From Chelatococcus sp. HY11 (lineage in GTDB: Bacteria; Pseudomonadota; Alphaproteobacteria; Rhizobiales; Beijerinckiaceae): DNA of 64,000 bases. This document shows, one piece after another, positions 1 to 64,000 of the stretch. Where the stretch lies: positions 3,340,001-3,404,000 of the forward strand of contig NZ_JAHBRX010000001.1 of the NCBI RefSeq assembly GCF_018398335.1, read 5' to 3'. The position numbers and the translations under genes are program-made. Each line of letters opens with the position of its first letter. Positions within the stretch are counted from its first letter, which is position 1. The notes beneath the pieces are model-generated. The model saw only the letters and a program-made list of their open reading frames with translations, was not told the origin of the DNA and searched no databases.

Positions 1-234
1 GAGCGCTTCTACACCGACCGGCCGGAGCAGGGCTTCGGCCAGAATTCCGGCCTCGGCCTGTCCATTTCGCGCCAGATCGTGGAGGCGCATCGCGGGCGCA
101 TCTGGGCGGAAAATCGCTTCGCGGAAACGCCTGCGGGTGAACAGAGCGGGCAGGTTGCCGAATGCGACCGTCCGCGACTCGGTGCGCGCTTCATTGTCCG
201 CCTGCCGGCAGCGGCGGCAACGTCCTCGTCGTGA
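1..234 (+). CDS. chvG: Sensor histidine kinase ChvG, C-terminal fragment (partial)
   Basis: The window opens inside a reading frame ending in TGA at 232-234. The 77 visible residues hold the ATP-binding G2 box (SGLGLSISRQIVEAHRG) followed by the terminal beta strand of a HATPase_c domain (GARFIVRLPA). That identifies a two-component histidine kinase. The name ChvG rests on position: in Rhizobiales the ChvI/ChvG envelope and acid-stress system lies directly upstream of hprK, EIIA-Man and HPr, as here. The sensor, membrane and dimerisation parts lie outside the window, so identity beyond a HATPase kinase is inferred from neighbours. Confidence 0.8.
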   Translation, partial: ERFYTDRPEQGFGQNSGLGLSISRQIVEAHRGRIWAENRFAETPAGEQSGQVAECDRPRLGARFIVRLPAAAATSSS

Positions 235-237
235 GCG

Positions 238-777
238 ATGAGGCCCCCTGATCCTTCAAGAAATTCCAACCCGGATGCGGAACACCCGGAAGCGGGCCAC
301 TCCGGCCGGGCAACTGTCCATGCATCCTGCGTCGTCGTCGGCGAGTGCGGAGTCCTCATCCGGGGACCCTCGGGATCGGGTAAATCGACGCTCGCACGTC
401 GACTTGTGGCGGATGCGCGGAGGGACGGACGTTTTGCCGCACTCGTCGCGGATGACCGGGTCAAGCTGACCCCGACGGGCGGGCGCATTATCGCGGAAGT
501 TCCCCCTCGGATCGCCGGGATGCTGGAGGTTCGAAGCATCGGAATTGTGAAGGTTGCCTTTGAACCGGCCTGCATCGTCCGACTGGTTGTGGACTGCGAG
601 AAGGCGTACCCTGCGCGGATGCCCGATCCGGCGGCGCAACGGGCGGATATCTGCGGGATTGTGCTGCCAAGGCTAAGCTTATGTGGCAGTGCAGCAATAA
701 GCCCTGACATATTGGACTTTTTGATGACTCAGCATGCCTTTTCAGGCTTTGTTGATGACGAAATGATGAAGACTTAG
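238..777 (+). CDS. hprK: HPr kinase/phosphorylase, short alphaproteobacterial form
   Basis: 179-residue protein beginning 3 nt after the chvG stop. A Walker A loop (GPSGSGKST, residues 43-51) and the following LVADDRV segment match the catalytic domain of HprK, which phosphorylates or dephosphorylates the regulatory serine of HPr. It lacks the N-terminal domain of the roughly 310-residue Firmicutes enzyme; the short form is normal in alphaproteobacteria. The first 23 or so residues are Pro/Asn-rich and poorly conserved, so the true start may lie a little downstream. Its substrate HPr is encoded two genes on, which supports the call. Probably cytosolic, linking phosphate flow through the PTS to ChvG/ChvI signalling (inference). 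Confidence 0.87.
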   Translation: MRPPDPSRNSNPDAEHPEAGHSGRATVHASCVVVGECGVLIRGPSGSGKSTLARRLVADARRDGRFAALVADDRVKLTPTGGRIIAEVPPRIAGMLEVRSIGIVKVAFEPACIVRLVVDCEKAYPARMPDPAAQRADICGIVLPRLSLCGSAAISPDILDFLMTQHAFSGFVDDEMMKT

Positions 778-854
778 ACGTATTGCACTTGCACTTGCCG
801 CCGCAATGCACAAAATGAGCGCTCCCCACTATGGGGGTGCCGCAAGGTTGCTGA

Positions 855-1256
855 ATGATCGGTTTAGTGCTCGTGACGCACGGCTGCCTCGCCACGGAAT
901 TCCGTGCGGCGTTGGAGCATGTTGTCGGCCCGCAAACGCAAGTCGAGACCGTCACGATCGGTCCGGACGACGATATGGAAGCGCGTCGGCGTGACATTGT
1001 CGCCGCGGTCGACAATGTCGACACTGGCGACGGTGTGGTGGTTCTGACCGACATGTTCGGTGGAACCCCATCCAATCTCGCGATTTCAGTCATGGGTGGT
1101 CGCCAGGTCGAAGTGGTCGCCGGTATCAATCTGCCGATGCTGATCAAGCTTGTCAGCGTCCGGGACGAGCTGCCGCTCCAGGAGGCGGTCCTCCAGGCCC
1201 AGGACGCCGGCCGGAAATACATCAACGTGGCAAGCCGCGTTCTGGCAGGAAAGTGA
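855..1256 (+). CDS. PTS EIIA-Man-type phosphocarrier
   Basis: 133-residue single-domain protein starting MIGLVLVTHG. The His at residue 9 in the THG motif is the expected phosphorylation site of the EIIA-mannose (fructose_IIA-like) fold, and the DMFGGTPSN segment around residue 68 is the conserved loop near the active site. No IIB, IIC or IID domain is fused or adjacent, so this is a stand-alone regulatory EIIA like those in the alphaproteobacterial nitrogen-type PTS rather than part of a mannose transporter. It lies between hprK and HPr on the same strand. Partner proteins are not visible here. Confidence 0.87.
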   Translation: MIGLVLVTHGCLATEFRAALEHVVGPQTQVETVTIGPDDDMEARRRDIVAAVDNVDTGDGVVVLTDMFGGTPSNLAISVMGGRQVEVVAGINLPMLIKLVSVRDELPLQEAVLQAQDAGRKYINVASRVLAGK

Positions 1257-1289
1257 GCGCCTGAACGCGATGAGAGCCAAGAGCGCGAC

Positions 1290-1613
1290 ATGAGCACCAC
1301 TGACGACGTGGAGGATTGTGAGCCGTTCGTGCCACCGCCCGGCGCCTTGGTGCGTGAATTGGCGATCACCAATCGCAAGGGGCTGCATGCCCGCGCCTCC
1401 GCCAAATTCGTGCAGACCGTCGATGCCTTCGAGTCCGACGTCACCGTGACACGCTGCGGCGAAACCGTCGGCGGGCGCTCCATCATGGGCCTGCTGATCC
1501 TTGCCGCCGCCCAGGGCACGACAATTTTCGTGACCGCCAAGGGCGACGATGCTGAGGCCTGCCTGGCGGCCATCACCAGCCTCGTGACGTCCCGCTTCGG
1601 CGAGGACGAATAA
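1290..1613 (+). CDS. ptsH: HPr-family phosphocarrier protein
   Basis: 107 residues, slightly longer than the usual 85-90 because of an acidic, Pro-rich N-terminal tail of about 20 residues. The active-site motif NRKGLHARAS places the PEP-dependent phospho-His at residue 33. A Ser at residue 64 in GGRSIMG sits 31 residues later, the spacing of the regulatory Ser46 of classical HPr. Because both residues are kept and hprK lies in the same cluster, this HPr is probably controlled by both EI and HprK. EI (ptsP or ptsI) is not in the window. Confidence 0.9.
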   Translation: MSTTDDVEDCEPFVPPPGALVRELAITNRKGLHARASAKFVQTVDAFESDVTVTRCGETVGGRSIMGLLILAAAQGTTIFVTAKGDDAEACLAAITSLVTSRFGEDE

Positions 1614-1886
1614 GCCGGCATACCGACGAAATGGCTGTGCCGGTCCTCGCGCGGAACGGTGCGGTGCCAGCCGTGCCGCCGCGACGTACTGCCGCTCGCT
1701 CTCCATGAATGAGACATCCAGCCCCGCTTTCGGCGATTCGAGACGTGCAGTAATGCGAGGAACGCGGCTTGCGCGAACCCGCGCTCCTGAAATTTCTCTC
1801 ACCCCAGCGACGCTTATCAAGACCTCTTGCTCGCCGTGATCCAGCCTGCCAGCATCATCGCCCCGAAGCGTTCCTCGGAGAGATCC

Positions 1887-2381
1887 ATGGGTAAACCGCG
1901 ACGCGCCTATGAAGCCGGCCATCATGCCAAGTTCCTGGCTATCGTCGACGATACGCCGGAATGCGAGCGCGCGATCCATTTCGCGGCCCGACGTGCTGTG
2001 CGCACCGGCGTTTCGCTCGTCCTGCTGTGCATCAAGCCAGAAGCGGACATGCAGGACTGGCTTGGTGTCGGCGATGTGATGCGCGCCGAAGCCGAGGACG
2101 ACGCGGCCGCCGCGCTCGAAAAGGCCGCGGCCTATGTGCGTGGCATGGTCGGGCTGGAGCCGGAATGCGCCACGCGGATCGGCGTGCTCGCGGACGAACT
2201 CGTAACCTTCATCGACGACGACGAGGACATCGCCTTGCTGGTGCTGGCGGCCGGCACCGGCAGCGACGGACCAGGACCGCTCGTCTCGGCGCTCGCTTCC
2301 CGCGCCGCGGCGAGCTTTCCCGTGCCGGTCGCCATTGTGCCAGGGCATCTCAGCACGGATGAAATCGATGCGCTCGCCTGA
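1887..2381 (+). CDS. Universal stress protein (UspA family)
   Basis: 164-residue single Usp domain. It begins with a beta strand FLAIVDDTPECERAIHFA typical of the family and ends with a strand (VPVAIVPG) that closes the alpha/beta fold. The start chosen is ATG 1887 because a GGAGAG ribosome-binding site lies at 1877-1882; an upstream in-frame extension to 1827 lacks one. The ATP-binding G-2x-G-9x-G-S/T motif is not clear, so nucleotide binding is uncertain. The 273-bp gap to ptsH upstream contains no gene I can support. Confidence 0.82.
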   Translation: MGKPRRAYEAGHHAKFLAIVDDTPECERAIHFAARRAVRTGVSLVLLCIKPEADMQDWLGVGDVMRAEAEDDAAAALEKAAAYVRGMVGLEPECATRIGVLADELVTFIDDDEDIALLVLAAGTGSDGPGPLVSALASRAAASFPVPVAIVPGHLSTDEIDALA

Positions 2382-2411
2382 CGGAGCGATGCGCCAGCGG
2401 GGCTCATCGCG

Positions 2412-3014
2412 ATGAGCCCCACGCCGCCTGCGCCCATCCTACGCCCCCTCATGCGGAGCGACGGGCCTGCCTTCCGCGCCATACGGGTGGAAGCGCTGTC
2501 TCTCAATCCCGGCTCCTTCGGCGCGGTGGCCGCCGACTGGGCAGACCTGTCGGATGACACACTCGCCGCGCGCATCCCAATCCAGCCGCCGAGCATCATC
2601 TTCGGCTCTTTTACGCAAGGCGCCCTCGCTGGGCGCGAGGACCTTGTCGCGATGGCGGGACTGATGGTGGCGGGATCCGTCAAACAGCTGCACAAGGGCC
2701 TCATCTGGGGCGTCTATGTCCGCGAAGCCTGGCGTCGGCGCGGGCTCGCGGCCGCTCTGATCGACGGACTGATCGCGCATGCCGTGGCCCAAGAAGGCCT
2801 CGAAATCCTGCATCTGTCGGTGGCCGCGGACAATCCGGGCGCCCGCGCGCTTTACGTGTCGCGCGGCTTCACTCCCTATGGGCTGGAGCGCCGTGCGCTC
2901 AAGCTCGGCCCCGGCGACTATCGCGACGAGGAGCTGATGATGCTCGATCTGCTGGCGCTCCGTCCCACCACAGGCGATCGCGCAGCCGGCTCGCCCTTCG
3001 TCCGCATTGATTAA
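2412..3014 (+). CDS. GNAT-family N-acetyltransferase
   Basis: 200 residues. The acetyl-CoA pyrophosphate-binding segment is seen as VREAWRRRGLAAALIDGLI (the R/Q-x-x-G-x-G/A loop), followed by the typical motif B region LHLSVAADNPGARALYVSRGF where the ALY..GF signature ends the fold. The substrate cannot be told. It lies 30 nt after the Usp gene on the same strand, probably co-transcribed. Confidence 0.8.
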   Translation: MSPTPPAPILRPLMRSDGPAFRAIRVEALSLNPGSFGAVAADWADLSDDTLAARIPIQPPSIIFGSFTQGALAGREDLVAMAGLMVAGSVKQLHKGLIWGVYVREAWRRRGLAAALIDGLIAHAVAQEGLEILHLSVAADNPGARALYVSRGFTPYGLERRALKLGPGDYRDEELMMLDLLALRPTTGDRAAGSPFVRID

Positions 3015-3098
3015 CATTGGCCGCGTCGCCACATCACACTCGCCGACTGAGCCAATTTCGTCTAATTCGGACTGTGACGGATATGGCATAATGTTATG

Positions 3099-3118
3099 GG
3101 CCGTCTGTCGAGACGGCC
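3099..3118. other. Perfect 8-bp stem-loop in the nfuA leader
   Basis: GGCCGTCT (3099-3106), loop GTCG, AGACGGCC (3111-3118). No T-run follows, so it is not a convincing terminator. It sits 55 nt before the nfuA start and could be an RNA structure of the leader or the remnant of an attenuator. Function unknown. Confidence 0.4.
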
Positions 3119-3172
3119 TGACTGCTTGACCGACACCGCCGGCCTTGAACCGGCTGCGTGAGGAGAGACCGC

Positions 3173-3733
3173 ATGTTCATCCAGACCGAGGCGACGCCTA
3201 ATCCGGCGACCCTCAAGTTCCTTCCCGGCCGCGACGTCAAGACGGGCGAGCCTTTGGACCTGCCTGATCGCACAGGCGCGGAGCGTTCGCCGCTGGCGGA
3301 GAGGCTGTTCGCCATCGACGGTGTGTCGGGCGTGTTCTTCGGTTCCGATTTCGTAACGGTGACCAAAAACGACGGCGAATGGCAGCATCTGAAGCCCGCC
3401 ATCCTCGGCGCCATCATGGAACATTTCATGTCCGGCGAGCCGCTGCTGCGGTCTGACGCGGAGGAGGACTTCGATACCGCCGAGGAATTCTTCGCGGAGG
3501 AAGACGCCGAGACCGTCGAGACGATCAAGGAGCTTCTGGAAACACGCATCCGCCCGGCTGTCGCCGGCGACGGGGGCGACATCACCTTCCGCGGCTTCCG
3601 CGACGGCGTGGTCTATCTCGCCATGAAGGGCGCGTGCTCGGGTTGCCCTTCGTCCACCGCCACATTGCGCCATGGCATCCAGAATCTGCTGAAACACTTC
3701 CTGCCGGATGTGCGTGAGGTCCAGGCGGTTTGA
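3173..3733 (+). CDS. nfuA: NfuA/NifU-like Fe-S cluster carrier
   Basis: 186 residues. The N-terminal Nfu_N domain begins MFIQTEATPNPATLKFLPG; the C-terminal NifU-like domain contains the cluster-ligating CSGC at residues 155-158 (GACSGCPSSTATLRHGI). This is the eukaryote/alphaproteobacterial NFU1 arrangement, used to deliver 4Fe-4S clusters to client enzymes. ATG 3173 is chosen over an in-frame GTG at 3158 because AGGAGAG lies at 3161-3167. MiaB, a 4Fe-4S radical-SAM enzyme, is encoded 2.4 kb downstream and is a plausible client (inference). Confidence 0.92.
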   Translation: MFIQTEATPNPATLKFLPGRDVKTGEPLDLPDRTGAERSPLAERLFAIDGVSGVFFGSDFVTVTKNDGEWQHLKPAILGAIMEHFMSGEPLLRSDAEEDFDTAEEFFAEEDAETVETIKELLETRIRPAVAGDGGDITFRGFRDGVVYLAMKGACSGCPSSTATLRHGIQNLLKHFLPDVREVQAV

Positions 3734-3824
3734 CGGCAACGCCATGTGATGACGACACAGGATTGATACAAGCGGGCGCTGCCATGGACGGTGCCTGCTC
3801 TCAAGGGCGGAAAGGCTGCCAGGT

Positions 3825-4520
3825 TTGCGTATTCTTGCCATCGACACCGCGCTCGGGGTGTGCGCTGCCTGCGTGCAGCAGGACAATGCGGCGGCGCCTC
3901 TATCGGCCGAGTCTCTCGCCATGGAACGCGGCCACGCGGAAGCTCTGTTGCCGCTGGTGGAGCGGGTCATGGCGCGGGTTGATGGTGGCTTCAAGAGCCT
4001 CGACCGTGTCGCCGTCAGCATCGGCCCGGGCAGCTTCACCGGTATCCGCGTTGGCATCGCTGCGGCGCGTGCCATCGGCCTCGCCGCGAAGATCCCGGTT
4101 GTCGGCGTCACGACGCTGACGGCTTTCGCCGCTCCCCTCGTGGCGAGCGGCCAGCAGCGTCTGGTCGGCGCCGCGATTGATGCCCGGCACGGACATGTCT
4201 TTTTCCAAGCTGTCGCGCCGGGCGGACGCAGCGTTGTCAACGCCCGCCATATCTCGATCCGCGACGCGGCCCGCGCCCTTGGCGCCGGCCCGGCCGTGCT
4301 GGTCGGTTCCGGGGCCGGCCTTGTCGCCGCGGATGCGCGCGCGCTCGGCGTCGAAGTCTCGACAGAGGGCGTGAACATGGCTCCCGATATCTCCTGGGTC
4401 GCGCGCCTTGGCCTCACCGCCGATCCGGCAACCGCCCTGCCCAAGCCCTTCTATCTGCGCCCGGCGGATGCCAAGCCCCAGACAGCGGCGCAGATCCCGA
4501 GGCAGCCCGCTCCGCAATGA
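3825..4520 (+). CDS. tsaB: tRNA threonylcarbamoyladenosine complex dimerisation subunit TsaB
   Basis: 231 residues with the ASKHA-fold start RILAIDTALGVCAACV and the signature SIGPGSFTGIRVGIAAARA around residues 66-84. TsaB pairs with TsaD and TsaE to make t6A37 on ANN-decoding tRNAs. The start codon is probably TTG (3825), since the conserved first strand begins immediately. Its stop overlaps the rimI start (ATGA), so the two are translationally coupled. The TsaE partner is in this window as a fusion protein near 35 kb. Confidence 0.92.
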   Translation: MRILAIDTALGVCAACVQQDNAAAPLSAESLAMERGHAEALLPLVERVMARVDGGFKSLDRVAVSIGPGSFTGIRVGIAAARAIGLAAKIPVVGVTTLTAFAAPLVASGQQRLVGAAIDARHGHVFFQAVAPGGRSVVNARHISIRDAARALGAGPAVLVGSGAGLVAADARALGVEVSTEGVNMAPDISWVARLGLTADPATALPKPFYLRPADAKPQTAAQIPRQPAPQ

Positions 4521-5005
4521 TCTTCGACCGTTTGTGGAGACCTCCTTCCGACGCCCATGTCATCCCCCTGCGACCGGACCACGCCCGCGCGATGGCCGTG
4601 CTGCATGCGGAAGCCTTCGCGCGGCCGTGGAGCGCCGCGGATCTCGAAGCCATGATCATCGACCCCATGATCGTCGGTGACGGGCTCTTTCTGGGGCGTG
4701 ATCGCCAGCCGAGCGGCTTTGCGTTGTCGCGCGCGGTTCTCGACGAGGCCGAGATCCTGACGGTCGTGATCGCGCGGCGCCACCATGGCAAGGGTTTTGG
4801 CAAGACGCTCCTGGCGGCCCATCTCGGCCGGATCATGGCGCGCGGCGTCACCGACATCTTCCTCGAGGTGGAGGAAGGCAACAGGCCGGCGATCGCCCTT
4901 TACGAGGCGTTTGATTTTCTCCACACCGGACGGCGCGAAAGCTACTATGTGAAGCCGGACGGACGGCGCGTCGCGGCGCAGCTGATGCGGCGCTCGTCGT
5001 CCTGA
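4517..5005 (+). CDS. rimI: RimI-type ribosomal protein alanine N-acetyltransferase
   Basis: 162-residue GNAT protein. The acetyl-CoA site is VVIARRHHGKGFGKTLLAAHL and the C-terminal motif FLEVEEGNRPAIALYEAFDF is the RimI signature (EV...N..A..LY...GF). Overlaps tsaB by 4 nt, the conserved tsaB-rimI pairing. The family acetylates the N-terminal alanine of ribosomal protein S18 and sometimes others; which targets apply here is not visible. Confidence 0.88.
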   Translation: MIFDRLWRPPSDAHVIPLRPDHARAMAVLHAEAFARPWSAADLEAMIIDPMIVGDGLFLGRDRQPSGFALSRAVLDEAEILTVVIARRHHGKGFGKTLLAAHLGRIMARGVTDIFLEVEEGNRPAIALYEAFDFLHTGRRESYYVKPDGRRVAAQLMRRSSS

Positions 5006-5022
5006 CGGAGACCACCCGGCCG

Positions 5023-5823
5023 ATGAAGCCCCCCCACCCCAAGCAGGTTCTGCGGCTGGCGATGATCGCGCCGATGACCCTCGTCGGCATTCCGCTGCAG
5101 TGGGCGGCCGTGAGAACGAGCCCGCGCGCCGCCAAGATCATTCCCCAGGTCTATCACCGCATGCTCTGCCGCATCCTCGGCGTACGCCTGGTGGTTCGCG
5201 GCGAGCGGGTGAAGAACAGCGCGGCCCTCATCGTCGCCAACCATGTGTCCTGGCTGGACATCCCGGTGATCTCGGCGGCCGCGCCCGTTTCCTTCATCGC
5301 CAAGGCGGAGGTCGGAACCTGGCCCGTGGTGGGCCTCCTGGCCCGGCTGCAGCGCACCGTCTTCATTGATCGCACCCGTCGCGCCGCGACGGCCACGACG
5401 AACACCATGGTGGCATCCCGGCTCGGCCGCGGCGACGCTGTCGTGCTGTTTCCGGAGGGCACGACGGGGGACGGCATCCGCATTCTGCCGTTCCGTTCCT
5501 CGCTGGTCGGCGCTGTGCGCGACACGCTGACGAACGGCGGCGAGGCGCCGGTCAGCCTGCAGCCCCTCACCATCACCTATGCCAGGCGCGGCGGTTTGCC
5601 CCTGAGCGACGCGGACCAGGCCGACATCGCCTGGTACGGCGACATGGATCTCGCCCCGCACCTCGGCGCGATCCTGAAAGGCGCGCCGATCGACGTGATA
5701 CTGACATGGGGCGAGCCCATTACTGTCGATGCGGCAACCGACCGCAAGGCCGCGACACGGCTCGCGGAGATGCAGGTTCGTGCCGCGATGCGGGCGGCGC
5801 GAGCCGCCCGCGGCCTGACGTGA
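5023..5823 (+). CDS. 1-acyl-sn-glycerol-3-phosphate acyltransferase (PlsC family)
   Basis: 266 residues. The acyltransferase HX4D motif is NHVSWLD at residues 73-79 and the lysophosphatidate-binding block is FPEGTT at 143-148, with FIDR in between at 114-117. An N-terminal hydrophobic helix (about residues 12-30) would tether it to the inner membrane. It makes phosphatidic acid or a related lipid (family knowledge). It starts 17 nt after rimI; the Fur/Mur regulator often found next to rimI in related genomes is absent. Confidence 0.87.
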   Translation: MKPPHPKQVLRLAMIAPMTLVGIPLQWAAVRTSPRAAKIIPQVYHRMLCRILGVRLVVRGERVKNSAALIVANHVSWLDIPVISAAAPVSFIAKAEVGTWPVVGLLARLQRTVFIDRTRRAATATTNTMVASRLGRGDAVVLFPEGTTGDGIRILPFRSSLVGAVRDTLTNGGEAPVSLQPLTITYARRGGLPLSDADQADIAWYGDMDLAPHLGAILKGAPIDVILTWGEPITVDAATDRKAATRLAEMQVRAAMRAARAARGLT

Positions 5824-6093
5824 TGCGCGCGTATTGGCGCAATTGTCATGCGCGGCCTATTTCCTCTGGCCGCCTGGCGGCTTAAACAGGGGCTGAATGG
5901 CATTGAGGAGAAGGGTGACGCGATACCCGAATGCGACAGGGTGAGCTGGCTGGTCAGGGATGACTGATCAAGGGGCGGAATGACATTCGCCGCGCGATCC
6001 GGCGCCCCAGCTGGCTCGACCGACGCATTGACGGACAAGCGAGCCTTACTTTCTCCTGACCGATCCGCGAACCGCGTGCTAGCATCTGAACGA

Positions 6094-7478
<1,385 letters not shown>

Positions 7479-7482
<4 letters not shown>

Positions 7483-8630
7483 GCCGTGACGTCAGGCAGG
7501 TGCCGGAGAAGGCATTCAAGGGAGGGGATGACGTGTCGCAACGCGTGCCGCGGGGACGTGCAGTCGCTGATCCACTTGTCCTCGGCCGCCCCGGTGGCGC
7601 GCCTGACACCGGCGGCGGCGAGGCCGACGAAATTCTTGTAACCCTGGATGACAACCGCACAGCCAGCCTCGTCTTCGGCCACTATGACCAGAACCTCGCC
7701 CATATCGAGCGCCGGCTTGATGTCCGTGCGACCGCCAACGGCAACCATGTCGTCATCAAGGGCCCGCCGGATCTCACCGAACGGGTTCGCCATGTGCTGG
7801 AAAGTTTGGCGCAGCGCGTGAAGGCGGGAACGCAGATCACGCTCGGCGACGTCGACGGCGCGATCGAGGAAAGCGCCCAGCAAGGCTTCCTCTTTCCGCA
7901 GGAGGAAACCGACGCGGAGCCTCGGCCGGGTGGCTTCGAGCAGATCGTCACACGCAAGCGCGGCTCGGTGAAGGCGCGCAACGCGGCGCAGGACATCTAC
8001 CTCAGGGCATTGCGCCGGCATGAGCTGGTGTTCGCGGAAGGTCCCGCCGGTACAGGCAAGACCTGGCTCGCGGTGGGCCACGCGGTGTCCCTGCTCGAGC
8101 AAGGCCTCGTCGAGCGGATCATCCTGTCGCGACCGGCGGTGGAGGCCGGCGAGCGTCTCGGCTTCCTGCCGGGCGACATGCGCGAGAAGGTCGATCCCTA
8201 TCTCAGGCCCGTCTATGATGCGCTGTATGATTTCATGGAGGCGCGGCTGGTGGAGCGCGGGCTGTCGACCGGGCTCATCGAGATCGCGCCGCTTGCCTTC
8301 ATGCGTGGGCGCACGCTTACCAACGCCGCCATCCTTCTGGATGAGGCACAGAACTGCACCGCTATGCAGATGAAGATGTTCCTGACGCGCCTTGGCGAAG
8401 GCTCGCGCATGATCGTCACCGGCGACCCCACACAGATCGACCTGCCGCCGGGCCAGAGCTCGGGCCTGGTGGAGGCGGTGCGCCTCCTGTCAAAAGTTGA
8501 GGGCGTGGGCCATATTCGCTTTCGGGAAGGTGACGTCGTCCGCCATGAACTGGTGAAACGCATCGTCAAGGCCTATGAGGAAGAGACATCCCGGCTGCGT
8601 GAAGCCGGCCAGGAGGACCGCAGGCGTTGA
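7479..8630 (+). CDS. phoH: PhoH-like ATPase
   Basis: 383 residues, GTG start overlapping the miaB stop (GTGA). The N-terminal KH-like part runs to about residue 150. The P-loop GPAGTGKT lies near residues 188-195, with the Walker B-like LLDEAQNCT and the [10 protein letters not shown] motif further on, as in PhoH/YbeZ. The family partners with YbeY in rRNA processing and ribosome quality control; ybeY follows with overlapping stop/start, which supports that role. The first 50 or so residues are low-complexity, so a later start is possible. Confidence 0.92.
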
Positions 8631-9199
8631 CCGCTCGCCCTGAACAGCACACCCCGCCCGTGGCGGATGACGGGATCGACGACGGGGCCATCCCTCTCGA
8701 CGACGGCCTCGTCGTGGAGGGGCTTGTGGTGGATGTCGCCGTCGAAGCCGGCGACTGGTCAGCCCTGCCGGTCGCGGCGCTGATCCGGCGGGCCGTAACG
8801 GCGGCGCTGGCCGAGGCCCCGGTTAAGCCGGCCAAGGGAGCCGAGGTCAGCATCGTCTTGACGGACGACGCACATATCCGTGAGCTCAACCGCCAGTGGC
8901 GCGGCTTCGACAAGCCGACCAACGTGCTGTCCTTCCCCGCCGCCGAGCCCGATGCCGTCGGCGAAAGTTCGCATCTGGGCGATATCGTGCTGGCCGCGGA
9001 GACGATTGCCCGCGAAGCGGCGACCGATGACAAGACGGTGAGCGACCATCTGTGTCATCTCGTCATTCACGGTATACTGCACCTGCTGGGTGAGGATCAT
9101 CTGGACGAGGCGGAAGCCGAGGCCATGGAGGCGCGGGAAGTTGCCGCGCTTGCAAGGATCGGCATTGCCGATCCTTATACGGAACCACCTGATGTTTGA
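8627..9199 (+). CDS. ybeY: Endoribonuclease YbeY (16S rRNA maturation)
   Basis: 190 residues; the UPF0054 metal site HGILHLLGEDH gives three His ligands for zinc, and RGFDKPTNVLSFP is the other family signature. Longer than E. coli YbeY (155) owing to an N-terminal acidic extension of about 35 residues. The start is probably TTG 8627 overlapping the phoH stop (TTGA), with AGGAGG at 8611-8616. Acts in 16S rRNA 3'-end processing and ribosome quality control (family knowledge). Confidence 0.92.
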   Translation: MTARPEQHTPPVADDGIDDGAIPLDDGLVVEGLVVDVAVEAGDWSALPVAALIRRAVTAALAEAPVKPAKGAEVSIVLTDDAHIRELNRQWRGFDKPTNVLSFPAAEPDAVGESSHLGDIVLAAETIAREAATDDKTVSDHLCHLVIHGILHLLGEDHLDEAEAEAMEAREVAALARIGIADPYTEPPDV

Positions 9200-10259
9200 T
9201 GGAGCGATGAAAGAGGCCATGAGTGACGACCGAAGTACGGGACAGGACGATGGTCCGGCGCACCGGGAACCCCCCAGTGAACGTTGGATAGACCGGCTGC
9301 TCGCCGGTATCGGCCTGAGAAACACCCCGTCCATTCGCGAGGGCCTCGCTGATGCCCTGGAAGCCACCGGGCCGGGTGGCGACTTCAATCCCCAGGAGCG
9401 CTCGCTCCTTAAGAACGTCCTCGACCTTCGCGAGATGCGTGTCGATGACGCAATGGTGCCGCGATCCGATATCGTTGCCATCCACGCCGAAGCGAGCCTC
9501 GCCGAGGTGCTGAACCTGTTTCGCACGGCCGGCCATTCCCGCATTCCCGTCTATGGCGAAACGCTCGATGACCCGCGCGGAATGGTCCATATCCGCGATT
9601 TCGTCGATTATCTCGCCGGCCGGACCGAAGCGCAGGCGCCCAACCGCGCCAAGATCGCCATGGTGCGCCTCGCCATCGACCTCTCGGCTCCCCTTGCCTC
9701 CGCAAAGATCCTGCGCCCTGTGCTGTTCGTGCCGCCGTCCATGCCGGCGATGGACCTGCTCGTGAAGATGCAGGCAACCCGCACGCATATGGCGCTGGTG
9801 ATCGACGAGTACGGTGGTACCGACGGCCTCGTTTCCATGGAGGATCTCGTCGAGATGATCGTGGGTGACATCGCCGACGAGCATGACGACGATGAGGATC
9901 CGCAGATCGAAGCCAGCGAGGGCGACACCTTCATCGTCGATGCCCGCGCTGGGCTGGAAGAGGTCTCCACCGCCATTGGCATCGATCTCGAAGCCGCGGA
10001 TACGGCCGAGGACGTCGATACCATCGGCGGACTGATCGTGACGATGGCAGGGCGCGTCCCGACCCAGGGCGAGACCGTCGACGGGCCGGAGCAGCTGACC
10101 TTCGAGGTGCTGGATGCCGATCCGCGCCGCGTCAAGCGCGTCCGTATCCATCGGCGCGCGGTCGCAGACACGGCGACAAGCTCCGCGGAGCCCGTTCCCC
10201 TGGCTGACGGATCCACATCAGATGCCGTGAAGCCGCCCCGCTCCGATACCGCAGCGTGA
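9192..10259 (+). CDS. corC: CorC/HlyC-type CBS-domain protein
   Basis: About 355 residues. Two CBS domains (first around DDAMVPRSDIVAI...SRIPVYGE, second around ILRPVLFVP...THMALVIDEYGG) followed by a C-terminal CorC_HlyC domain (FIVDARAGLEEVSTAIGIDLE). No membrane segments, so it is the soluble CorC type rather than CNNM/TlyC with DUF21. Family members are implicated in Mg/Co efflux and in envelope homeostasis. It follows ybeY and precedes lnt, a conserved order. ATG 9192 overlaps ybeY by 8 nt; ATG 9219 with AAGAGG upstream is an equally good start. Confidence 0.88.
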   Translation: MFDGAMKEAMSDDRSTGQDDGPAHREPPSERWIDRLLAGIGLRNTPSIREGLADALEATGPGGDFNPQERSLLKNVLDLREMRVDDAMVPRSDIVAIHAEASLAEVLNLFRTAGHSRIPVYGETLDDPRGMVHIRDFVDYLAGRTEAQAPNRAKIAMVRLAIDLSAPLASAKILRPVLFVPPSMPAMDLLVKMQATRTHMALVIDEYGGTDGLVSMEDLVEMIVGDIADEHDDDEDPQIEASEGDTFIVDARAGLEEVSTAIGIDLEAADTAEDVDTIGGLIVTMAGRVPTQGETVDGPEQLTFEVLDADPRRVKRVRIHRRAVADTATSSAEPVPLADGSTSDAVKPPRSDTAA

Positions 10260-11887
10260 TCGCAGCGTCGGCCGCAACTGTTGCCCAGCGTGCCGGGGCG
10301 GCGCGCGGCTGGTCCCGGCGGGCGATCGCCTGGATTGCCGGCGCCATCGGTGCCCTCGCCATGCCACCGATCGGCCTGTGGCCGGTTCTTATCGTCTCGC
10401 TCTCGACCGCAATCTGGCTTCTTGATGGCCGTGCCGGCCGGGGGGAGCCCTATTGGCGGAGTGTGCGGGGGGCGGCCTCGGACGGCTGGTGGTTTGGCTT
10501 CGGCTATTTCGTGGCGGGGCTCTGGTGGCTCGGAGCCGCGTTCTTCGTTCAGGCTGACGAATTTCTCTGGGCGTTGCCGCTCGGTGTGCTCGGTCTTCCG
10601 GCCGGGCTCGGGATCTTCTTCGCGCTGGGCTTTGCACTGGCGCGCACCTTATGGTCGCCCGGACCCGCGCGCATCATTACCCTGGCGGCTGCGTTGACGC
10701 TCGTGGAGTGGCTGCGCGGCCACATCCTCACGGGCTTTCCCTGGAACGTCCTCGGCATGGCGCTCGCCCAGGGGCCGGAAATCGCCGCCACGCCCGTCAT
10801 GGGCCAGATCGCCTCGGTCATCGGCCTGTGGGGCCTGACCTTCCTTGCGGCCGCATGCCTCGCGAGCCCGGCGACCCTGGTCGACCAGGGCTCCCTCAGT
10901 CGCCGCATCGGGCCGTCGCTCGTCGCGCTCGTCACGCTCGCCGGCATTGGCGCCTACGGGCTCGCGCGGATCCCCCGGCAGGATGTGGCGACCGTGCCCG
11001 GCATCGTGCTGCGGATCATGCAGCCCAATGTGCCGCAGGACGAGAAATTCCGGCGCGATCGCGCCCAGGCCATTCTCGACCACTATTTCACCGTGACCCG
11101 GCGGCCTATCACCGAAGCACTTGGCGAGCCAACCCACATCATCTGGCCGGAATCCGCCTTTCCCTTCCTGCTGGAGCGGGAACCGGCGGCTCTGGCGCAG
11201 ATCGGCGCGGTGCTCGGCCCGGAGCGCATCCTGATCACCGGGGCGGCACGCGCCGACGACCGCCTGCCAGGCGAGAACTATCGCATTTACAACAGTATCC
11301 AGGTGGTCGACGGACAGGGAACTTTGCGCGCGACCTACGACAAGGTGCATCTCGTTCCCTTCGGCGAATACCTTCCGTTCGGCGGTTTGCTGGAGCGTTT
11401 CGGTCTTCGACAATTCGTCGAGGTGCCGGGCACCTTCGCGGCCGGAGAGAAGAGCGTCCCCCTCGCCGTGCCCGGCCTGCCCGAGACGGCGCCGCTTATC
11501 TGCTATGAGGCGATATTCCCCGAGGATGTCATTCCAGCGGGAACGCGCCCTTCCCTGCTCCTGAACCTCACCAATGACGCCTGGTTCGGGATGACTGCTG
11601 GCCCCTACCAGCATTTCGCGCAGGCCCGCCTCAGGGCTATCGAGCAAGGTCTGCCACTGATACGGGCAGCGAATACTGGAATCTCCGCGGTCATCGACCC
11701 CTACGGCCGAACCACCGCGTCGCTCGGGCTGGGTCAGGAGGGCGTCGTGGACGCGCGCCTGCCTGTCGCACTCTCCTCGACACCTTATGCGCAATTCAGC
11801 AATGTATTTGTCGCGTTTCCGCTTATATGGTGCGCAGCGATTTTGATCCTCTCGCTACGGCCCCGCCGGGCAACCAAGGGCACATAG
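10256..11887 (+). CDS. lnt: Apolipoprotein N-acyltransferase
   Basis: 543 residues, GTG start overlapping the corC stop. An N-terminal block of about six hydrophobic helices precedes a periplasmic nitrilase domain, with a final membrane helix near the C terminus (FVAFPLIWCAAILILSL). The catalytic triad is visible as Glu in WPESAFPF, Lys in YDKVHLVPFGEYLPF and Cys in LICYEAIFPE. It adds the third acyl chain to lipoproteins at the inner membrane. Confidence 0.95.
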   Translation: MIAASAATVAQRAGAARGWSRRAIAWIAGAIGALAMPPIGLWPVLIVSLSTAIWLLDGRAGRGEPYWRSVRGAASDGWWFGFGYFVAGLWWLGAAFFVQADEFLWALPLGVLGLPAGLGIFFALGFALARTLWSPGPARIITLAAALTLVEWLRGHILTGFPWNVLGMALAQGPEIAATPVMGQIASVIGLWGLTFLAAACLASPATLVDQGSLSRRIGPSLVALVTLAGIGAYGLARIPRQDVATVPGIVLRIMQPNVPQDEKFRRDRAQAILDHYFTVTRRPITEALGEPTHIIWPESAFPFLLEREPAALAQIGAVLGPERILITGAARADDRLPGENYRIYNSIQVVDGQGTLRATYDKVHLVPFGEYLPFGGLLERFGLRQFVEVPGTFAAGEKSVPLAVPGLPETAPLICYEAIFPEDVIPAGTRPSLLLNLTNDAWFGMTAGPYQHFAQARLRAIEQGLPLIRAANTGISAVIDPYGRTTASLGLGQEGVVDARLPVALSSTPYAQFSNVFVAFPLIWCAAILILSLRPRRATKGT

Positions 11888-11996
11888 CCCTCAAAAAGCT
11901 GGCTACTGGGCAACAAGCTGCTCAAAATCAAATATTTAACGATTACACACTGGAAAAAGCCGCTCCCTCTTTTTCGGGAGATGATCTAGTGTGAGC

Positions 11997-12020
11997 GCCG
12001 CGACGTATGGAGGTCGCGGC
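11997..12020. other. Perfect 8-bp hairpin upstream of the XRE regulator
   Basis: GCCGCGAC (11997-12004), 8-nt loop, GTCGCGGC (12013-12020), 43 nt before the XRE start. No T-run follows, so it is not a clear terminator. It could be an operator for the regulator or a leader structure. The AT-rich stretch at 11925-11950 just upstream is the likeliest promoter zone. I see no SAM-II riboswitch core here. Confidence 0.4.
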
Positions 12021-12063
12021 TTCGGATCATGGTGGGTGCCATCTGGGCGACGGAGATTAGCGC

Positions 12064-12474
12064 GTGAAGAAAACTCCCAATCCCATCGACAAGCATGTCG
12101 GTAGCCGTGTGCGCATGCAGCGCATGTTGGTGGGGATGAGCCAGGAAAAGCTCGGCGAGGCGCTCAGCCTCACTTTCCAGCAGGTCCAGAAATATGAGAA
12201 GGGCACCAATCGCATAGGTGCCAGTCGCCTCCAGCAGATATCCCAGGTGCTGGGCGTGCCGGTGGACTTCTTTTTCACGGATGCCCCCGTTCCCGCAAAC
12301 GGAGAGGGCGGCTTTGCGGAAGCGCCTTCCACCGCCTATGTCGCGGACTTTTTATCGACCACCGAAGGCGTGCAACTGACGAAAGCCTTTGTCCGCATCC
12401 GCGACCCTAAAGTCCGCAGACGCATTGTGGATCTGGTCACGACGCTCGCGGGCGACGACGCGCAACCGGAATAA
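12064..12474 (+). CDS. XRE-family helix-turn-helix regulator upstream of metK
   Basis: 136 residues. The HTH_3 domain spans about residues 12-70 ([40 protein letters not shown]...[16 protein letters not shown]), followed by a roughly 60-residue tail with no recognised domain. This XRE protein is commonly found between lnt and metK in alphaproteobacteria and resembles the SinR-like/PhyR-unrelated XRE group; its targets are unknown to me. Regulation of metK is possible from position only. Confidence 0.85.
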
Positions 12475-12479
12475 AGCGT

Positions 12480-12506
12480 ATCGTTCCGTTCTTTTTATCG
12501 AACGAT
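12480..12506. other. Inverted repeat ATCGTTC/GAACGAT between the XRE gene and metK
   Basis: Arms at 12480-12486 and 12500-12506 with a T-rich 13-nt loop, starting 5 nt after the XRE stop. It could be a weak terminator for the XRE gene or a binding site before metK; the T-run lies in the loop rather than after the stem, which argues against a standard terminator. Confidence 0.3.
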
Positions 12507-12598
12507 TCCTGTCTTCCACCTTGACCCAGCGCGGCCGGGCTGTCACAACTCCCGCATCTGCGAGCAGCGCAACGGCTCGCGCCGAGAGAGGGTTGACT

Positions 12599-13771
12599 GT
12601 GCCTCGCCAGAATTATCTTTTCACGAGCGAATCCGTTTCCGAAGGCCATCCGGACAAGGTCTGCGATCGCATTTCCGACACCATCGTCGATGCTTACCTC
12701 GCCGCGCTGCCCGAAGCGCGCGTGGCATGCGAGACGCTCGCGACCACCAACCGCGTCGTCATCGCCGGTGAGGTCCGCGGGCCGGAAAGCCTGACGAAGG
12801 ACTACCTTGCCCATCTGGCGCGGCTTGCCATCCGCGACATCGGCTATGAACAGGACGGCTTCCACTGGGAGAAGGCGGACATCGACGTCCTCCTCCACGC
12901 CCAGTCCGCAGACATCGCCGTCGGCGTCGATTCCGCCGGCAACAAGGATGAAGGCGCCGGCGACCAGGGCATCATGTTCGGCTATGCCTGCCGCGAGACC
13001 CCGGAACTGATGCCCGCGCCGATCTATTACGCGCATCGCATCCTCAAGACCCTGTCCGACGCCCGCCGCTCGGGCGAGACCGGGGCGCTGGGGCCGGATG
13101 CCAAGAGCCAGGTCACGGTTCGCTACGAGGACGGCAAGCCGACCGGCGTCACGCAGATCGTGCTGTCGACGCAGCATCTCGACGAGGCGCTGACTTCCCA
13201 CGACGTCCGCCACATCGTCGAACCCTATATCCGCTCGGCGCTGCCCGAGAACTGGATCACCGGCGAGACGGTCTGGCACGTCAATCCCACCGGCAAGTTC
13301 GTCATCGGCGGCCCGGATGGTGACTGTGGCCTCACGGGCCGCAAGATCATCGTGGACACCTATGGCGGTGCCGCGCCGCACGGCGGCGGCGCCTTCTCCG
13401 GCAAGGACCCGACGAAGGTGGATCGTTCCGCCGCCTACGCGGCGCGCTACCTGGCGAAGAACGTGGTTGCGGCCGAGCTCGCTGATCGCTGCACCATCCA
13501 GGTGTCCTACGCCATCGGCGTCTCGAAGCCGCTCTCGCTCTATGTGGACCTGCATGGTACCGGCCAGGTCGACGAGGCCAAGCTCGAGAAGGTTCTGCTC
13601 GAGGTCATGGATCTGTCCCCGCGCGGCATCCGCGAGCATCTGGCGCTGAACCGCCCGATCTATGCGCGGACCGCGGCCTATGGCCATTTCGGCCGGCCAG
13701 CCGAAGCCGATGGCGGCTTCTCCTGGGAGCGCACGGATATCGCGAAGGACATCCGCAACGCGCTGGTGTGA
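12599..13771 (+). CDS. metK: S-adenosylmethionine synthetase
   Basis: 390 residues. Signatures seen: [13 protein letters not shown] at the start, [12 protein letters not shown] (ATP-binding hexapeptide region) and [19 protein letters not shown] (P-loop-like). Makes SAM from methionine and ATP. GTG 12599 is chosen because GAGAGAGGG lies at 12583-12592 and conserved residues start at once; an in-frame extension back to 12389 overlaps the XRE gene and is unlikely. AhcY, which clears the SAH product of SAM use, is encoded about 25 kb away in the same window. Confidence 0.96.
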
Positions 13772-13817
13772 TATCCAAACCTTGTGTGATGTGCAGGACA
13801 TTGCCATGAGGCGGGAT

Positions 13818-13847
13818 TGGCCGGGTTCGCCCGGCCATTGCCATTTT
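13818..13847 (+). terminator. UUCG-capped hairpin between metK and trmB
   Basis: TGGCCGGG (13818-13825), TTCG tetraloop, CCCGGCCA (13830-13837), then a five-T run at 13843-13847. The stem is strong, but the T-run is displaced by 5 nt, so this may be an attenuating terminator after metK with read-through into trmB. Confidence 0.5.
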
Positions 13848-13881
13848 TGGGGCCGTCCCACGCGACGGTGACGAGACCGTT

Positions 13882-14568
13882 ATGATCGAGACCGAGGAAA
13901 GACGCGGCGCATTCTGGGGCCGCCGGGTGGGGCACAAACTGCGCGAGCATCAGTCCGAACTCATGGACGTGCTGCTGCCGCATCTCATGGTGCCCGAAGG
14001 ACCGCTCCCGCCCCCGGAGGATGTATTCGGCCGGCCGATGGACGATCTCTGGCTCGAGATCGGCTTCGGGGGAGGCGAACATCTGCTGACGCGGGCGGAG
14101 GCCAACCGCGATATCGGCTTTATCGGCTGCGAACCCTTCATCAACGGCATGGCCAAGTTGTTAGCGGGCGTCGAGGAACGCGGGCTCGACAATATCCGCC
14201 TGTTCGACGAGGACGCCGCGCTCCTTCTGCCGCGCCTGGGCGAAGCCAGCGTCGGACGCGCCTTCCTGCTTTATCCCGATCCCTGGCCAAAGCGGCGGCA
14301 TCGCAAGCGGCGCTTCGTCTCCGACGCAACCCTGAAGGCGCTCGCGCGCGTCCTGAAACCAGGCGCGGCGTTCTGCTTCGCGACGGATATCGACGATTAC
14401 GCCGCCTGGACGCTGGCCCGCATCCTGCGCTCGGCCGACTTCGCATGGGCGGCAGAGGGGCCCGACGACTGGCGCAGGCCGTGGGCGGGATGGCCCGGGA
14501 CACGGTATGAAGCGAAAGCCCTGCGGGAAGGCCGAACGCCGGGCTATTTCACCTTCATTCGCCAATAA
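13882..14568 (+). CDS. trmB: tRNA (guanine-N7-)-methyltransferase TrmB
   Basis: 228 residues. The SAM-binding motif LEIGFGGGEHLLTRAEANRD, the acidic residue in FIGCEPFINGMAK and the hallmark LLYPDPWPKRRHRKRRF identify TrmB, which makes m7G46 in tRNA. It follows metK by 110 nt, the usual alphaproteobacterial order. In rhizobia as I recall, trmB is often followed by rimP-nusA; here it is followed by rpsA. Confidence 0.93.
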   Translation: MIETEERRGAFWGRRVGHKLREHQSELMDVLLPHLMVPEGPLPPPEDVFGRPMDDLWLEIGFGGGEHLLTRAEANRDIGFIGCEPFINGMAKLLAGVEERGLDNIRLFDEDAALLLPRLGEASVGRAFLLYPDPWPKRRHRKRRFVSDATLKALARVLKPGAAFCFATDIDDYAAWTLARILRSADFAWAAEGPDDWRRPWAGWPGTRYEAKALREGRTPGYFTFIRQ

Positions 14569-14992
14569 GCGCGAAAAGGCCGGTTTTCGACCTCAGAAAC
14601 CGCCATTTCTCTCGATTTTGTGCGATCTTTGGACGCACGGGGGCCTTGCGGAGTCCCCCGTGCCTCTTATATAGCTTTGCCGTCCAGCAAGACGCTGCAT
14701 CTTTTTTGGCAGCGCGTCAGGGTGCGTCATACCGCGCCCTTTCCGTGTTCCAAGATCCAACATCTTGTTGCGAAAATCGCCTCCGGGCGGGATCGCACGG
14801 ACATACCAGACGTTCCCGACCATCGGTTCGATGTGCCGGCTCGTCCGTTTTTGCCTCGCGCCATTGGCCTGACAGAGTCGGCCTGACCGCGGCGATGCGT
14901 GACGAAAGTCGCATGGCTCGCCAAGCCGTGCGCGGCCGAGGTCGAGGAGCGGAACGCAACCTGTACGCCGGTACACTGGCAGTGGAGAACGA
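14569..14992 (+). promoter_or_regulatory. 424-bp rpsA upstream region
   Basis: No gene is supported here. It holds a perfect 8-bp hairpin (CACGGGGG 14636-14643 / CCCCCGTG 14655-14662) that is probably the end of the trmB transcript, although only a weak TCTTAT stretch follows. The rest is likely promoter and leader for rpsA. cmk, which usually precedes rpsA, is absent. S1 mRNA leaders are autoregulatory in E. coli; the sequence does not show whether this one is. Confidence 0.5.
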
Positions 14993-16696
14993 ATGTCCGT
15001 TTCCGTCAATCACGCCCCGTCCCGCGAGGATTTCGCGGCGCTTCTCGAAGAGTCCTTTGGTGAGCACGAGTCTCACGAGGGCAGCGTCGTCAAGGGCATC
15101 GTCGTCGCCATCGAGAAGGACGTGGCCGTCATCGACATCGGCCTGAAGACCGAAGGCCGCGTCGCGCTCAAGGAATTCACGGGCCCCGGCCGCGACCAGA
15201 CCCTCAAGGTGGGGGACGAGGTCGAGGTTTATCTGGAGCGCGTCGAGAATGCGCTCGGTGAAGCCGTCATTTCGCGTGACAAGGCTCGCCGTGAAGAGAG
15301 CTGGGTCAAGCTCGAGAAGGCCTTCGAGGCCAACGAGAAGGTCACGGGCGTCATCTTCAACCAGGTCAAGGGTGGTTACACCGTCGATCTCGACGGCGCC
15401 GTCGCCTTCCTGCCGCGCAGCCAGGTCGACATCCGCCCCGTGCGCGACGTCACCCCGCTGATCGGTCAGCCGCAGCCCTTCCAGATCCTCAAGATGGATC
15501 GCCGTCGCGGCAATATCGTCGTGTCGCGCCGTACCGTCCTCGAGGAGACCCGCGCCGAGGCCCGCTCCGAGCTCGTGGCCAACCTCGAAGAGGGTCAGGT
15601 CATCGAGGGCGTGGTCAAGAACATCACCGAGTATGGTGCGTTCGTTGATCTCGGCGGCATCGACGGCCTGCTCCATGTCACCGACATGGCATGGCGCCGC
15701 GTCAACCACCCGACCGACGTCGTCACCATCGGCCAGTCGGTCAAGGTCAAGATCATCAAGATCAACCACGAGACGCACCGCATCTCGCTGGGCATCAAGC
15801 AGCTTCTGGCCGATCCGTGGGAAGGCATCGCCACCCGCTATCCGCTCGAGGCGCGCTTCAAGGGCCGCGTGACCAACATCACCGACTACGGCGCCTTCGT
15901 GGAGCTGGAGCCGGGGATCGAGGGCCTCATTCACGTCTCCGAGATGTCCTGGACGAAGAAGAACGTCCATCCCGGCAAGATCGTCTCGACCTCCCAGGAA
16001 GTCGAAGTGCAGATCCTCGAGGTCGATCCGGTCAAGCGCCGCATCTCGCTCGGTCTCAAGCAGACCCTGCAAAACCCGTGGGAAGCCTTCGCCGAGAAGT
16101 TCCCGGCCGGCGCAACCGTCGAAGGCGAGGTCAAGAACAAGACCGAGTTCGGTCTGTTCATTGGTCTCGACGGCGACGTGGACGGCATGGTCCATCTCAC
16201 CGACCTCGACTGGAACCGTCCGGGCGAGCAGGTCATCGAAGAGTTCAAGAAGGGCGACGTCGTTCGCGCCGTCGTTCTGGACGTCGATGTGGAGAAGGAG
16301 CGCATCTCGCTCGGCATCAAGCAGCTCGAGGGTGACCCCTTCGCCGATGCCGGCGAGCTCAAGAAGGGCGCCATCGTCACCTGCGAGGTTCTCGAGGTGA
16401 AGGACAGCGGCATCGAGGTGAAGATCGTCGATACCGACATGACCTCCTTCATCCGTCGCGCCGAGCTCGCTCGCGAGCGTGGCGACCAGCGTCCGGAGCG
16501 TTTCGCCGCCGGCGAGAAGGTGGATGCCCGCGTGGTCCAGTTCGACCGCAAGGCGCGCCGCATCCAGCTGTCCATCAAGGCGCTGGAAGTGGCCGAGGAG
16601 AAGGAAGCCATCGCTCAGTATGGTTCGTCCGACTCGGGCGCCTCGCTCGGCGACATCCTCGGGGCCGCCCTCAAGCGCGCCAACGAGAAGAAGTGA
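14993..16696 (+). CDS. rpsA: 30S ribosomal protein S1
   Basis: 567 residues, close to the alphaproteobacterial norm. Six S1 RNA-binding domains can be followed by their recurring GxVxxIxxYGAFVDL-type strands: around residues 30-95, 115-180, 200-268 (VKNITEYGAFVDLGGIDGLLH), 285-355 (VTNITDYGAFVELEPGIEGL), 372-442 and 460-528. Binds mRNA and helps initiate translation on structured leaders. The codon bias is strongly toward GGC/CTC/AAG, as expected for a highly expressed gene. A strong terminator follows, so it is probably a single-gene transcript. Confidence 0.96.
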   Translation: MSVSVNHAPSREDFAALLEESFGEHESHEGSVVKGIVVAIEKDVAVIDIGLKTEGRVALKEFTGPGRDQTLKVGDEVEVYLERVENALGEAVISRDKARREESWVKLEKAFEANEKVTGVIFNQVKGGYTVDLDGAVAFLPRSQVDIRPVRDVTPLIGQPQPFQILKMDRRRGNIVVSRRTVLEETRAEARSELVANLEEGQVIEGVVKNITEYGAFVDLGGIDGLLHVTDMAWRRVNHPTDVVTIGQSVKVKIIKINHETHRISLGIKQLLADPWEGIATRYPLEARFKGRVTNITDYGAFVELEPGIEGLIHVSEMSWTKKNVHPGKIVSTSQEVEVQILEVDPVKRRISLGLKQTLQNPWEAFAEKFPAGATVEGEVKNKTEFGLFIGLDGDVDGMVHLTDLDWNRPGEQVIEEFKKGDVVRAVVLDVDVEKERISLGIKQLEGDPFADAGELKKGAIVTCEVLEVKDSGIEVKIVDTDMTSFIRRAELARERGDQRPERFAAGEKVDARVVQFDRKARRIQLSIKALEVAEEKEAIAQYGSSDSGASLGDILGAALKRANEKK

Positions 16697-16700
16697 TCAC

Positions 16701-16765
16701 AAGGCCGCGAAGCTCGCGGCCTTTCAAAGAAAACGACCCGCGCGGAGCGATCCGCGCGGGTTTTT
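16701..16765 (+). terminator. Rho-independent terminator after rpsA (two stem-loops)
   Basis: The first hairpin is AAGGCCGCGA (16701-16710) / TCGCGGCCTT (16714-16723). The second is CCCGCGCGGA (16737-16746), GCGA loop, TCCGCGCGGG (16751-16760), followed directly by TTTTT (16761-16765). The second is a textbook intrinsic terminator. Confidence 0.88.
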
Positions 16766-16788
16766 CTATCTGCCTCAGGAGCCCAGAC

Positions 16789-18120
16789 GTGACAATCGCC
16801 GCGAATGCCCCAGTTGATATGATCGAGGGCGAAGTCGCCGCCATCGGCATCGATTTCGGCACCACGAACAGCGTCGTCGCGCTGGCTCACCCCGATGGGC
16901 GCGTCACCACCCGCAGCTTTCCCACACATGCCGGCCCGGTGGACGCCTATCGTTCGGCCCTGATGTTCTGGCGCGAGGGACGTCCGCCGGCGAGCACGAT
17001 CCGTCATGCCAGCGGGCCGGACGCGCTCAACATGGCGATCGACATGACGAGCGAGCATCGCTTCCTCCAGTCGCTCAAGACCCACCTGTCCAGCCGCGCC
17101 TTCCAGGACACGCGCCTCTTCGGCAAGCTCTACCGGCTGGAGGAGTTGATCGGCGTCTTTCTCGGGGACCTCACGGCCAACCTCCAGGGCCTCGACACTC
17201 TGCCCCTCGTTTCCGGACGTCCGGTCGTATTCGCGGGCGACCGGCCCGACGAGGAGCTCGCGCTGCGTCGCCTCACAGCCGCCTATGCGGCCGGCGGCAT
17301 GGCGAAGGTGGACTATGCCTATGAGCCACTGGGCGCCGCTTACTGGTACGCGCGCGACCTCACACGGCCCGAGACGATGCTCGTCGCCGACTTCGGCGGC
17401 GGCACGAGCGACTTCTCGGTCATGCGCTTCGAGCCGGGCGGCGATGCCGGGCGGCTCAAGGCCATTCCGCTTTCCCATGCCGGTGTGGGCGTCGCGGGGG
17501 ACAGCTTCGACTACCGGATCATCGAGCACGCCGTTTCACCGCGGCTTGGCAAGAACACGCGATACCGCTCCTTCGACAAATGGCTGCCGGTGCCGGCGCA
17601 CTACCATGCCGCCTTCGCGCAATGGCACCGCCTGTCCCTGATGAAGAGCCGGGAGACCATGGCCGAGCTCAAGGCGCTGATCAGGGATTCCGAGGACCCC
17701 GCCAAGCTGGAGGACCTCCTGGCCGTCATCGAGTATGACCTTGGCTATGCCCTCTACCGGGCGGTGTCGGCCGCCAAGATCGCCCTGTCATCGGCGGACG
17801 AGGCGGTCCTGTCCTTCAACGAAATTGACGTGAAGATCGAGGCGACGATTAAGCGGGCCGATTTCGACCGCTGGATCGCCGACGATGTCGCCGCGATCGA
17901 GGGCGCTCTCGATGAGGCGCTGGCGCGCGCGGGCATCGCTCCCGAGGCTATCGAGGCCGTCTTCATCACGGGCGGCACCTCGCACGTGCCAAGCGTCCGC
18001 GCCCTGTTCGACAGGCGCTTCGGACGTGAGCGCATCCATGTGGGCGACGCCTTCCGGTCCGTCGCGAGCGGCCTTGCCCTGATCGCGCTCGATCGTCAAC
18101 GCGCCGTCGCGGCTGCCTGA
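16789..18120 (+). CDS. Hsp70-family chaperone-like protein (YegD type)
   Basis: 443 residues. The actin/Hsp70 ATPase motifs are all visible: phosphate 1 GIDFGTTNSVVALA, phosphate 2 LVADFGGGTSDFSVM and the adenosine loop FITGGTSHVPSVRALF. There is no substrate-binding domain or DnaK C-terminal lid, matching YegD rather than DnaK. Start GTG 16789 has AGGAG at 16777-16781; the longer in-frame start at 16693 would run through the rpsA terminator and is rejected. Client proteins are unknown. It sits alone between the rpsA terminator and sppA. Confidence 0.87.
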   Translation: MTIAANAPVDMIEGEVAAIGIDFGTTNSVVALAHPDGRVTTRSFPTHAGPVDAYRSALMFWREGRPPASTIRHASGPDALNMAIDMTSEHRFLQSLKTHLSSRAFQDTRLFGKLYRLEELIGVFLGDLTANLQGLDTLPLVSGRPVVFAGDRPDEELALRRLTAAYAAGGMAKVDYAYEPLGAAYWYARDLTRPETMLVADFGGGTSDFSVMRFEPGGDAGRLKAIPLSHAGVGVAGDSFDYRIIEHAVSPRLGKNTRYRSFDKWLPVPAHYHAAFAQWHRLSLMKSRETMAELKALIRDSEDPAKLEDLLAVIEYDLGYALYRAVSAAKIALSSADEAVLSFNEIDVKIEATIKRADFDRWIADDVAAIEGALDEALARAGIAPEAIEAVFITGGTSHVPSVRALFDRRFGRERIHVGDAFRSVASGLALIALDRQRAVAAA

Positions 18121-18196
18121 AGCCTTGCCGGTTCGGCCCCCGGGGACTAAATCAGACGGCATCGCATGCCATCCGCGTTGCTGAGGAACCTTGCCG

Positions 18197-19162
18197 ATGT
18201 CCTTCGAGGCCGATCTTCTTGTCGATCGCAAGCGTCTCCGGCGCAAGCTGACCTGGTGGCGCGCGGCGGTGTTCCTGGTGCTCATTCTCGCGGTCGGGGC
18301 GGTTGCCTGGGCCTTCCGCGACAAGGTGAGCGACGGTCAGGCGCAGATCGCGCGGATATCCCTGTCCGGCTTCATCAGCGGCGATGAGCGCACGCTCAAC
18401 CTCATTCGCGATGTCGGCAACAGCCGGGCCGTGCGGGCCGTGCTTGTCGAGATCTCCAGCCCGGGCGGCACGACCTCCGGCGCGGAAAGGGTCTATAACG
18501 CGCTCCGCGAACTGTCGGCGAAGAAACCGACCGTGGCTGTCGTCGGCGGGCTTGCGGCTTCCGGCGGCTACATAGCGGCCATCGGCACGGACCGCATCGT
18601 GGCGCTGGAGACATCCCTCGTCGGTTCGATCGGCGTGCTGATGCAGTATCCGAACGTCGAGGGGCTGCTCAACACCCTCGGGGTGAAGATGGAAGAGGTG
18701 AAGTCCAGCCCCCTGAAGGCCGCGCCCAACGGATTCGAGCCGACCTCCCCGGCCGCGCGCGCTGCCCTCGAATCCCTCATCGCCGACAGCTACGCCTGGT
18801 TCAAGCGGTTGGTGCGTGAACGGCGCAAGTTCGATGAGACGCAGCTGACCGTGGTTGCCGACGGGCGCGTGTTCACGGGCCATCAGGCGGCGGAACTCGG
18901 CCTCATCGATCAGATCGGCGACCGGCGCGAGGCTATTCGTTGGCTGGAACAGGACAAGAAAGTCGCCCGGGATCTTCCCGTGCGCGAGTGGAAACGCTCC
19001 GGATCGGACGGAACCTTCGGACTGTGGAGTGCAATGGCGATCGGCGCGCAGGGCGTGGGCTTGACTAATATTGCGGCGATTTTTGACCGTCTTGACAATC
19101 AATTAGCCGCTCACCGCCTTGACGGGCTTCTCGCCCTCTGGCACCCTGCACTCGAAAAATAG
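18197..19162 (+). CDS. sppA: Signal peptide peptidase SppA (short form)
   Basis: 321 residues with a single N-terminal membrane anchor (about residues 22-42: AAVFLVLILAVGAVAWAF), then one S49 peptidase domain in the periplasm. The nucleophile region is GGLAASGGYIAA; the lysine general base is expected in the SPLKAAPNGFE region. The short form works as an octamer to degrade cleaved signal peptides (family knowledge). Start ATG 18197 has GAGGAA at 18183-18188. Confidence 0.9.
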   Translation: MSFEADLLVDRKRLRRKLTWWRAAVFLVLILAVGAVAWAFRDKVSDGQAQIARISLSGFISGDERTLNLIRDVGNSRAVRAVLVEISSPGGTTSGAERVYNALRELSAKKPTVAVVGGLAASGGYIAAIGTDRIVALETSLVGSIGVLMQYPNVEGLLNTLGVKMEEVKSSPLKAAPNGFEPTSPAARAALESLIADSYAWFKRLVRERRKFDETQLTVVADGRVFTGHQAAELGLIDQIGDRREAIRWLEQDKKVARDLPVREWKRSGSDGTFGLWSAMAIGAQGVGLTNIAAIFDRLDNQLAAHRLDGLLALWHPALEK

Positions 19163-19189
19163 TGATTTTTCAAGGACTAAGCGGGGCAC

Positions 19190-19513
19190 ATGATCAAGTC
19201 GGAACTGGTGCTGCTCATTGCTGAGCAAAACCCGCATCTCTACCAACGAGATGTCGAGAACATCGTAAACGCCATCCTGGACGAGATCACGCGGGCCCTG
19301 GCCCGTGGTGACCGGGTGGAGTTGCGCGGCTTCGGAGCCTTCTCGGTGAAGAAGCGCGATGCCCGCGTCGGACGTAATCCGCGCACAGGCGAGACCGTCT
19401 CGGTCGCGGAAAAGATGATTCCCGTGTTCAAGACTGGCAAGGAGATGCGCCAGCGGCTCAATGGCGGCACCCCAACCACCCGCAGCCGTGGCGCCGCACG
19501 CGCACGGGCATGA
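19190..19513 (+). CDS. ihfB: Integration host factor subunit beta
   Basis: 107 residues; [23 protein letters not shown] opens the HU/IHF fold and [20 protein letters not shown] is the DNA-bending arm with the intercalating proline. The C-terminal tail is Thr/Arg-rich. It pairs with IhfA (not in the window) to bend DNA by about 160 degrees. Order sppA-ihfB-lapA-trpF is a conserved alphaproteobacterial neighbourhood. Confidence 0.94.
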
Positions 19514-19573
19514 TGTTGCGTTGAGCGGCGGAACACCGATTCTTGGGAGAGTCGATTCCGTGAGAGAATCGAT

Positions 19574-19609
19574 TCTTGGAGAGAAAGCCCGTCTTGGAGA
19601 GAAAGCCCG
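19574..19609. repeat. 18-bp perfect tandem duplication
   Basis: TCTTGGAGAGAAAGCCCG occurs twice head-to-tail (19574-19591, 19592-19609). Related fragments (GATTCTTGG, GAGAGTCGATT) lie just upstream at 19538-19575, so the whole 70-bp stretch looks like decayed copies of a short unit. It lies between ihfB and the LapA-domain gene; no coding potential is evident. Confidence 0.85.
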
Positions 19610-19715
19610 GTCCCATCGGACCGGAACATCCACTCCCTATGGTTTTGGCATTTTCGTTGCGCGAACCGATGCGCCTTTCGCTTGAAAATGCTCCGATGCG
19701 ACAGGAGGCTTCACG

Positions 19716-20042
19716 ATGAAGCGGTTTCTGAAGGCTCTCGTGCTCCTGCCGCTTGCCCTGATCGTCGTGCTCCTGTCTGTCGCCAATCGCGGCATCGTCC
19801 GGGTGTCGCTCGATCCGTTCTCCCCTGACCAGCCGATGGCAAGCCTCGAAATGCCGCTGTTCGTCGCGCTGTTCCTGTGCGTCATGCTTGGCGTCGTCAT
19901 CGGCGGCGTTGTCGTCTGGGCGGCCCAGGGCAAGCACCGCAAGGTCGTGCGCCAGCAGAGGCGCGAACTTGAGCGCATGCGCGTGGGGCGGGTTGAGCAC
20001 CGTCCGCAGTCGCAGGCGGTAGCCACGATTCCGCCCATTTAA
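19716..20042 (+). CDS. LapA-domain (DUF1049) small membrane protein
   Basis: 108 residues with two hydrophobic helices (about residues 6-24 and 46-68, MPLFVALFLCVMLGVVIGGVVVW) and a basic cytosolic tail rich in Arg and Gln (KVVRQQRRELERMR), the layout of lipopolysaccharide assembly protein A domain proteins. In E. coli LapA works with LapB in controlling LpxC; whether that holds here is unknown. AGGAGG-like ACAGGAGG precedes the ATG. It follows ihfB and precedes trpF. Confidence 0.8.
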   Translation: MKRFLKALVLLPLALIVVLLSVANRGIVRVSLDPFSPDQPMASLEMPLFVALFLCVMLGVVIGGVVVWAAQGKHRKVVRQQRRELERMRVGRVEHRPQSQAVATIPPI

Positions 20043-20052
20043 ACCGGTTTAA
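20039..20052. repeat. 14-bp perfect palindrome at the end of the LapA-domain gene
   Basis: TTAAACCGGTTTAA overlaps the stop codon of the LapA-domain gene and lies about 97 nt before trpF. It could be a dimeric-protein operator or a short terminator-like structure; no T-run follows. It is TTAA-N6-TTAA, so it does not meet the CtrA spacing of 7. Confidence 0.4.
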
Positions 20053-20148
20053 GCGGCGCGGCGTGATCTATTCTTCGGCGCGTGCTTCCTGCGAAAAGCC
20101 GTTGCCACTTTTCCGCAGCGTGCTCCAGGGCCGTGAGGGCAACCCATC

Positions 20149-20841
20149 GTGACCATCGTCAAGATCTGTGGGCTGAGTACGCCCGACACCATGGCGGCGG
20201 CGCTCGACAGCGGCGCCGACATGATCGGCCTCGTCTTTTTTGCCAAGAGCCCTCGCTACGTCGATCTGAAGACCGCGCGCTCGCTCGCGGAGCAGGCACG
20301 CGGCCGCGCGGCCATCGCGGCGCTCACGGTCAATGCCGATGACGCGACCCTCACGGGCATCATCGCCGCAACCAGGCCGGACGTCCTGCAGCTGCATGGC
20401 CATGAAACGGCCGAGCGCATCGCCGACATCCGGCTGCGCTTCCGTCGTCCGGTGATGAAGGCCGTCGGCATTGCCTCGGCGGAGGATGTCACCGCTGCGC
20501 GTGATCTCGCGGCTGCACTCGCGGCCGCCGGAAGCCAGGACCGGATGCTGCTGGACGCCAAGCCACCCAAGGACGCGGCACTACCGGGCGGAAACGGCTT
20601 GCCCTTCGACCGAAACCTCGTCGCCGGGCTTGACCTCGCACTGCCGTTCATGGTGTCAGGAGGGCTTGATCCCGCGAGCGTGGCCGAGGCCATAAGGCTC
20701 GTCGCCCCCTGGGGTGTCGATGTCTCGTCAGGGGTCGAGCGGGCGCCGGGTGTCAAGGACCCTGCCCGGATCGAGGCTTTCATCAGGGCCGCCCGCGCAG
20801 CAGGCGTCGACGGCGCAGAGACGAGGGGCAGAGTGGCGTGA
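20149..20841 (+). CDS. trpF: Phosphoribosylanthranilate isomerase
   Basis: 230 residues, TIM barrel starting [28 protein letters not shown] with the catalytic Cys in KICG. The C-terminal phosphate-binding region is seen as [18 protein letters not shown]...GVDVSSGVE. Catalyses the third step of tryptophan synthesis from chorismate. GTG start. Its stop overlaps the trpB start (GTGA), so trpF-trpB-trpA form one coupled operon. trpE, trpG, trpD and trpC are elsewhere, the usual split in alphaproteobacteria. Confidence 0.95.
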
Positions 20842-22085
20842 CCAGCGAGCCGAATTCCTATCGGACGGGACCCGACGAACATGGGCACTTCGGGCAGTTC
20901 GGCGGCCGCTTCGTGGCCGAGACGCTCATGCCCAACCTGCTCGAGCTGGAGGCGGCCTATGCCGCCGCCAAGGCTGACCCCGCCTTCGCCAGGGACATGG
21001 CGAACTACCACACCCATTATGTCGGGCGCCCGAGCCCGCTCTATTTCGCGGAGCGGCTGACCGAGCACGTGCGCCAGCAGGCGGCCGCCAAGGGCGGCAG
21101 CGGCGGTGCCAGGATCTACCTGAAGCGCGAGGAGCTCAATCATACGGGCTCGCACAAGGTCAACAATGTGCTCGGGCAGATCCTGCTCGCACGCCGCATG
21201 GGCAAGACGCGCATCATCGCCGAAACCGGCGCCGGCCAGCATGGCGTGGCGACGGCCACGCTCTGCGCGCGCTTCGGCCTTGAATGCGTGGTCTATATGG
21301 GCGCCGTGGACGTGGAGCGGCAGAAGCCGAACGTCTTCCGCATGGAGATGCTCGGCGCCAAGGTCGTTCCCGTGCAGTCGGGCTCGCGCACCCTGAAGGA
21401 CGCGATGAACGACGCCCTGCGGGACTGGGTGACCAACGTCAACAATACCTTCTACTGCATCGGCACGGTGGCGGGTCCACACCCCTACCCCGGCATGGTG
21501 CGCGACTTCCAGGTCATCATTGGCAACGAAGTCCGCCAGCAGATCATGGAAGCCGAGGGACGGCTGCCGGATTCGCTGGTCGCCTGTGTCGGCGGCGGCT
21601 CCAACGCCATCGGCCTGTTCCACCCCTTCCTGGATGACCGCGGCGTCGAGATCTTCGGCGTGGAAGCGGCCGGCCACGGCCTCCTGACCGACGCCCATGC
21701 CGCCTCGATCAACGGCGGCCGTCCCGGCGTGCTGCACGGCAACCGCACCTATCTCCTCATGGACGGCGACGGCCAGATCATCGAGGCCCACTCGATCTCG
21801 GCCGGCCTCGACTATCCCGGCATCGGCCCCGAGCATTCCTGGCTCAATGACGTCGGCCGGGTGAACTACATCGGCGCGACCGACGCCGAGGCGCTCTCTG
21901 CCTTCCAGCTTCTTTCCAAGCTCGAGGGCATCATTCCCGCGCTTGAATCCGCCCACGCGGTGGCCAAGGCGGTCGAACTCGCCGCCGAACGCCCGCGTGA
22001 CCACATCATGGTGGTCAACCTCTCCGGCCGTGGTGACAAGGATGTCTCGCAGGTCGCCGATATGCTCGGGAGCAGCCTGTCATGA
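20838..22085 (+). CDS. trpB: Tryptophan synthase beta chain
   Basis: 415 residues. The PLP-binding lysine is K107 in [11 protein letters not shown]; the glycine-rich PLP phosphate loop is [10 protein letters not shown]. Condenses indole with serine to give tryptophan in the alpha2-beta2 complex. GTG start overlapping trpF; its stop overlaps the trpA ATG by 4 nt. Confidence 0.97.
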
Positions 22086-22915
22086 GCCGCATCGACGCCA
22101 AGTTCGCCGCCGTGAAGGCGGAAGGACGCGCCGCGCTGGTCACCTTCGTGACGGCGGGTGATCCCGATCACGACACATCGCTCGCTATCATCAAGGCGCT
22201 GCCCGGTGCCGGCGCCGACCTCATCGAGATCGGCATGCCCTTCACCGATCCGATGGCCGATGGCCCGGCCATCCAGCTCTCGTCGCAACGCGCGCTCAAG
22301 GGTGGGCAGACGCTCACGAAGACACTGGCGATGGTCGCCGCCTTCCGCCAGACCGACAACGAGACGCCGATCATCCTGATGGGCTACTACAACCCCATCT
22401 ATATCTACGGCGTGCCCCGTTTCGTGGCCGACGCCAAGGCTGCCGGCGTCGATGGCCTGATCGTCGTGGACCTGCCGCCTGAGGAAGACGCCGAGCTCTG
22501 CCTGCCGGCGCTTGAGGCCGGTGTCGCCTTCATCCGGCTCGCGACCCCCACCACCAACGACAAGCGGTTGCCGACGGTGCTCGCGAATACCAGCGGATTC
22601 GTTTATTACGTCTCCATTAACGGTATCACCGGCTCGGCGACCCCCGATTTCGCGGAAGTGGGCTTGGCGGTTGACCGGATCAAGGCGCATACCCACCTTC
22701 CTGTTGTGGTGGGCTTCGGTGTGAAGAGCCGCGCCCATTCGGCCGAGGTCGCGAAGGTCGCCGATGGCGTCGTGGTCGGATCGGCGCTTGTTGATGCCGT
22801 ACGCCGTTCGCTGGACGCGGACGGCAAGGCCGGGACGGGGACTGTCGATGCAGTCATCGACCTGGTCAGGGAGCTTGCCGCCGGTGTACGCGACGGCCAG
22901 CGCGTCAGGGCGTGA
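22082..22915 (+). CDS. trpA: Tryptophan synthase alpha chain
   Basis: 277 residues, TIM barrel. The catalytic Glu is in [18 protein letters not shown], which also holds the catalytic Asp. The YYNPIYIYG loop and the phosphate-binding [17 protein letters not shown] are typical. Cleaves indole-3-glycerol phosphate and channels indole to TrpB. Coupled to trpB by ATGA; accD follows after 49 nt, a conserved pairing. Confidence 0.97.
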
Positions 22916-22964
22916 AATATCGCCCCGCGTTCGTGGCCGTGACATCTGGAAGGATGGATAAACG

Positions 22965-23882
22965 ATGAATTGGATCTCCGACGTCGTTCGGCCGAAGATC
23001 AAAACGCTCTTCAAGCGCGAAGTGCCGGAGAATCTGTGGATCAAGTGCCCCGATACGGGGCAGATGGTGTTCCACAAGGACGTCGAGGCCAATCTCTACG
23101 TCATTCCGGGCTCCAACTATCACTTGCGCATGACGGCGGCCAATCGCCTGAAGGCGATGTTCGACGATTCCAGGTGGGAGGCGATCCCGACGCCCGAGGC
23201 CGCGATCGATCCGCTCAAGTTCCGCGACGAAAAGCGCTACGTGGACCGTCTGCGCGACGCCAAGGCCAAAACCGGCATGCAGGATGCCGTGCTCGTCGGT
23301 GTCGGCGAGGTCGAGGGCCAGAAGACGACCATCGCTGTCCAAGACTTCGAATTCATGGGCGGGTCGCTTGGGATGGCGGCCGGCGACGCCATCATCACCG
23401 GCCTCGATACCGCGCGCAGCCGCGGCACGCCTTTCGTTCTCTTCGTATCATCGGGCGGCGCGCGCATGCAGGAGGGTATCCTCTCACTCATGCAGATGCC
23501 GCGCACGACGGTCGCCGTACAGCGCCTCCGGGACGCCAAGCTCCCCTATATCGTCGTGTTGACGAACCCGACCACCGGCGGCGTCACGGCGTCCTATGCC
23601 ATGCTGGGCGATGTCCATATCGCCGAGCCCGGCGCTCTCATCGGCTTCGCCGGACCGCGCGTCATCGAGCAGACCATCCGCGAGAAACTACCGCCGGGCT
23701 TCCAGCGCTCCGAGTATCTCAAGGACCATGGCATGGTCGACATGGTCGTCCATCGCCATGACCTCAAGGCGACGATCGCGCGCCTGAACGGGCTTCTGAC
23801 GCGAACGCCCGCCGCATCGGCGACTGAGGTGAAGGACGAACCCGCGCCTGAACCCCAGGTGCTGGAGGCCGCCGCAGAGTAG
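22965..23882 (+). CDS. accD: Acetyl-CoA carboxylase carboxyltransferase subunit beta
   Basis: 305 residues. The carboxyltransferase core is clear ([59 protein letters not shown]). The N-terminal zinc ribbon is degenerate: of the four ligand positions only Cys28 remains, the others being Thr31, Ile47 and Ser50. That loss is known in rhizobial AccD. Works with AccA (not in window) to make malonyl-CoA. Between trpA and folC as in many alphaproteobacteria. The C-terminal 30 residues are a Pro/Glu/Ala tail. Confidence 0.95.
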
Positions 23883-23918
23883 ACCGCCGACAAGGCTGCG
23901 CGGAGAGCGAGAAGCGCG

Positions 23919-25238
23919 ATGGACTCATCCGATGCCCTGCTGGCGCGCTTCCTGGCGCTCCATCCGAAGGTGATCGACCTGTCGCTCGGCCGCATCGCGC
24001 GCCTGCTGGCGAGCCTGGGCCATCCCGAGCATCGGCTTCCGCCGATCATCCATGTCGCCGGCACCAACGGCAAAGGCTCCACCATCGCCTTCATGCGGGC
24101 TATCCTGGAAGCGGCGGGCCTGGCGGCGCATGTCTATACCTCACCGCATCTGGTGCGTTATCACGAGCGCATCCGGCTCGGGGCTCCGGGCGGCAGCCGT
24201 ATCGTCGACGAGCAGCGCCTGCTCGATGCGTTCCGGCGTTGTGAGGAAGCCAATGGCCGCGAACCGATCACGTTTTTCGAGATCACGACGGCCGCGGCCT
24301 TTCTCCTGTTCGCGGAAAACCCGGCTGACGTCCTCCTTCTCGAAGTCGGTCTCGGTGGCGAGGCCGATGCCACCAATGTCATCTCCGAGCCGCTGGTGAC
24401 GGTGGTGACGCCCGTCTCGCTCGATCACCCAGAATATCTCGGCAACCGCATTACCAGCGTTGCCGCGGCCAAGGCAGGCATTTTCAAGCGTGGCGTGCCC
24501 GCCGTCATCGCGCCCCAGGACCCGGAAGCCTCAGCCGTGCTGGAGGCCCGCGCCGAACGTATCGGCGCGCCGCTGATCATCGGCGATCAGGACTTCTCCG
24601 TTCATGAGGAAGGCGGGCGCCTCGTCTATCAGGACGAGCGCGGGCTGCTCGATCTGCCCCTGCCCCGCCTGTCCGGCCGCCATCAGCATATCAATGCCGG
24701 CACCGCGATCGCGGCGCTGCGCGCCGGTGGCTTCGATCGCCTGCCCGTCTCGGCTTATGAAACGGGCCTCAAGAATGCCGACTGGCCAGCGCGGATGCAG
24801 CGCCTGACACGCGGCGATCTCATCGCGCATGCACCCGAAGGCGCTGAAATCTGGCTCGACGGCGGCCACAACCCCGAGGGCGGCCGTGCCATCGCCAGCG
24901 CCATGGCCGACATGGAAGAGAGCCGGCCGGCACCGCTCGTGCTCATTGTCGGCATGCTCGGCACGAAGGACGCGGTTGGCTTCCTCTCCCCCTTCGCGGG
25001 CCTTGCCCGTGAATTGCTGGCGGTGTCGATGACCACGCAGCTCGCCGCGCGCCCGGCGGAGGAAATCGCCGAAATCGCCCAGGAGCTCGGCTTCGTCACG
25101 TCGGCCCATGCCAGTGTTGAGGCAGCCCTCGGCTCTCTCAAGCACCAGGATTGGGAGCATCCCCCGCGGATCCTGATCACCGGGTCGCTCTATTTCGCGG
25201 GTGAAGTGCTGGCCGCAAACGGAACCCCACCGACCTGA
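23919..25238 (+). CDS. folC: Bifunctional folylpolyglutamate synthase/dihydrofolate synthase
   Basis: 439 residues, Mur-ligase fold. The P-loop is HVAGTNGKGSTIAF (around residue 46-59), the folate/SPH loop is YTSPHLVRYHERIRL, and LLLEVGLGGEADATNVI plus WLDGGHNPEGGRA are further ligase motifs. Adds glutamate to dihydropteroate and to folates. It begins 36 nt after accD and is the last gene of the trp-accD-folC run before a convergent junction with trxA. Confidence 0.95.
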   Translation: MDSSDALLARFLALHPKVIDLSLGRIARLLASLGHPEHRLPPIIHVAGTNGKGSTIAFMRAILEAAGLAAHVYTSPHLVRYHERIRLGAPGGSRIVDEQRLLDAFRRCEEANGREPITFFEITTAAAFLLFAENPADVLLLEVGLGGEADATNVISEPLVTVVTPVSLDHPEYLGNRITSVAAAKAGIFKRGVPAVIAPQDPEASAVLEARAERIGAPLIIGDQDFSVHEEGGRLVYQDERGLLDLPLPRLSGRHQHINAGTAIAALRAGGFDRLPVSAYETGLKNADWPARMQRLTRGDLIAHAPEGAEIWLDGGHNPEGGRAIASAMADMEESRPAPLVLIVGMLGTKDAVGFLSPFAGLARELLAVSMTTQLAARPAEEIAEIAQELGFVTSAHASVEAALGSLKHQDWEHPPRILITGSLYFAGEVLAANGTPPT

Positions 25239-25270
25239 GCATCCGCCGGAATTATAGAGAATATCGTGTT

Positions 25271-25443
25271 TGAATGGAGACCCGCGGTTATTCCGGGGCC
25301 TCGCCTCAGCGAGGAGCCCGGAATCCATGAACACACGGCCTGACAAGAACACGCATCGGACCGTGCCCCCTCGTGGTTACCGCCGTGTTCATGGATTCCG
25401 GGCTCGGGCCTCTCGGCCCGCCCGGAATGACACGGCGGTACCG
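25271..25443. repeat. Long palindromic intergenic repeat, copy A
   Basis: About 173 bp. The arms GAGCCCGGAATCCATGA (25314-25330) and TCATGGATTCCGGGCTC (25389-25405) are perfect 17-nt reverse complements; smaller inner and outer arms (CCTCGCCTCAGCGAGG, CGGAATGACACGG against TTATTCCGG) extend the fold. A second copy with the same layout and roughly 80% identity is at 51100-51272. It lies in the 400-bp convergent gap between folC and trxA. This looks like a miniature mobile or REP/BOX-type element with no open frame of its own. Confidence 0.85.
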
Positions 25444-25564
25444 TTTGAAGTCAGCATGACCAGGGGCGCGGAACACGCCGCCAACCCCTTCCCCGGAGCT
25501 GATACCCTGCCGCGTGGGAAGGCACGGTTCCCTGTCCGGTTTACGACAAGAGCTGCCTCAATAA

Positions 25565-25594
25565 AAAACCCGGCTCCGCGAGGGGCCGGGTTTT
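25565..25594. terminator. Bidirectional intrinsic terminator between folC and trxA
   Basis: AAAACCCGGC (25565-25574) pairs with GCCGGGTTTT (25585-25594). A-rich sequence on the left (ATAAAAAA) and TTTTCTCTTT on the right supply U-tracts in both directions, so it can end folC from the left and trxA from the right. Confidence 0.88.
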
Positions 25595-25638
25595 CTCTTT
25601 CGCTCGAAAATCGCGGCGCGGGAGGCGCCAAGACCTGA

Positions 25639-25959
25639 TCAGACCGAACCGGAGATCCAGCGGGACAGGTCGCTCTTGGGTGCCGCGCCGACTTTCTGGC
25701 CGGCGAGCTTGCCGTCCTTGAAGAGGAGCAGCGTCGGGATCGAACGGATGCCGAACTGCGCGGCCGTGGCCGGGTTCTCATCCACATTGACCTTCACGAC
25801 CTTGACCTTGCCGGCGAGCTCCGTGGAAATCTCTTCCAGGGCCGGGCCGATCATCTTGCAGGGGCCGCACCATTCCGCCCAGAAGTCCACAACCACCGGC
25901 TCGCCCGCTTTCAGGACGTCGGCTTCGAAACTCGCATCGGTTGCCTTGATGGTCGCCAT
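25639..25959 (-). CDS. trxA: Thioredoxin
   Basis: 106 residues, one thioredoxin domain with the WCGPC active site (residues 30-34, [14 protein letters not shown]) and the cis-Pro loop SIPTLLLF. General cytosolic disulfide reductase. The ATG at 25959 has GAAAGG about 10 nt upstream. The frame stays open far upstream, but that sequence overlaps addA and is not thioredoxin. It lies 109 nt downstream of addA, the common rhizobial addB-addA-trxA order. Confidence 0.95.
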
Positions 25960-26068
25960 GATGAAAAACCTTTCGTGGGTGGCAGGCTGCACGGGGAAGC
26001 CCATGGCCGTCCGTTGGATGGGAACGTAAGAAGCGGGATGGGATGGGTCAAGGAGCAGGCAGCACAAG

Positions 26069-29000
26069 TCACGCCTGCTTGACAAGCATGAGTGCGGCCT
26101 CAAGCGCCTCCGGCGGCACCTTGAACACGCGCGGGCCGCGCGTATAGACGAGGAAAGCCCGGACCGGCCGATCGGGATAGATCTCGGCGAGCAAGGCCGC
26201 GTAGACCGCGAGCTGCGCGAGATGGCTCGCCGGGGCCGCATCGAGCGTTGCCGGTGGCCAGTGACTCGTCTTGAAATCCGCCACATGAACGGCGTCCGCG
26301 GTGACGGCGAGACGGTCGATCTGGCCCGAGACCGGTACGGCCTCATCATCAATGGTGATCGCGCCAGCGATCGGCACCTCGGCGCGGCTCGATGGGCCGA
26401 ACAAGGCCGCAAGGTCCGGCCGGGCGAGCACCGCCAGCGCGTCCGTGACGATGCCATCCCGCGTCGCGGCGTCGAGGCCGGTGGCGCGCACCTCCAGAAG
26501 CGCCGCGATCTCCCGTGCCATGGCCTCTCCGCCGCGCATGAGGCCCTCCGGCAGATGCTGCAGGAGTTTGTGCAGGAAGTCGCCCCCGAGCCGAGCCGCG
26601 CGGCGCGCGTCCTCATCACGCCGGGAACGCGGCGGCGCTCCCAAAGGACCGGCCAGAGGACCTCCAGAAGGAAAACCAGCCGCCTCCGGAAGCTGATCCG
26701 CCGCGCCAAGGGCGCTTGACGGCCTGAGCGGGGGGCGCGCCTCGGCTTCCGGCGGCAGGCGGCGATCGAGCCAGGCGGGCAGGCTCGGCAAAGCCACCGC
26801 GGCCGCGGCCGGCGGCGCGGAGGGGCTCGCCGGCCGCGCGGGATCCCGCCAACGCCAGACGGTGCCGTTGCCGTGGGGAGCCGGAGCCTCGACGAGCCCG
26901 TATGCGCCGGCCTCCAGCCCCTTGCGAATCATCGCCGGCCAGCTCTTCTCCGGCAATGGCCGGAAGTCGCCGGTCTTGGCGTCGCGGCCAAGGCTCGTGT
27001 AGGAGGCCACCACCAGCCGCTCCTTGGCCCGGGTCATGGCCACATAGAGCAGGCGATTGTGCTCCTCCTCCGCCTCGCGCCGCAATCTGTCGCGCACCCC
27101 TGCGACCGCCGCGGGATCGAGCTCGCTCCTCGGTGACCAGATCGGCAAGGCAGGGCCATCGCGGCCGGCAATGGCGAAAAGCTTGGGATCGGTGCGCCCG
27201 GTCGGCACATCGCAGCCATCCGCAAGGATGACGACGGGTGCCTCCAGTCCCTTGGCACCGTGCACGGTCATGACGCGGATCTCATCATGGCCATCTTCGA
27301 GATCGCGCTTCACCTCGCGTTCGGCCTCGCCGAAGGCGACGAGGAAACCCGCCAGGGACGGTGCCTGCCGCCGTTCATAGCCGAGCGCCGCGGCCATGAA
27401 TTCGTCGATGGCGTCGCCCGCCTCGGCGCCGAGGCGGGCCACCAACCGGCGGCGCCCACCGCCGGGACCGATCAGATGGGCGTAGAAGGCGAAGGGACCG
27501 CCCCGGCGTGCCCGCTGGCGCCAGTCCGCCAGCAGCCCGACGGCGCGCACGGCCCGCTCATTGCCCGCTTCCGCCGCCAGCGCCAAGGCGTGGTCGAGCG
27601 ATTGCTCCTCGGGCCGCTCGGCGCCGATGCGCATGAGGTCGTCGTCGTCGAGGCCAACGAGCGGCGATTTCAGGAGCGCCGCGAGCGTCAGGTCGTCCGC
27701 CGGCAGCAAGGCCGCGCGGCCGGCCGCGACGAGGTCGCGCACCGCGATATGTTCGGTGACCTTGAGCCGGTCGGCGCCGGCCACCGGCAGGCCGGTGTCC
27801 TTCAGCGCGCGGATCAGGGATTCGTAGAAGCCGCCGCGCTTGCGCACCAGGATGAGGATGTCGCCGGGCGAGAAGCGCCGGCCGTCGTCGCCCCCGCCTG
27901 TCCAGTGCTTCACGGCCCGCGCGATGCGCCGCGCAAGCCGCACCTGGGGCGATCCCTCCTCGAGCTCATCGACGGGCAGCGTCCAGGCTTCCGCATCGAC
28001 CACCTCCGTGGGGCGTTCGGCCTCCCAGAACTCGACAAGGCCCGCGAGCTGCGGCCGGGCGCTCTCATGGACCGTGCCGACGGCATCGTCATCGAAGGAC
28101 AGGCCCTGGAAATGCTGGGGATCGGCGAAGACCGCATCGACCGCCTTCAACACCTCCGGCGCCGAGCGGAAGGACACTGTCAGGCGCACATCCTCGAAGG
28201 CTTGGCCAGCGGCCTCGACGCGCCGGCGGAAATAGCGGCCGCTGTCGTCGAACTCGCGTGGCGCCGCGCCCTGGAAACCGTAGATGGACTGCTTGGGATC
28301 ACCCACCGCGAACAGCGTCCGCCGCGTCAGCGCGGCGCTGTCGCCAGCGGTGAACTCTTCCGCGAGCGCCTTGAGGATGCGCCACTGCTCCGGGCTCGTA
28401 TCCTGCGCCTCGTCGACCAGGATGTGGTCGATGCCGGCATCGAGCTTGTAAAGCACCCAGGCCGCCTCATGGCGGGCGAAGAGATCGACCGTGCGGGCGA
28501 TCAGATCGTCGAAATCCAGCGCGCCGCGTGCGTTCTTGGAGGCCTCGACGCGGGTGAAGACCGCGCTCGCGAGCGTCAGCAGGGCGGCTGTGCGCTCGAC
28601 GGCGAGCACAGCCTTGAGCCGTCCGGTCAGCCCGGCGAGGCGATCGCGCTCGTCGCGGAGCTGCTGGACCAGGTCTGGATCAATGGCTTTCGTGCCGAAG
28701 CGACTGTCTGAACGCGGCTCGCCAGCCTGGGTAAAAAACACAGATTGATAGGCGGCTAATTTGTCGGCCGGGTTCGTTGCGGCGAGCGCTGCCCGGAAGC
28801 AGTCGGCCAGAGCCTGATCCGTCGTTTTGCCAGCGGCCAGTGCCGTGATGATGTCGGGCCAATCGGCCTCGGGGATGCCCTCCCCCAGCATCTGGCGTTC
28901 CACGCTGGCGCGATCGTCGGCGGGCTCGAGGCCGAGCGCGGCCTTGATGGCGTCGGTCGCGATGCCTCCGCCTGACGGCCCGGGTTCCCTGGAAAGGCCC

Positions 29001-29644
29001 TGCCGCAGCAAGGCCTTGGCGCGCAATGCCTCGGCAAGGGCCTTGTCGATGGTGACATCGCCCGCCTCCTCCACCAGCCGGGCCAGAGCCGCAGCGAGCG
29101 CCGGGGCGCGGCCGGCGATGGCATCGCTGATCACGGCGACGCGGGCGCGGGCGAGAAGATCGGCGGCATCCGTGTCGTCCAGCACCTCGAAGCGGGCCGG
29201 GACATTCGCCTCGAAGGGGAAGAGATGCAGAACGCGCTCGCAGAAGGCGTGGATGGTCTCGATCTTCAGCCCGCCGGGCGTCTCGATGGCGCGCGCGAAG
29301 AGCCGCCGGGCGACCGCACGGAGATCGGCGGTCGGCGGCTTGCCGGTGAGGCGAAGCAAGGCGGCGTCGAGTGCTGCGTCATCCAGCGCGACCCAGCGGC
29401 CGAGGTCGTCGAACACCCGGTTCGACATATTGGCGGCGGCGGCCTTGGTGAAGGTGAGGCAGAGGATGCGCCCGGGCTCCGCGCCCGCCAGCAGAAGCCG
29501 CAGCACCCGGTTGGCGAGCACGGTGGTCTTGCCGGAGCCGGCATTGGCCGACACCCAGGCCGAGGCGGCCGGATCAGCTGCCCGATGCTGGTCATGGATG
29601 ACGCGACCGATGACCTCATCAGCGGACGGAGGCGTAACGCTCAT
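26069..29644 (-). CDS. addA: Double-strand break repair helicase-nuclease AddA
   Basis: 1191 residues, UvrD-like SF1A helicase. Walker [10 protein letters not shown] at residues 33-41, Walker B region [15 protein letters not shown], motif [17 protein letters not shown], motif [16 protein letters not shown] and motif [15 protein letters not shown]. The C-terminal RecB-like nuclease motif is in [13 protein letters not shown]. With AddB it resects DNA ends for recombination, replacing RecBCD. ATG 29644 overlaps the addB stop (ATGA). The C-terminal third has a long Ala/Pro/Arg-rich linker before the nuclease. Confidence 0.95.
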
Positions 29645-32600
29645 TCGCCGCCTCCCTCGTCGCCGCCGGTGGACCATTCGCGCACCCGCGCCAGATGGTC
29701 ATAGACACCCTCGCGCTTGGCGTATTCGGCGAAGGGCCGTGAGGCGAAGCCGATCTCACCACGGCAATAGCGCGACAGAAGCTGCGCCAGCCGGGTGGGA
29801 TGCTCGGTGACGAGATCCGCGACACTCCGGGTTTCGCCCCGCTCCGGCTGCACCGGCCGGGGCTTGAGAGGCTCCTTGCCGCCGGTGGCGCCGACATAAA
29901 GCAGCTCTATCCGATCCGCGGGCATGGACGCCGGGCCCTTGAAACCGCCCGCGACCAGCATGGCGGCTTCCAGGGTCATCTGCGGCGCGAAGCCGGCGAA
30001 GATCTGCTTGGGCGTCGGCACCTGGCCCGTCTTGAAATCCACGATCACTGCGAGGTTGTCGTTTTCCTCGACGCGGTCGGCGCGCCCCCGCAGGGAAAAG
30101 CTCGATCCGTCCGCGAGCACGAGATCGAGCGCGCCGGAAATCTCGGCATGGAGCCGCCCCAGGCCCGGACGGCGGGCGGCCTCCCATGCCACATAAGCCT
30201 CCGCGAGCCTGAGGAAGCGCGGCCACCACAGGGCCATGACGTCGGGATAGGCCCCATAGGGCGCGAACACTTCACGGCCGATCGCGGTGAGAGCGGCGAG
30301 CGCATCGGCCGGGAGGGCTCCCGGGTAAGTGTTGGCGAAACTGCCAAGCGCCTCATGGACGAGATTGCCGCGGTCAGCTGCGCCCGGAGGCACCGCGAGG
30401 CCGTCCAGCGGATCGAGCTTCAGCACATGCCGGGCGTAGATGGCATAGGGGTCACGCACCAGCGTCTCGACCTCGGTGACGCTGAGGGAGCGCGGAATGA
30501 GGTGGAGCGGCGGCTTCGGCATCGGCCGACGCAGGGAGGGCTCAGCCGGTGCGTGTTCCAAGGCCTCGGCCCAGGCGAGGATCGTGCGGCCGCGCGCGCG
30601 AACCGCCTCCCAGGCCTCGCCTCCCGCCAGCGCCTTCATGCGCTGCAGAAAGCGCGATGGCACGGTCGGCGCCCCCTCGCGCTTCAACGAACGGGTGATC
30701 ACCGCGTCACGCGTGCCCAGGGCCTCGACGAAGTCATGGGCGGTCTGGCCGATGCGCCGCTCCGGCGGGCTCATCCCGAGCGCGGTGCGCATGGGGCGAT
30801 TGAGGAAGGCGTCCGTCCGCACCACCGGCGGCCAGATGCCCTCGTCGAGGCCGCCCAGCACGATCCTGTCGGCGGTGAGGAGGCGGGCCTCCAGCAGCCC
30901 GAAGACCTTGGCGCGGCGATGCGCGGCCTCGCCCCGGCGCAGCACGCGCTCCGCCAGGAGCCCCGCAAAGAAGGCCGGATAATCCCCCGGGCGGCCGATG
31001 AGCTCAGCGGATTTTACGACGGCGAGATCATCGAACAGGCTGGCGAGGTCTCCCCAGCCATCGGCGCGCGGCGGATCCCAATCCTCCTCCGGCGCGCGTG
31101 CCGAGACCGCGCGCAAAACTGCGTCGTGGGCTGAGGCCATCGCGACGAGGTCGGCCGCACCATCCGCGAAACTCCTGACGTCGAGGGGGGCGAAGGCGGC
31201 CTCCAGCGCGTCAAGCAGCGCCGCCACGCGTTCCCAGGCCGAGGGGCCAAGGCGCCGCAGGGGACGTGGGCTGCGACGGCTCGCGGCCTCTCTCCGGCGT
31301 TCGGGGAGAACGGCCTTCAACCCGGCGATGCCGGGCGGTGCCTCCGGCCCGCGCAGCAGGCCGATCTCAAGCTCCGTTGCCGCCTGACGCGCCGTCGCGA
31401 AGCTCTGTCCGAAGGTCGCGTCGGGGTGATTGAGGAGCGCGAGCAGGTCCGGTGCAGCGAAATCGGCAAACGCCACATCAGCGACGAGCTGGGCGAGGCT
31501 GCCGGCGCGCGAGCGGCTGAGCGGCAGCCCGGCCGAATCTTCCACCGCGATATCCCAGCGGGCGAGCTCGGCGATGGTGCGTTCGGCCAACATGCGATCC
31601 GGCGTGACGAGCGCGACTGTCGCGCCCGGCGTCTCCAGCGCCTCGCGCATGGCGAGCGCCGCGGCCAGCGCCTCGGAACGTTCATCCGGCGCCTCCACAA
31701 GGGTGAGGCCCGCAAGGGCGGCGCGTGTCGTCGTGGCGAAGTCTCCCGTGCCCTGGCGATACTCCGCCCAGACGTGGGTGGTCTCGGCCGGGCGCAGCGC
31801 CTCGGCGAGGAAGCTCGCGCGGGCCGCGACCTCCGGGGGAAGATCGGCGAGTTCCTGAACCTCGGCGCGGTCGATGCCAATGGTGGTGATGAGACGTTGC
31901 AAGGCGGCTTGGGGATGGCCGTGTCTCGCATCCGCGATAGCGCGCCACGAGGGTTCGTCCAGCCCGCGATCGAGGCCTGGCAGGACGACAGCGCCCTGCG
32001 GCAGCCGCGATACGGCGGCGATGAGATGGGCCGTCGCCGGCACCGAGCCGGTGGACCCGGCGACGATCATCGGCGCCTCCGGCCGTTCACGGGCGAGCCG
32101 TTCGGCGTCAGCGAGGATGATGGCGTTGCGCCGGCTGACGGGATCGCTCGCGCCACGGTCCGCCAGAATCTGCGGCCAGGTCTCGGCGGCGATTTTCAGG
32201 AAGTCGAGCGTGATGCCGTAGTAGCGGGAATAGCGATCCTCCACGAGGCTGTGCAGGCTCTCCCAAGCAATACCCTCGGTGGCAAGCGCGTCCATGAGGC
32301 GGGCGAGATCCCCCGCGAGCCCGAGCGCATCGGCCGGGGAAGCCGGCACGAGCAATGGCTCGTGATCGTCAAGCCGCAGGAGGGCGCGATCGACGGCCTT
32401 GGCCCAGGCGAGCACCAGCCGCGTCAGGATGAGGCGTCGTTCCGTCTCGCCGATCGCCGGCGGGAAGCCGGTAAAGTCCCCCTCGCCCATTCCGCCAAGG
32501 TCGGCGGCAAGGGCAATCTCGGCATCATCGACATCACCCAGCGGCACGATGCGCGGGAGAAGCACCGCCCGCCCGCCACAGCGCTCGGCGAGAAGGGTCG

Positions 32601-32790
32601 TCAGGGCCCGCGCCGCGCGGCGGGTGGGCAGGAAGATGGTAGTATCGGCGAGCGCCAGCGGATCGACGGTGCCATCGGAAAGCCCGAGGCCGGGCAGGAT
32701 GCGCCCGGAGGCCAGCGCCTCGACCAGCGTCGGCAGAAAGGGCGCGCCCGGCGCAATGGTGAAGACCCTCGGCGATGGCGCCCTTGCCAT
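29641..32790 (-). CDS. addB: Double-strand break repair protein AddB
   Basis: 1049 residues, alphaproteobacterial AddB type. The N-terminal segment VFTIAPGAPFLPTLVEAL stands where helicase relatives have a Walker A, and no GKT is present, so this subunit probably lacks helicase ATPase activity. The C-terminal RecB-like nuclease core is seen as VIVDFKTGQVPTPKQIF. ATG 32790 is used because conserved sequence starts there. It starts 3 nt after the murU-like gene and is coupled to addA. Confidence 0.93.
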   Translation of the reverse strand: MARAPSPRVFTIAPGAPFLPTLVEALASGRILPGLGLSDGTVDPLALADTTIFLPTRRAARALTTLLAERCGGRAVLLPRIVPLGDVDDAEIALAADLGGMGEGDFTGFPPAIGETERRLILTRLVLAWAKAVDRALLRLDDHEPLLVPASPADALGLAGDLARLMDALATEGIAWESLHSLVEDRYSRYYGITLDFLKIAAETWPQILADRGASDPVSRRNAIILADAERLARERPEAPMIVAGSTGSVPATAHLIAAVSRLPQGAVVLPGLDRGLDEPSWRAIADARHGHPQAALQRLITTIGIDRAEVQELADLPPEVAARASFLAEALRPAETTHVWAEYRQGTGDFATTTRAALAGLTLVEAPDERSEALAAALAMREALETPGATVALVTPDRMLAERTIAELARWDIAVEDSAGLPLSRSRAGSLAQLVADVAFADFAAPDLLALLNHPDATFGQSFATARQAATELEIGLLRGPEAPPGIAGLKAVLPERRREAASRRSPRPLRRLGPSAWERVAALLDALEAAFAPLDVRSFADGAADLVAMASAHDAVLRAVSARAPEEDWDPPRADGWGDLASLFDDLAVVKSAELIGRPGDYPAFFAGLLAERVLRRGEAAHRRAKVFGLLEARLLTADRIVLGGLDEGIWPPVVRTDAFLNRPMRTALGMSPPERRIGQTAHDFVEALGTRDAVITRSLKREGAPTVPSRFLQRMKALAGGEAWEAVRARGRTILAWAEALEHAPAEPSLRRPMPKPPLHLIPRSLSVTEVETLVRDPYAIYARHVLKLDPLDGLAVPPGAADRGNLVHEALGSFANTYPGALPADALAALTAIGREVFAPYGAYPDVMALWWPRFLRLAEAYVAWEAARRPGLGRLHAEISGALDLVLADGSSFSLRGRADRVEENDNLAVIVDFKTGQVPTPKQIFAGFAPQMTLEAAMLVAGGFKGPASMPADRIELLYVGATGGKEPLKPRPVQPERGETRSVADLVTEHPTRLAQLLSRYCRGEIGFASRPFAEYAKREGVYDHLARVREWSTGGDEGGGE

Positions 32791-32792
32791 CC

Positions 32793-33587
32793 TTACCTCG
32801 CGCTCGCGACGAAGGTCTCTTCGGCGAGCTTGACGGCGGCCGGCGTGCCGACATGCAGCCACTGGCCGTCGAGCCTGACGCCATAGAGACGGCCGGCGGT
32901 AATGGCGCGATCGAACAGGAGGTTCAGTGAAAAGGAACCCTCGGGGGTATTCTCGAACAGCTCCGGCTTGGCAATGGCTACGCCGGCGTAGATGAACGGC
33001 GCGAGTTCCCGCTCGCCCCGCCGACGCAGGACACCGGCCGGATCCATCGTGAAATCGCCGTAGCCCTCATCGCCGATGCTGGTGGCGCCGGAAGCGAGGA
33101 GGAGCAGGATATCCATGCGCGCGGGATCCCAGATCCGCCCCATGCGCGCGATATTGCCGTGTGGCCCCTCGAGCCATAGCGAATCGGTGTTGATGATGAA
33201 GAACGGATCCGGCCCGAGCAGCGGCAGGGCCTTCTTGATGCCGCCCCCCGTCTCCAGGAGCTTGCCGCGCTCGTCGGAAATGATGATATCCGGCGCCTTG
33301 CGGCGCTTGAGATGCTGCTCCACGAGATCGGCGAGATAATGGACATTGACCACGGCCCGCTTCACCCCGGCGGCCGCCAGCCTGTCGAGCCCATGGTCGA
33401 GCAGGGAGCGGCCCGCGATGCGGATGAGGGGTTTGGGGGTCGTCGCCGTGATCGGGCGCATGCGCTTGCCGAGGCCGGCGGCCAGCACCATGGCGGTGAT
33501 CGGCAATTGCCCGGCTTCTCGGCCCGCATGCTGGTCTGCCGTGCGGCCGGCATTCGCGGGAGAATCTATCGTCGAACCGTCTGTCAT
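32793..33587 (-). CDS. murU: Nucleotidyltransferase, MurU-like (N-acetylmuramate-1-phosphate uridylyltransferase)
   Basis: 264 residues, NTP_transferase fold: LAAGLGKRMRP at residues 35-45 and the downstream lysine PKPLI bind the nucleotide, and NTDSLWLEG carries the metal-binding Asp. It follows a kinase domain of AmgK type. In Pseudomonas and Caulobacter, AmgK plus MurU form the anhydromuropeptide recycling route that makes UDP-MurNAc and bypasses fosfomycin-sensitive synthesis. The substrate here is inferred from that pairing; a generic sugar-1-phosphate nucleotidyltransferase is the alternative. The N-terminal 25 residues look non-conserved. Confidence 0.8.
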   Translation of the reverse strand: MTDGSTIDSPANAGRTADQHAGREAGQLPITAMVLAAGLGKRMRPITATTPKPLIRIAGRSLLDHGLDRLAAAGVKRAVVNVHYLADLVEQHLKRRKAPDIIISDERGKLLETGGGIKKALPLLGPDPFFIINTDSLWLEGPHGNIARMGRIWDPARMDILLLLASGATSIGDEGYGDFTMDPAGVLRRRGERELAPFIYAGVAIAKPELFENTPEGSFSLNLLFDRAITAGRLYGVRLDGQWLHVGTPAAVKLAEETFVASAR

Positions 33588-33637
33588 CGTGGATCGATCT
33601 TGAGGGGGGCCGCCCTCCGGATCTTGGGAAGCGGCCG

Positions 33638-35326
33638 CTACGCGGGGGGGCGGGCGACGAGGCCCGGCAGGCGAGCCTCATACCAGAGCTTCAGCTCCGA
33701 CAACACCGGATGTGCGAGATTGCGCGCGAGATAGTCCTGCATCCGTGGCAGATGATCGAGATATTGGGGTTTGCCGTCGCGCTTGTCGAGCCGCACGAAT
33801 GTCCCGAACAGCTTGGTCGCGCGCTGCGCGCCCAGAATAGCGTAAGCCTCGGCGAAGCTCGCCACGTTGAATTCGGGATGGCTCACCCGGCGCAGCTTCG
33901 CGTAATGCGCGATGAGTTCAAGCTCGAGTGCGGCGGGCATTGTCACCCGCGCGTCCTGCAGCAGGGCCACGACGTCATAGGCCGGATGCCCCAGCACGGT
34001 ATCCTGCAGATCGATGAGCCCGACGCGCGCCAGCCCTTGCCGCTGCGGCAGCCAGAACAGGTTGGGGGAGTGCATGTCGCGGAGCGTCCATGTCTGCGGA
34101 ATATTGGTCTGAGGGATATTGCTCTGCGGGCCGGACACCACCTGCCCGAGGAGCTCCGTCCAGACCTTAATGAAATCGGAACGGGCCGCCGCGCCGAGGG
34201 AGCCGCCGCCCTTGTGCGGGGCGTACCAGTCGAGCAGCAACTCGACCTCGATCAGGAGTGCCTCCAGATCATAGGGCTGCAGGATATGCTCGCGGCCGTC
34301 CATGACAGGCAGGACGCTTGGCAGGTCCTTGTCGTGCAAGGCGGCGAGGACGCCTATGGCCTCGCGATAGCGCTCCGGGATGGGACCGTCCGCATTGGTC
34401 ACGGGCTCCTTGCCGAGATCCTCGACCAGCACGAGGCCCTGGTCGAGATCGGCTCCGTAGATCTCGGGGGCGCTGAAGCCCTCCGCGCGCAGGCCCTGCG
34501 CCACGGCGACGAAGGCGTCGACGCGCTCGGCCAGCTTCGCGAGCTCATGATAGGGCCGCCCGTTGCGGATGGCCGGCCCGGCGAGACGCGGTGGGGCGAT
34601 CATCAGGATCGCGGTCTCACCGCTGTCCTTGTGCAATCGGTCATACAGCCGAACCGAGGCATCGCCCTGGATGTGCTCACGGCGCGCCTCGCCCCAGCCG
34701 GCCTTCTCCAGCAGGCGGCGCAGCGATTGCAGCCGGGCGAGACGCGGCGCGAAACGGCCCGTGCCGGTCAATCTGACGCGCCGGGCCTCGTAGTTGTCGC
34801 CGTTCACATGGGTCAGCGCGACATCCAGCCTGTCGGCGGAGAGAACGCCCGCCGCCCGGTCCGGCCATTCGACAAGGACGATGGCCTCCTCGCTCGCCTC
34901 GTCCCAGCCGAGATCCTCAAGCTCCGCGGCGTGACCCACGCGATAGAGATCCGCGTGGACCACCGTGCCGTGGCCGGTCTCGTAGAGCTGCATCAGCGTG
35001 AAGGTCGGGCTCGGCACCTCGAGGGCGGGATCATCCGCGAGAATGCGGATCAGCGCCCGCGCGAAGGTCGTCTTGCCCGCGCCGAGGTCGCCCGACAGTG
35101 TCACGAGATCACCGGGCCTGAGCTCCTCGGCGAGAAGATGGGCCAGAGCCTCGGTTCCCGCCTCGTTGTCGATGGGAAAATCCCAGGTCGCCTCCGCCCG
35201 GCGGCTGTCTTCGCGCACGAGCGCGGGCGCGGGCGGCGAGAGGAGGCTGTTGATGGTCGTGGCGGCAGCCGCGCCGTCTGTGGTGTCGTCGAACGCCATT
35301 ACTGTCACCGCCGTCATGCGCGTCAC
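33638..35326 (-). CDS. Fusion of TsaE ATPase and AmgK-like aminoglycoside-type phosphotransferase
   Basis: 562 residues. The N-terminal domain (about 45-195) is TsaE with Walker A GDLGAGKTT at 79-87 and the LYRVGHAAELEDLGWDE segment, the ATPase of t6A tRNA modification. The C-terminal domain (about 210-550) is an APH-fold kinase (DMHSPNLFWLP catalytic loop, VGLIDLQDTVLGHPAYDV metal site) resembling AmgK, which phosphorylates N-acetylmuramate at the anomeric position. Such fusions are common in alphaproteobacteria. The probable start is GTG 35326, 7 nt after the divL stop; ATG 35317 is an alternative. murU follows. Confidence 0.9.
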   Translation of the reverse strand: MTRMTAVTVMAFDDTTDGAAAATTINSLLSPPAPALVREDSRRAEATWDFPIDNEAGTEALAHLLAEELRPGDLVTLSGDLGAGKTTFARALIRILADDPALEVPSPTFTLMQLYETGHGTVVHADLYRVGHAAELEDLGWDEASEEAIVLVEWPDRAAGVLSADRLDVALTHVNGDNYEARRVRLTGTGRFAPRLARLQSLRRLLEKAGWGEARREHIQGDASVRLYDRLHKDSGETAILMIAPPRLAGPAIRNGRPYHELAKLAERVDAFVAVAQGLRAEGFSAPEIYGADLDQGLVLVEDLGKEPVTNADGPIPERYREAIGVLAALHDKDLPSVLPVMDGREHILQPYDLEALLIEVELLLDWYAPHKGGGSLGAAARSDFIKVWTELLGQVVSGPQSNIPQTNIPQTWTLRDMHSPNLFWLPQRQGLARVGLIDLQDTVLGHPAYDVVALLQDARVTMPAALELELIAHYAKLRRVSHPEFNVASFAEAYAILGAQRATKLFGTFVRLDKRDGKPQYLDHLPRMQDYLARNLAHPVLSELKLWYEARLPGLVARPPA

Positions 35327-35333
35327 ACTGCTC

Positions 35334-37910
35334 TTATTCGGCCGCGACGCGGGCTAGCCCGCCGGCTGCCGGGAAATGACACACGACCGTTGTTCCGCGG
35401 CCCGTGCCGGTTTCGAGTTCGACATGGCCGCCGTGCAGTTCCACGAAGGACCGCACGATGGAAAGTCCCAGACCCACGCCGCGATGACGAGAGCCGATCG
35501 CGTAGCTCTCGAACCGATCAAAGACATGGGCCTTAATCTCGGGCGGGATGCCCGGCCCCTCGTCGGCCACCGAGAACAGGATCTCGTCGTTCTGCTTGTA
35601 GGCCGACACCTTGACCCTTTGTCCCATCGCTGAAAAGCCCACCGCGTTCGACAGGAGGTTGAACAGCACCTGGCGCACGCGCTTGGCATCCGCGATGAAG
35701 ACGCCGATGCTGGGCGCCACCTCGATATCGAGCTGAATATTGCGTTCGACGAGCCGGTCGTCCAACCCGCGCACCGCGGCCGCGATCGTCTCGCGCGCAT
35801 CCACCGGTCCGAGGTCGAGCTCGATCGATCCGTTGTCGATGGTGGCGAGATCGAGAATGTCGTTGATGATGGCGAGCAGCGCGGCCGACGACTTGGTGAT
35901 ATGGGAGGTGTATTCGCGCTGGCGCGCGTTCAGGGCACCGACCGTCTCGTCCCCAAGGAGCTGGGTGAAGCCAATGATGTTGGTGAGCGGCGAACGCAGC
36001 TCATAGGAGACGTGGTGGACGAAATCGTCGCGCAGGCGCGAGGTTTTTTCCAGCGCGTCGTTCCGCTCGGTCAGGACCCGCTCCACATCGACCGCCGCCG
36101 TGACATCGGTGAAGGTGATCAGCGTGGACCCGTCGGGCAGTGGCGCCGTCACGCAATCGACGACCGTGCCGTCCGGGCGCTTGATGCGCTGTGAATGACT
36201 GGTGCGCGTGTCGTACAGGCCCGTCACCGCCATGCGCAATTCGCTCCAGTCGTCATCCTCGGAGAGGTGACCGCAGAGCGCCACTATCGCGTCGATATGG
36301 GGATGCCCGGCCAGAAGCGAGGGCTCCAGATTCCAGATGGTAGCGAAAGCCGGGTTGAAGAGCGTCAGGCTGCCGTCGGCGGCAAAGACGACCACGCCTT
36401 CCCGGAGCGAATCCAACGTCTCGCCGCGTGCCCGAACGAGGGCGTTGTAGCGCGATTCCATCTGGACGCGCTCCGTGACATCGTCGAAGAGATAGGTGAC
36501 GCCGCCCTTCGGCGCGGGATTGCCGATCACCCGCAGGGTGCGGCCATCCGGCAGATACCACCAGTGCTCCTGCGTCTCCAGAGACTTGTATCCGGCCAGG
36601 ATCTCGTTCCTCCAGACGCGGAAGTCCGCCTGCTCGGGAAGACGGCGCTCAGAGCGCAGCCGATCGAGGATTTCACCGTCCTTGGGCCGGGAATCGAGGA
36701 ACTCGGCGTCGAGCTGCCAGAACTCGCGATACGCCGCATTGTAGAACACCAGCCGCTCGTTGCCGTCGAAGCTCGCCACCGCGGTCGGCAGCTGATCCAG
36801 CGTGCGCACATGCGCCTGCATCTGCCTCTGCAGATCGAGCCGCATTGCCTCCAGCTCGGACACATCGGTGGCTATACCGGCGCTGCCCTCCCCGGTCGGA
36901 GTTTCCACGACGTCGAGCGTGCGGCGCTGGCCCGCGATAATCGCCGCGACCCGCGCCTTGTAGGCGCCACCGCCGTCGCGGGCTTCCCGCGATGCCAGAC
37001 GAGTCGGTTCGTCCAGAAGCTCAAGGCGGCGCTCGATGGCGTCGCGCCCGTCACTCGCCTCCACGGCGCGGCCATAGGCGGCGTTCACCCAGAGAACTTC
37101 GCCGTCCCCATCCCTCAGCCAGACCGGTTGGGGAAGCGCATCAAGGAGCGCCTGCAAGCCTTCCAGATCGCCGCGCGTCGTGATCAGCGCATCATGCGCG
37201 CGCACGAGTTCGAGCCGCTCGGCGGTGATTTCGCGCAGCCGCAGCACTGCCTGCCCGCTGATCGCGCTGCCTTCGGCCTCGAAATAGAGGCCGGAGACCG
37301 AGCGCAGGACCAGATGGAAGGCCTCGCCGTTGCGCTTGAGATGGCCAAGGGATGTCTCCAGGGCCTGGGCGCTGGCGGCTGTGAGCCAGGAGCCAAAGGC
37401 AAGGATGCGGCGTGGCGAGGCGCCTTCGCCGACAACGGACACATCCCCTTCGATGACGGGATCGTCGTCCTTATGGCCGAAACTGATGACGACGCGGTGT
37501 TCGGCCGCGAAGATCACATCGGCACGATCGCAGCGCAGCTGCAGCTGCGCCACTTCCGCGGACAGGGCGTCCTCCCGCTCGCGCGCACGGCGGCGTTCCC
37601 GGAGGTGGAAGAAGGCTGTCGCGGCTGCAAAAAGCGTCAAGCCGCCCATGATGGCGAGCGGCACGGCCGTTTCGAGATAGCCGCCGGAGCCCGGCGCGCG
37701 AGCGAGCCATCCGGCCAGCGAGAACCCTTCAGCCATCCCCGGCGCGGGCTGGGCCACGGAGGGAACCGCGAAAATGCCCAGCGTCAGGACGGAGACCCCG
37801 CCACCCAGCGCTGCGGCTGGCGCCAGGACAGGTCTGGAGCCGGCTTTGGCCTCGGTCTTGCTCCGCTGATGTCCGAAACGCGCCATTCTCGCCACGATCC
37901 CCCGCTTCAT
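35334..37910 (-). CDS. divL: Atypical sensor kinase DivL (Tyr replaces phospho-His)
   Basis: About 858 residues. Two hydrophobic N-terminal segments, at least three PAS-like regions (about 220-330, 345-470, 475-590), then a HisKA-like helix pair and a HATPase domain (N box RQVLFNLLSNAV, G1 VADEGPGIP, G2 GVGLGLSIVRSFVELHGG). In the H box HHVSYELRSPL a Tyr (residue 636, codon 36005-36003) occupies the phospho-acceptor position. That substitution is the hallmark of DivL, which binds DivK and controls CckA and hence CtrA. The start could also be TTG 37925. It lies upstream of tsaE-amgK, the conserved neighbourhood. Confidence 0.88.
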   Translation of the reverse strand: MKRGIVARMARFGHQRSKTEAKAGSRPVLAPAAALGGGVSVLTLGIFAVPSVAQPAPGMAEGFSLAGWLARAPGSGGYLETAVPLAIMGGLTLFAAATAFFHLRERRRAREREDALSAEVAQLQLRCDRADVIFAAEHRVVISFGHKDDDPVIEGDVSVVGEGASPRRILAFGSWLTAASAQALETSLGHLKRNGEAFHLVLRSVSGLYFEAEGSAISGQAVLRLREITAERLELVRAHDALITTRGDLEGLQALLDALPQPVWLRDGDGEVLWVNAAYGRAVEASDGRDAIERRLELLDEPTRLASREARDGGGAYKARVAAIIAGQRRTLDVVETPTGEGSAGIATDVSELEAMRLDLQRQMQAHVRTLDQLPTAVASFDGNERLVFYNAAYREFWQLDAEFLDSRPKDGEILDRLRSERRLPEQADFRVWRNEILAGYKSLETQEHWWYLPDGRTLRVIGNPAPKGGVTYLFDDVTERVQMESRYNALVRARGETLDSLREGVVVFAADGSLTLFNPAFATIWNLEPSLLAGHPHIDAIVALCGHLSEDDDWSELRMAVTGLYDTRTSHSQRIKRPDGTVVDCVTAPLPDGSTLITFTDVTAAVDVERVLTERNDALEKTSRLRDDFVHHVSYELRSPLTNIIGFTQLLGDETVGALNARQREYTSHITKSSAALLAIINDILDLATIDNGSIELDLGPVDARETIAAAVRGLDDRLVERNIQLDIEVAPSIGVFIADAKRVRQVLFNLLSNAVGFSAMGQRVKVSAYKQNDEILFSVADEGPGIPPEIKAHVFDRFESYAIGSRHRGVGLGLSIVRSFVELHGGHVELETGTGRGTTVVCHFPAAGGLARVAAE

Positions 37911-37950
37911 CGCCACGCGATTCAACCCGCTTCACTCAAGATTCTGCCTG

Positions 37951-38004
37951 AACCGACCCATGCGCCCAAACCGACCCGTGCGCCCAAACCGACCCGTGCG
38001 CCCA
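37951..38004. repeat. Three 18-bp tandem repeats upstream of divL
   Basis: Unit AACCGACCCGTGCGCCCA occurs at 37951-37968 (one A for G change), 37969-37986 and 37987-38004. They are 26-94 nt upstream of the divL start region, on the side where its promoter should be. Could be a slippage-prone tract or tandem protein-binding sites. Confidence 0.9.
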
Positions 38005-38155
38005 AGCCTCGAAACCACGATATCCGACCCTCGATAGCGCAAGCCGACCGCATCACGCCCAACGGGGGCGGCGCGAGCTACGCAAACCAGTCAATGGCCG
38101 AATCAGTTTCACTGTATCGTTTGCCAGACTCCCTCAGGAAGTGGTTAACGGACGC

Positions 38156-38187
38156 AAAAAAAACACCCGGCCTGTGAAGACCGGGTG
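38156..38187 (-). terminator. Intrinsic terminator after ahcY
   Basis: Read on the minus strand: CACCCGG, 10-nt loop, CCGGGTG, then TTTTTTTT (stem bases 38164-38170 and 38181-38187; U-tract 38163-38156). It lies about 50 nt beyond the ahcY stop and suggests that ahcY is transcribed separately from divL. Confidence 0.85.
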
Positions 38188-38236
38188 CTGTGTCTTTGCT
38201 GCCGATGCGGCGTCAGCCGGGATCGGCCGATTCGGA

Positions 38237-39646
38237 TCAGTAACGATAATGATCGGGCTTGTACGGGCCCTGCGGCGTCACGCCGATATAGGCGGCCTGC
38301 TCGGCGCTGAGCTCCGTGAGCTTCACACCGATCTTAGCGAGATGCAGGCGTGCGACCTTCTCGTCGAGGTGCTTGGGAAGCGTATAGACCTTCTTGTCGT
38401 ACTGTCCCTGCTTGGTGAACAGCTCGATCTGGGCCAGCGTCTGGTTGGTGAAGGATGCCGACATCACGAAGGACGGATGGCCCGTGGCGTTGCCGAGGTT
38501 CACGAGGCGCCCCTCCGACAGGAGGATGATGCGCTTGCCGTCGGGGAACTCAACCTCGTCCACCTGCGGCTTCACGTTGTGCCACTTGAAGTTCTTGAGG
38601 CCCGCGACCTGAATTTCGTTGTCGAAATGGCCGATGTTGCAGACGATCGCCCGGTCCTTCATGCCGCGCATATGCTCGACGGTGATGATGTCCTTGTTGC
38701 CGGTGGCCGTGACATAGATGTCGGCACGCGGCAGGGCGTCCTCGATGGTGGCGACTTCATAGCCTTCCATCGCCGCCTGGAGGGCGCAGATCGGATCGAC
38801 TTCCGACACCAGCACGCGGGCGCCGGCCTGACGCAGCGAGGCGGCAGAGCCCTTGCCCACGTCGCCGAAGCCGGCCACGAAGGCGACCTTGCCGGCCATC
38901 ATCACGTCGGTGCCACGGCGGATGCCATCGACCAGCGACTCGCGGCAGCCGTAGAGATTGTCGAACTTCGATTTCGTGACGCTGTCATTGACGTTGATCG
39001 CCGGGAAGAGCAGCTTGCCGTCCTTCTCCATCATATAGAGGCGATGCACGCCCGTGGTCGTCTCCTCGGAGACGCCGCGGATCGACTTGGCGAGCTCGGC
39101 GAACCAGCCCTTGGGCTTCTCGGCCAGGGTCTTCTTCAGGAGCGCGAAGAGCACCTCCTCCTCTTCCGAGGAGGCCTTGTCGAGGAAGGCGGTGTCGCCG
39201 TTCTCGGCACGCAGCCCGAGATGGACGAACAGGGTCGCGTCACCGCCGTCGTCGAGGATCATGTTCGGCATACCGCCGCCATGCCACTCGAACAGCTTGC
39301 GGGTGTAATCCCAATAGTCGGTCAGCGTCTCGCCCTTGATGGCGAACACCGGCGTGCCGGCGGCGGCGATGGCCGCTGCAGCGTGGTCCTGGGTCGAATA
39401 GATGTTGCAGGACACCCAGCGCACGTCAGCGCCAAGCGCCTTCAGCGTCTCGATGAGCACGGCGGTCTGGATCGTCATATGCAGGGAGCCGGCGATGCGG
39501 GCGCCCTTGAGCGGCTGTGCCGCGCCGTACTCTTCGCGGACAGCCATCAGGCCGGGCATTTCGCTCTCGGCGATGGCGATTTCCTTGCGGCCCCAATCGG
39601 CCAGCGAGATATCCTTGACGATGTAGTCCTGGGCAGCGGTGGACAT
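38237..39646 (-). CDS. ahcY: Adenosylhomocysteinase
   Basis: 469 residues. The NAD-binding motif [17 protein letters not shown] and the substrate/NAD region [19 protein letters not shown] are those of SAH hydrolase; the protein ends in the canonical PDHYRY. Splits S-adenosylhomocysteine to adenosine and homocysteine. ATG 39646 is chosen, since conserved sequence begins there. Upstream (39709-39732) is a strong palindromic operator. The adenosine product could be used by the PfkB adenosine kinase-like protein at 51-52 kb. Confidence 0.96.
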
Positions 39647-39708
39647 GGCGCGATTTCCGTTCTGATGCGATAGCGCGGCCTCTATAGCAGGCTGCGGCGA
39701 GACGCGCA

Positions 39709-39732
39709 ATAAAGACATAAAGAAGTCTTTAT
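39709..39732 (-). promoter_or_regulatory. Candidate operator of ahcY (ATAAAGA-AG-TCTTTAT)
   Basis: ATAAAGA (39717-39723), 2-nt spacer, TCTTTAT (39726-39732) is a perfect palindrome, with an additional half-site ATAAAGA at 39709-39715. It is 63-86 nt upstream of the ahcY start, in AT-rich sequence unlike its surroundings. The arrangement suits a dimeric winged-helix regulator such as the ArsR-family SahR that controls SAH-cycle genes; the regulator is not in the window, so the assignment is inferred. Confidence 0.65.
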
Positions 39733-39783
39733 ATGGCTAAATGTGCGCTTTGGGAGATGGCGGCAATCTCAAGCGCGGCGTTC

Positions 39784-39937
39784 CCCCACCCCTTACCCTC
39801 CCCGCAAAGGGTGAGGTGTCTCGCGTTGAGACTGCTGAACAAAAGCCACTGGCCTCCGCGTTTCCCGACACCCGATTTGACGGAAATGCACTACGTCGCC
39901 GCGCCCCTCCCCTTTGCGGGGAGGGTGAGGGGTGGGG
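39784..39937. repeat. GC-rich REP-like inverted repeat between ahcY and trpS
   Basis: Arm CCCCACCCCTTACCCTCCCC... (39784-39811) is the reverse complement, with one mismatch over 28 nt, of the arm at 39910-39937. About 98 bp lie between them. The same GGGAGGGTG...GGTGGGG vocabulary recurs at 42882-43005 and 56434-56508. Found only between genes here. Confidence 0.85.
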
Positions 39938-39951
39938 TACACCCGATGACG

Positions 39952-39983
39952 AAAAAGCCCGGAGGGCTAATGCCTTCCGGGCT
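39952..39983 (-). terminator. Intrinsic terminator after trpS
   Basis: On the minus strand: AGCCCGGAAGG (39983-39973), 6-nt loop, CCCTCCGGGCT (39966-39956, one G-T wobble), then a five-T tract (39956-39952). It is about 40 nt beyond the trpS stop. Confidence 0.85.
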
Positions 39984-40022
39984 CGAATCGTGTGCGAAAT
40001 GATTGCTATCGCGGCGAAGCGC

Positions 40023-41063
40023 TTACTTCGCCCTGACGAAGCCGAGGATATCCTTCACCGCGTCGATCGTCGGCTTGGCGATCGCCCGGGCGCGGTCGGC
40101 GCCGTCGATCAAAACGGAATCAATATAGGCCGGGTCATCGACGAGGCGCTTCATCTCGGCGCCGAGCGGACCGAGCCGATCGACGGAGAGGTCGATCAAC
40201 GCCGCCTTGAAGGCGGAGAACTGGCCGCCGCCGTAGTCGCGCAGCACCTCGGTGCGCGGAATACCCTTCAGCGCCGCGAAGATGCCGACCAGGTTGTCCG
40301 CCTCGGGCCGGCCTTCCAGCCCCTTCTCCTCCGACGGCAGGGGCTCCGGATCGGTCTTAGCCTTGCGGATCTTCTGGGCGATGGTGTCCGCGTCATCGGT
40401 CAGGTTGATGCGCGAATAATCCGACGGATCGGACTTCGACATCTTCTTGGTGCCGTCGCGCAAGGACATGATGCGCATGGCCGGCCCCTGGATCAGCGGC
40501 TCGGTCAACGGGAAGAAGGCGCCATTAAAGCCGTTCGCGGCGATCGACGCGGCGTAGTCGTTGTTGAACTTCTGCGCGATGTCGCGGGTCAGCTCCAGAT
40601 GCTGCTTCTGGTCCTCGCCCACGGGAACATGGGTCGCCCGGTAGATCAGGATGTCGGCGGCCATCAGGGAGGGATAGGCGTAGAGCCCGAGCGAGGCATT
40701 CTCGCGGTCCTTGCCGGCCTTCTCCTTGAACTGCGTCATGCGGTTCATCCAGCCGACCCGCGCGACGCAGTTGAACACCCAGGCGAGTTCGGCGTGTTCC
40801 GTCACCTGGCTCTGGTTGAAGACGATGTGGCGCTTGGCGTCGATGCCGGCGGCGAGGAAGGCCGCCGTGACCTCACGGATCTGCCGCTTCAGCTCGGCCG
40901 GATCCTGCGGCACGGTGATCGCGTGCATGTCGACCACGCAGTAGATGCAGTCATACTTCTCCTGCAACGGCACGAAGCGCGCGATGGCGCCGAGATAGTT
41001 GCCAAGGTGAAGGTTTCCCGTCGGCTGCACGCCGGAGAAAACGCGTTCCTGAAAAGCCGCCAT
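40023..41063 (-). CDS. trpS: Tryptophanyl-tRNA synthetase
   Basis: 346 residues, class I synthetase. The HIGH-like motif is [11 protein letters not shown] (after FSGVQPT), the Trp/ATP region includes CVVDMHAIT and [16 protein letters not shown], and the KMSKS loop is [10 protein letters not shown]. Charges tRNA-Trp. It lies 170 nt downstream of murJ on the same strand, the usual murJ-trpS pairing, and ends at a clear terminator. Confidence 0.96.
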
Positions 41064-41233
41064 GATGACTCCGTCAACCCCAGCCTCTGCGGGTCAGCCG
41101 GCGCCTGTCGGGGATGGCCCATCCATCCCGCATGCGCATCGGCAATGCCCGCATGAAAAAACGTGCGGCGTTATCGCAATGCGCCGACCGGAGCGCAAGG
41201 TGCCGCGTGCAAGGTGCCGCGTGATAGCACAGC

Positions 41234-42781
41234 TCAGGAGCGACGCCATCGTAGAATATGTGGCGCGATCGCACCGGTCGCGAAGGCCATACCGGCATAG
41301 AGGGCAAGTCCTCCACCGCATAGCAGCGCGAGCGCGCCGGCCTTCACCGCGAGATGATCCATCACGAGCCATGGCGCGAGCCCGCGCATGCCCGCCACGA
41401 GGCCCAAGCCCATCACGAGCGAAGCGGCAAGCAGCAGCATGACGCGGCGCGCCATACCGGCAGTCAGCGCCTCAGCCGTGGACCGCGCGGCCCCCCACAG
41501 CACCAGCGCATTGATGCCAAGGCCGAGGCTGAGGCCGAGGCCAATCCCGGCAATGCCCAAGGCAGAGTTGAGCGCGTAGCCGGCCAGTCCCGTTACCACG
41601 AGACATGACAGCCCGCCGACAATCGGGATGCGCAAGGCCTCCCGGGCGAAGAAGGGCTGGGCCAGGACCTTGGCGATCGACGCTGCCGGGAGGCCGAGAG
41701 CCAGCATGCGCAGGAGCGCCGCCGTGCCCGCCGCATCGTCAGGCCCGAAGGCTCCACGCTGGAAAAGCACCATGGTGATTGGCTCAGCGAGTATGGCCAG
41801 CGCTACCGCCGCCGGCAGCGACAGAGCGAGCGCGCCTTCCAGCGCCCGCGCCTGCGCGATGGCCGCGCCGTGATGGTCGCCCGCTGCGAGGCGGGCCGCC
41901 ACCTCGGACAGCAAGACCGTGCCCACCGCAACGCCGATGAGCGAGAGCGGAAGCTGCGCGACACGATCGGCATAGTAGAGCCAGGACACCGCTGAGGCTT
42001 CTTGCGAGGCGACCGCGGTCGCCACGACGACGGCGAGCTGGGTGGCGCCGCTCGCGGCGGTCGCCGGCAGGACACGGCGCGCAAGCCGGCGGATGTCGGG
42101 CGTCAACCGAGGGCGGCGCCACGTGAAACCGCCGGGATGACGTAGCAGCGCGACGAGAACGATGCCGAGATGCACAAGGCCGGAGGCGCTGACCGCGAGC
42201 GAGAGCCACCAGCCCTGCCGGATCGCGGTCTCCTCGTCAGGCACGTCGAGCATCAGCAGGACGGCGATCATCAGGACATTCACGAGTACCGGCGCCATAG
42301 CAGCTGCCGTATAGCGCCGGTCCGCGTTGAGATAAGCGCCGATGAGCGAAGCGAGACCCGCCAGCGCGACAAAGGGGAAGGCCAGACGTGTGTAGGTGAC
42401 CGCCAGCGCGAATTTGTCCGCGTCGTCGGCGTAGCCGGCGCCCAGCGCCATGACGACAACAGGCGCGGCAAGCTCGACCAGTCCCGTCAGCCCGAGGAGG
42501 ACCAGGGCCGCGCCACTCATGGCCTGGCCGGCAAAGCGCCACGCCTCGGCCTCCCCCCGCTCCGCGCGGATGCGACTGTAGAGCGGCACGAAGCCGGCAT
42601 TGAGCCCGCCTTCCCCGAATACGCGACGCGCCACGTTGGGAAGCCGAAACGCGAGCAGGAAGGCATCCGCGGCCATACCGGCGCCGAGCACGCGCGCGAT
42701 CATGACATCGCGCGCGAAACCGATGAGGCGCGAGGCGATGGCGGCAAGGCCCACGACGAGGCTGGAACGAGCGAGCGACAT
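41234..42781 (-). CDS. murJ: Lipid II flippase MurJ
   Basis: 515 residues with about 14 predicted hydrophobic helices. The N terminus SLVVGLAAIASRLIGFARDVMIARVLGAG and the segment FGEGGLNAGFVPLYSR are MurJ/MviN signatures, including the conserved Arg residues of the central cavity. Moves lipid II across the inner membrane for peptidoglycan synthesis. The plus-strand upstream side carries the REP-like element at 42.9 kb. Confidence 0.94.
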   Translation of the reverse strand: MSLARSSLVVGLAAIASRLIGFARDVMIARVLGAGMAADAFLLAFRLPNVARRVFGEGGLNAGFVPLYSRIRAERGEAEAWRFAGQAMSGAALVLLGLTGLVELAAPVVVMALGAGYADDADKFALAVTYTRLAFPFVALAGLASLIGAYLNADRRYTAAAMAPVLVNVLMIAVLLMLDVPDEETAIRQGWWLSLAVSASGLVHLGIVLVALLRHPGGFTWRRPRLTPDIRRLARRVLPATAASGATQLAVVVATAVASQEASAVSWLYYADRVAQLPLSLIGVAVGTVLLSEVAARLAAGDHHGAAIAQARALEGALALSLPAAVALAILAEPITMVLFQRGAFGPDDAAGTAALLRMLALGLPAASIAKVLAQPFFAREALRIPIVGGLSCLVVTGLAGYALNSALGIAGIGLGLSLGLGINALVLWGAARSTAEALTAGMARRVMLLLAASLVMGLGLVAGMRGLAPWLVMDHLAVKAGALALLCGGGLALYAGMAFATGAIAPHILRWRRS

Positions 42782-42881
42782 GCCTGAGGTCTAGCTTATT
42801 CGCGGGCTGGGATCAGCGGCTGATTTTTGAGGGTTGGAACGGGCGCCCTACAGGCAACCTCAGTCCTACCTCCCGCACGGA

Positions 42882-43005
42882 CGCCCCCTCCGCCAGCCTG
42901 CGGCTGGCACCTTCCCCTGGAAGGGGGAGGATCACTCAGCCTGTGAACGCGCGTTGATCCCTCCCCTCAGGGGAGGGTGGCCTCGCGCAGCGAGGTCGGG
43001 TGGGG
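42882..43005. repeat. GC-rich REP-like element between murJ and hslU
   Basis: Several stem-loops in series: GCCAGCC/GGCTGGC (42892-42898 / 42902-42908), CCCTCCCC/GGGGAGGG (42959-42966 / 42970-42977) and CCTCG/CGAGG (42981-42985 / 42991-42995), ending GGTCGGGTGGGG. It shares its right half (GGGAGGGTGGCCTCGCGC..CGAGG..GGGTGGGG) with the element at 56.4 kb. It occupies most of the gap of about 280 bp. Confidence 0.85.
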
Positions 43006-43021
43006 TTCAACCCGGCCGACC

Positions 43022-43037
43022 TGTCTCACGTGAAACA
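43022..43037. promoter_or_regulatory. parS-like centromere site 1 (ParB binding)
   Basis: TGTCTCACGTGAAACA matches the widely conserved parS consensus TGTTTCACGTGAAACA at 15 of 16 positions (C for T at position 4). It lies between the REP-like element and the hslU stop, in non-coding DNA, about 17 kb from the putative origin. A second 15/16 match is at 57407-57422. Confidence 0.72.
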
Positions 43038-43063
43038 TTTGGGCGCGGCGGTGGCGACAGAAC

Positions 43064-44383
<1,320 letters not shown>

Positions 44384-44393
44384 GTCAGGTCAA

Positions 44394-45470
44394 TCAGGTC
44401 ACTGGGTTTGGAAGTCGGAGGGTGAGGTTCACCGGCAGTCCCCGCAGGAACAGGCGGCGCAGGGGCTGCCAGCCGGCGCTGAGCAGGAGAATGAAGGCGC
44501 CAAGCACGAGCAGCGTCGCCGGCAGCATCAGGTCTGACGCGCCGGCATTGCGCAGCAATGTCCCGCAGGCGATACCGGCATAGATAAGGCCTGACACGAG
44601 GATAGCCCGTCGGTCGATGATCACAGCCACGATACCGAGCGCGAGGAAGGCGCCGAGTATGGCCACCGCCTGACCGAGGCTGACCACGCCAAAGTCCGCG
44701 CCGATACCCGCGAAGAGGGGATGCACGATCATCGGCGCCGCGGCGAGGTGAAGCCAGAAGGCCACGTCCGTCCGACGGGTCAGGCGCGCCTTGTCGGACA
44801 TGTCGAAGCGCATGGCGAGGACGAAGATGGCGAGCCCAAGCACGAAAAGCAGGGCTGTCACATGAGTACGCACAATCTCGGGGGCGGCCGCCAGCAGTCC
44901 CGCGAGAAGCGCGCCGGCCAGGGCGACGACTCCGGCCGCGACCGTGATCGGGACGCGGAAGCGCAGGTAGTGCAGGAAAGCGGCCACGCTCGTCGCCAGG
45001 GCCGCGACGCTCGCGACCATGGGATAGCCATTGACGAAAGCGGGATAGTTGCCTGTGGCGATGTCGACATCGCCGGTCAGTGCCGCAAAGCCGTGGAGCA
45101 ACGCGAGAAAGGTCGCCCCGACGAAGACGGCGAGAAGCACGATGGATGGCAGCGCCATGCGGCGCCGGCGCGTGAAGAACTCGGCGAGCAACCAGGCGAC
45201 GATCGCCAGCACCAGCCACGACAGGCCGAGATCGGGCAACAGGGCGCCGCCGATATACCGAACCGCGCCGAGAAACAGAACGAGGCCGAGGGTCACGAAA
45301 ATGTCGGCGAAACCGGTGATAAGCCGCAATGCCTCATCATCGGGCGTGCGCTGAGCCGCCGGCTGGCTTTCCCCGCCAAGCTCGGCCGCGAGACGATTGA
45401 GCGCGTCGGCCTGGTCGGCCGACAGGATGCCACGGCTGACCGCAGTGGCGATGACGCTCTCTTGCATCAT
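44394..45470 (-). CDS. Uncharacterised multi-pass membrane protein inserted between hslV and hslU
   Basis: 358 residues. A soluble N-terminal stretch of about 55 residues ([20 protein letters not shown], a short helical motif reminiscent of the start of DUF2157 proteins) precedes about nine or ten hydrophobic helices. No catalytic motif recognised. Its ATG overlaps the hslV stop (ATGA) and hslU follows 10 nt later, so it is translated from the hslVU message. In most bacteria hslV and hslU are adjacent. Function unknown; membrane location is secure. Confidence 0.8.
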
Positions 45471-46126
45471 GTATCTATACTCTCAATCACGAGATTGCTG
45501 TTGGTATAGACACATATGTCGGCGGCGATGCCGAGCGCGCGGCGTACAATGGTTTCAGCATCGTGGTCACTGTCGGCGAGCGCGCGGGCAGCGGCGAGCG
45601 CGTAGTTGCCGCCCGACCCGATCGCCATGATCGCCGCCCCATGCAGAAGCTCCGGCTCGAGCACGTCACCAGTACCCGACAGAAGGAGGCCGACATCCTT
45701 GTCCGCCACCAGCATCATGGCCTCCAGCCGACGCAGGTAACGGTCCGTCCGCCAATCCTTGGCGAGTTCGACGCAGGCGCGCGTGAGCTGCCCCGGGAAC
45801 TGCTCGAGCTTGGCCTCCAGCCGCTCGAACAAGGTGAAGGCATCGGCGGTCGCACCGGCGAAACCGGACAGGACTTTTCCTTGGGCCAGCCGGCGAACCT
45901 TGCGGGCGTTGCCTTTGATCACGGTCTGCCCGAGGCTGACCTGGCCATCCCCGCCGATGACCACCTTGCCGTTCTTGCGCACCATGAGGATGGTGGTGGC
46001 GTGGAAGACGCCGCCCTGGTCGCCGTCATGGTGGGAGCTCGGGTTGTGCATGCGCATGGGGATCTGGCCAGCTTCTGAATGCGAACGGGAATAGGCGACA
46101 ATCGATAGGACCGTCGCCGGTTTCAT
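45467..46126 (-). CDS. hslV: HslV peptidase subunit (ClpQ)
   Basis: Up to 219 residues. Mature HslV begins with the catalytic Thr, here Thr44 in [23 protein letters not shown], so a propeptide of 43 residues (or 18 if ATG 46051 is the true start) must be removed. This is longer than the single Met of E. coli HslV but similar propeptides are seen in alphaproteobacteria. The [18 protein letters not shown] segment and [14 protein letters not shown] are family signatures. Forms the double-ring peptidase of HslVU. Confidence 0.93.
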
Positions 46127-46330
46127 GTAAGCCCATTTTCGCCAAGATCCAGAGTTTCACGTCGCGAGCGCGCACGGGCCCAAGCAAAGCTCCCGGGGGC
46201 GTGAGGCCTGAGACGGGAGAACCTGGGGAGTCCTAACCTTAAGCGATGGTGGCGCGGCGCCTCGCGTCTTGCTAGAAGCAGCCGGACTGCCGAGAGACGA
46301 CCAACAGGCAGGCGCCGAAGGAGACAAGTC

Positions 46331-46918
46331 ATGCGGGCCGCGACCGTGAAACGCCGCACCAGCGAGACCGACGTTGCCGTCGAGGTTGCTCTCGATGGGT
46401 CGGGCAAGGCTGACATTGCGACGGGCGTTGGATTTTTCGACCACATGCTCGAACTCTTCGCGCGCCACGCCTTGTTCGACATGAAGGTCAAGGTCACAGG
46501 CGACCTGCATGTGGACCAGCATCATACGGTCGAGGATGTCGGCATAGCGCTCGGCGAAGCCGTGCTCAAGGCGCTTGGCGAAAAGCGTGGCATCCAGCGT
46601 TATGCGAGTGTCGACCTGCCTATGGACGAGACGCTGAGCCGGGTTGTCGTCGATATTTCCGGCCGGCCCTTTCTCGTCTTCCGGACCACCTTCCCCACCG
46701 AGAAAGTCGGCCAGTTCGACACCGAGCTCGTGCGCGAATGGTTCCAGGCTTTCGCGGTCAATGCGCGCCTCACGCTCCACGTCGAGACTTTCTATGGCGA
46801 CAACGCTCACCATATTGCAGAGAGCTGCTTCAAGGGATTGGCCCGCGCCTTGCGTGCCGCTGTCTCCGTGGACGCACGCGAAGGCGAGCGTATCCCTTCG
46901 ACGAAGGGCGCACTTTAG
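46331..46918 (+). CDS. hisB: Imidazoleglycerol-phosphate dehydratase
   Basis: 195 residues. The two metal-binding signatures are [18 protein letters not shown] with [17 protein letters not shown], and the repeated [19 protein letters not shown]. Sixth step of histidine synthesis, monofunctional type (no phosphatase domain). It opens the plus-strand hisB-DUF2628-hisH-hisA-hisF-hisE-coaA cluster, divergent from hslV; the 204-bp gap between them must hold both promoters. Confidence 0.96.
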
Positions 46919-46944
46919 GGCGGTTCAGTGCGGGAGTTTGGGTG

Positions 46945-47466
46945 ATGGCGGTGTACACGCTGCATGTCCCGGCCGAGGACATGCCGGGCGATCCGGCGGC
47001 GCTGGGGGATGCCGTTCTTCTAAAGGACGGCTTCGCCTGGGGCGCGTTTATTTTCCAGGTTTTCTGGTGCCTCTATCACCGGCTGTGGCTGGTGGCGCTG
47101 GCGCTGGCGGTCGTCACATTGGGCGTCAGCGCCGGCCTGCAATGGTTTGGCCTGCCGTCTTTCGCCGTGACGGTGATCTCCCTGCTCATCGCCGCGTTCT
47201 TCGCCTTGGAAGCCAACGGGCTCCGGCGACGGAAGCTGGAGCGACACGGTTTCCGCCCGGCGGGCGTCGTCGTCGCGGACAGCTATTCGGATGCGGAGGC
47301 ACGCGCGTTCTCGGCCTGGCTCGACACACGCGAGCCTGGGATCGTTCCCCCTGGACGGACCACGCCGACGAGCGTTTACGACCAGCCCCGGCATAAGGTC
47401 GCCGCTGGAGCCGCGGGAACGCATCCGGTGCTCGGCCTTTTTCCTGACCAGGAGGGTCCACGATGA
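46945..47466 (+). CDS. DUF2628-like small membrane protein in the his operon
   Basis: 173 residues. After [32 protein letters not shown] come hydrophobic helices (about residues 33-75, [22 protein letters not shown]) followed by a basic cytosolic tail. The YTLH..... [20 protein letters not shown] pattern is that of DUF2628 proteins found between hisB and hisH in many rhizobia. The start is ATG 46945 with GGGAG at 46932-46936. Function unknown. Confidence 0.82.
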
Positions 47467-48113
47467 CCACGGCCATTGTCGACTACGGCTCGGGCAACCT
47501 GCACTCCGCTCACAAAGCGTTCGAGCGGGCGGCGCGCGAGGCCGGGCTTGAGCAGGCGATCACCGTGACGTCGGACCCGGACGTCGTCCTCGGCGCCGAC
47601 CGAATCGTCTTGCCCGGCGTTGGGGCCTTCGCGGATTGCCGGCGCGGACTTGACGCGGTGCCAGGCATGGTCGAAGCGCTCGAGACGGCTGTGCGCCGTC
47701 GTGGTGCACCTTTTTTAGGCATTTGCGTCGGCATGCAACTCCTGGCGACGCGCGGCCTCGAATACGAGACGACCGCGGGCCTGGACTGGATCGGTGGCGA
47801 CGTCGCCCAGATCGAGCCGTCGGACACTCATCTGAAAATCCCGCATATGGGCTGGAACACGCTCGGCACGACCCGCGGCCACGCCTTGCTCGAGGGCATC
47901 GAGACCGGGCCGGAGGGCCTGCACGCCTATTTCGTCCATTCCTACGCGCTGAAGCCGCGCGATCCGTCCGATCTGGTGGCGGAAACGGACTACGGCGGCG
48001 CGATCACCGCCATCGTCGCCCGTGACAATGTCGCGGGCACCCAGTTTCATCCTGAGAAGAGCCAGGAGCTCGGTCTCTCTCTCATCGCCAATTTCCTGAG
48101 GTGGCGGCCATGA
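47463..48113 (+). CDS. hisH: Imidazole glycerol phosphate synthase, glutaminase subunit
   Basis: 216 residues, class I glutamine amidotransferase. The nucleophile is Cys88 in [11 protein letters not shown]; the His/Glu pair is in [12 protein letters not shown]. Supplies ammonia to HisF. The ATG overlaps the upstream stop (ATGA) and its own stop overlaps the hisA start by 4 nt. Confidence 0.96.
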
Positions 48114-48865
48114 TTTTGTTTCCCGCCATTGACCTGAAAGAAGGTCGTTGCGTGCGTCTCGTCCAGGGTGACATGGACCAGGCCACGGTGTTCAACGATG
48201 ATCCGGCCGCGCAGGCCGAGACCTTCGCCGCCCAGGGCTTCTCCTGGCTCCATGTGGTGGATCTCGACGGCGCGTTCGCCGGCCGGCCGATGAACGCGGA
48301 GGCCGTGGAGGGAATCATCGCGCGGAGCTCGATGCCCCTGCAGCTCGGCGGCGGCATCCGTGACATGAAGACTGTCGATGGCTGGATCGAGCGTGGCATC
48401 TCGCGCGTCGTCATCGGAACCGCCGCGGTGCGCGACCCCCAGTTCGTGCGCGAGGCCGCCCGCGTCCATCCCGGCCGGATTGCGGTCGGCATCGACGCCC
48501 GCGACGGTCGTGTCGCGGTGGAGGGCTGGGCGCGCCTGTCGGAAATGACGGCCGAGGAGCTTGCCCAGCGCTTCGAGGATGCCGGTGTCGCGGCGATCAT
48601 CTACACGGACATCGCCCGCGACGGCATCCTCAAGGGCCTCAATATCGAGGCGACGCTGCGGCTCGCCAAGGCCGTGTCGATCCCCGTCATCGCCTCCGGC
48701 GGCCTCGCTTCCATCGATGACGTGAAACGGCTGCTCGAGCCCGATTGCGCCATCCTCGAAGGGGCGATCACCGGCCGCGCGCTCTATGACGGGCGGCTGG
48801 ATCCCGCCGAGGCTATGGCCTTGATCAAGGCCGCCGGGCGTATCCCCACGCCTTTGGCGTCGTAA
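48110..48865 (+). CDS. hisA: ProFAR isomerase
   Basis: 251 residues, (beta-alpha)8 barrel: [21 protein letters not shown] carries the catalytic Asp (AIDL), and [20 protein letters not shown] and [12 protein letters not shown] are the phosphate-binding motifs. Isomerises ProFAR to PRFAR. ATG 48110 is chosen as it sits exactly on the hisH stop; a GTG 9 nt upstream is possible. Confidence 0.96.
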
Positions 48866-48876
48866 GGGGTGACTTC

Positions 48877-49683
48877 ATGCTGAAGGTCCGCCTTATTCCT
48901 TGCCTGGACGTCAAGGATGGCCGCGTCGTCAAGGGCGTCAAATTCGTCGACCTGCGCGACGCGGGCGATCCAGTCGAGGCCGCGATTGCCTATGACGCGG
49001 CCGGGGCCGATGAATTGTGCTTCCTCGACATCACGGCCAGTCACGAGGATCGCGGCACGCTGCTCGATGTGGTGCAACGCACCGCCGAGGCCTGCTTCAT
49101 GCCGCTGACAGTCGGCGGCGGCGTGCGCAGCGTCGACGATATCCGCACGCTTCTGCTTGCCGGCGCCGACAAGGTGTCGATTATGACGGCGGCGGTGAAG
49201 AACCGGCAGTTCGTCCGCGAGGCGGCGGAAAAATTCGGCGACCAGTGCATCGTCGTCGCCATCGATGCGAAGAAGACCTCCCTGCCCGGCTCACCCGACC
49301 GCTGGGAAATATTCACCCACGGCGGCCGCAATCCGACGGGCCTCGACGCGGTGGCCTATGCCGCGGAAGTGGCGAGCCTCGGCGCCGGCGAACTGCTCGT
49401 GACGTCCATGGATCGCGACGGCACCCACGCCGGCTATGATCTCGCCCTGATGCGGGCCATCGCCGACGCGGTCACCATCCCGGTGATCGCCTCCGGCGGC
49501 GTCGGCAATCTCGACCACCTCGTCGACGGGGTGCGCGAAGGCCATGCCAGCGCCGTGCTGGCCGCCTCAATTTTCCATTTCGGCGACTATAGTATAAGTG
49601 AAGCCAAGGCTTATATGGCCGATGCCGGCTTGGCGATGCGTTTGGATCCCCCAAGGAGTGGTCCCCACCATCGGGCGGGCTGA
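48877..49683 (+). CDS. hisF: Imidazole glycerol phosphate synthase, cyclase subunit
   Basis: 268 residues, slightly longer than the usual 250-258 because of a Pro/His-rich tail ([14 protein letters not shown]). Barrel motifs: [19 protein letters not shown] with the catalytic Asp, [28 protein letters not shown] and the C-terminal [11 protein letters not shown]. Makes IGP and AICAR with HisH. Lies between hisA and hisE. Confidence 0.96.
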
Positions 49684-49719
49684 CTTCGACCGTCGCTTTT
49701 GGGTTTGGACGCAAGGCCA

Positions 49720-50067
49720 ATGACTGACGCCGATACAGACGTGCCGACCAACGCCTTTACGCTCGCCGACCTGGCGAAGATCGTCGCGACGCGAGCCCAA
49801 GCGGGGCCTGATCAGTCCTACACGGCCAAGCTGATGGCGAGCCGCCCCGAGGGGCCGGCCAAAAAACTGGGTGAGGAGGCGGTCGAAGTCGTGATCGCCG
49901 CCATGGCGGGCGACCGGCAGGCCCTGACCTATGAGGCAGCAGACCTCATCTATCATCTGCTCGTCGTGCTCGAAGCGGGCGATGTGCGGATCGCCGATGT
50001 TCTAGCCGAGCTGCAGCGTCGCACCGCCCTATCCGGGCTTGCAGAGAAAGCCCAGCGCAAGCGCTGA
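49720..50067 (+). CDS. hisE: Phosphoribosyl-ATP diphosphatase
   Basis: 115 residues, MazG-like all-alpha fold. The metal-binding EExxE region is seen as [14 protein letters not shown], followed by [13 protein letters not shown] with the second acidic pair. Second step of histidine synthesis; separate from HisI, which is not in the window. ATG 49720 with AAGG at 49713-49716 is preferred over an upstream TTG. Confidence 0.94.
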
Positions 50068-50091
50068 CCCCTCGACGACTGGAATCCGTCC

Positions 50092-51066
50092 ATGGATGAT
50101 CGCGTCACCCCATTTCCTGATCTTGAGGCCGAGCTGTCGCCATACCGGGTCTTCCGGCGGGCGGAATGGGCGGCCTTGCGCGCCGATACGCCTCTGACAT
50201 TGACCGCGGATGAGGTCCTGCGCCTGCAGTCCCTCAACGACATCATTTCGTTGTCGGAGGTGTCGGAGATCTACCTCCCCCTGTCGCGCCTGCTCTCGCT
50301 CTATGTGGCGGCGACCCAGGGGCTGTTCCGCGCCACACAGCGCTTTCTGCTCGCCGACGAACAGAGCAAGGTGCCCTATATCATCGGCGTCGCCGGCTCG
50401 GTCGCGGCGGGCAAGTCCACCACCGCCCGCGTGCTGCAGGCCCTGCTCGCGCGCTGGCCGAACACGCCGAAGGTGGATCTCATCACCACCGACGGCTTTC
50501 TCCTGCCCAATGCCGAGCTCCAGCGGCTCGGCCTGATGCAGCGCAAGGGCTTCCCCGAGAGCTACGACACCCAGGCCCTTCTGCGCTTCCTGACGGATAT
50601 CAAGGCCGGCAAGCGGCAGGTCGAGGCGCCGGTCTATTCACATCTCGTGTACGACTTCGTGCCTGGCGAGACGACCGTTGTCGACCGCCCCGACATTCTC
50701 ATCGTCGAGGGGTTGAATGTGCTGCAGCCCGCGCGCCTTCCCCGCGACGGCAAGGCCATCCCGTTCGTGTCCGACTTCTTTGATTTTTCGATCTATGTGG
50801 ACGCGGAAGAGCAGCACCTGCACGACTGGTATGTGAGCCGCTTCATGCGCCTGCGCGAAACGGCCTTCCGCGATCCGAAATCCTACTTCGCGAAATACGC
50901 CGTCGTCTCGCGAGAGGAGGCCCTGACAACCGCTGAAAGCCTCTGGATGGGGATCAACCTGCCGAACCTGCGCGAGAACATCCTGCCGACCCGGCGGCGC
51001 GCCAGCCTCATCCTGAAAAAAGGTGACAGTCACCGCATCGAGGAAGTCGCACTGCGGCGGTTATGA
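50092..51066 (+). CDS. coaA: Type I pantothenate kinase
   Basis: 324 residues. The P-loop is [45 protein letters not shown] and the C-terminal [20 protein letters not shown] are type I CoaA signatures. First step of CoA synthesis, feedback inhibited by CoA in this family. The last gene of the his cluster, 24 nt after hisE; coaE, the final CoA step, lies at 57 kb in the same window. Confidence 0.96.
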
Positions 51067-51099
51067 GCGCACTCGTCCGGCGTGCGGGCATGCTGAGTT

Positions 51100-51272
51100 T
51101 GGATGGAACCCCGCCGTCATTCCGGGGCCTCGCCTCAGCGAGGAGCCCGGAATCCATGAGCACAAGTCCTGACAAGAAGACGCGTCGGACCATGCCCTCC
51201 TGGTCGACCGTCGTATTCATGGATTCCGGGCTCGGGCCTTTCGTCCTCCCCCGGAATGACACGGTAGTTCCG
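51100..51272. repeat. Long palindromic intergenic repeat, copy B
   Basis: Same architecture as the copy at 25271-25443: the 17-nt arms GAGCCCGGAATCCATGA (51143-51159) and TCATGGATTCCGGGCTC (51217-51233) are perfect and identical to copy A, while the loop has diverged. It fills the convergent gap between coaA (+) and the PfkB gene (-), as copy A fills the folC/trxA gap. Both copies lie between convergent genes, where a terminator role would fit. Confidence 0.85.
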
Positions 51273-51345
51273 TAATTAGTCAACATGCCTTGGGGCCGGG
51301 CCGACCATGCCAAGAGCGCCCTGAATACCTAGGGTCCGCGGCTCT

Positions 51346-52344
51346 TCAGACAGGCAGGCCGTTGTCCAGTGCGCGCTGCTTGAGTTCCTGCTCCGGCCGG
51401 GCGCCGACATGCTGGATCACCTCGCTTGCCGCGAGCGCGCCATGATGGGCGCAGGTGCGCAGGTCGAAGTTGCGCGCGAGGCCGAACAGGAAGCCCGCGG
51501 CGAACTGGTCACCGGCGCCCGTGGTGTCGACGAGCGTCTCGATCGGCACGGCCGGGACAGCGAGCGTCTCCTCGCGGGTCACCACGACGACACCCTTCTC
51601 GGAGCGCGTGACGACGCCAAGCAGGTTTTCCTCGCGCAGATAGGCGAGCGCCGTGTCGAAATCGGCAGTTTGATAGAGGCTGGCGAGCTCCGATTCGTTG
51701 GCAAAAAGGATGTCGACCGCCCCGGTGCGCATCAAGCCACGGAATTCCTCCCGGTAGCGATCGACGCAGAATGAATCCGAGAGGGTTAGCGCGACCTTGC
51801 GGCCAGCCGCGTGCGCAATGCGCCCCGCCTTAACGAAGGCCTCCTTCGCTGGCGGCGGGTCCCACAGGTAGCCTTCGAGATAGACAATCGCTGCGGCGGA
51901 GACGGTGTCCTCGTCGATGTCTGCCGGTGCCAGATCCTGGCTTGCGCCGAGATAGGTGTTCATCGTGCGCTCGCCATCCGGCGTCACGAGGATGAAGCAA
52001 CGCGCCGTGGCGGGACCATCGGCGGCGGGCATCGTCTCGAAATTAATGCCGAGGGCCCGGATATCGTGGGAGAACAATCCGCCAAGCTCATCGCCCTTGA
52101 CCTTGCCGATGAAGGCGGCGGATGCGCCGAGCGAGGCAAGGCCGGCCACGGTGTTGGAGGCGGACCCGCCGGATATGATGGTGGCGGGGCCCATGGCCTG
52201 ATAAAGCGCTTCGGCGCGCGCTTCGTCGATGAGCGTCATCCCGCCCTTGCGCAGATTGTGGGTGAGGAGGAAGTCCTCATCCGTACGAGCAATGACATCG
52301 ACGATCGCATTGCCAATGCCCAGCACGTCATAGCGGCGCGTCAT
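51346..52344 (-). CDS. PfkB-family kinase, adenosine kinase-like
   Basis: 332 residues. N-terminal YDVLGIGNAIVDVIARTDEDFL and the PfkB signature VDTTGAGDQFAAGFLFGL, with the catalytic Asp in DTTGAGDQF. The length and N-terminal motif match alphaproteobacterial adenosine kinases rather than fructokinases or ribokinases. ATG 52344 has AAAGGGA upstream. Adenosine from AhcY would be a natural substrate (inference). Stands alone on the minus strand. Confidence 0.83.
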   Translation of the reverse strand: MTRRYDVLGIGNAIVDVIARTDEDFLLTHNLRKGGMTLIDEARAEALYQAMGPATIISGGSASNTVAGLASLGASAAFIGKVKGDELGGLFSHDIRALGINFETMPAADGPATARCFILVTPDGERTMNTYLGASQDLAPADIDEDTVSAAAIVYLEGYLWDPPPAKEAFVKAGRIAHAAGRKVALTLSDSFCVDRYREEFRGLMRTGAVDILFANESELASLYQTADFDTALAYLREENLLGVVTRSEKGVVVVTREETLAVPAVPIETLVDTTGAGDQFAAGFLFGLARNFDLRTCAHHGALAASEVIQHVGARPEQELKQRALDNGLPV

Positions 52345-52486
52345 CCATTTCCCTTTCGAGCCTGGAGAAAGCCCGCTGCTGCGGACTGGCTCCACTTAAA
52401 CAAGCGGCGAGCACATGTGCCCTCTGGCCGCGCACTAAGCATCGCCCCGCGTGAGGGGTCAAGCGCGACCACGTGGATCCAACGGC

Positions 52487-52906
52487 TCACTCGGAGGCAG
52501 GTGTATCGGGGGCAGATTTCTCTGAGCTTTGCGTGGCAGGGCCCGCATCCTCGTCTCGCTCTCCCAGGATAAGGAGCAGCCGCCGGACCTGCACTGGCGG
52601 CAGGGCTCCGATGTCCCTTGCCAGTCGATTGGCGAGAAGCGTTGCCTCCGGGCTGAGGCCCGCGGTGTCGATCACGATGCGGGGATGGGAGAGTTCGGCG
52701 AGCCTGAGGAGTTCGTCCGCCTCGTCCCAGATGATGTTGAAATACTGCAGGATGGACTGCATCAACGCCCAGGTCGGCCGGCCGCGCCGGCCATGCTCCA
52801 GTGCCGAAAGATAAGCGCTGGAGACGTCGAGAGCGTCCGCCATATCCTTCAGGGTGACGCCGCGCTCCCGCCGCAGCTCTCGAATGCGCGCACCGAAGGG
52901 GGTCAC
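52487..52906 (-). CDS. XRE-family helix-turn-helix protein
   Basis: 139 residues with an HTH_3 domain at about 3-62 (PFGARIRELRRERGVTLKDMADALDVSSAYLSALEHGRRGRPTWALMQ), then a helical region that mentions no known ligand-binding fold. The GTG start at 52906 overlaps the smr stop (GTGA), so it is the last gene of the timA-mltA-smr-XRE operon. Its targets are unknown; the same linkage is common in rhizobia. Confidence 0.85.
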   Translation of the reverse strand: MTPFGARIRELRRERGVTLKDMADALDVSSAYLSALEHGRRGRPTWALMQSILQYFNIIWDEADELLRLAELSHPRIVIDTAGLSPEATLLANRLARDIGALPPVQVRRLLLILGERDEDAGPATQSSEKSAPDTPASE

Positions 52907-53553
52907 GGCCGCGTCTCCCGGCTTCGGCGCAGGCGCACATAAAGCGCGCCCGTGCCGCCGTGATGCCGACCGGCCTCCCCGTAACCCAGAACGACCGATC
53001 GCAATTCCGGTGAGGCCAGCCACTGCGGAACCAGCCGGCGCAGGACGCCGCGCTCACCGAACATCAGGTCATCACCGACCTCGCCACCTCCCTTGCCGGT
53101 GACAACCACGACGACGCGCTTCTGCTCACGCTGAGCCCTGCGGACAAAGCCGATCAGCGCCGCGTGCGCTTCCATCTGCCGCATGCCGTGGAGATCGAGC
53201 ACAGCCTCGATGGCCTCCGTTCCGCGCCGAAGCGCGAGCCGCTGCCGCCGTTCCAGCGGCGCGAGCGGCGGGATCTTTGGGGCTGGGACTTTGGGAGCGG
53301 CAGGCTTCTGTGGCGCGGTCTTGGCAGTTGTCTTCTTGCCTCCGCTCTTGGCTCCGAGTTTATCCGCAAGCTGCTGCGTGGCCTTCACGATGTCTTTTGA
53401 TTCGGCCCCGGATTGATCGCCAGCGTCAGCGGGGGCCTCGTCGGGCGGTATGGCCGGTATGGCCCGTCCCGGCAGGGGTTTCACGCTTTTCACCACATGG
53501 TGCCAAAGCGTTATCTCTTCCTTGTCGAGCGTCCGGCCGCGCCGGCGTCTCAT
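52903..53553 (-). CDS. Smr-domain protein
   Basis: 216 residues. A linker rich in Lys/Ala/Pro (about residues 35-100, KTTAKTAPQKPAAPKVPAPK-type) precedes the C-terminal Smr domain with the LDLHGM motif and the GKG-containing VVVVVTGKGGGEVGD loop. The Smr domain has nuclease or RNA-binding activity in other proteins; this single-domain form (SmrA-like, YdaL-like) is of unknown substrate. ATG overlaps the mltA stop (ATGA). Confidence 0.88.
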   Translation of the reverse strand: MRRRRGRTLDKEEITLWHHVVKSVKPLPGRAIPAIPPDEAPADAGDQSGAESKDIVKATQQLADKLGAKSGGKKTTAKTAPQKPAAPKVPAPKIPPLAPLERRQRLALRRGTEAIEAVLDLHGMRQMEAHAALIGFVRRAQREQKRVVVVVTGKGGGEVGDDLMFGERGVLRRLVPQWLASPELRSVVLGYGEAGRHHGGTGALYVRLRRSRETRP

Positions 53554-54782
53554 CGCCCCGCTCCACCGGGCCGCCGGGTCGTTTCGCGCGGCAGCAGAAC
53601 AACAAACCGGCCTGGATGGCGGATCAACCCCGCCTTGTCCCCGGCGGCGGGGCCGCTTCCAAAGAAGATGTCGCCCCGCGCCGGCCCCAGTATGGCCGAG
53701 CCCGTATCCTGCGCGATCATCAACTTACGGAACTTTGCCGTGCTTTCATCCGGACGCGGCAGCTCCGCGTCGATCCAGAACGGCAGGCCGTAAGACCAGA
53801 GGTTGCGATCGATCGCGAGACTGCGCCCGGGTACGAGCTGGACGGATGACCCGCCGAGCGGTCCTCGTCTGGGATCGAGCTCGTCCGCGACACGGAAGAA
53901 AATATAGGAGCGGTTCTGCCGCATCAGCCGTCGGCCGGCATCCGGATTCGCCTTGAGCCAGGCGACCAGTTTGGGCGTATTGAGCTCCGCAGGTGGCAGC
54001 CCCGTCTCGAGGGCGACCATGCGACCGAGCGAACTATAGGGCTGTCCATTGCGGGCGGCGTAGGCGAGCCGGATGATGCTGCCATCATCGATTCGCACCC
54101 GAACCGACCCTTGCACATGGGCGAGAAAGGCGTCGATTGGGTCAAGATACGCCAGTGGCCGCGCCTTCGCGCCAAGCGCGCCATCCTCGATTGCCGCCCG
54201 GTCCGGATATGGCTCGAGACCCGACGCCGTTCGCCGCGCGGCCGTGAGCGCGGCATGCGGCTCCGGCAGACGCTCGCCGTCGGCGAGGGTGACGAGGTCG
54301 TCGGGGCGGGCGAGAAGAGGCGCCGAGAAGATCGCGTCGGGGGCCAGCCGCCCGCGATACTCCGGCTCGAAATAGCCAGTGAGGAAGCCGTGGCCCTGCG
54401 ACGGCACGACCTGGAAAGCCGCGAAATTATGTTCGAAGAAACGGCGCGCTGCCGCCTGGGTTTTCGGAGGGTGCTTCAGCGCGCGCCGGCAGATGCCGAC
54501 CAGCCCCCGCGACGAAGGGGTGATCCATCGCTGTTCGCCCGTACCCTTGCGGATCGCCTCGCAAGATCGCAGGAATGTCTTGAAGGCGGCTCTGTGATCG
54601 TCCGCGCGCCAGCCACCCAGATCGTGAAAGGCCACCGGCTCAAGGCGGGCGCCGGCCACCTCCCGAGGCGTCGCCGAAAAGGCAGGCAGCAACCCCGCGC
54701 ATGCCAGGAACCCGGCCGCCGCGAGGGCGGTGAGAGAACGCCTCGCAATCCTGATCCGCTCGGACCCGATGCCACGCCGCAC
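53550..54782 (-). CDS. mltA: Membrane-bound lytic murein transglycosylase A
   Basis: About 410 residues. An N-terminal signal-like stretch (ARRSLTALAAAGFLACAGLLPAFSA), then the MltA domain (GFLTGYFEPEYRGRL) and the 3D domain with its three conserved Asp (IAQDTGSAILGPARGDIFFG). There is a Cys in the hydrophobic stretch but no clear lipobox, so lipoprotein status is doubtful. It cleaves glycan strands to 1,6-anhydromuropeptides, products that an AmgK/MurU pathway could recycle. The start GTG 54782 is just after the timA stop; it is a guess among weak starts. Confidence 0.88.
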   Translation of the reverse strand: MRRGIGSERIRIARRSLTALAAAGFLACAGLLPAFSATPREVAGARLEPVAFHDLGGWRADDHRAAFKTFLRSCEAIRKGTGEQRWITPSSRGLVGICRRALKHPPKTQAAARRFFEHNFAAFQVVPSQGHGFLTGYFEPEYRGRLAPDAIFSAPLLARPDDLVTLADGERLPEPHAALTAARRTASGLEPYPDRAAIEDGALGAKARPLAYLDPIDAFLAHVQGSVRVRIDDGSIIRLAYAARNGQPYSSLGRMVALETGLPPAELNTPKLVAWLKANPDAGRRLMRQNRSYIFFRVADELDPRRGPLGGSSVQLVPGRSLAIDRNLWSYGLPFWIDAELPRPDESTAKFRKLMIAQDTGSAILGPARGDIFFGSGPAAGDKAGLIRHPGRFVVLLPRETTRRPGGAGR

Positions 54783-54795
54783 GGCACCGGACCCG

Positions 54796-55515
54796 TTACT
54801 GCGCCGCTTCGGTCGCGACCAGCTGCCAGTTCGGATCGCGGCCACCCAGGGTGCGCGCGAAGGTCCAGACATCCGTGACCGTGACGACCGTCTCAGCGCT
54901 GCCGTCGACGACGGTGCCCGCGGCATCCCGCGTGGCCGTGATGAGCTTCGAGGTGAAGCGCACCGTTGCCTGCGCCAGCTTGCCCTTGAGGTCCACTGCG
55001 AGAAGGTCGGCGCCGTCGATCGAGACAAACGTGGTCTCGATCTTCTCGCCACGCTTTTCGCGTTCGCCGATTTCCCGATCGAACCCTTCAAAAACCTCCT
55101 TCGAGAGAAGGCCCTTGAGGCTCTTGCGGTCGCCCTGGGCGAAAGCCATCACGATCATCTCGTAGGCCATCTTGGCGCCGCTGAGGAATTCCTGCGGATT
55201 GAAGCTCGGCTCAGCCCGGACAACGGCATCGAGGCCCGCCGCCAGCGGCGTCCCTGCCTCCGCGATGCCTTTCCAGCGATTGGGGTTTGCCTCGGCGCCC
55301 GAGCCGGTGTCATTGGCCGCGCCGGGCAGGCGCACCACATTGTCACCGTTCGAACTCCCGTTCGCGGGCTTCATCGGCGGATCGCGGCGCGCGAAAGGAT
55401 CCTGCGGGGGGCGCTCATTGCCCGTCCGCTGGCCAAGCACCGAGCGGAGGCGCCAGATCACGAACACCGCGAGCGCGAGGAAGACTATAGTCGTTACGTC
55501 GAAACCGTCTTGCAT
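54796..55515 (-). CDS. Tim44/TimA-domain protein
   Basis: 239 residues. A single N-terminal membrane helix (TTIVFLALAVFVIWRLRSVLG), a variable linker, and a Tim44 domain with the NPQEFLSGAKMAYEMIVMAFAQGD and DVWTFARTL segments. Homologous to the matrix-side motor component of the mitochondrial protein import; the bacterial TimA role is unclear but it is thought to act at the inner membrane. It heads the timA-mltA-smr-XRE run, upstream of secB on the other strand. Confidence 0.88.
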   Translation of the reverse strand: MQDGFDVTTIVFLALAVFVIWRLRSVLGQRTGNERPPQDPFARRDPPMKPANGSSNGDNVVRLPGAANDTGSGAEANPNRWKGIAEAGTPLAAGLDAVVRAEPSFNPQEFLSGAKMAYEMIVMAFAQGDRKSLKGLLSKEVFEGFDREIGEREKRGEKIETTFVSIDGADLLAVDLKGKLAQATVRFTSKLITATRDAAGTVVDGSAETVVTVTDVWTFARTLGGRDPNWQLVATEAAQ

Positions 55516-55889
55516 GGCTATCAGTCGTCTCGTGCTCGTACCCCGGCGTCAAGTCCCACGGTTCGATTCATAGCCACAAAGACCATCCCTGTCCGATACC
55601 GCTTGATAGATATGGGGCCTTGCGCTCGTAACATCCACCGTTGCGGCAAACAAGAGATGGGTGCCTCACAAGGGCGCGGGATTGGGATTATCGTGCCTTG
55701 TCGGTGACCAGCTTTCCATGCTAGCCCCCAGCGACTGGAGCTGGGAATGCAGCAAGGCTTCGGTGGTCCATTCAGAACGGCCCGGTTCCGACAGGGATCC
55801 GTCGCCGGTCGACGAGTCCCGGTCCGGGGAGCGCGGATGCCTTCCGGAACCTTAGTTTCCATCATCCGTATATCCGGAGAAGTTTTTCC
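55516..55889. other. 374-bp divergent gap between timA and secB
   Basis: I see no credible gene. fxsA, commonly found between timA and secB in relatives, is absent. The region must carry the promoters for both transcripts. A short purine-rich AAGTTTTTCC leads into the secB ATG, with GGAGAAG at 55874-55880 serving as ribosome-binding site. Confidence 0.6.
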
Positions 55890-56378
55890 ATGAGCGACAT
55901 CTCAACCAACGGCACCGGCGCCCCGGCCGATACCACGCCCTCGCTGAACGCGCTCGCGCAATATATCAAGGACTTGTCCTTCGAGAACCCGAATGCCCCG
56001 CGCTCGCTGACGCCGCAGCAGCAGGGTCCGGAAATCTCGATCCAGGTCAATGTTGGCGCCAACCAGCTCGCCGAAACCGATTTCGAGGTCGACCTCACCC
56101 TCGAGGGCAAGGCCACCATCGGCAATGACGTTCTGTTCGTCTTTGAGCTCGTCTATGGCGGCGTGTTCCGCCTGCGCAACATCCCGCAGGAGCACCTGCA
56201 TCCGACCGTCATGATCGAATGCCCGCGCCTGCTTTTCCCGTTTGCCCGGCAGATCGTGGCGGACAGCGTGCGCAACGGCGGTTTTCCACCCCTGTTCATC
56301 GACCCGATCGATTTCGCAGCGCTCTATCGCCAGAAGCTTTCGGAAGTGCAGCCGCAGCAGCCGGCCGCGCAGGCCTGA
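55890..56378 (+). CDS. secB: Protein-export chaperone SecB
   Basis: 162 residues, tetrameric chaperone family. Core signatures: [38 protein letters not shown] and [37 protein letters not shown]. Holds precursor proteins unfolded for SecA. The C-terminal tail is Gln/Pro/Ala-rich and the SecA-binding zinc-less type is typical of alphaproteobacteria. Next to dnaQ and timA, a conserved origin-proximal arrangement. Confidence 0.95.
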
Positions 56379-56433
56379 TAACGGCCTCGGGCTCTCAAAC
56401 CCGTTTGCAGCGCACCGGGCCGCCGGAAGTTAT

Positions 56434-56508
56434 CCCTCCCCCCTTGGGGGCCCCAAGGCGCTCCCTTGGGGGGAGGTTGGCCTCGCGCCAACGAGGGCGG
56501 GGCGGGGT
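56434..56508. repeat. GC-rich REP-like element between secB and dnaQ
   Basis: Outer arms CCTCCCCCC (56435-56443) and GGGGGGAGG (56468-56476), then CCTCG/CGAGG (56481-56485 / 56492-56496) and a trailing GGGCGGGGTG. Same family as 42882-43005. It fills the convergent gap and may double as a transcription-end structure. Confidence 0.82.
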
Positions 56509-56558
56509 GCCCAGGTCAGAAGATCGATACTCCCGCCGGGCATTAAAATCACTTCTCC

Positions 56559-57269
56559 TCAAGCGTCCGAGATCACGCCATAGCGCGTCCAGATCGCTGC
56601 CTCGCCCAAGCCAGTCACAAAGTTGCGATGAGCCTCGCGTTCGGCGTCGCTGAGGCGCGACGGAAGCGGCTCCGGCCGCTGCATGGCTCTTAACGCTCCC
56701 TCGGCGATCGTGACGGCGGCACGTGCCGCACCGGCGACGGCGAGCCCCAGATCCGTCTGCCGGCCGCCGATAAGCTCCAGATAAACATCCGCCAGAATTT
56801 CAGAATCGAGCAGGGCGCCGTGCTTCGTGCGACGCGAGTTGTCGATGCCATAACGCGAACACAACGCATCGAGGCTGTTTTGCCCACCAGGATGCTTGCG
56901 GCGCGCAAGCATCAGTGTGTCGATGACATTGGCCGCTTCGATGCGCGGGAAGCCCAGCCGGGTGAGTTCAGAATCCAGAAAACCGACGTCGAAGGACGCG
57001 TTGTGAATCACGAGATGCGCGTCTGCGATGAATGCGACGAACTCCGCGGCCACGTCCTGAAACAGTGGCTTGTCGGACAGAAACTCGTTGGACAGTCCGT
57101 GCACGTCAAAGGCGGCCGGAGCGACCGGATATTGCGGATTGATGTATTTGTGAAAAGTACGGCCCGTTGGCAGATGGTTGATGAGCTCGACGGCGCCGAT
57201 CTCGACAATCCGGTCCCCGGTGAGATGATCAAGGCCGGTCGTTTCCGTGTCGAGTACGATTTCACGCAT
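56559..57269 (-). CDS. dnaQ: DNA polymerase III subunit epsilon
   Basis: 236 residues, DEDDh exonuclease: Exo I VLDTETTGL, Exo II HNASFDVGFLD, Exo III HGALLDSEILADVYLEL. The C-terminal tail binds the alpha subunit. Proofreads during replication. ATG 57269 lies 4 nt after the coaE stop. Conserved origin-side order ppsR-maf-aroE-coaE-dnaQ. Confidence 0.95.
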   Translation of the reverse strand: MREIVLDTETTGLDHLTGDRIVEIGAVELINHLPTGRTFHKYINPQYPVAPAAFDVHGLSNEFLSDKPLFQDVAAEFVAFIADAHLVIHNASFDVGFLDSELTRLGFPRIEAANVIDTLMLARRKHPGGQNSLDALCSRYGIDNSRRTKHGALLDSEILADVYLELIGGRQTDLGLAVAGAARAAVTIAEGALRAMQRPEPLPSRLSDAEREAHRNFVTGLGEAAIWTRYGVISDA

Positions 57270-57273
57270 CAAA

Positions 57274-57879
57274 TCAGTCCCGTCGCTCGCTTGTCCGCGC
57301 CATGATGTTAGCAATGATCACGTCGATCTGAGCTTCCGCCTCCGCCAATCCGCGCCCGGTGTCCACAATGAAATCCGCCCGTCGCCGTTTCTCGGCGTCG
57401 GGAAGTTGTTTCACGTGAATCATCGCGAATCGTTCCGGCGTCATGCCCGGGCGCGCCAGAACCCGCTCACGCTGGATTTCGGGCGATGCGGTCACCACCA
57501 GAACCGCGTCGCAGTCCTTCTCCGCGCCCGTCTCATAGAGAAGCGGAATATCGAAGACCATCAGCGCCGCACCAGACCGCCGCGCCTCTTCCAGAAGGGC
57601 GTCCCTGTCCGCCCGGACGAGCGGGTGAATGATCTTTTCCAGTCTGGCCATACGCTCAGGATGGCCGATGACTTGAGCACCGAGCTTTGCCCGGTCAACC
57701 GCGCCGTCGGTCGTGGTGCCCGGAAAAGCCTCCTCGACCAGGGGCGCCGCCGCACCCCGATATAAGCGGTGAACCGCCTCGTCGGAATCATGTACGGGTA
57801 TTCCCCGTGCCCTGAACATCGCGGCCGTGGTGGACTTGCCCATGCCGATCGAGCCGGTGAGGCCAAGGATAAAGGTCAT
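57274..57879 (-). CDS. coaE: Dephospho-CoA kinase
   Basis: 201 residues from ATG 57879 (GTG 57888, overlapping the aroE stop, is an alternative). P-loop [13 protein letters not shown] at the start, [12 protein letters not shown] and the [20 protein letters not shown] region are CoaE motifs. Final step of CoA synthesis. The segment coding IHVKQLP contains a parS-like site. Confidence 0.93.
57407..57422. promoter_or_regulatory. parS-like centromere site 2 (ParB binding), inside coaE
   Basis: TGTTTCACGTGAATCA matches TGTTTCACGTGAAACA at 15 of 16 positions (T for A at position 14), including the perfect TTTCACGTGAA core. It lies within the coaE coding sequence about 3 kb from the putative origin. 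Intragenic parS sites are common near bacterial origins. Confidence 0.72.
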
Positions 57880-57884
57880 ACCGC

Positions 57885-58754
57885 TCACGCCGCCGGATAG
57901 TGCCGCAGAACGTCGGCCTCGATATGATCCCGCAGCCTCGGCGTTACGCGGGGCAATATCCCGAACCAGCGCTCAAAACCTGGAACCGCCTGATGCAGAA
58001 GCATGCCAAGCCCATCTACACCGAGAATGCCGCGCGTCCGTGCCTGGGCCAAGAGCTCGGTCTCGAGGGGAACATAGACGATATCATTGACGACGGCGTT
58101 GACCGACAACCCTGAAAGGTCGATCGCGAGCCGGTCCTGGCCGAACATGCCGAGCGAGGTGGCATTCACGAGAAGCCTGATCTGCGGCAGAAGCTTTCCG
58201 ATATCCTGCCAGGGCGTCACTTCCACTTGGCCGTTGGATGAACCTTTGAACCGCTCCGCCAGAGCTTCCGCCCGGCCGGAGCTGCGATTGGCGATCACCA
58301 CGCGTTGGACGCCCCGGGTCAGCAAAGCATAGACCACAGCCTTGGCGGCACCACCGGCGCCCAGAACCAATGCGACCTCCGTGCGGGCATCCCAGCCCGG
58401 CGCGCCTTCGTCCAAATTGCCGAGAAAACCCGCGACGTCGGTATTGTCGCCGCAGAGCTCACCTTCCTCGTTCAACCAGAGCGTGTTGGCCGCACCGAGA
58501 GCCACGGCGGTATCACTGAGATGAACGATGTGAGGGACGACCGCTTCCTTGTGTGGAACCGTGACATTCGCCCCGACGTATCCTCGCTCCGTCAGGTTCG
58601 TCACAAAGGCGGCCACATCGTCTGGCGCCACATCCACCTTCTCATAGGCACCGGCCAACCCATGCTCCAGGAGCCAGTGGCCATGAATAAGCGGCGAGCG
58701 GGAATGACCGATGGGATGGCCGATAACACAGGCCTTGGGCAGAGTAGCTGACAT
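57885..58754 (-). CDS. aroE: Shikimate dehydrogenase
   Basis: 289 residues. Shikimate-binding [17 protein letters not shown], catalytic Lys/Asp in [10 protein letters not shown] and GDNTDVAGF, and the NADP-binding [15 protein letters not shown]. Fourth step of the shikimate pathway, feeding the trp genes at 20 kb among others. ATG 58754; upstream in-frame codons overlap maf. Its stop lies next to the coaE start. Confidence 0.95.
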
Positions 58755-58767
58755 CGGTCGGTTCCTA

Positions 58768-59388
58768 TCAAGCGAGCACGGCTTCGCGGCGCAACGCCGG
58801 AAGGATCGAGAGCAGGGGCAGACCGAGAATGGTGAAATGATCCCCGGTGATCGCCGTGAACAGGTGGACACCCAGCCCCTCGAGCTGATAGCCACCCACG
58901 CTGCGAGTCACTGCTTCCCCTGCGGCTGCGAGATAGCGCGAGACGAATGCCGCGTCCATGGCGCGCATGGTGAGCGCGGCACTTGATACGGTCTTGAAGA
59001 CGATCTCTCCATCCCGCGCCAGCGCCGCTGCGGCATGGAGATGATGCGTGCGTCCGGCGAGATCCATCAACTGGCGATGCGCGGCCTCCCTGTCGCCGGG
59101 CTTGGAGAAGGATGTCCCCTCACAATCCAGCGTCTGGTCTCCTCCAAGCACGAGCCGCCCCGGATGGCGTTGGCTGACCGCAAGCGCTTTGGCGCAGGCA
59201 AGGCTCAAGGCCACATCTCGTGGCGAGGCGCCGGCCGCCTTGAGTGGCGCCTCGATAGCGCGTTCATCGACCGCCGGATCCTCCGTTTCCACGGGAATTC
59301 CCGCCGCATCGACGAGAGCGCGCCGTGTCGCGCTGGTTGATGCCAGGATCAGCGGCGCGGGCGAGAGCCAGAGGTTCGACGCTATCAT
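58768..59388 (-). CDS. maf: Maf-family nucleotide pyrophosphatase
   Basis: 206 residues. N-terminal LILASTSATRRALVDAAGI is the Maf signature and GGDQTLDCEGTSFSKP holds the catalytic Asp. The protein SVGGYQLEGLGVHLF motif matches the YhdE/YceF group. Members hydrolyse dTTP, UTP or modified nucleotides; which is not visible here. ATG overlaps the ppsR stop (ATGA). Confidence 0.92.
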   Translation of the reverse strand: MIASNLWLSPAPLILASTSATRRALVDAAGIPVETEDPAVDERAIEAPLKAAGASPRDVALSLACAKALAVSQRHPGRLVLGGDQTLDCEGTSFSKPGDREAAHRQLMDLAGRTHHLHAAAALARDGEIVFKTVSSAALTMRAMDAAFVSRYLAAAGEAVTRSVGGYQLEGLGVHLFTAITGDHFTILGLPLLSILPALRREAVLA

Positions 59389-60215
59389 AGGGCAATGAAC
59401 TTCAAACGATGATCGCGGTGCAGCTCGATGATCGTCGCCGCCGTCTCCTCGATGGAGCGGCGTGTGACATCGATCACCGGCCAGTTGTTTCGGGAACACA
59501 GGCGGCGCGACTGGGCTATTTCCTCCGCTACCATATCGCGATCCACATAGGCGGAATCTTCGTCCGCGCGGAGGCTGAGCAGGCGGTTGCGGCGGATTTC
59601 CACAATACGCTCGGCTGTCGCGATCAGCCCGACGATCAAGGGCTTGCGTGCCTCCATCACCTGCGGCGGTACGGGGACGCCCGGCACGAGGGGGATGTTG
59701 GCTGTCTTGATACCGCGATTCGCCAGATAAATGCTGGTCGGGGTTTTTGACGTTCGGCTGACGCCGAGCAGCACTACGTCCGCCGCATCGACATCATCCG
59801 CCATCTGCCCATCGTCATGCATAAGCGTGAAATTCATCGCCTCGATGCGCCGGAAATAATCGGCATTCAGCGTATGCTGGGCGCCTGGGCGCGCCTGCGA
59901 TGCCATGCCCAGATAGGACTCGAACAGCCGCTGGACGGGATCGAGGACGTGGAGGCAGGGAGAACTCGCCGCCGCGCAGGCCGCTTCCAACATCGCAGCG
60001 AGATCCGGCTCCACCAGGGTGTAAAGGACGATACCCGGAGCGACATCGATCTCCGCGATGACCCGCTCCAGCTGCGCCTTGGATCGCACCAAGGGATAGA
60101 CATGCTCGATCGCCGAGATCCCCTCGTATTGGGCGGCTGCGGCACGGCTGACCGCGATGAGGGTCTCACCGGTCGAATCGGATACGAGATGAATATGGAA
60201 GTAGCTGCGACTCAA
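59385..60215 (-). CDS. ppsR: Pyruvate, water dikinase (PPDK/PEPS) regulatory protein
   Basis: About 276 residues, DUF299 family. P-loop-like HLVSDSTGETLIAVSRAA and GVSRTSKTPTSIYLANRG are its signatures. Acts as bifunctional ADP-dependent kinase and Pi-dependent pyrophosphorylase on PPDK or PEP synthase. The likely start is TTG 60215, since relatives begin just before YFHIHLVSDS; an ATG at 60272 is the alternative. It is the RP001-type gene that flanks the Caulobacter origin, divergent from hemE. Confidence 0.9.
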   Translation of the reverse strand: MSRSYFHIHLVSDSTGETLIAVSRAAAAQYEGISAIEHVYPLVRSKAQLERVIAEIDVAPGIVLYTLVEPDLAAMLEAACAAASSPCLHVLDPVQRLFESYLGMASQARPGAQHTLNADYFRRIEAMNFTLMHDDGQMADDVDAADVVLLGVSRTSKTPTSIYLANRGIKTANIPLVPGVPVPPQVMEARKPLIVGLIATAERIVEIRRNRLLSLRADEDSAYVDRDMVAEEIAQSRRLCSRNNWPVIDVTRRSIEETAATIIELHRDHRLKFIAL

Positions 60216-60642
60216 GGGTTTTTCCCGATCTTCCTGCGCCGGACGAAGCGGACGGCCGCCACGCCAGGCCATCTGACAGCCAAGTGGATGAAGCGTTGAC
60301 GGCTGTGGAGAACTCCAGCCCGCACCAAGGACCGCCGCCACACTGTGGCTTGAGTAGCCCGAGCGATCAACAGCGAGCTTCCTATGGACGGATTCCACCG
60401 GGGTTGGATCCCGTCAACGGGGATAGTCCCGACTCAATCACGCCGCAATCGTTAACAAACGATGAAGATTAACGGTTTGTTAAGATATGCGGCGGCTCTT
60501 CCGCCCGTTCATCCATCCCCCACCCTGGCGAGCAATCTGGGGACGGCTTGTGGACGGCCTTGGCGCATGTGTCATGCCCTGACCAGTAGAAACAACAGAA
60601 TCTAGACTCTAAAATAAGATTAGATTTGAAGAGAGAGATGGT
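60216..60642. other. Putative chromosomal replication origin (oriC) between ppsR and hemE
   Basis: 427 bp between divergent ppsR and hemE. It contains one exact CtrA box TTAA-N7-TTAA (60469-60483), a 9-bp inverted repeat TTAACAAAC/GTTTGTTAA (60452-60460 / 60475-60483), a 1-mismatch DnaA box TGTGGAGAA (60304-60312), weaker candidates (AGTGGATGA 60283-60291), four GANTC motifs (60391, 60431, 60598, 60605) and an AT-rich stretch (about 60590-60629) beside hemE. The Caulobacter origin lies between these same two genes and is CtrA-repressed. Origin activity is inferred, not shown. Confidence 0.68.
60469..60483. promoter_or_regulatory. CtrA binding box TTAA-N7-TTAA
   Basis: TTAACGGTTTGTTAA: exact half-sites TTAA with the 7-nt spacing required by the master regulator CtrA. 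It is the only exact match I noticed in the window, and it lies in the putative origin about 160 nt upstream of hemE. The Caulobacter origin carries several such sites. Confidence 0.75.
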
Positions 60643-61707
60643 GTGACCAGCGTCCTGCAAGCCTCCCAAAGCCAGCACTCCCCTATCCTCCGGACGCTCT
60701 CCGGGGAAACGATGACCCCTCCTCCTCTCTGGATGATGCGCCAGGCCGGGCGTTATCTCCCGGAATATCGCGCTCTGCGCGCGGAAGCCGGATCGTTTCT
60801 CGACCTCTGCTACACCCCCAGCCTCGCCACCGAGGTCACTCTTCAGCCCATCCGTCGGTTCGGCTTCGACGCCGCCATCCTGTTCAGTGATATCCTGGTC
60901 GTGCCGCACGCGCTCGGGCAGGATCTGTGGTTCGTCGAGGGCGAGGGACCACGGCTCAAGCCGGTCGCGACGACGAAGGACCTTGCGGCGCTGCGCGAAG
61001 ACCTCGATCCTGAGAAGGTTGGAGCGGTCCTTGAGACCGTCTCACGGGTGAGAGCCGCATTGCCGCGCGAGACGGCCCTGCTTGGTTTCTGTGGGGCACC
61101 GTGGACGGTCGCGACCTATATGGTTGCCGGCAGAGGGACGCCAGACCAGGCGCCGGCGCTTGATCTCGCCGCGCGGGATCCCGTGCTCTTCAGGGCGATC
61201 ATCGACCGCCTGGTCGCGCAGTCGACGCGTTATCTGGTTAGCCAGCTCCAGGCGGGCGCGGACGCGGTCCAGATCTTCGACAGTTGGGCCGGCGCGCTCA
61301 TCAGTGACGAAGCGCTCTACCGCCGGTGGTGCCTGGAGCCGATCGCGCGGATCGTCGACGGCGTCCGCGCCGAGGTTCCCGGGGCGCGGATCATTGGCTT
61401 TCCGAAGGGCAGCGGACCTTTCTATCCGCTTTTTGCTGGCGAGAGCGGGGTCGATGCGGTGGGATTGGACCAGGGTCTGGGATTGGACCAGGCTCGCGCC
61501 GTTCAGGCTATTCGGCCGGTGCAGGGCAACCTCAGCCCAGAAGTTCTTCTGTCAGGCGGCACAGCGCTTGACCGGGCTATCGATTTGATCCTGGAGGCGC
61601 TCGGCGGGCGTCCCCATATCTTCAACCTTGGCCATGGCATTCTGCCGCAGACCCCGATTCCGCATGTTGAAAGGCTCGTCAAGCGGGTGCGCGGCGGGTT
61701 AGGTTGA
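60643..61707 (+). CDS. hemE: Uroporphyrinogen decarboxylase
   Basis: 354 residues. PPLWMMRQAGRYLPEYR and GFCGAPWTVATYMVAGRG are the two HemE signatures; the active-site Asp is in the AAILFSDILVVP segment. Decarboxylates uroporphyrinogen III to coproporphyrinogen. GTG start with GAGAGAGA upstream. It starts the hemE-hemJ pair and is divergent from ppsR across the putative origin. Confidence 0.96.
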   Translation: MTSVLQASQSQHSPILRTLSGETMTPPPLWMMRQAGRYLPEYRALRAEAGSFLDLCYTPSLATEVTLQPIRRFGFDAAILFSDILVVPHALGQDLWFVEGEGPRLKPVATTKDLAALREDLDPEKVGAVLETVSRVRAALPRETALLGFCGAPWTVATYMVAGRGTPDQAPALDLAARDPVLFRAIIDRLVAQSTRYLVSQLQAGADAVQIFDSWAGALISDEALYRRWCLEPIARIVDGVRAEVPGARIIGFPKGSGPFYPLFAGESGVDAVGLDQGLGLDQARAVQAIRPVQGNLSPEVLLSGGTALDRAIDLILEALGGRPHIFNLGHGILPQTPIPHVERLVKRVRGGLG

Positions 61708-61711
61708 TCCC

Positions 61712-62134
61712 ATGTATGAATGGATCAAAGCCTTCCACGTCATCTCCGTTATCGCCTGGATGGCGGGCATGCTCTATTTGCCCCGTCTCTTTGTCTACCA
61801 CGCGGAGGCGCCCGTGGGTTCCGACCGCTCCGAGACCTTCAAGGTCATGGAGCGGCGCCTTTTGAAGGCGATCATCAATCCCGCCATGATCGCGACGTGG
61901 ATTTCCGGCCTCTACATAGCCTATAGCGGGGGCTGGTTCTCATCCGGCTGGCTTCACGGGAAGCTGCTTCTGGTTGTTCTTTTGTCTGGCATTCACGGTT
62001 TTTTTGCTGGCGAACAGCGCAGGCTCGCGGGCGACATTCGCAAGCATAAGGCGCGATTCTATCGTATTGTGAACGAGATACCGACCCTTCTGATGATCGG
62101 GATTGTGATACTGGTTGTCGTCAAACCTTTTTGA
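61712..62134 (+). CDS. hemJ: Protoporphyrinogen IX oxidase HemJ
   Basis: 140 residues with four hydrophobic helices, UPF0093 family. The conserved His in the first helix is H9 (WIKAFHVISVIAWMAGML) and the conserved Lys is K84 (LHGKLLLVVLL), both reported as needed for activity in HemJ. Oxidises protoporphyrinogen in most alphaproteobacteria without HemG or HemY. It starts 4 nt after the hemE stop, consistent with co-transcription. Confidence 0.92.
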   Translation: MYEWIKAFHVISVIAWMAGMLYLPRLFVYHAEAPVGSDRSETFKVMERRLLKAIINPAMIATWISGLYIAYSGGWFSSGWLHGKLLLVVLLSGIHGFFAGEQRRLAGDIRKHKARFYRIVNEIPTLLMIGIVILVVVKPF

Positions 62135-62348
62135 AGCCTTGACGGTGGGGCTTGAGAGCCACTTCAAAAACGGATATGGAATTCCCATCCTTCCTTGAAA
62201 CAGGTTGGCGGATGCCGTGGGTTTCTACCACGCGACGCCTCTTCCGGTAGCTTGTTATTCCTAGCCGCTGCCCTTCTGCCTGTTAGTTCCCCTTCTTACC
62301 GTGGCCAGCCTTCCCCAGGCATGCCCCTTACATTTTGAGAGAGTCTCC
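62135..62348 (+). promoter_or_regulatory. rho leader region
   Basis: 214 bp between hemJ and rho with C-rich, T-poor stretches (CTAGCCGCTGCCCTTCTGCC, CCCCTTCTTACC) that lack good stems. C-rich unstructured leaders suit Rho autoregulation by rut sites, but no specific element can be named. Confidence 0.35.
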
Positions 62349-63614
62349 ATGCGGGAGATCAAGCTTCAGGACCTCAAGTCCAAGACGCCAACCGAGCTTT
62401 TGACTTCAGCCGAGGAGCTCGAGGTCGAAAACGCCAGCATCATGCGCAAACAGGAATTGATGTTTGCGATTTTGAAGCAGCTGGCTGCGCGTGAAATCGA
62501 AATCATCGGCGAAGGCGTCGTCGAGGTCCTTCAGGACGGATTCGGATTTCTCCGGTCGTCCGATTCCAACTACCTGCCGGGGCCGGACGATATCTACATT
62601 TCGCCCTCGCAAATCCGCCGTTTCGGCCTTCGCACCGGTGACACGGTCGAGGGCCCTATCCGTGGTCCGAAGGAAGGCGAGCGCTATTTCGCGCTGCTCA
62701 AGGTCAACACGATCAATTTCGAGGATCCGGAGAAGATCCGGCACAAGGTTCACTTCGACAACCTGACGCCGCTCTATCCCGACGAGAGGTTGCGTCTCGA
62801 GCTCGAGGATCCGACCAAGAAGGACTACTCGGCCCGGATCATCGACATTGTCTCGCCGATCGGCAAAGGCCAGCGCGCCCTCATCGTGGCGCCGCCGCGT
62901 ACCGGCAAGACGGTCCTTCTGCAGAATATCGCCCAGTCGATCACCACGAATCATCCCGAGTGCTACCTCATCGTCCTGCTCATCGACGAGCGGCCTGAGG
63001 AAGTCACCGACATGCAGCGCTCGGTGAAGGGCGAGGTGATTTCCTCCACCTTCGACGAGCCGGCCGCACGCCACGTGCAGGTGGCCGAGATGGTCATCGA
63101 GAAGGCGAAGCGCCTGGTCGAGCATGGCCGTGACGTGGTCATCCTGCTCGATTCCATCACCCGACTCGGTCGCGCCTACAACACGGTCGTGCCGTCTTCA
63201 GGCAAGGTGTTGACCGGCGGTGTGGATGCGAACGCCTTGCAGCGGCCGAAGCGCTTTTTCGGTGCGGCTCGCAATATCGAGGAAGGCGGTTCGCTGACCA
63301 TTATCGCGACCGCGCTGATCGATACCGGCAGCCGCATGGACGAAGTGATCTTCGAGGAGTTCAAGGGCACGGGTAACTCGGAAATCATTCTCGACCGCAA
63401 GGTTTCCGACAAGCGCGTCTTCCCGGCGCTGGACATTACCCGTTCCGGCACGCGCAAGGAGGAACTGCTTACGCCGGCGGACATCCTCAAGAAGACCTAT
63501 GTGCTCCGGCGGATTCTCAATCCGATGGGTACGGTCGATGCCATCGAGTTCCTGCTCGACAAGCTGCGGCAGACCAAGTCCAACGGCGAATTCTTCGATT
63601 CGATGAATACCTGA
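62349..63614 (+). CDS. rho: Transcription termination factor Rho
   Basis: 421 residues. The N-terminal Rho_N helical domain ([18 protein letters not shown]) and cold-shock RNA-binding domain ([22 protein letters not shown]) precede the RecA-like motor: P-loop [12 protein letters not shown], Walker [17 protein letters not shown], and the Q loop around [18 protein letters not shown]. Start is ATG 62349, since relatives begin [10 protein letters not shown]. It follows hemJ after a 214-bp leader. Confidence 0.96.
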
Positions 63615-63680
63615 GGATCGAAAGGCTGCCGGGGATCAAGGCCGCCGCTTCGATCGGTTGCCCCCGACCCCTCCATTCAA

Positions 63681-63714
63681 AAAAACCGCCGGGGTTTTGC
63701 TCCGGCGGTTTTTT
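63681..63714 (+). terminator. Intrinsic terminator after rho
   Basis: AAAAACCGCCGG (63681-63692), 9-nt loop, CCGGCGGTTTTT (63702-63713), ending in six T (63709-63714). A-rich 5' side means that it could act on both strands. About 67 nt after the rho stop. Confidence 0.9.
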
Positions 63715-63860
63715 GTGCCCTGTGCGCTGCCGATCCCACGCTCCGGCCGGCAGCACAAACCCTCTGGCGGAAAGCCGGCTCGACACTTGCGAACTTGCCA
63801 CGGGGGACCTCGGTCTATCCCGGAACGGGGCAAAGGCGCAGTCAAAGCGGGAATTCTGGC

Positions 63861-64000
63861 ATGGTTATCAATTTGACACCGACAAGTGGTGTTTCGTTTC
63901 GGGACTACCTGACGTTGGGGAGTTCCTATTCCGTCGCCTACGGGTATGGCGGCAACGATACGATCGAGAGCACCGCACGGGGGGGTTTCAATCTCGCCAT
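63861..64000 (+). CDS. RTX-like protein, N-terminal fragment running off the window
   Basis: Open frame from ATG 63861 to the window end (46 full codons). It begins MVINLTPTSGVSFRDYLTLG and contains YGYGGNDTIESTARG, where GGNDTI resembles one calcium-binding RTX nonapeptide (GGxGxDxhx). That suggests a secreted, calcium-binding repeat protein exported by a type I system, but only a single repeat-like unit is visible and no export signal can be judged. In related genomes rho is normally followed by mnmE. The GCGGGA before the ATG is a weak ribosome-binding site. Confidence 0.5.
   Translation, partial: MVINLTPTSGVSFRDYLTLGSSYSVAYGYGGNDTIESTARGGFNLA

Follow-up and report, generated by a model that had tools for sequence, protein, structure and literature searches.

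The 427-bp gap between ppsR and hemE (positions 60216-60642) is, with hardly any room for doubt, the replication origin (oriC) of the main chromosome of Chelatococcus sp. HY11, contig C1 (4.62 Mb), and taken as a whole it is best explained, and likely so, as an origin in which a central CtrA/IHF-like site gates DnaA-driven unwinding. The window, i.e. the whole stretch of 64,000 nucleotides that was analysed, corresponds to C1:3340001-3404000; the genome comprises 6.95 Mb in six contigs, C1 being 4,623,370 bp long, and positions without prefix are those of the window. The gap extends from the conserved start of ppsR to hemE. Its left border is ppsR (DUF299, COG1806; 59388-60215, minus strand; PF03618, 310.2 bits), which adjoins the gap in relatives too, and its right border is hemE, coding for uroporphyrinogen decarboxylase (60643-61707, plus strand; PF01208, 356.5 bits). 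The Pfam matches confirmed that these genes diverge from the gap, as had been described earlier from the letters of the DNA. A UPF0093 gene and rho lie beyond hemE, and a Maf gene flanks the gap on the left. A position between hemE and COG1806/DUF299 is the feature that defines the alphaproteobacterial hemE/COG1806 origin, according to the definition given in PMC1914354.

The assignment of oriC to the gap is based on a switch of strand composition, a cluster of parS-like sites, an opposite switch about half way round the chromosome, the conserved ppsR/hemE gap, and the much worse fit of the alternative at dnaA; the earlier note's proposal that the gap is oriC was borne out in this way. Polarity was sampled in 58 stretches of 20 kb from C1 and three from the window, using hexamer strand preferences trained solely on 1.3-3.0 Mb and on the part from 3.7 Mb round to 1.0 Mb, with 3.06-3.65 Mb excluded. 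Among the held-out 20-kb stretches, nine of 12 to the left of 3.40 Mb were negative and seven of eight to the right were positive. The cumulative minimum of hexamer polarity over a contiguous 280 kb was located at 60852, and keto skew, which involves no training, was lowest at 60853. The skew switch anticipated in the earlier note was therefore found by these two measures but not by GC skew alone, whose minimum (28418) lies approximately 32 kb left of the gap, and for this reason GC skew is regarded as a weaker marker here. An opposite switch was detected at 1.02-1.10 Mb, the half-way point from 3.4005 Mb being 1.09 Mb, with a training split that presupposed a terminus around this place. A dif-like site was not found when the genome was searched with a dif-like pattern allowing up to 2 mismatches. 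Skew was also analysed in four relatives, and a clean switch at the gap was observed only in G012, with none in G022, G016, and G054. During these analyses a low-GC "island" at C1:2.40-2.42 Mb was rejected, as the approximately 10 kb at C1:2400001-2410000 are masked sequence, in which none of the four bases is given; this stretch had been outside the hexamer training.

Five parS-like sites with at most 1 mismatch were found in the whole genome, all of them within 27 kb (C1:3383022-3410442), and the backward control pattern gave none. Two are inside the window (43022-43037 and 57407-57422) and three outside it (C1:3408362, C1:3410302, and C1:3410427), each with 1 mismatch. The site at 57407 is located inside an ORF (57274-57888) that, judged by its sequence, is a putative coaE.

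In many bacteria oriC adjoins dnaA, which in this genome is at C1:3250837, about 150 kb from the gap. A true origin elsewhere, for instance beside dnaA, would be compatible with the displaced GC-skew minimum and with the lack of a cluster of strong DnaA boxes in the gap. However, the best block of a change-point likelihood analysis started at C1:3400001, at the gap, and the dnaA position was 14.9 log units worse; the parS-like sites cluster round the gap; and near dnaA there is one one-mismatch DnaA box, which is no better than what the gap contains. We consider an origin away from the gap extremely improbable. A DnaA-box cluster test was also tried, and it did not single out the gap.

Regarding DnaA sites within this origin, several clear DnaA boxes were not found in the gap, which contains one box with 1 mismatch, one with 2, and otherwise weak hexamers. 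The former, the left DnaA box TTCTCCACA (60304-60312, minus strand), had been described in the earlier note as TGTGGAGAA at 60304; it is present there with 1 mismatch, but alone it is not significant in the window. The window contains six one-mismatch boxes against 2.97 expected, a number reached by 6 of 100 shuffles, and for that reason the left box by itself is no evidence. A one-mismatch or perfect DnaA box occurs at a similar place in many relatives. Further to the right, two DnaA-like hexamers, TGGGGA and TGTGGA, are arranged in tandem 11 bp apart (60538-60554, minus strand); the reverse complement of the first, TCCCCA, is the W-box published for the Caulobacter origin Cori (PMC4285127). 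The N5 spacing between both hexamers was found in 11 of 30 gaps of the window's family (four of them from the window's genus), and any other spacing from N0 to N15 in 0-2. They are followed by a run of A-centred trinucleotides resembling DnaA-trios (GAC CAG TAG AAA CAA CAG AAT; 60581-60601, plus strand), which was counted without a control. Tandem weak boxes followed by such a run recall the BUS, composed of DnaA boxes and DnaA-trios; the spacer here is approximately 26 bp, in contrast to the peak at 10-13 bp reported for the BUS in PMC8287927, and the trio letters are degenerate.

The centre of the gap contains a perfect CtrA box, TTAACGGTTTGTTAA (60469-60483, plus strand), with the sequence pattern TTAA-N7-TTAA. 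As had been claimed, the box is present, and it is the sole exact match in the window, where 0.01 would be expected (100 dinucleotide shuffles). The box lies within a hyphenated inverted repeat (60441-60494) that had been described as one of 9 bp; the 9-bp core is real, but the repeat is larger, with arms of 20 nt (60441-60460 and 60475-60494) that are 80% complementary. Across the genus (four species) the CtrA box is identical and the inverted repeat nearly unchanged. The gap had also been said to contain only one CtrA box. There is one perfect box, but also a further, degenerate one, TTAACAAACGATGAA (60452-60466, plus strand), whose TTAA is exactly 17 bp upstream of that of the perfect box. 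A second TTAA at this distance was found in 7 of 37 box loci from four lineages, in a set from which five near-identical loci had been left out and in which the genus was counted four times; any other offset within 70 bp occurred in at most 3. The box neither overlaps nor is close to a DnaA box, since the nearest DnaA-like hexamer starts 55 bp past it. The genome encodes a CtrA orthologue (423.8 bits, cut-off 350), and binding of CtrA at 60469-60483 is predicted with good confidence.

Genome-wide, exact TTAA-N7-TTAA was not enriched, with 25 occurrences in 6.95 Mb against 38 of a reversed control pattern. Position was analysed for the 19 of the 24 other exact boxes that are on C1, and 18 of these fall outside called ORFs. 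By Pfam names, a clear CtrA regulon was not found among 18 genes adjoining 12 other exact boxes; these comprised ftsK, polysaccharide and envelope genes, and transporters, five having no Pfam match. One of these boxes (C1:3431597-3431611) is directly upstream of an ftsK-like gene.

In order to compare the same gap in relatives, as the earlier note had suggested, 60 genomes, including that of the window, were searched, and a HemE match was obtained in 59, G037 being the exception. Fifty-eight were examined, comprising every one of the 36 from the window's family and 22 of the 24 from other families of the order. This set was not selected for the box and contained one genome per genus, except for four of the window's genus. 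Where ppsR was not in reach (6 of 36 loci in the family, 5 of 22 in the others), the locus was set aside. The exact box recurred in 20 of 30 family gaps (23 of 36 when loci without ppsR were counted) and in 6 of 17 gaps of the other families (7 of 22 including such loci). Among the 30 family gaps, the TTAA halves stood at any other given spacing from N2 to N14 in 0-2, N13 (6 gaps) being the exception; seven other half-sites at N7 were likewise found in 0-2. Position was conserved as well: the box is 175-250 bp before codon 15 of hemE in 17 of the 20 family loci, the others being at 68, 288, and 355 bp. Among 51 named relatives with ppsR beside hemE (out of 80 loci), the gaps, 22,151 bp in total, contained 16 boxes and the flanks (323,893 bp) none.

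Ten of the 30 family gaps lack the exact box, and in nine of these the usual place does not contain a box with one mismatch either. Degenerate remnants of the box in these ten gaps were considered and not borne out, as there was one one-mismatch box at N7 versus 0-3 at control spacings. Box presence was then mapped on a quickly built ppsR tree, from which two loci of one genome with a short ppsR had been left out; of its 97 rows, 41 carry the box and some are near-identical. Counted on the tree, the box was present in 30 of 44 rows of a clade that comprises the window, Methylobacterium, Methylocella, Chelatococcus composti, and Enterovirga, and in 11 of the 53 rows outside it. It was present in 0 of 17 rows of a Rhizobiaceae-type clade (Mesorhizobium, Ochrobactrum, Shinella). 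The distribution on the tree requires at least 17 changes and is compatible with gain as well as with loss.

The recurrence of the box across a whole family of origins is the new part of these results. No report of it in Beijerinckiaceae or Methylobacterium origins was present among the matches listed from the open-licence literature; since the search covered open-licence papers only, it may have been mentioned before in other papers. Specialists on Cori state in a review that CtrA sites are not seen in non-Caulobacter origins, with Rickettsia prowazekii as a possible exception (PMC4468827), and predicted CtrA sites in Rickettsiales origins are listed in a Wolbachia paper (PMC1914354). A spacing-specific box in two thirds of the family origins, with Methylobacterium among the tree neighbours, contradicts that statement of the review. 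Methylobacterium is a laboratory genus, which makes a single dual CtrA/IHF site as a replication gate testable, and the presence and absence of the box within one order provides a natural series for the gain and loss of origin control.

A functionless box could have been retained through the inertia of a slowly changing region, and large portions of the gap are indeed conserved within the genus. Across genera, in contrast, the letters round the box share little (a 26-locus consensus is mostly blank), yet the halves and their spacing recur. In addition, single-base shuffles of 77 gaps, a set that mixes named and unnamed loci, some of them near-identical, gave 0.41 expected boxes against 35 seen. 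Mere inertia is thus very improbable.

The perfect box coincides with an IHF-like site. The gap contains a single stretch within 1 mismatch of the IHF consensus WATCARNNNNTTR, namely TAACAAACCGTTA on the minus strand of the box; having 1 mismatch, it is a putative IHF site. The core of the box agrees in 10 of 12 letters with the published Cori IHF 12-mer TAACGCTCTGTT, and the box of relative G024 contains this 12-mer letter for letter. In a nonredundant set of 36 boxes, with the genus kept once, an IHF-like spacer was found in 14 against 1 in 16 expected (binomial 1.4e-8, assuming equal base usage). The remaining 24 boxes of this genome include 6 that have it as well, so that this spacer may belong to CtrA boxes generally. 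These matches would likewise be expected if the element were a site for IHF or a different DNA-bending protein and looked like a CtrA box only because it is palindromic: the only close consensus match of the gap falls on the box, and more than a third of the boxes share the spacer. Nevertheless, the IHF consensus does not require both TTAA halves at N7, and yet this spacing is the preferred one (20 loci versus 0-2, with N13 in 6); the spacer letters differ between loci, in boxes that had been chosen by pattern; and 22 of the 36 boxes lack the IHF-like spacer. A bending-protein site without a role for CtrA is therefore improbable, and a dual CtrA/IHF-like site is preferred.

On the right side of this central site, the AT-rich patch that had been placed at about 60590-60629 corresponds to the lowest-GC 40-mers of the window (60587-60630) and is the candidate unwinding region. 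The four GANTC (CcrM) sites that had been noted are also present, at 60391-60395 and 60431-60435 and, as a pair within the patch, at 60598 and 60605 (60598-60609); the mean density of the window would give 0.66 in 427 bp. The genome encodes GcrA and a RAMA-domain CcrM-like protein, and in Caulobacter methylation of Cori is described as needed for a new round of replication (PMC2217572). In the 30 family gaps, the zone 110-40 bp before codon 15 of hemE contains 54 GANTC sites against 7.2 in single-base shuffles, with at least one in 27 gaps; seven other split palindromes occur there 1-14 times, and in the remainder of these gaps GANTC amounts to 72 against 39.4. Extended to 97 gaps, near-identical rows included, the zone contains 181 sites in 82 loci against 20.4 expected, an approximately ninefold excess, whether the box is present or not.

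Since the gap also serves as promoter region for two divergent genes and the box ends 160 bp before hemE, the box and the GANTC sites could be promoter elements of hemE (or ppsR) within oriC, with CtrA and GcrA-CcrM timing expression and not replication. Promoter activation by CtrA within Cori has also been proposed for Caulobacter, according to the review mentioned above (PMC4468827). Genomes in which hemE is elsewhere bear on this alternative. From 29 named loci without ppsR near hemE, 24 were taken and 23 genomes searched, and ppsR was found in 17, with no ppsR match in the other 6. An AT-rich 40-mer (GC 0.225-0.325) starts 333-390 bp before ppsR in 17 of 17, and a count of GANTC in 500 bp upstream of each gene was higher for ppsR than for hemE in 16 of 17. 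By title 11 of the 17 are Bradyrhizobium, so these genomes are not independent, and their ppsR gap is a putative origin. As AT patch and GANTC stay upstream of ppsR where hemE has moved, the AT/GANTC element is a ppsR-side element not tied to hemE expression, and a promoter role for ppsR is still compatible. The exact CtrA box was found in 0 of these 17 genomes within 700 bp on either side; therefore the comparison bears on the GANTC/AT element and not on the box. An exact box does occur within 800 bp at five of the 29 hemE loci without nearby ppsR, and the 17 genomes include none of these five. Altogether, a promoter function in place of a replication function is unlikely, though it is the foremost competitor of the reading that we prefer, namely that the site gates replication.

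According to this preferred reading, DnaA would bind the left box and the tandem weak hexamers beside the AT-rich, CcrM-marked patch. Phosphorylated CtrA and IHF would compete for the central site, and occupancy by CtrA would exclude IHF. With IHF excluded the DNA would stay unbent, the left DnaA box would not be joined to the tandem hexamers, and unwinding would be delayed until CtrA is removed. The GANTC pair in the patch may report whether the origin has just been copied. Repression of initiation by CtrA through the box is somewhat more probable than its absence, and that such repression acts through exclusion of IHF is proposed tentatively. The earlier suggestion that CtrA gates the origin in this lineage too finds its support in comparison, i.e. 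in the spacing-specific box of the family gaps and the CtrA orthologue. The accompanying suggestion that control may differ from that in Caulobacter agrees with the one perfect and one degenerate box, neither of which overlaps a recognisable DnaA box; because of this lack of overlap, CtrA would not displace DnaA directly, unlike in Caulobacter. In Caulobacter with all five CtrA sites weakened, near-normal cycling with mild perturbation but sensitivity to antibiotic pulses is reported in PMC4468827, and therefore the effect of a single box at an origin, too, may become visible only in stressed cells.

More generally, Beijerinckiaceae-type origins of the Hyphomicrobiales might possess a minimal switch consisting of one central dual CtrA/IHF site and a CcrM-marked unwinding patch, old in the 44-row clade and repeatedly lost, and absent both from the Rhizobiaceae-type clade and from the 17 mostly Bradyrhizobium gaps of the hemE-elsewhere genomes; we hold this generalization to be nearly an even question. 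If it is true, origins under CtrA control would extend far beyond Caulobacter, and throughout the order the licence to fire may depend on how the unwinding patch is methylated.

Sinorhizobium meliloti and Brucella abortus belong to the same order as this genome. Their origins differ from the one described here: that of S. meliloti is reported to be without a CtrA motif and unbound by CtrA (PMC4433202), and CtrA is reported not to bind that of B. abortus (PMC2877005). The box count of 0 of 17 in the Rhizobiaceae-type clade agrees with both reports. The origin of Hyphomonas neptunium is alike in that a CtrA site identified by ChIP-seq adjoins it (PMC7200025), a likeness by description and not by origin sequence; this bacterium is placed in the Caulobacterales (PMC8116508). 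Compared with Cori of Caulobacter crescentus, as it is described in the sources cited, the Chelatococcus origin has one perfect and one degenerate CtrA box in contrast to five, no CtrA box that overlaps a recognisable DnaA box, and no G-box TGATCCACA found in the gap. Both origins share the location between hemE and COG1806/DUF299, the TTAA-N7-TTAA motif, weak hexamer DnaA sites of the W-box type, and an AT-rich patch; the CtrA site that overlaps an IHF site in Cori has a putative counterpart here in the box with its IHF-like match.
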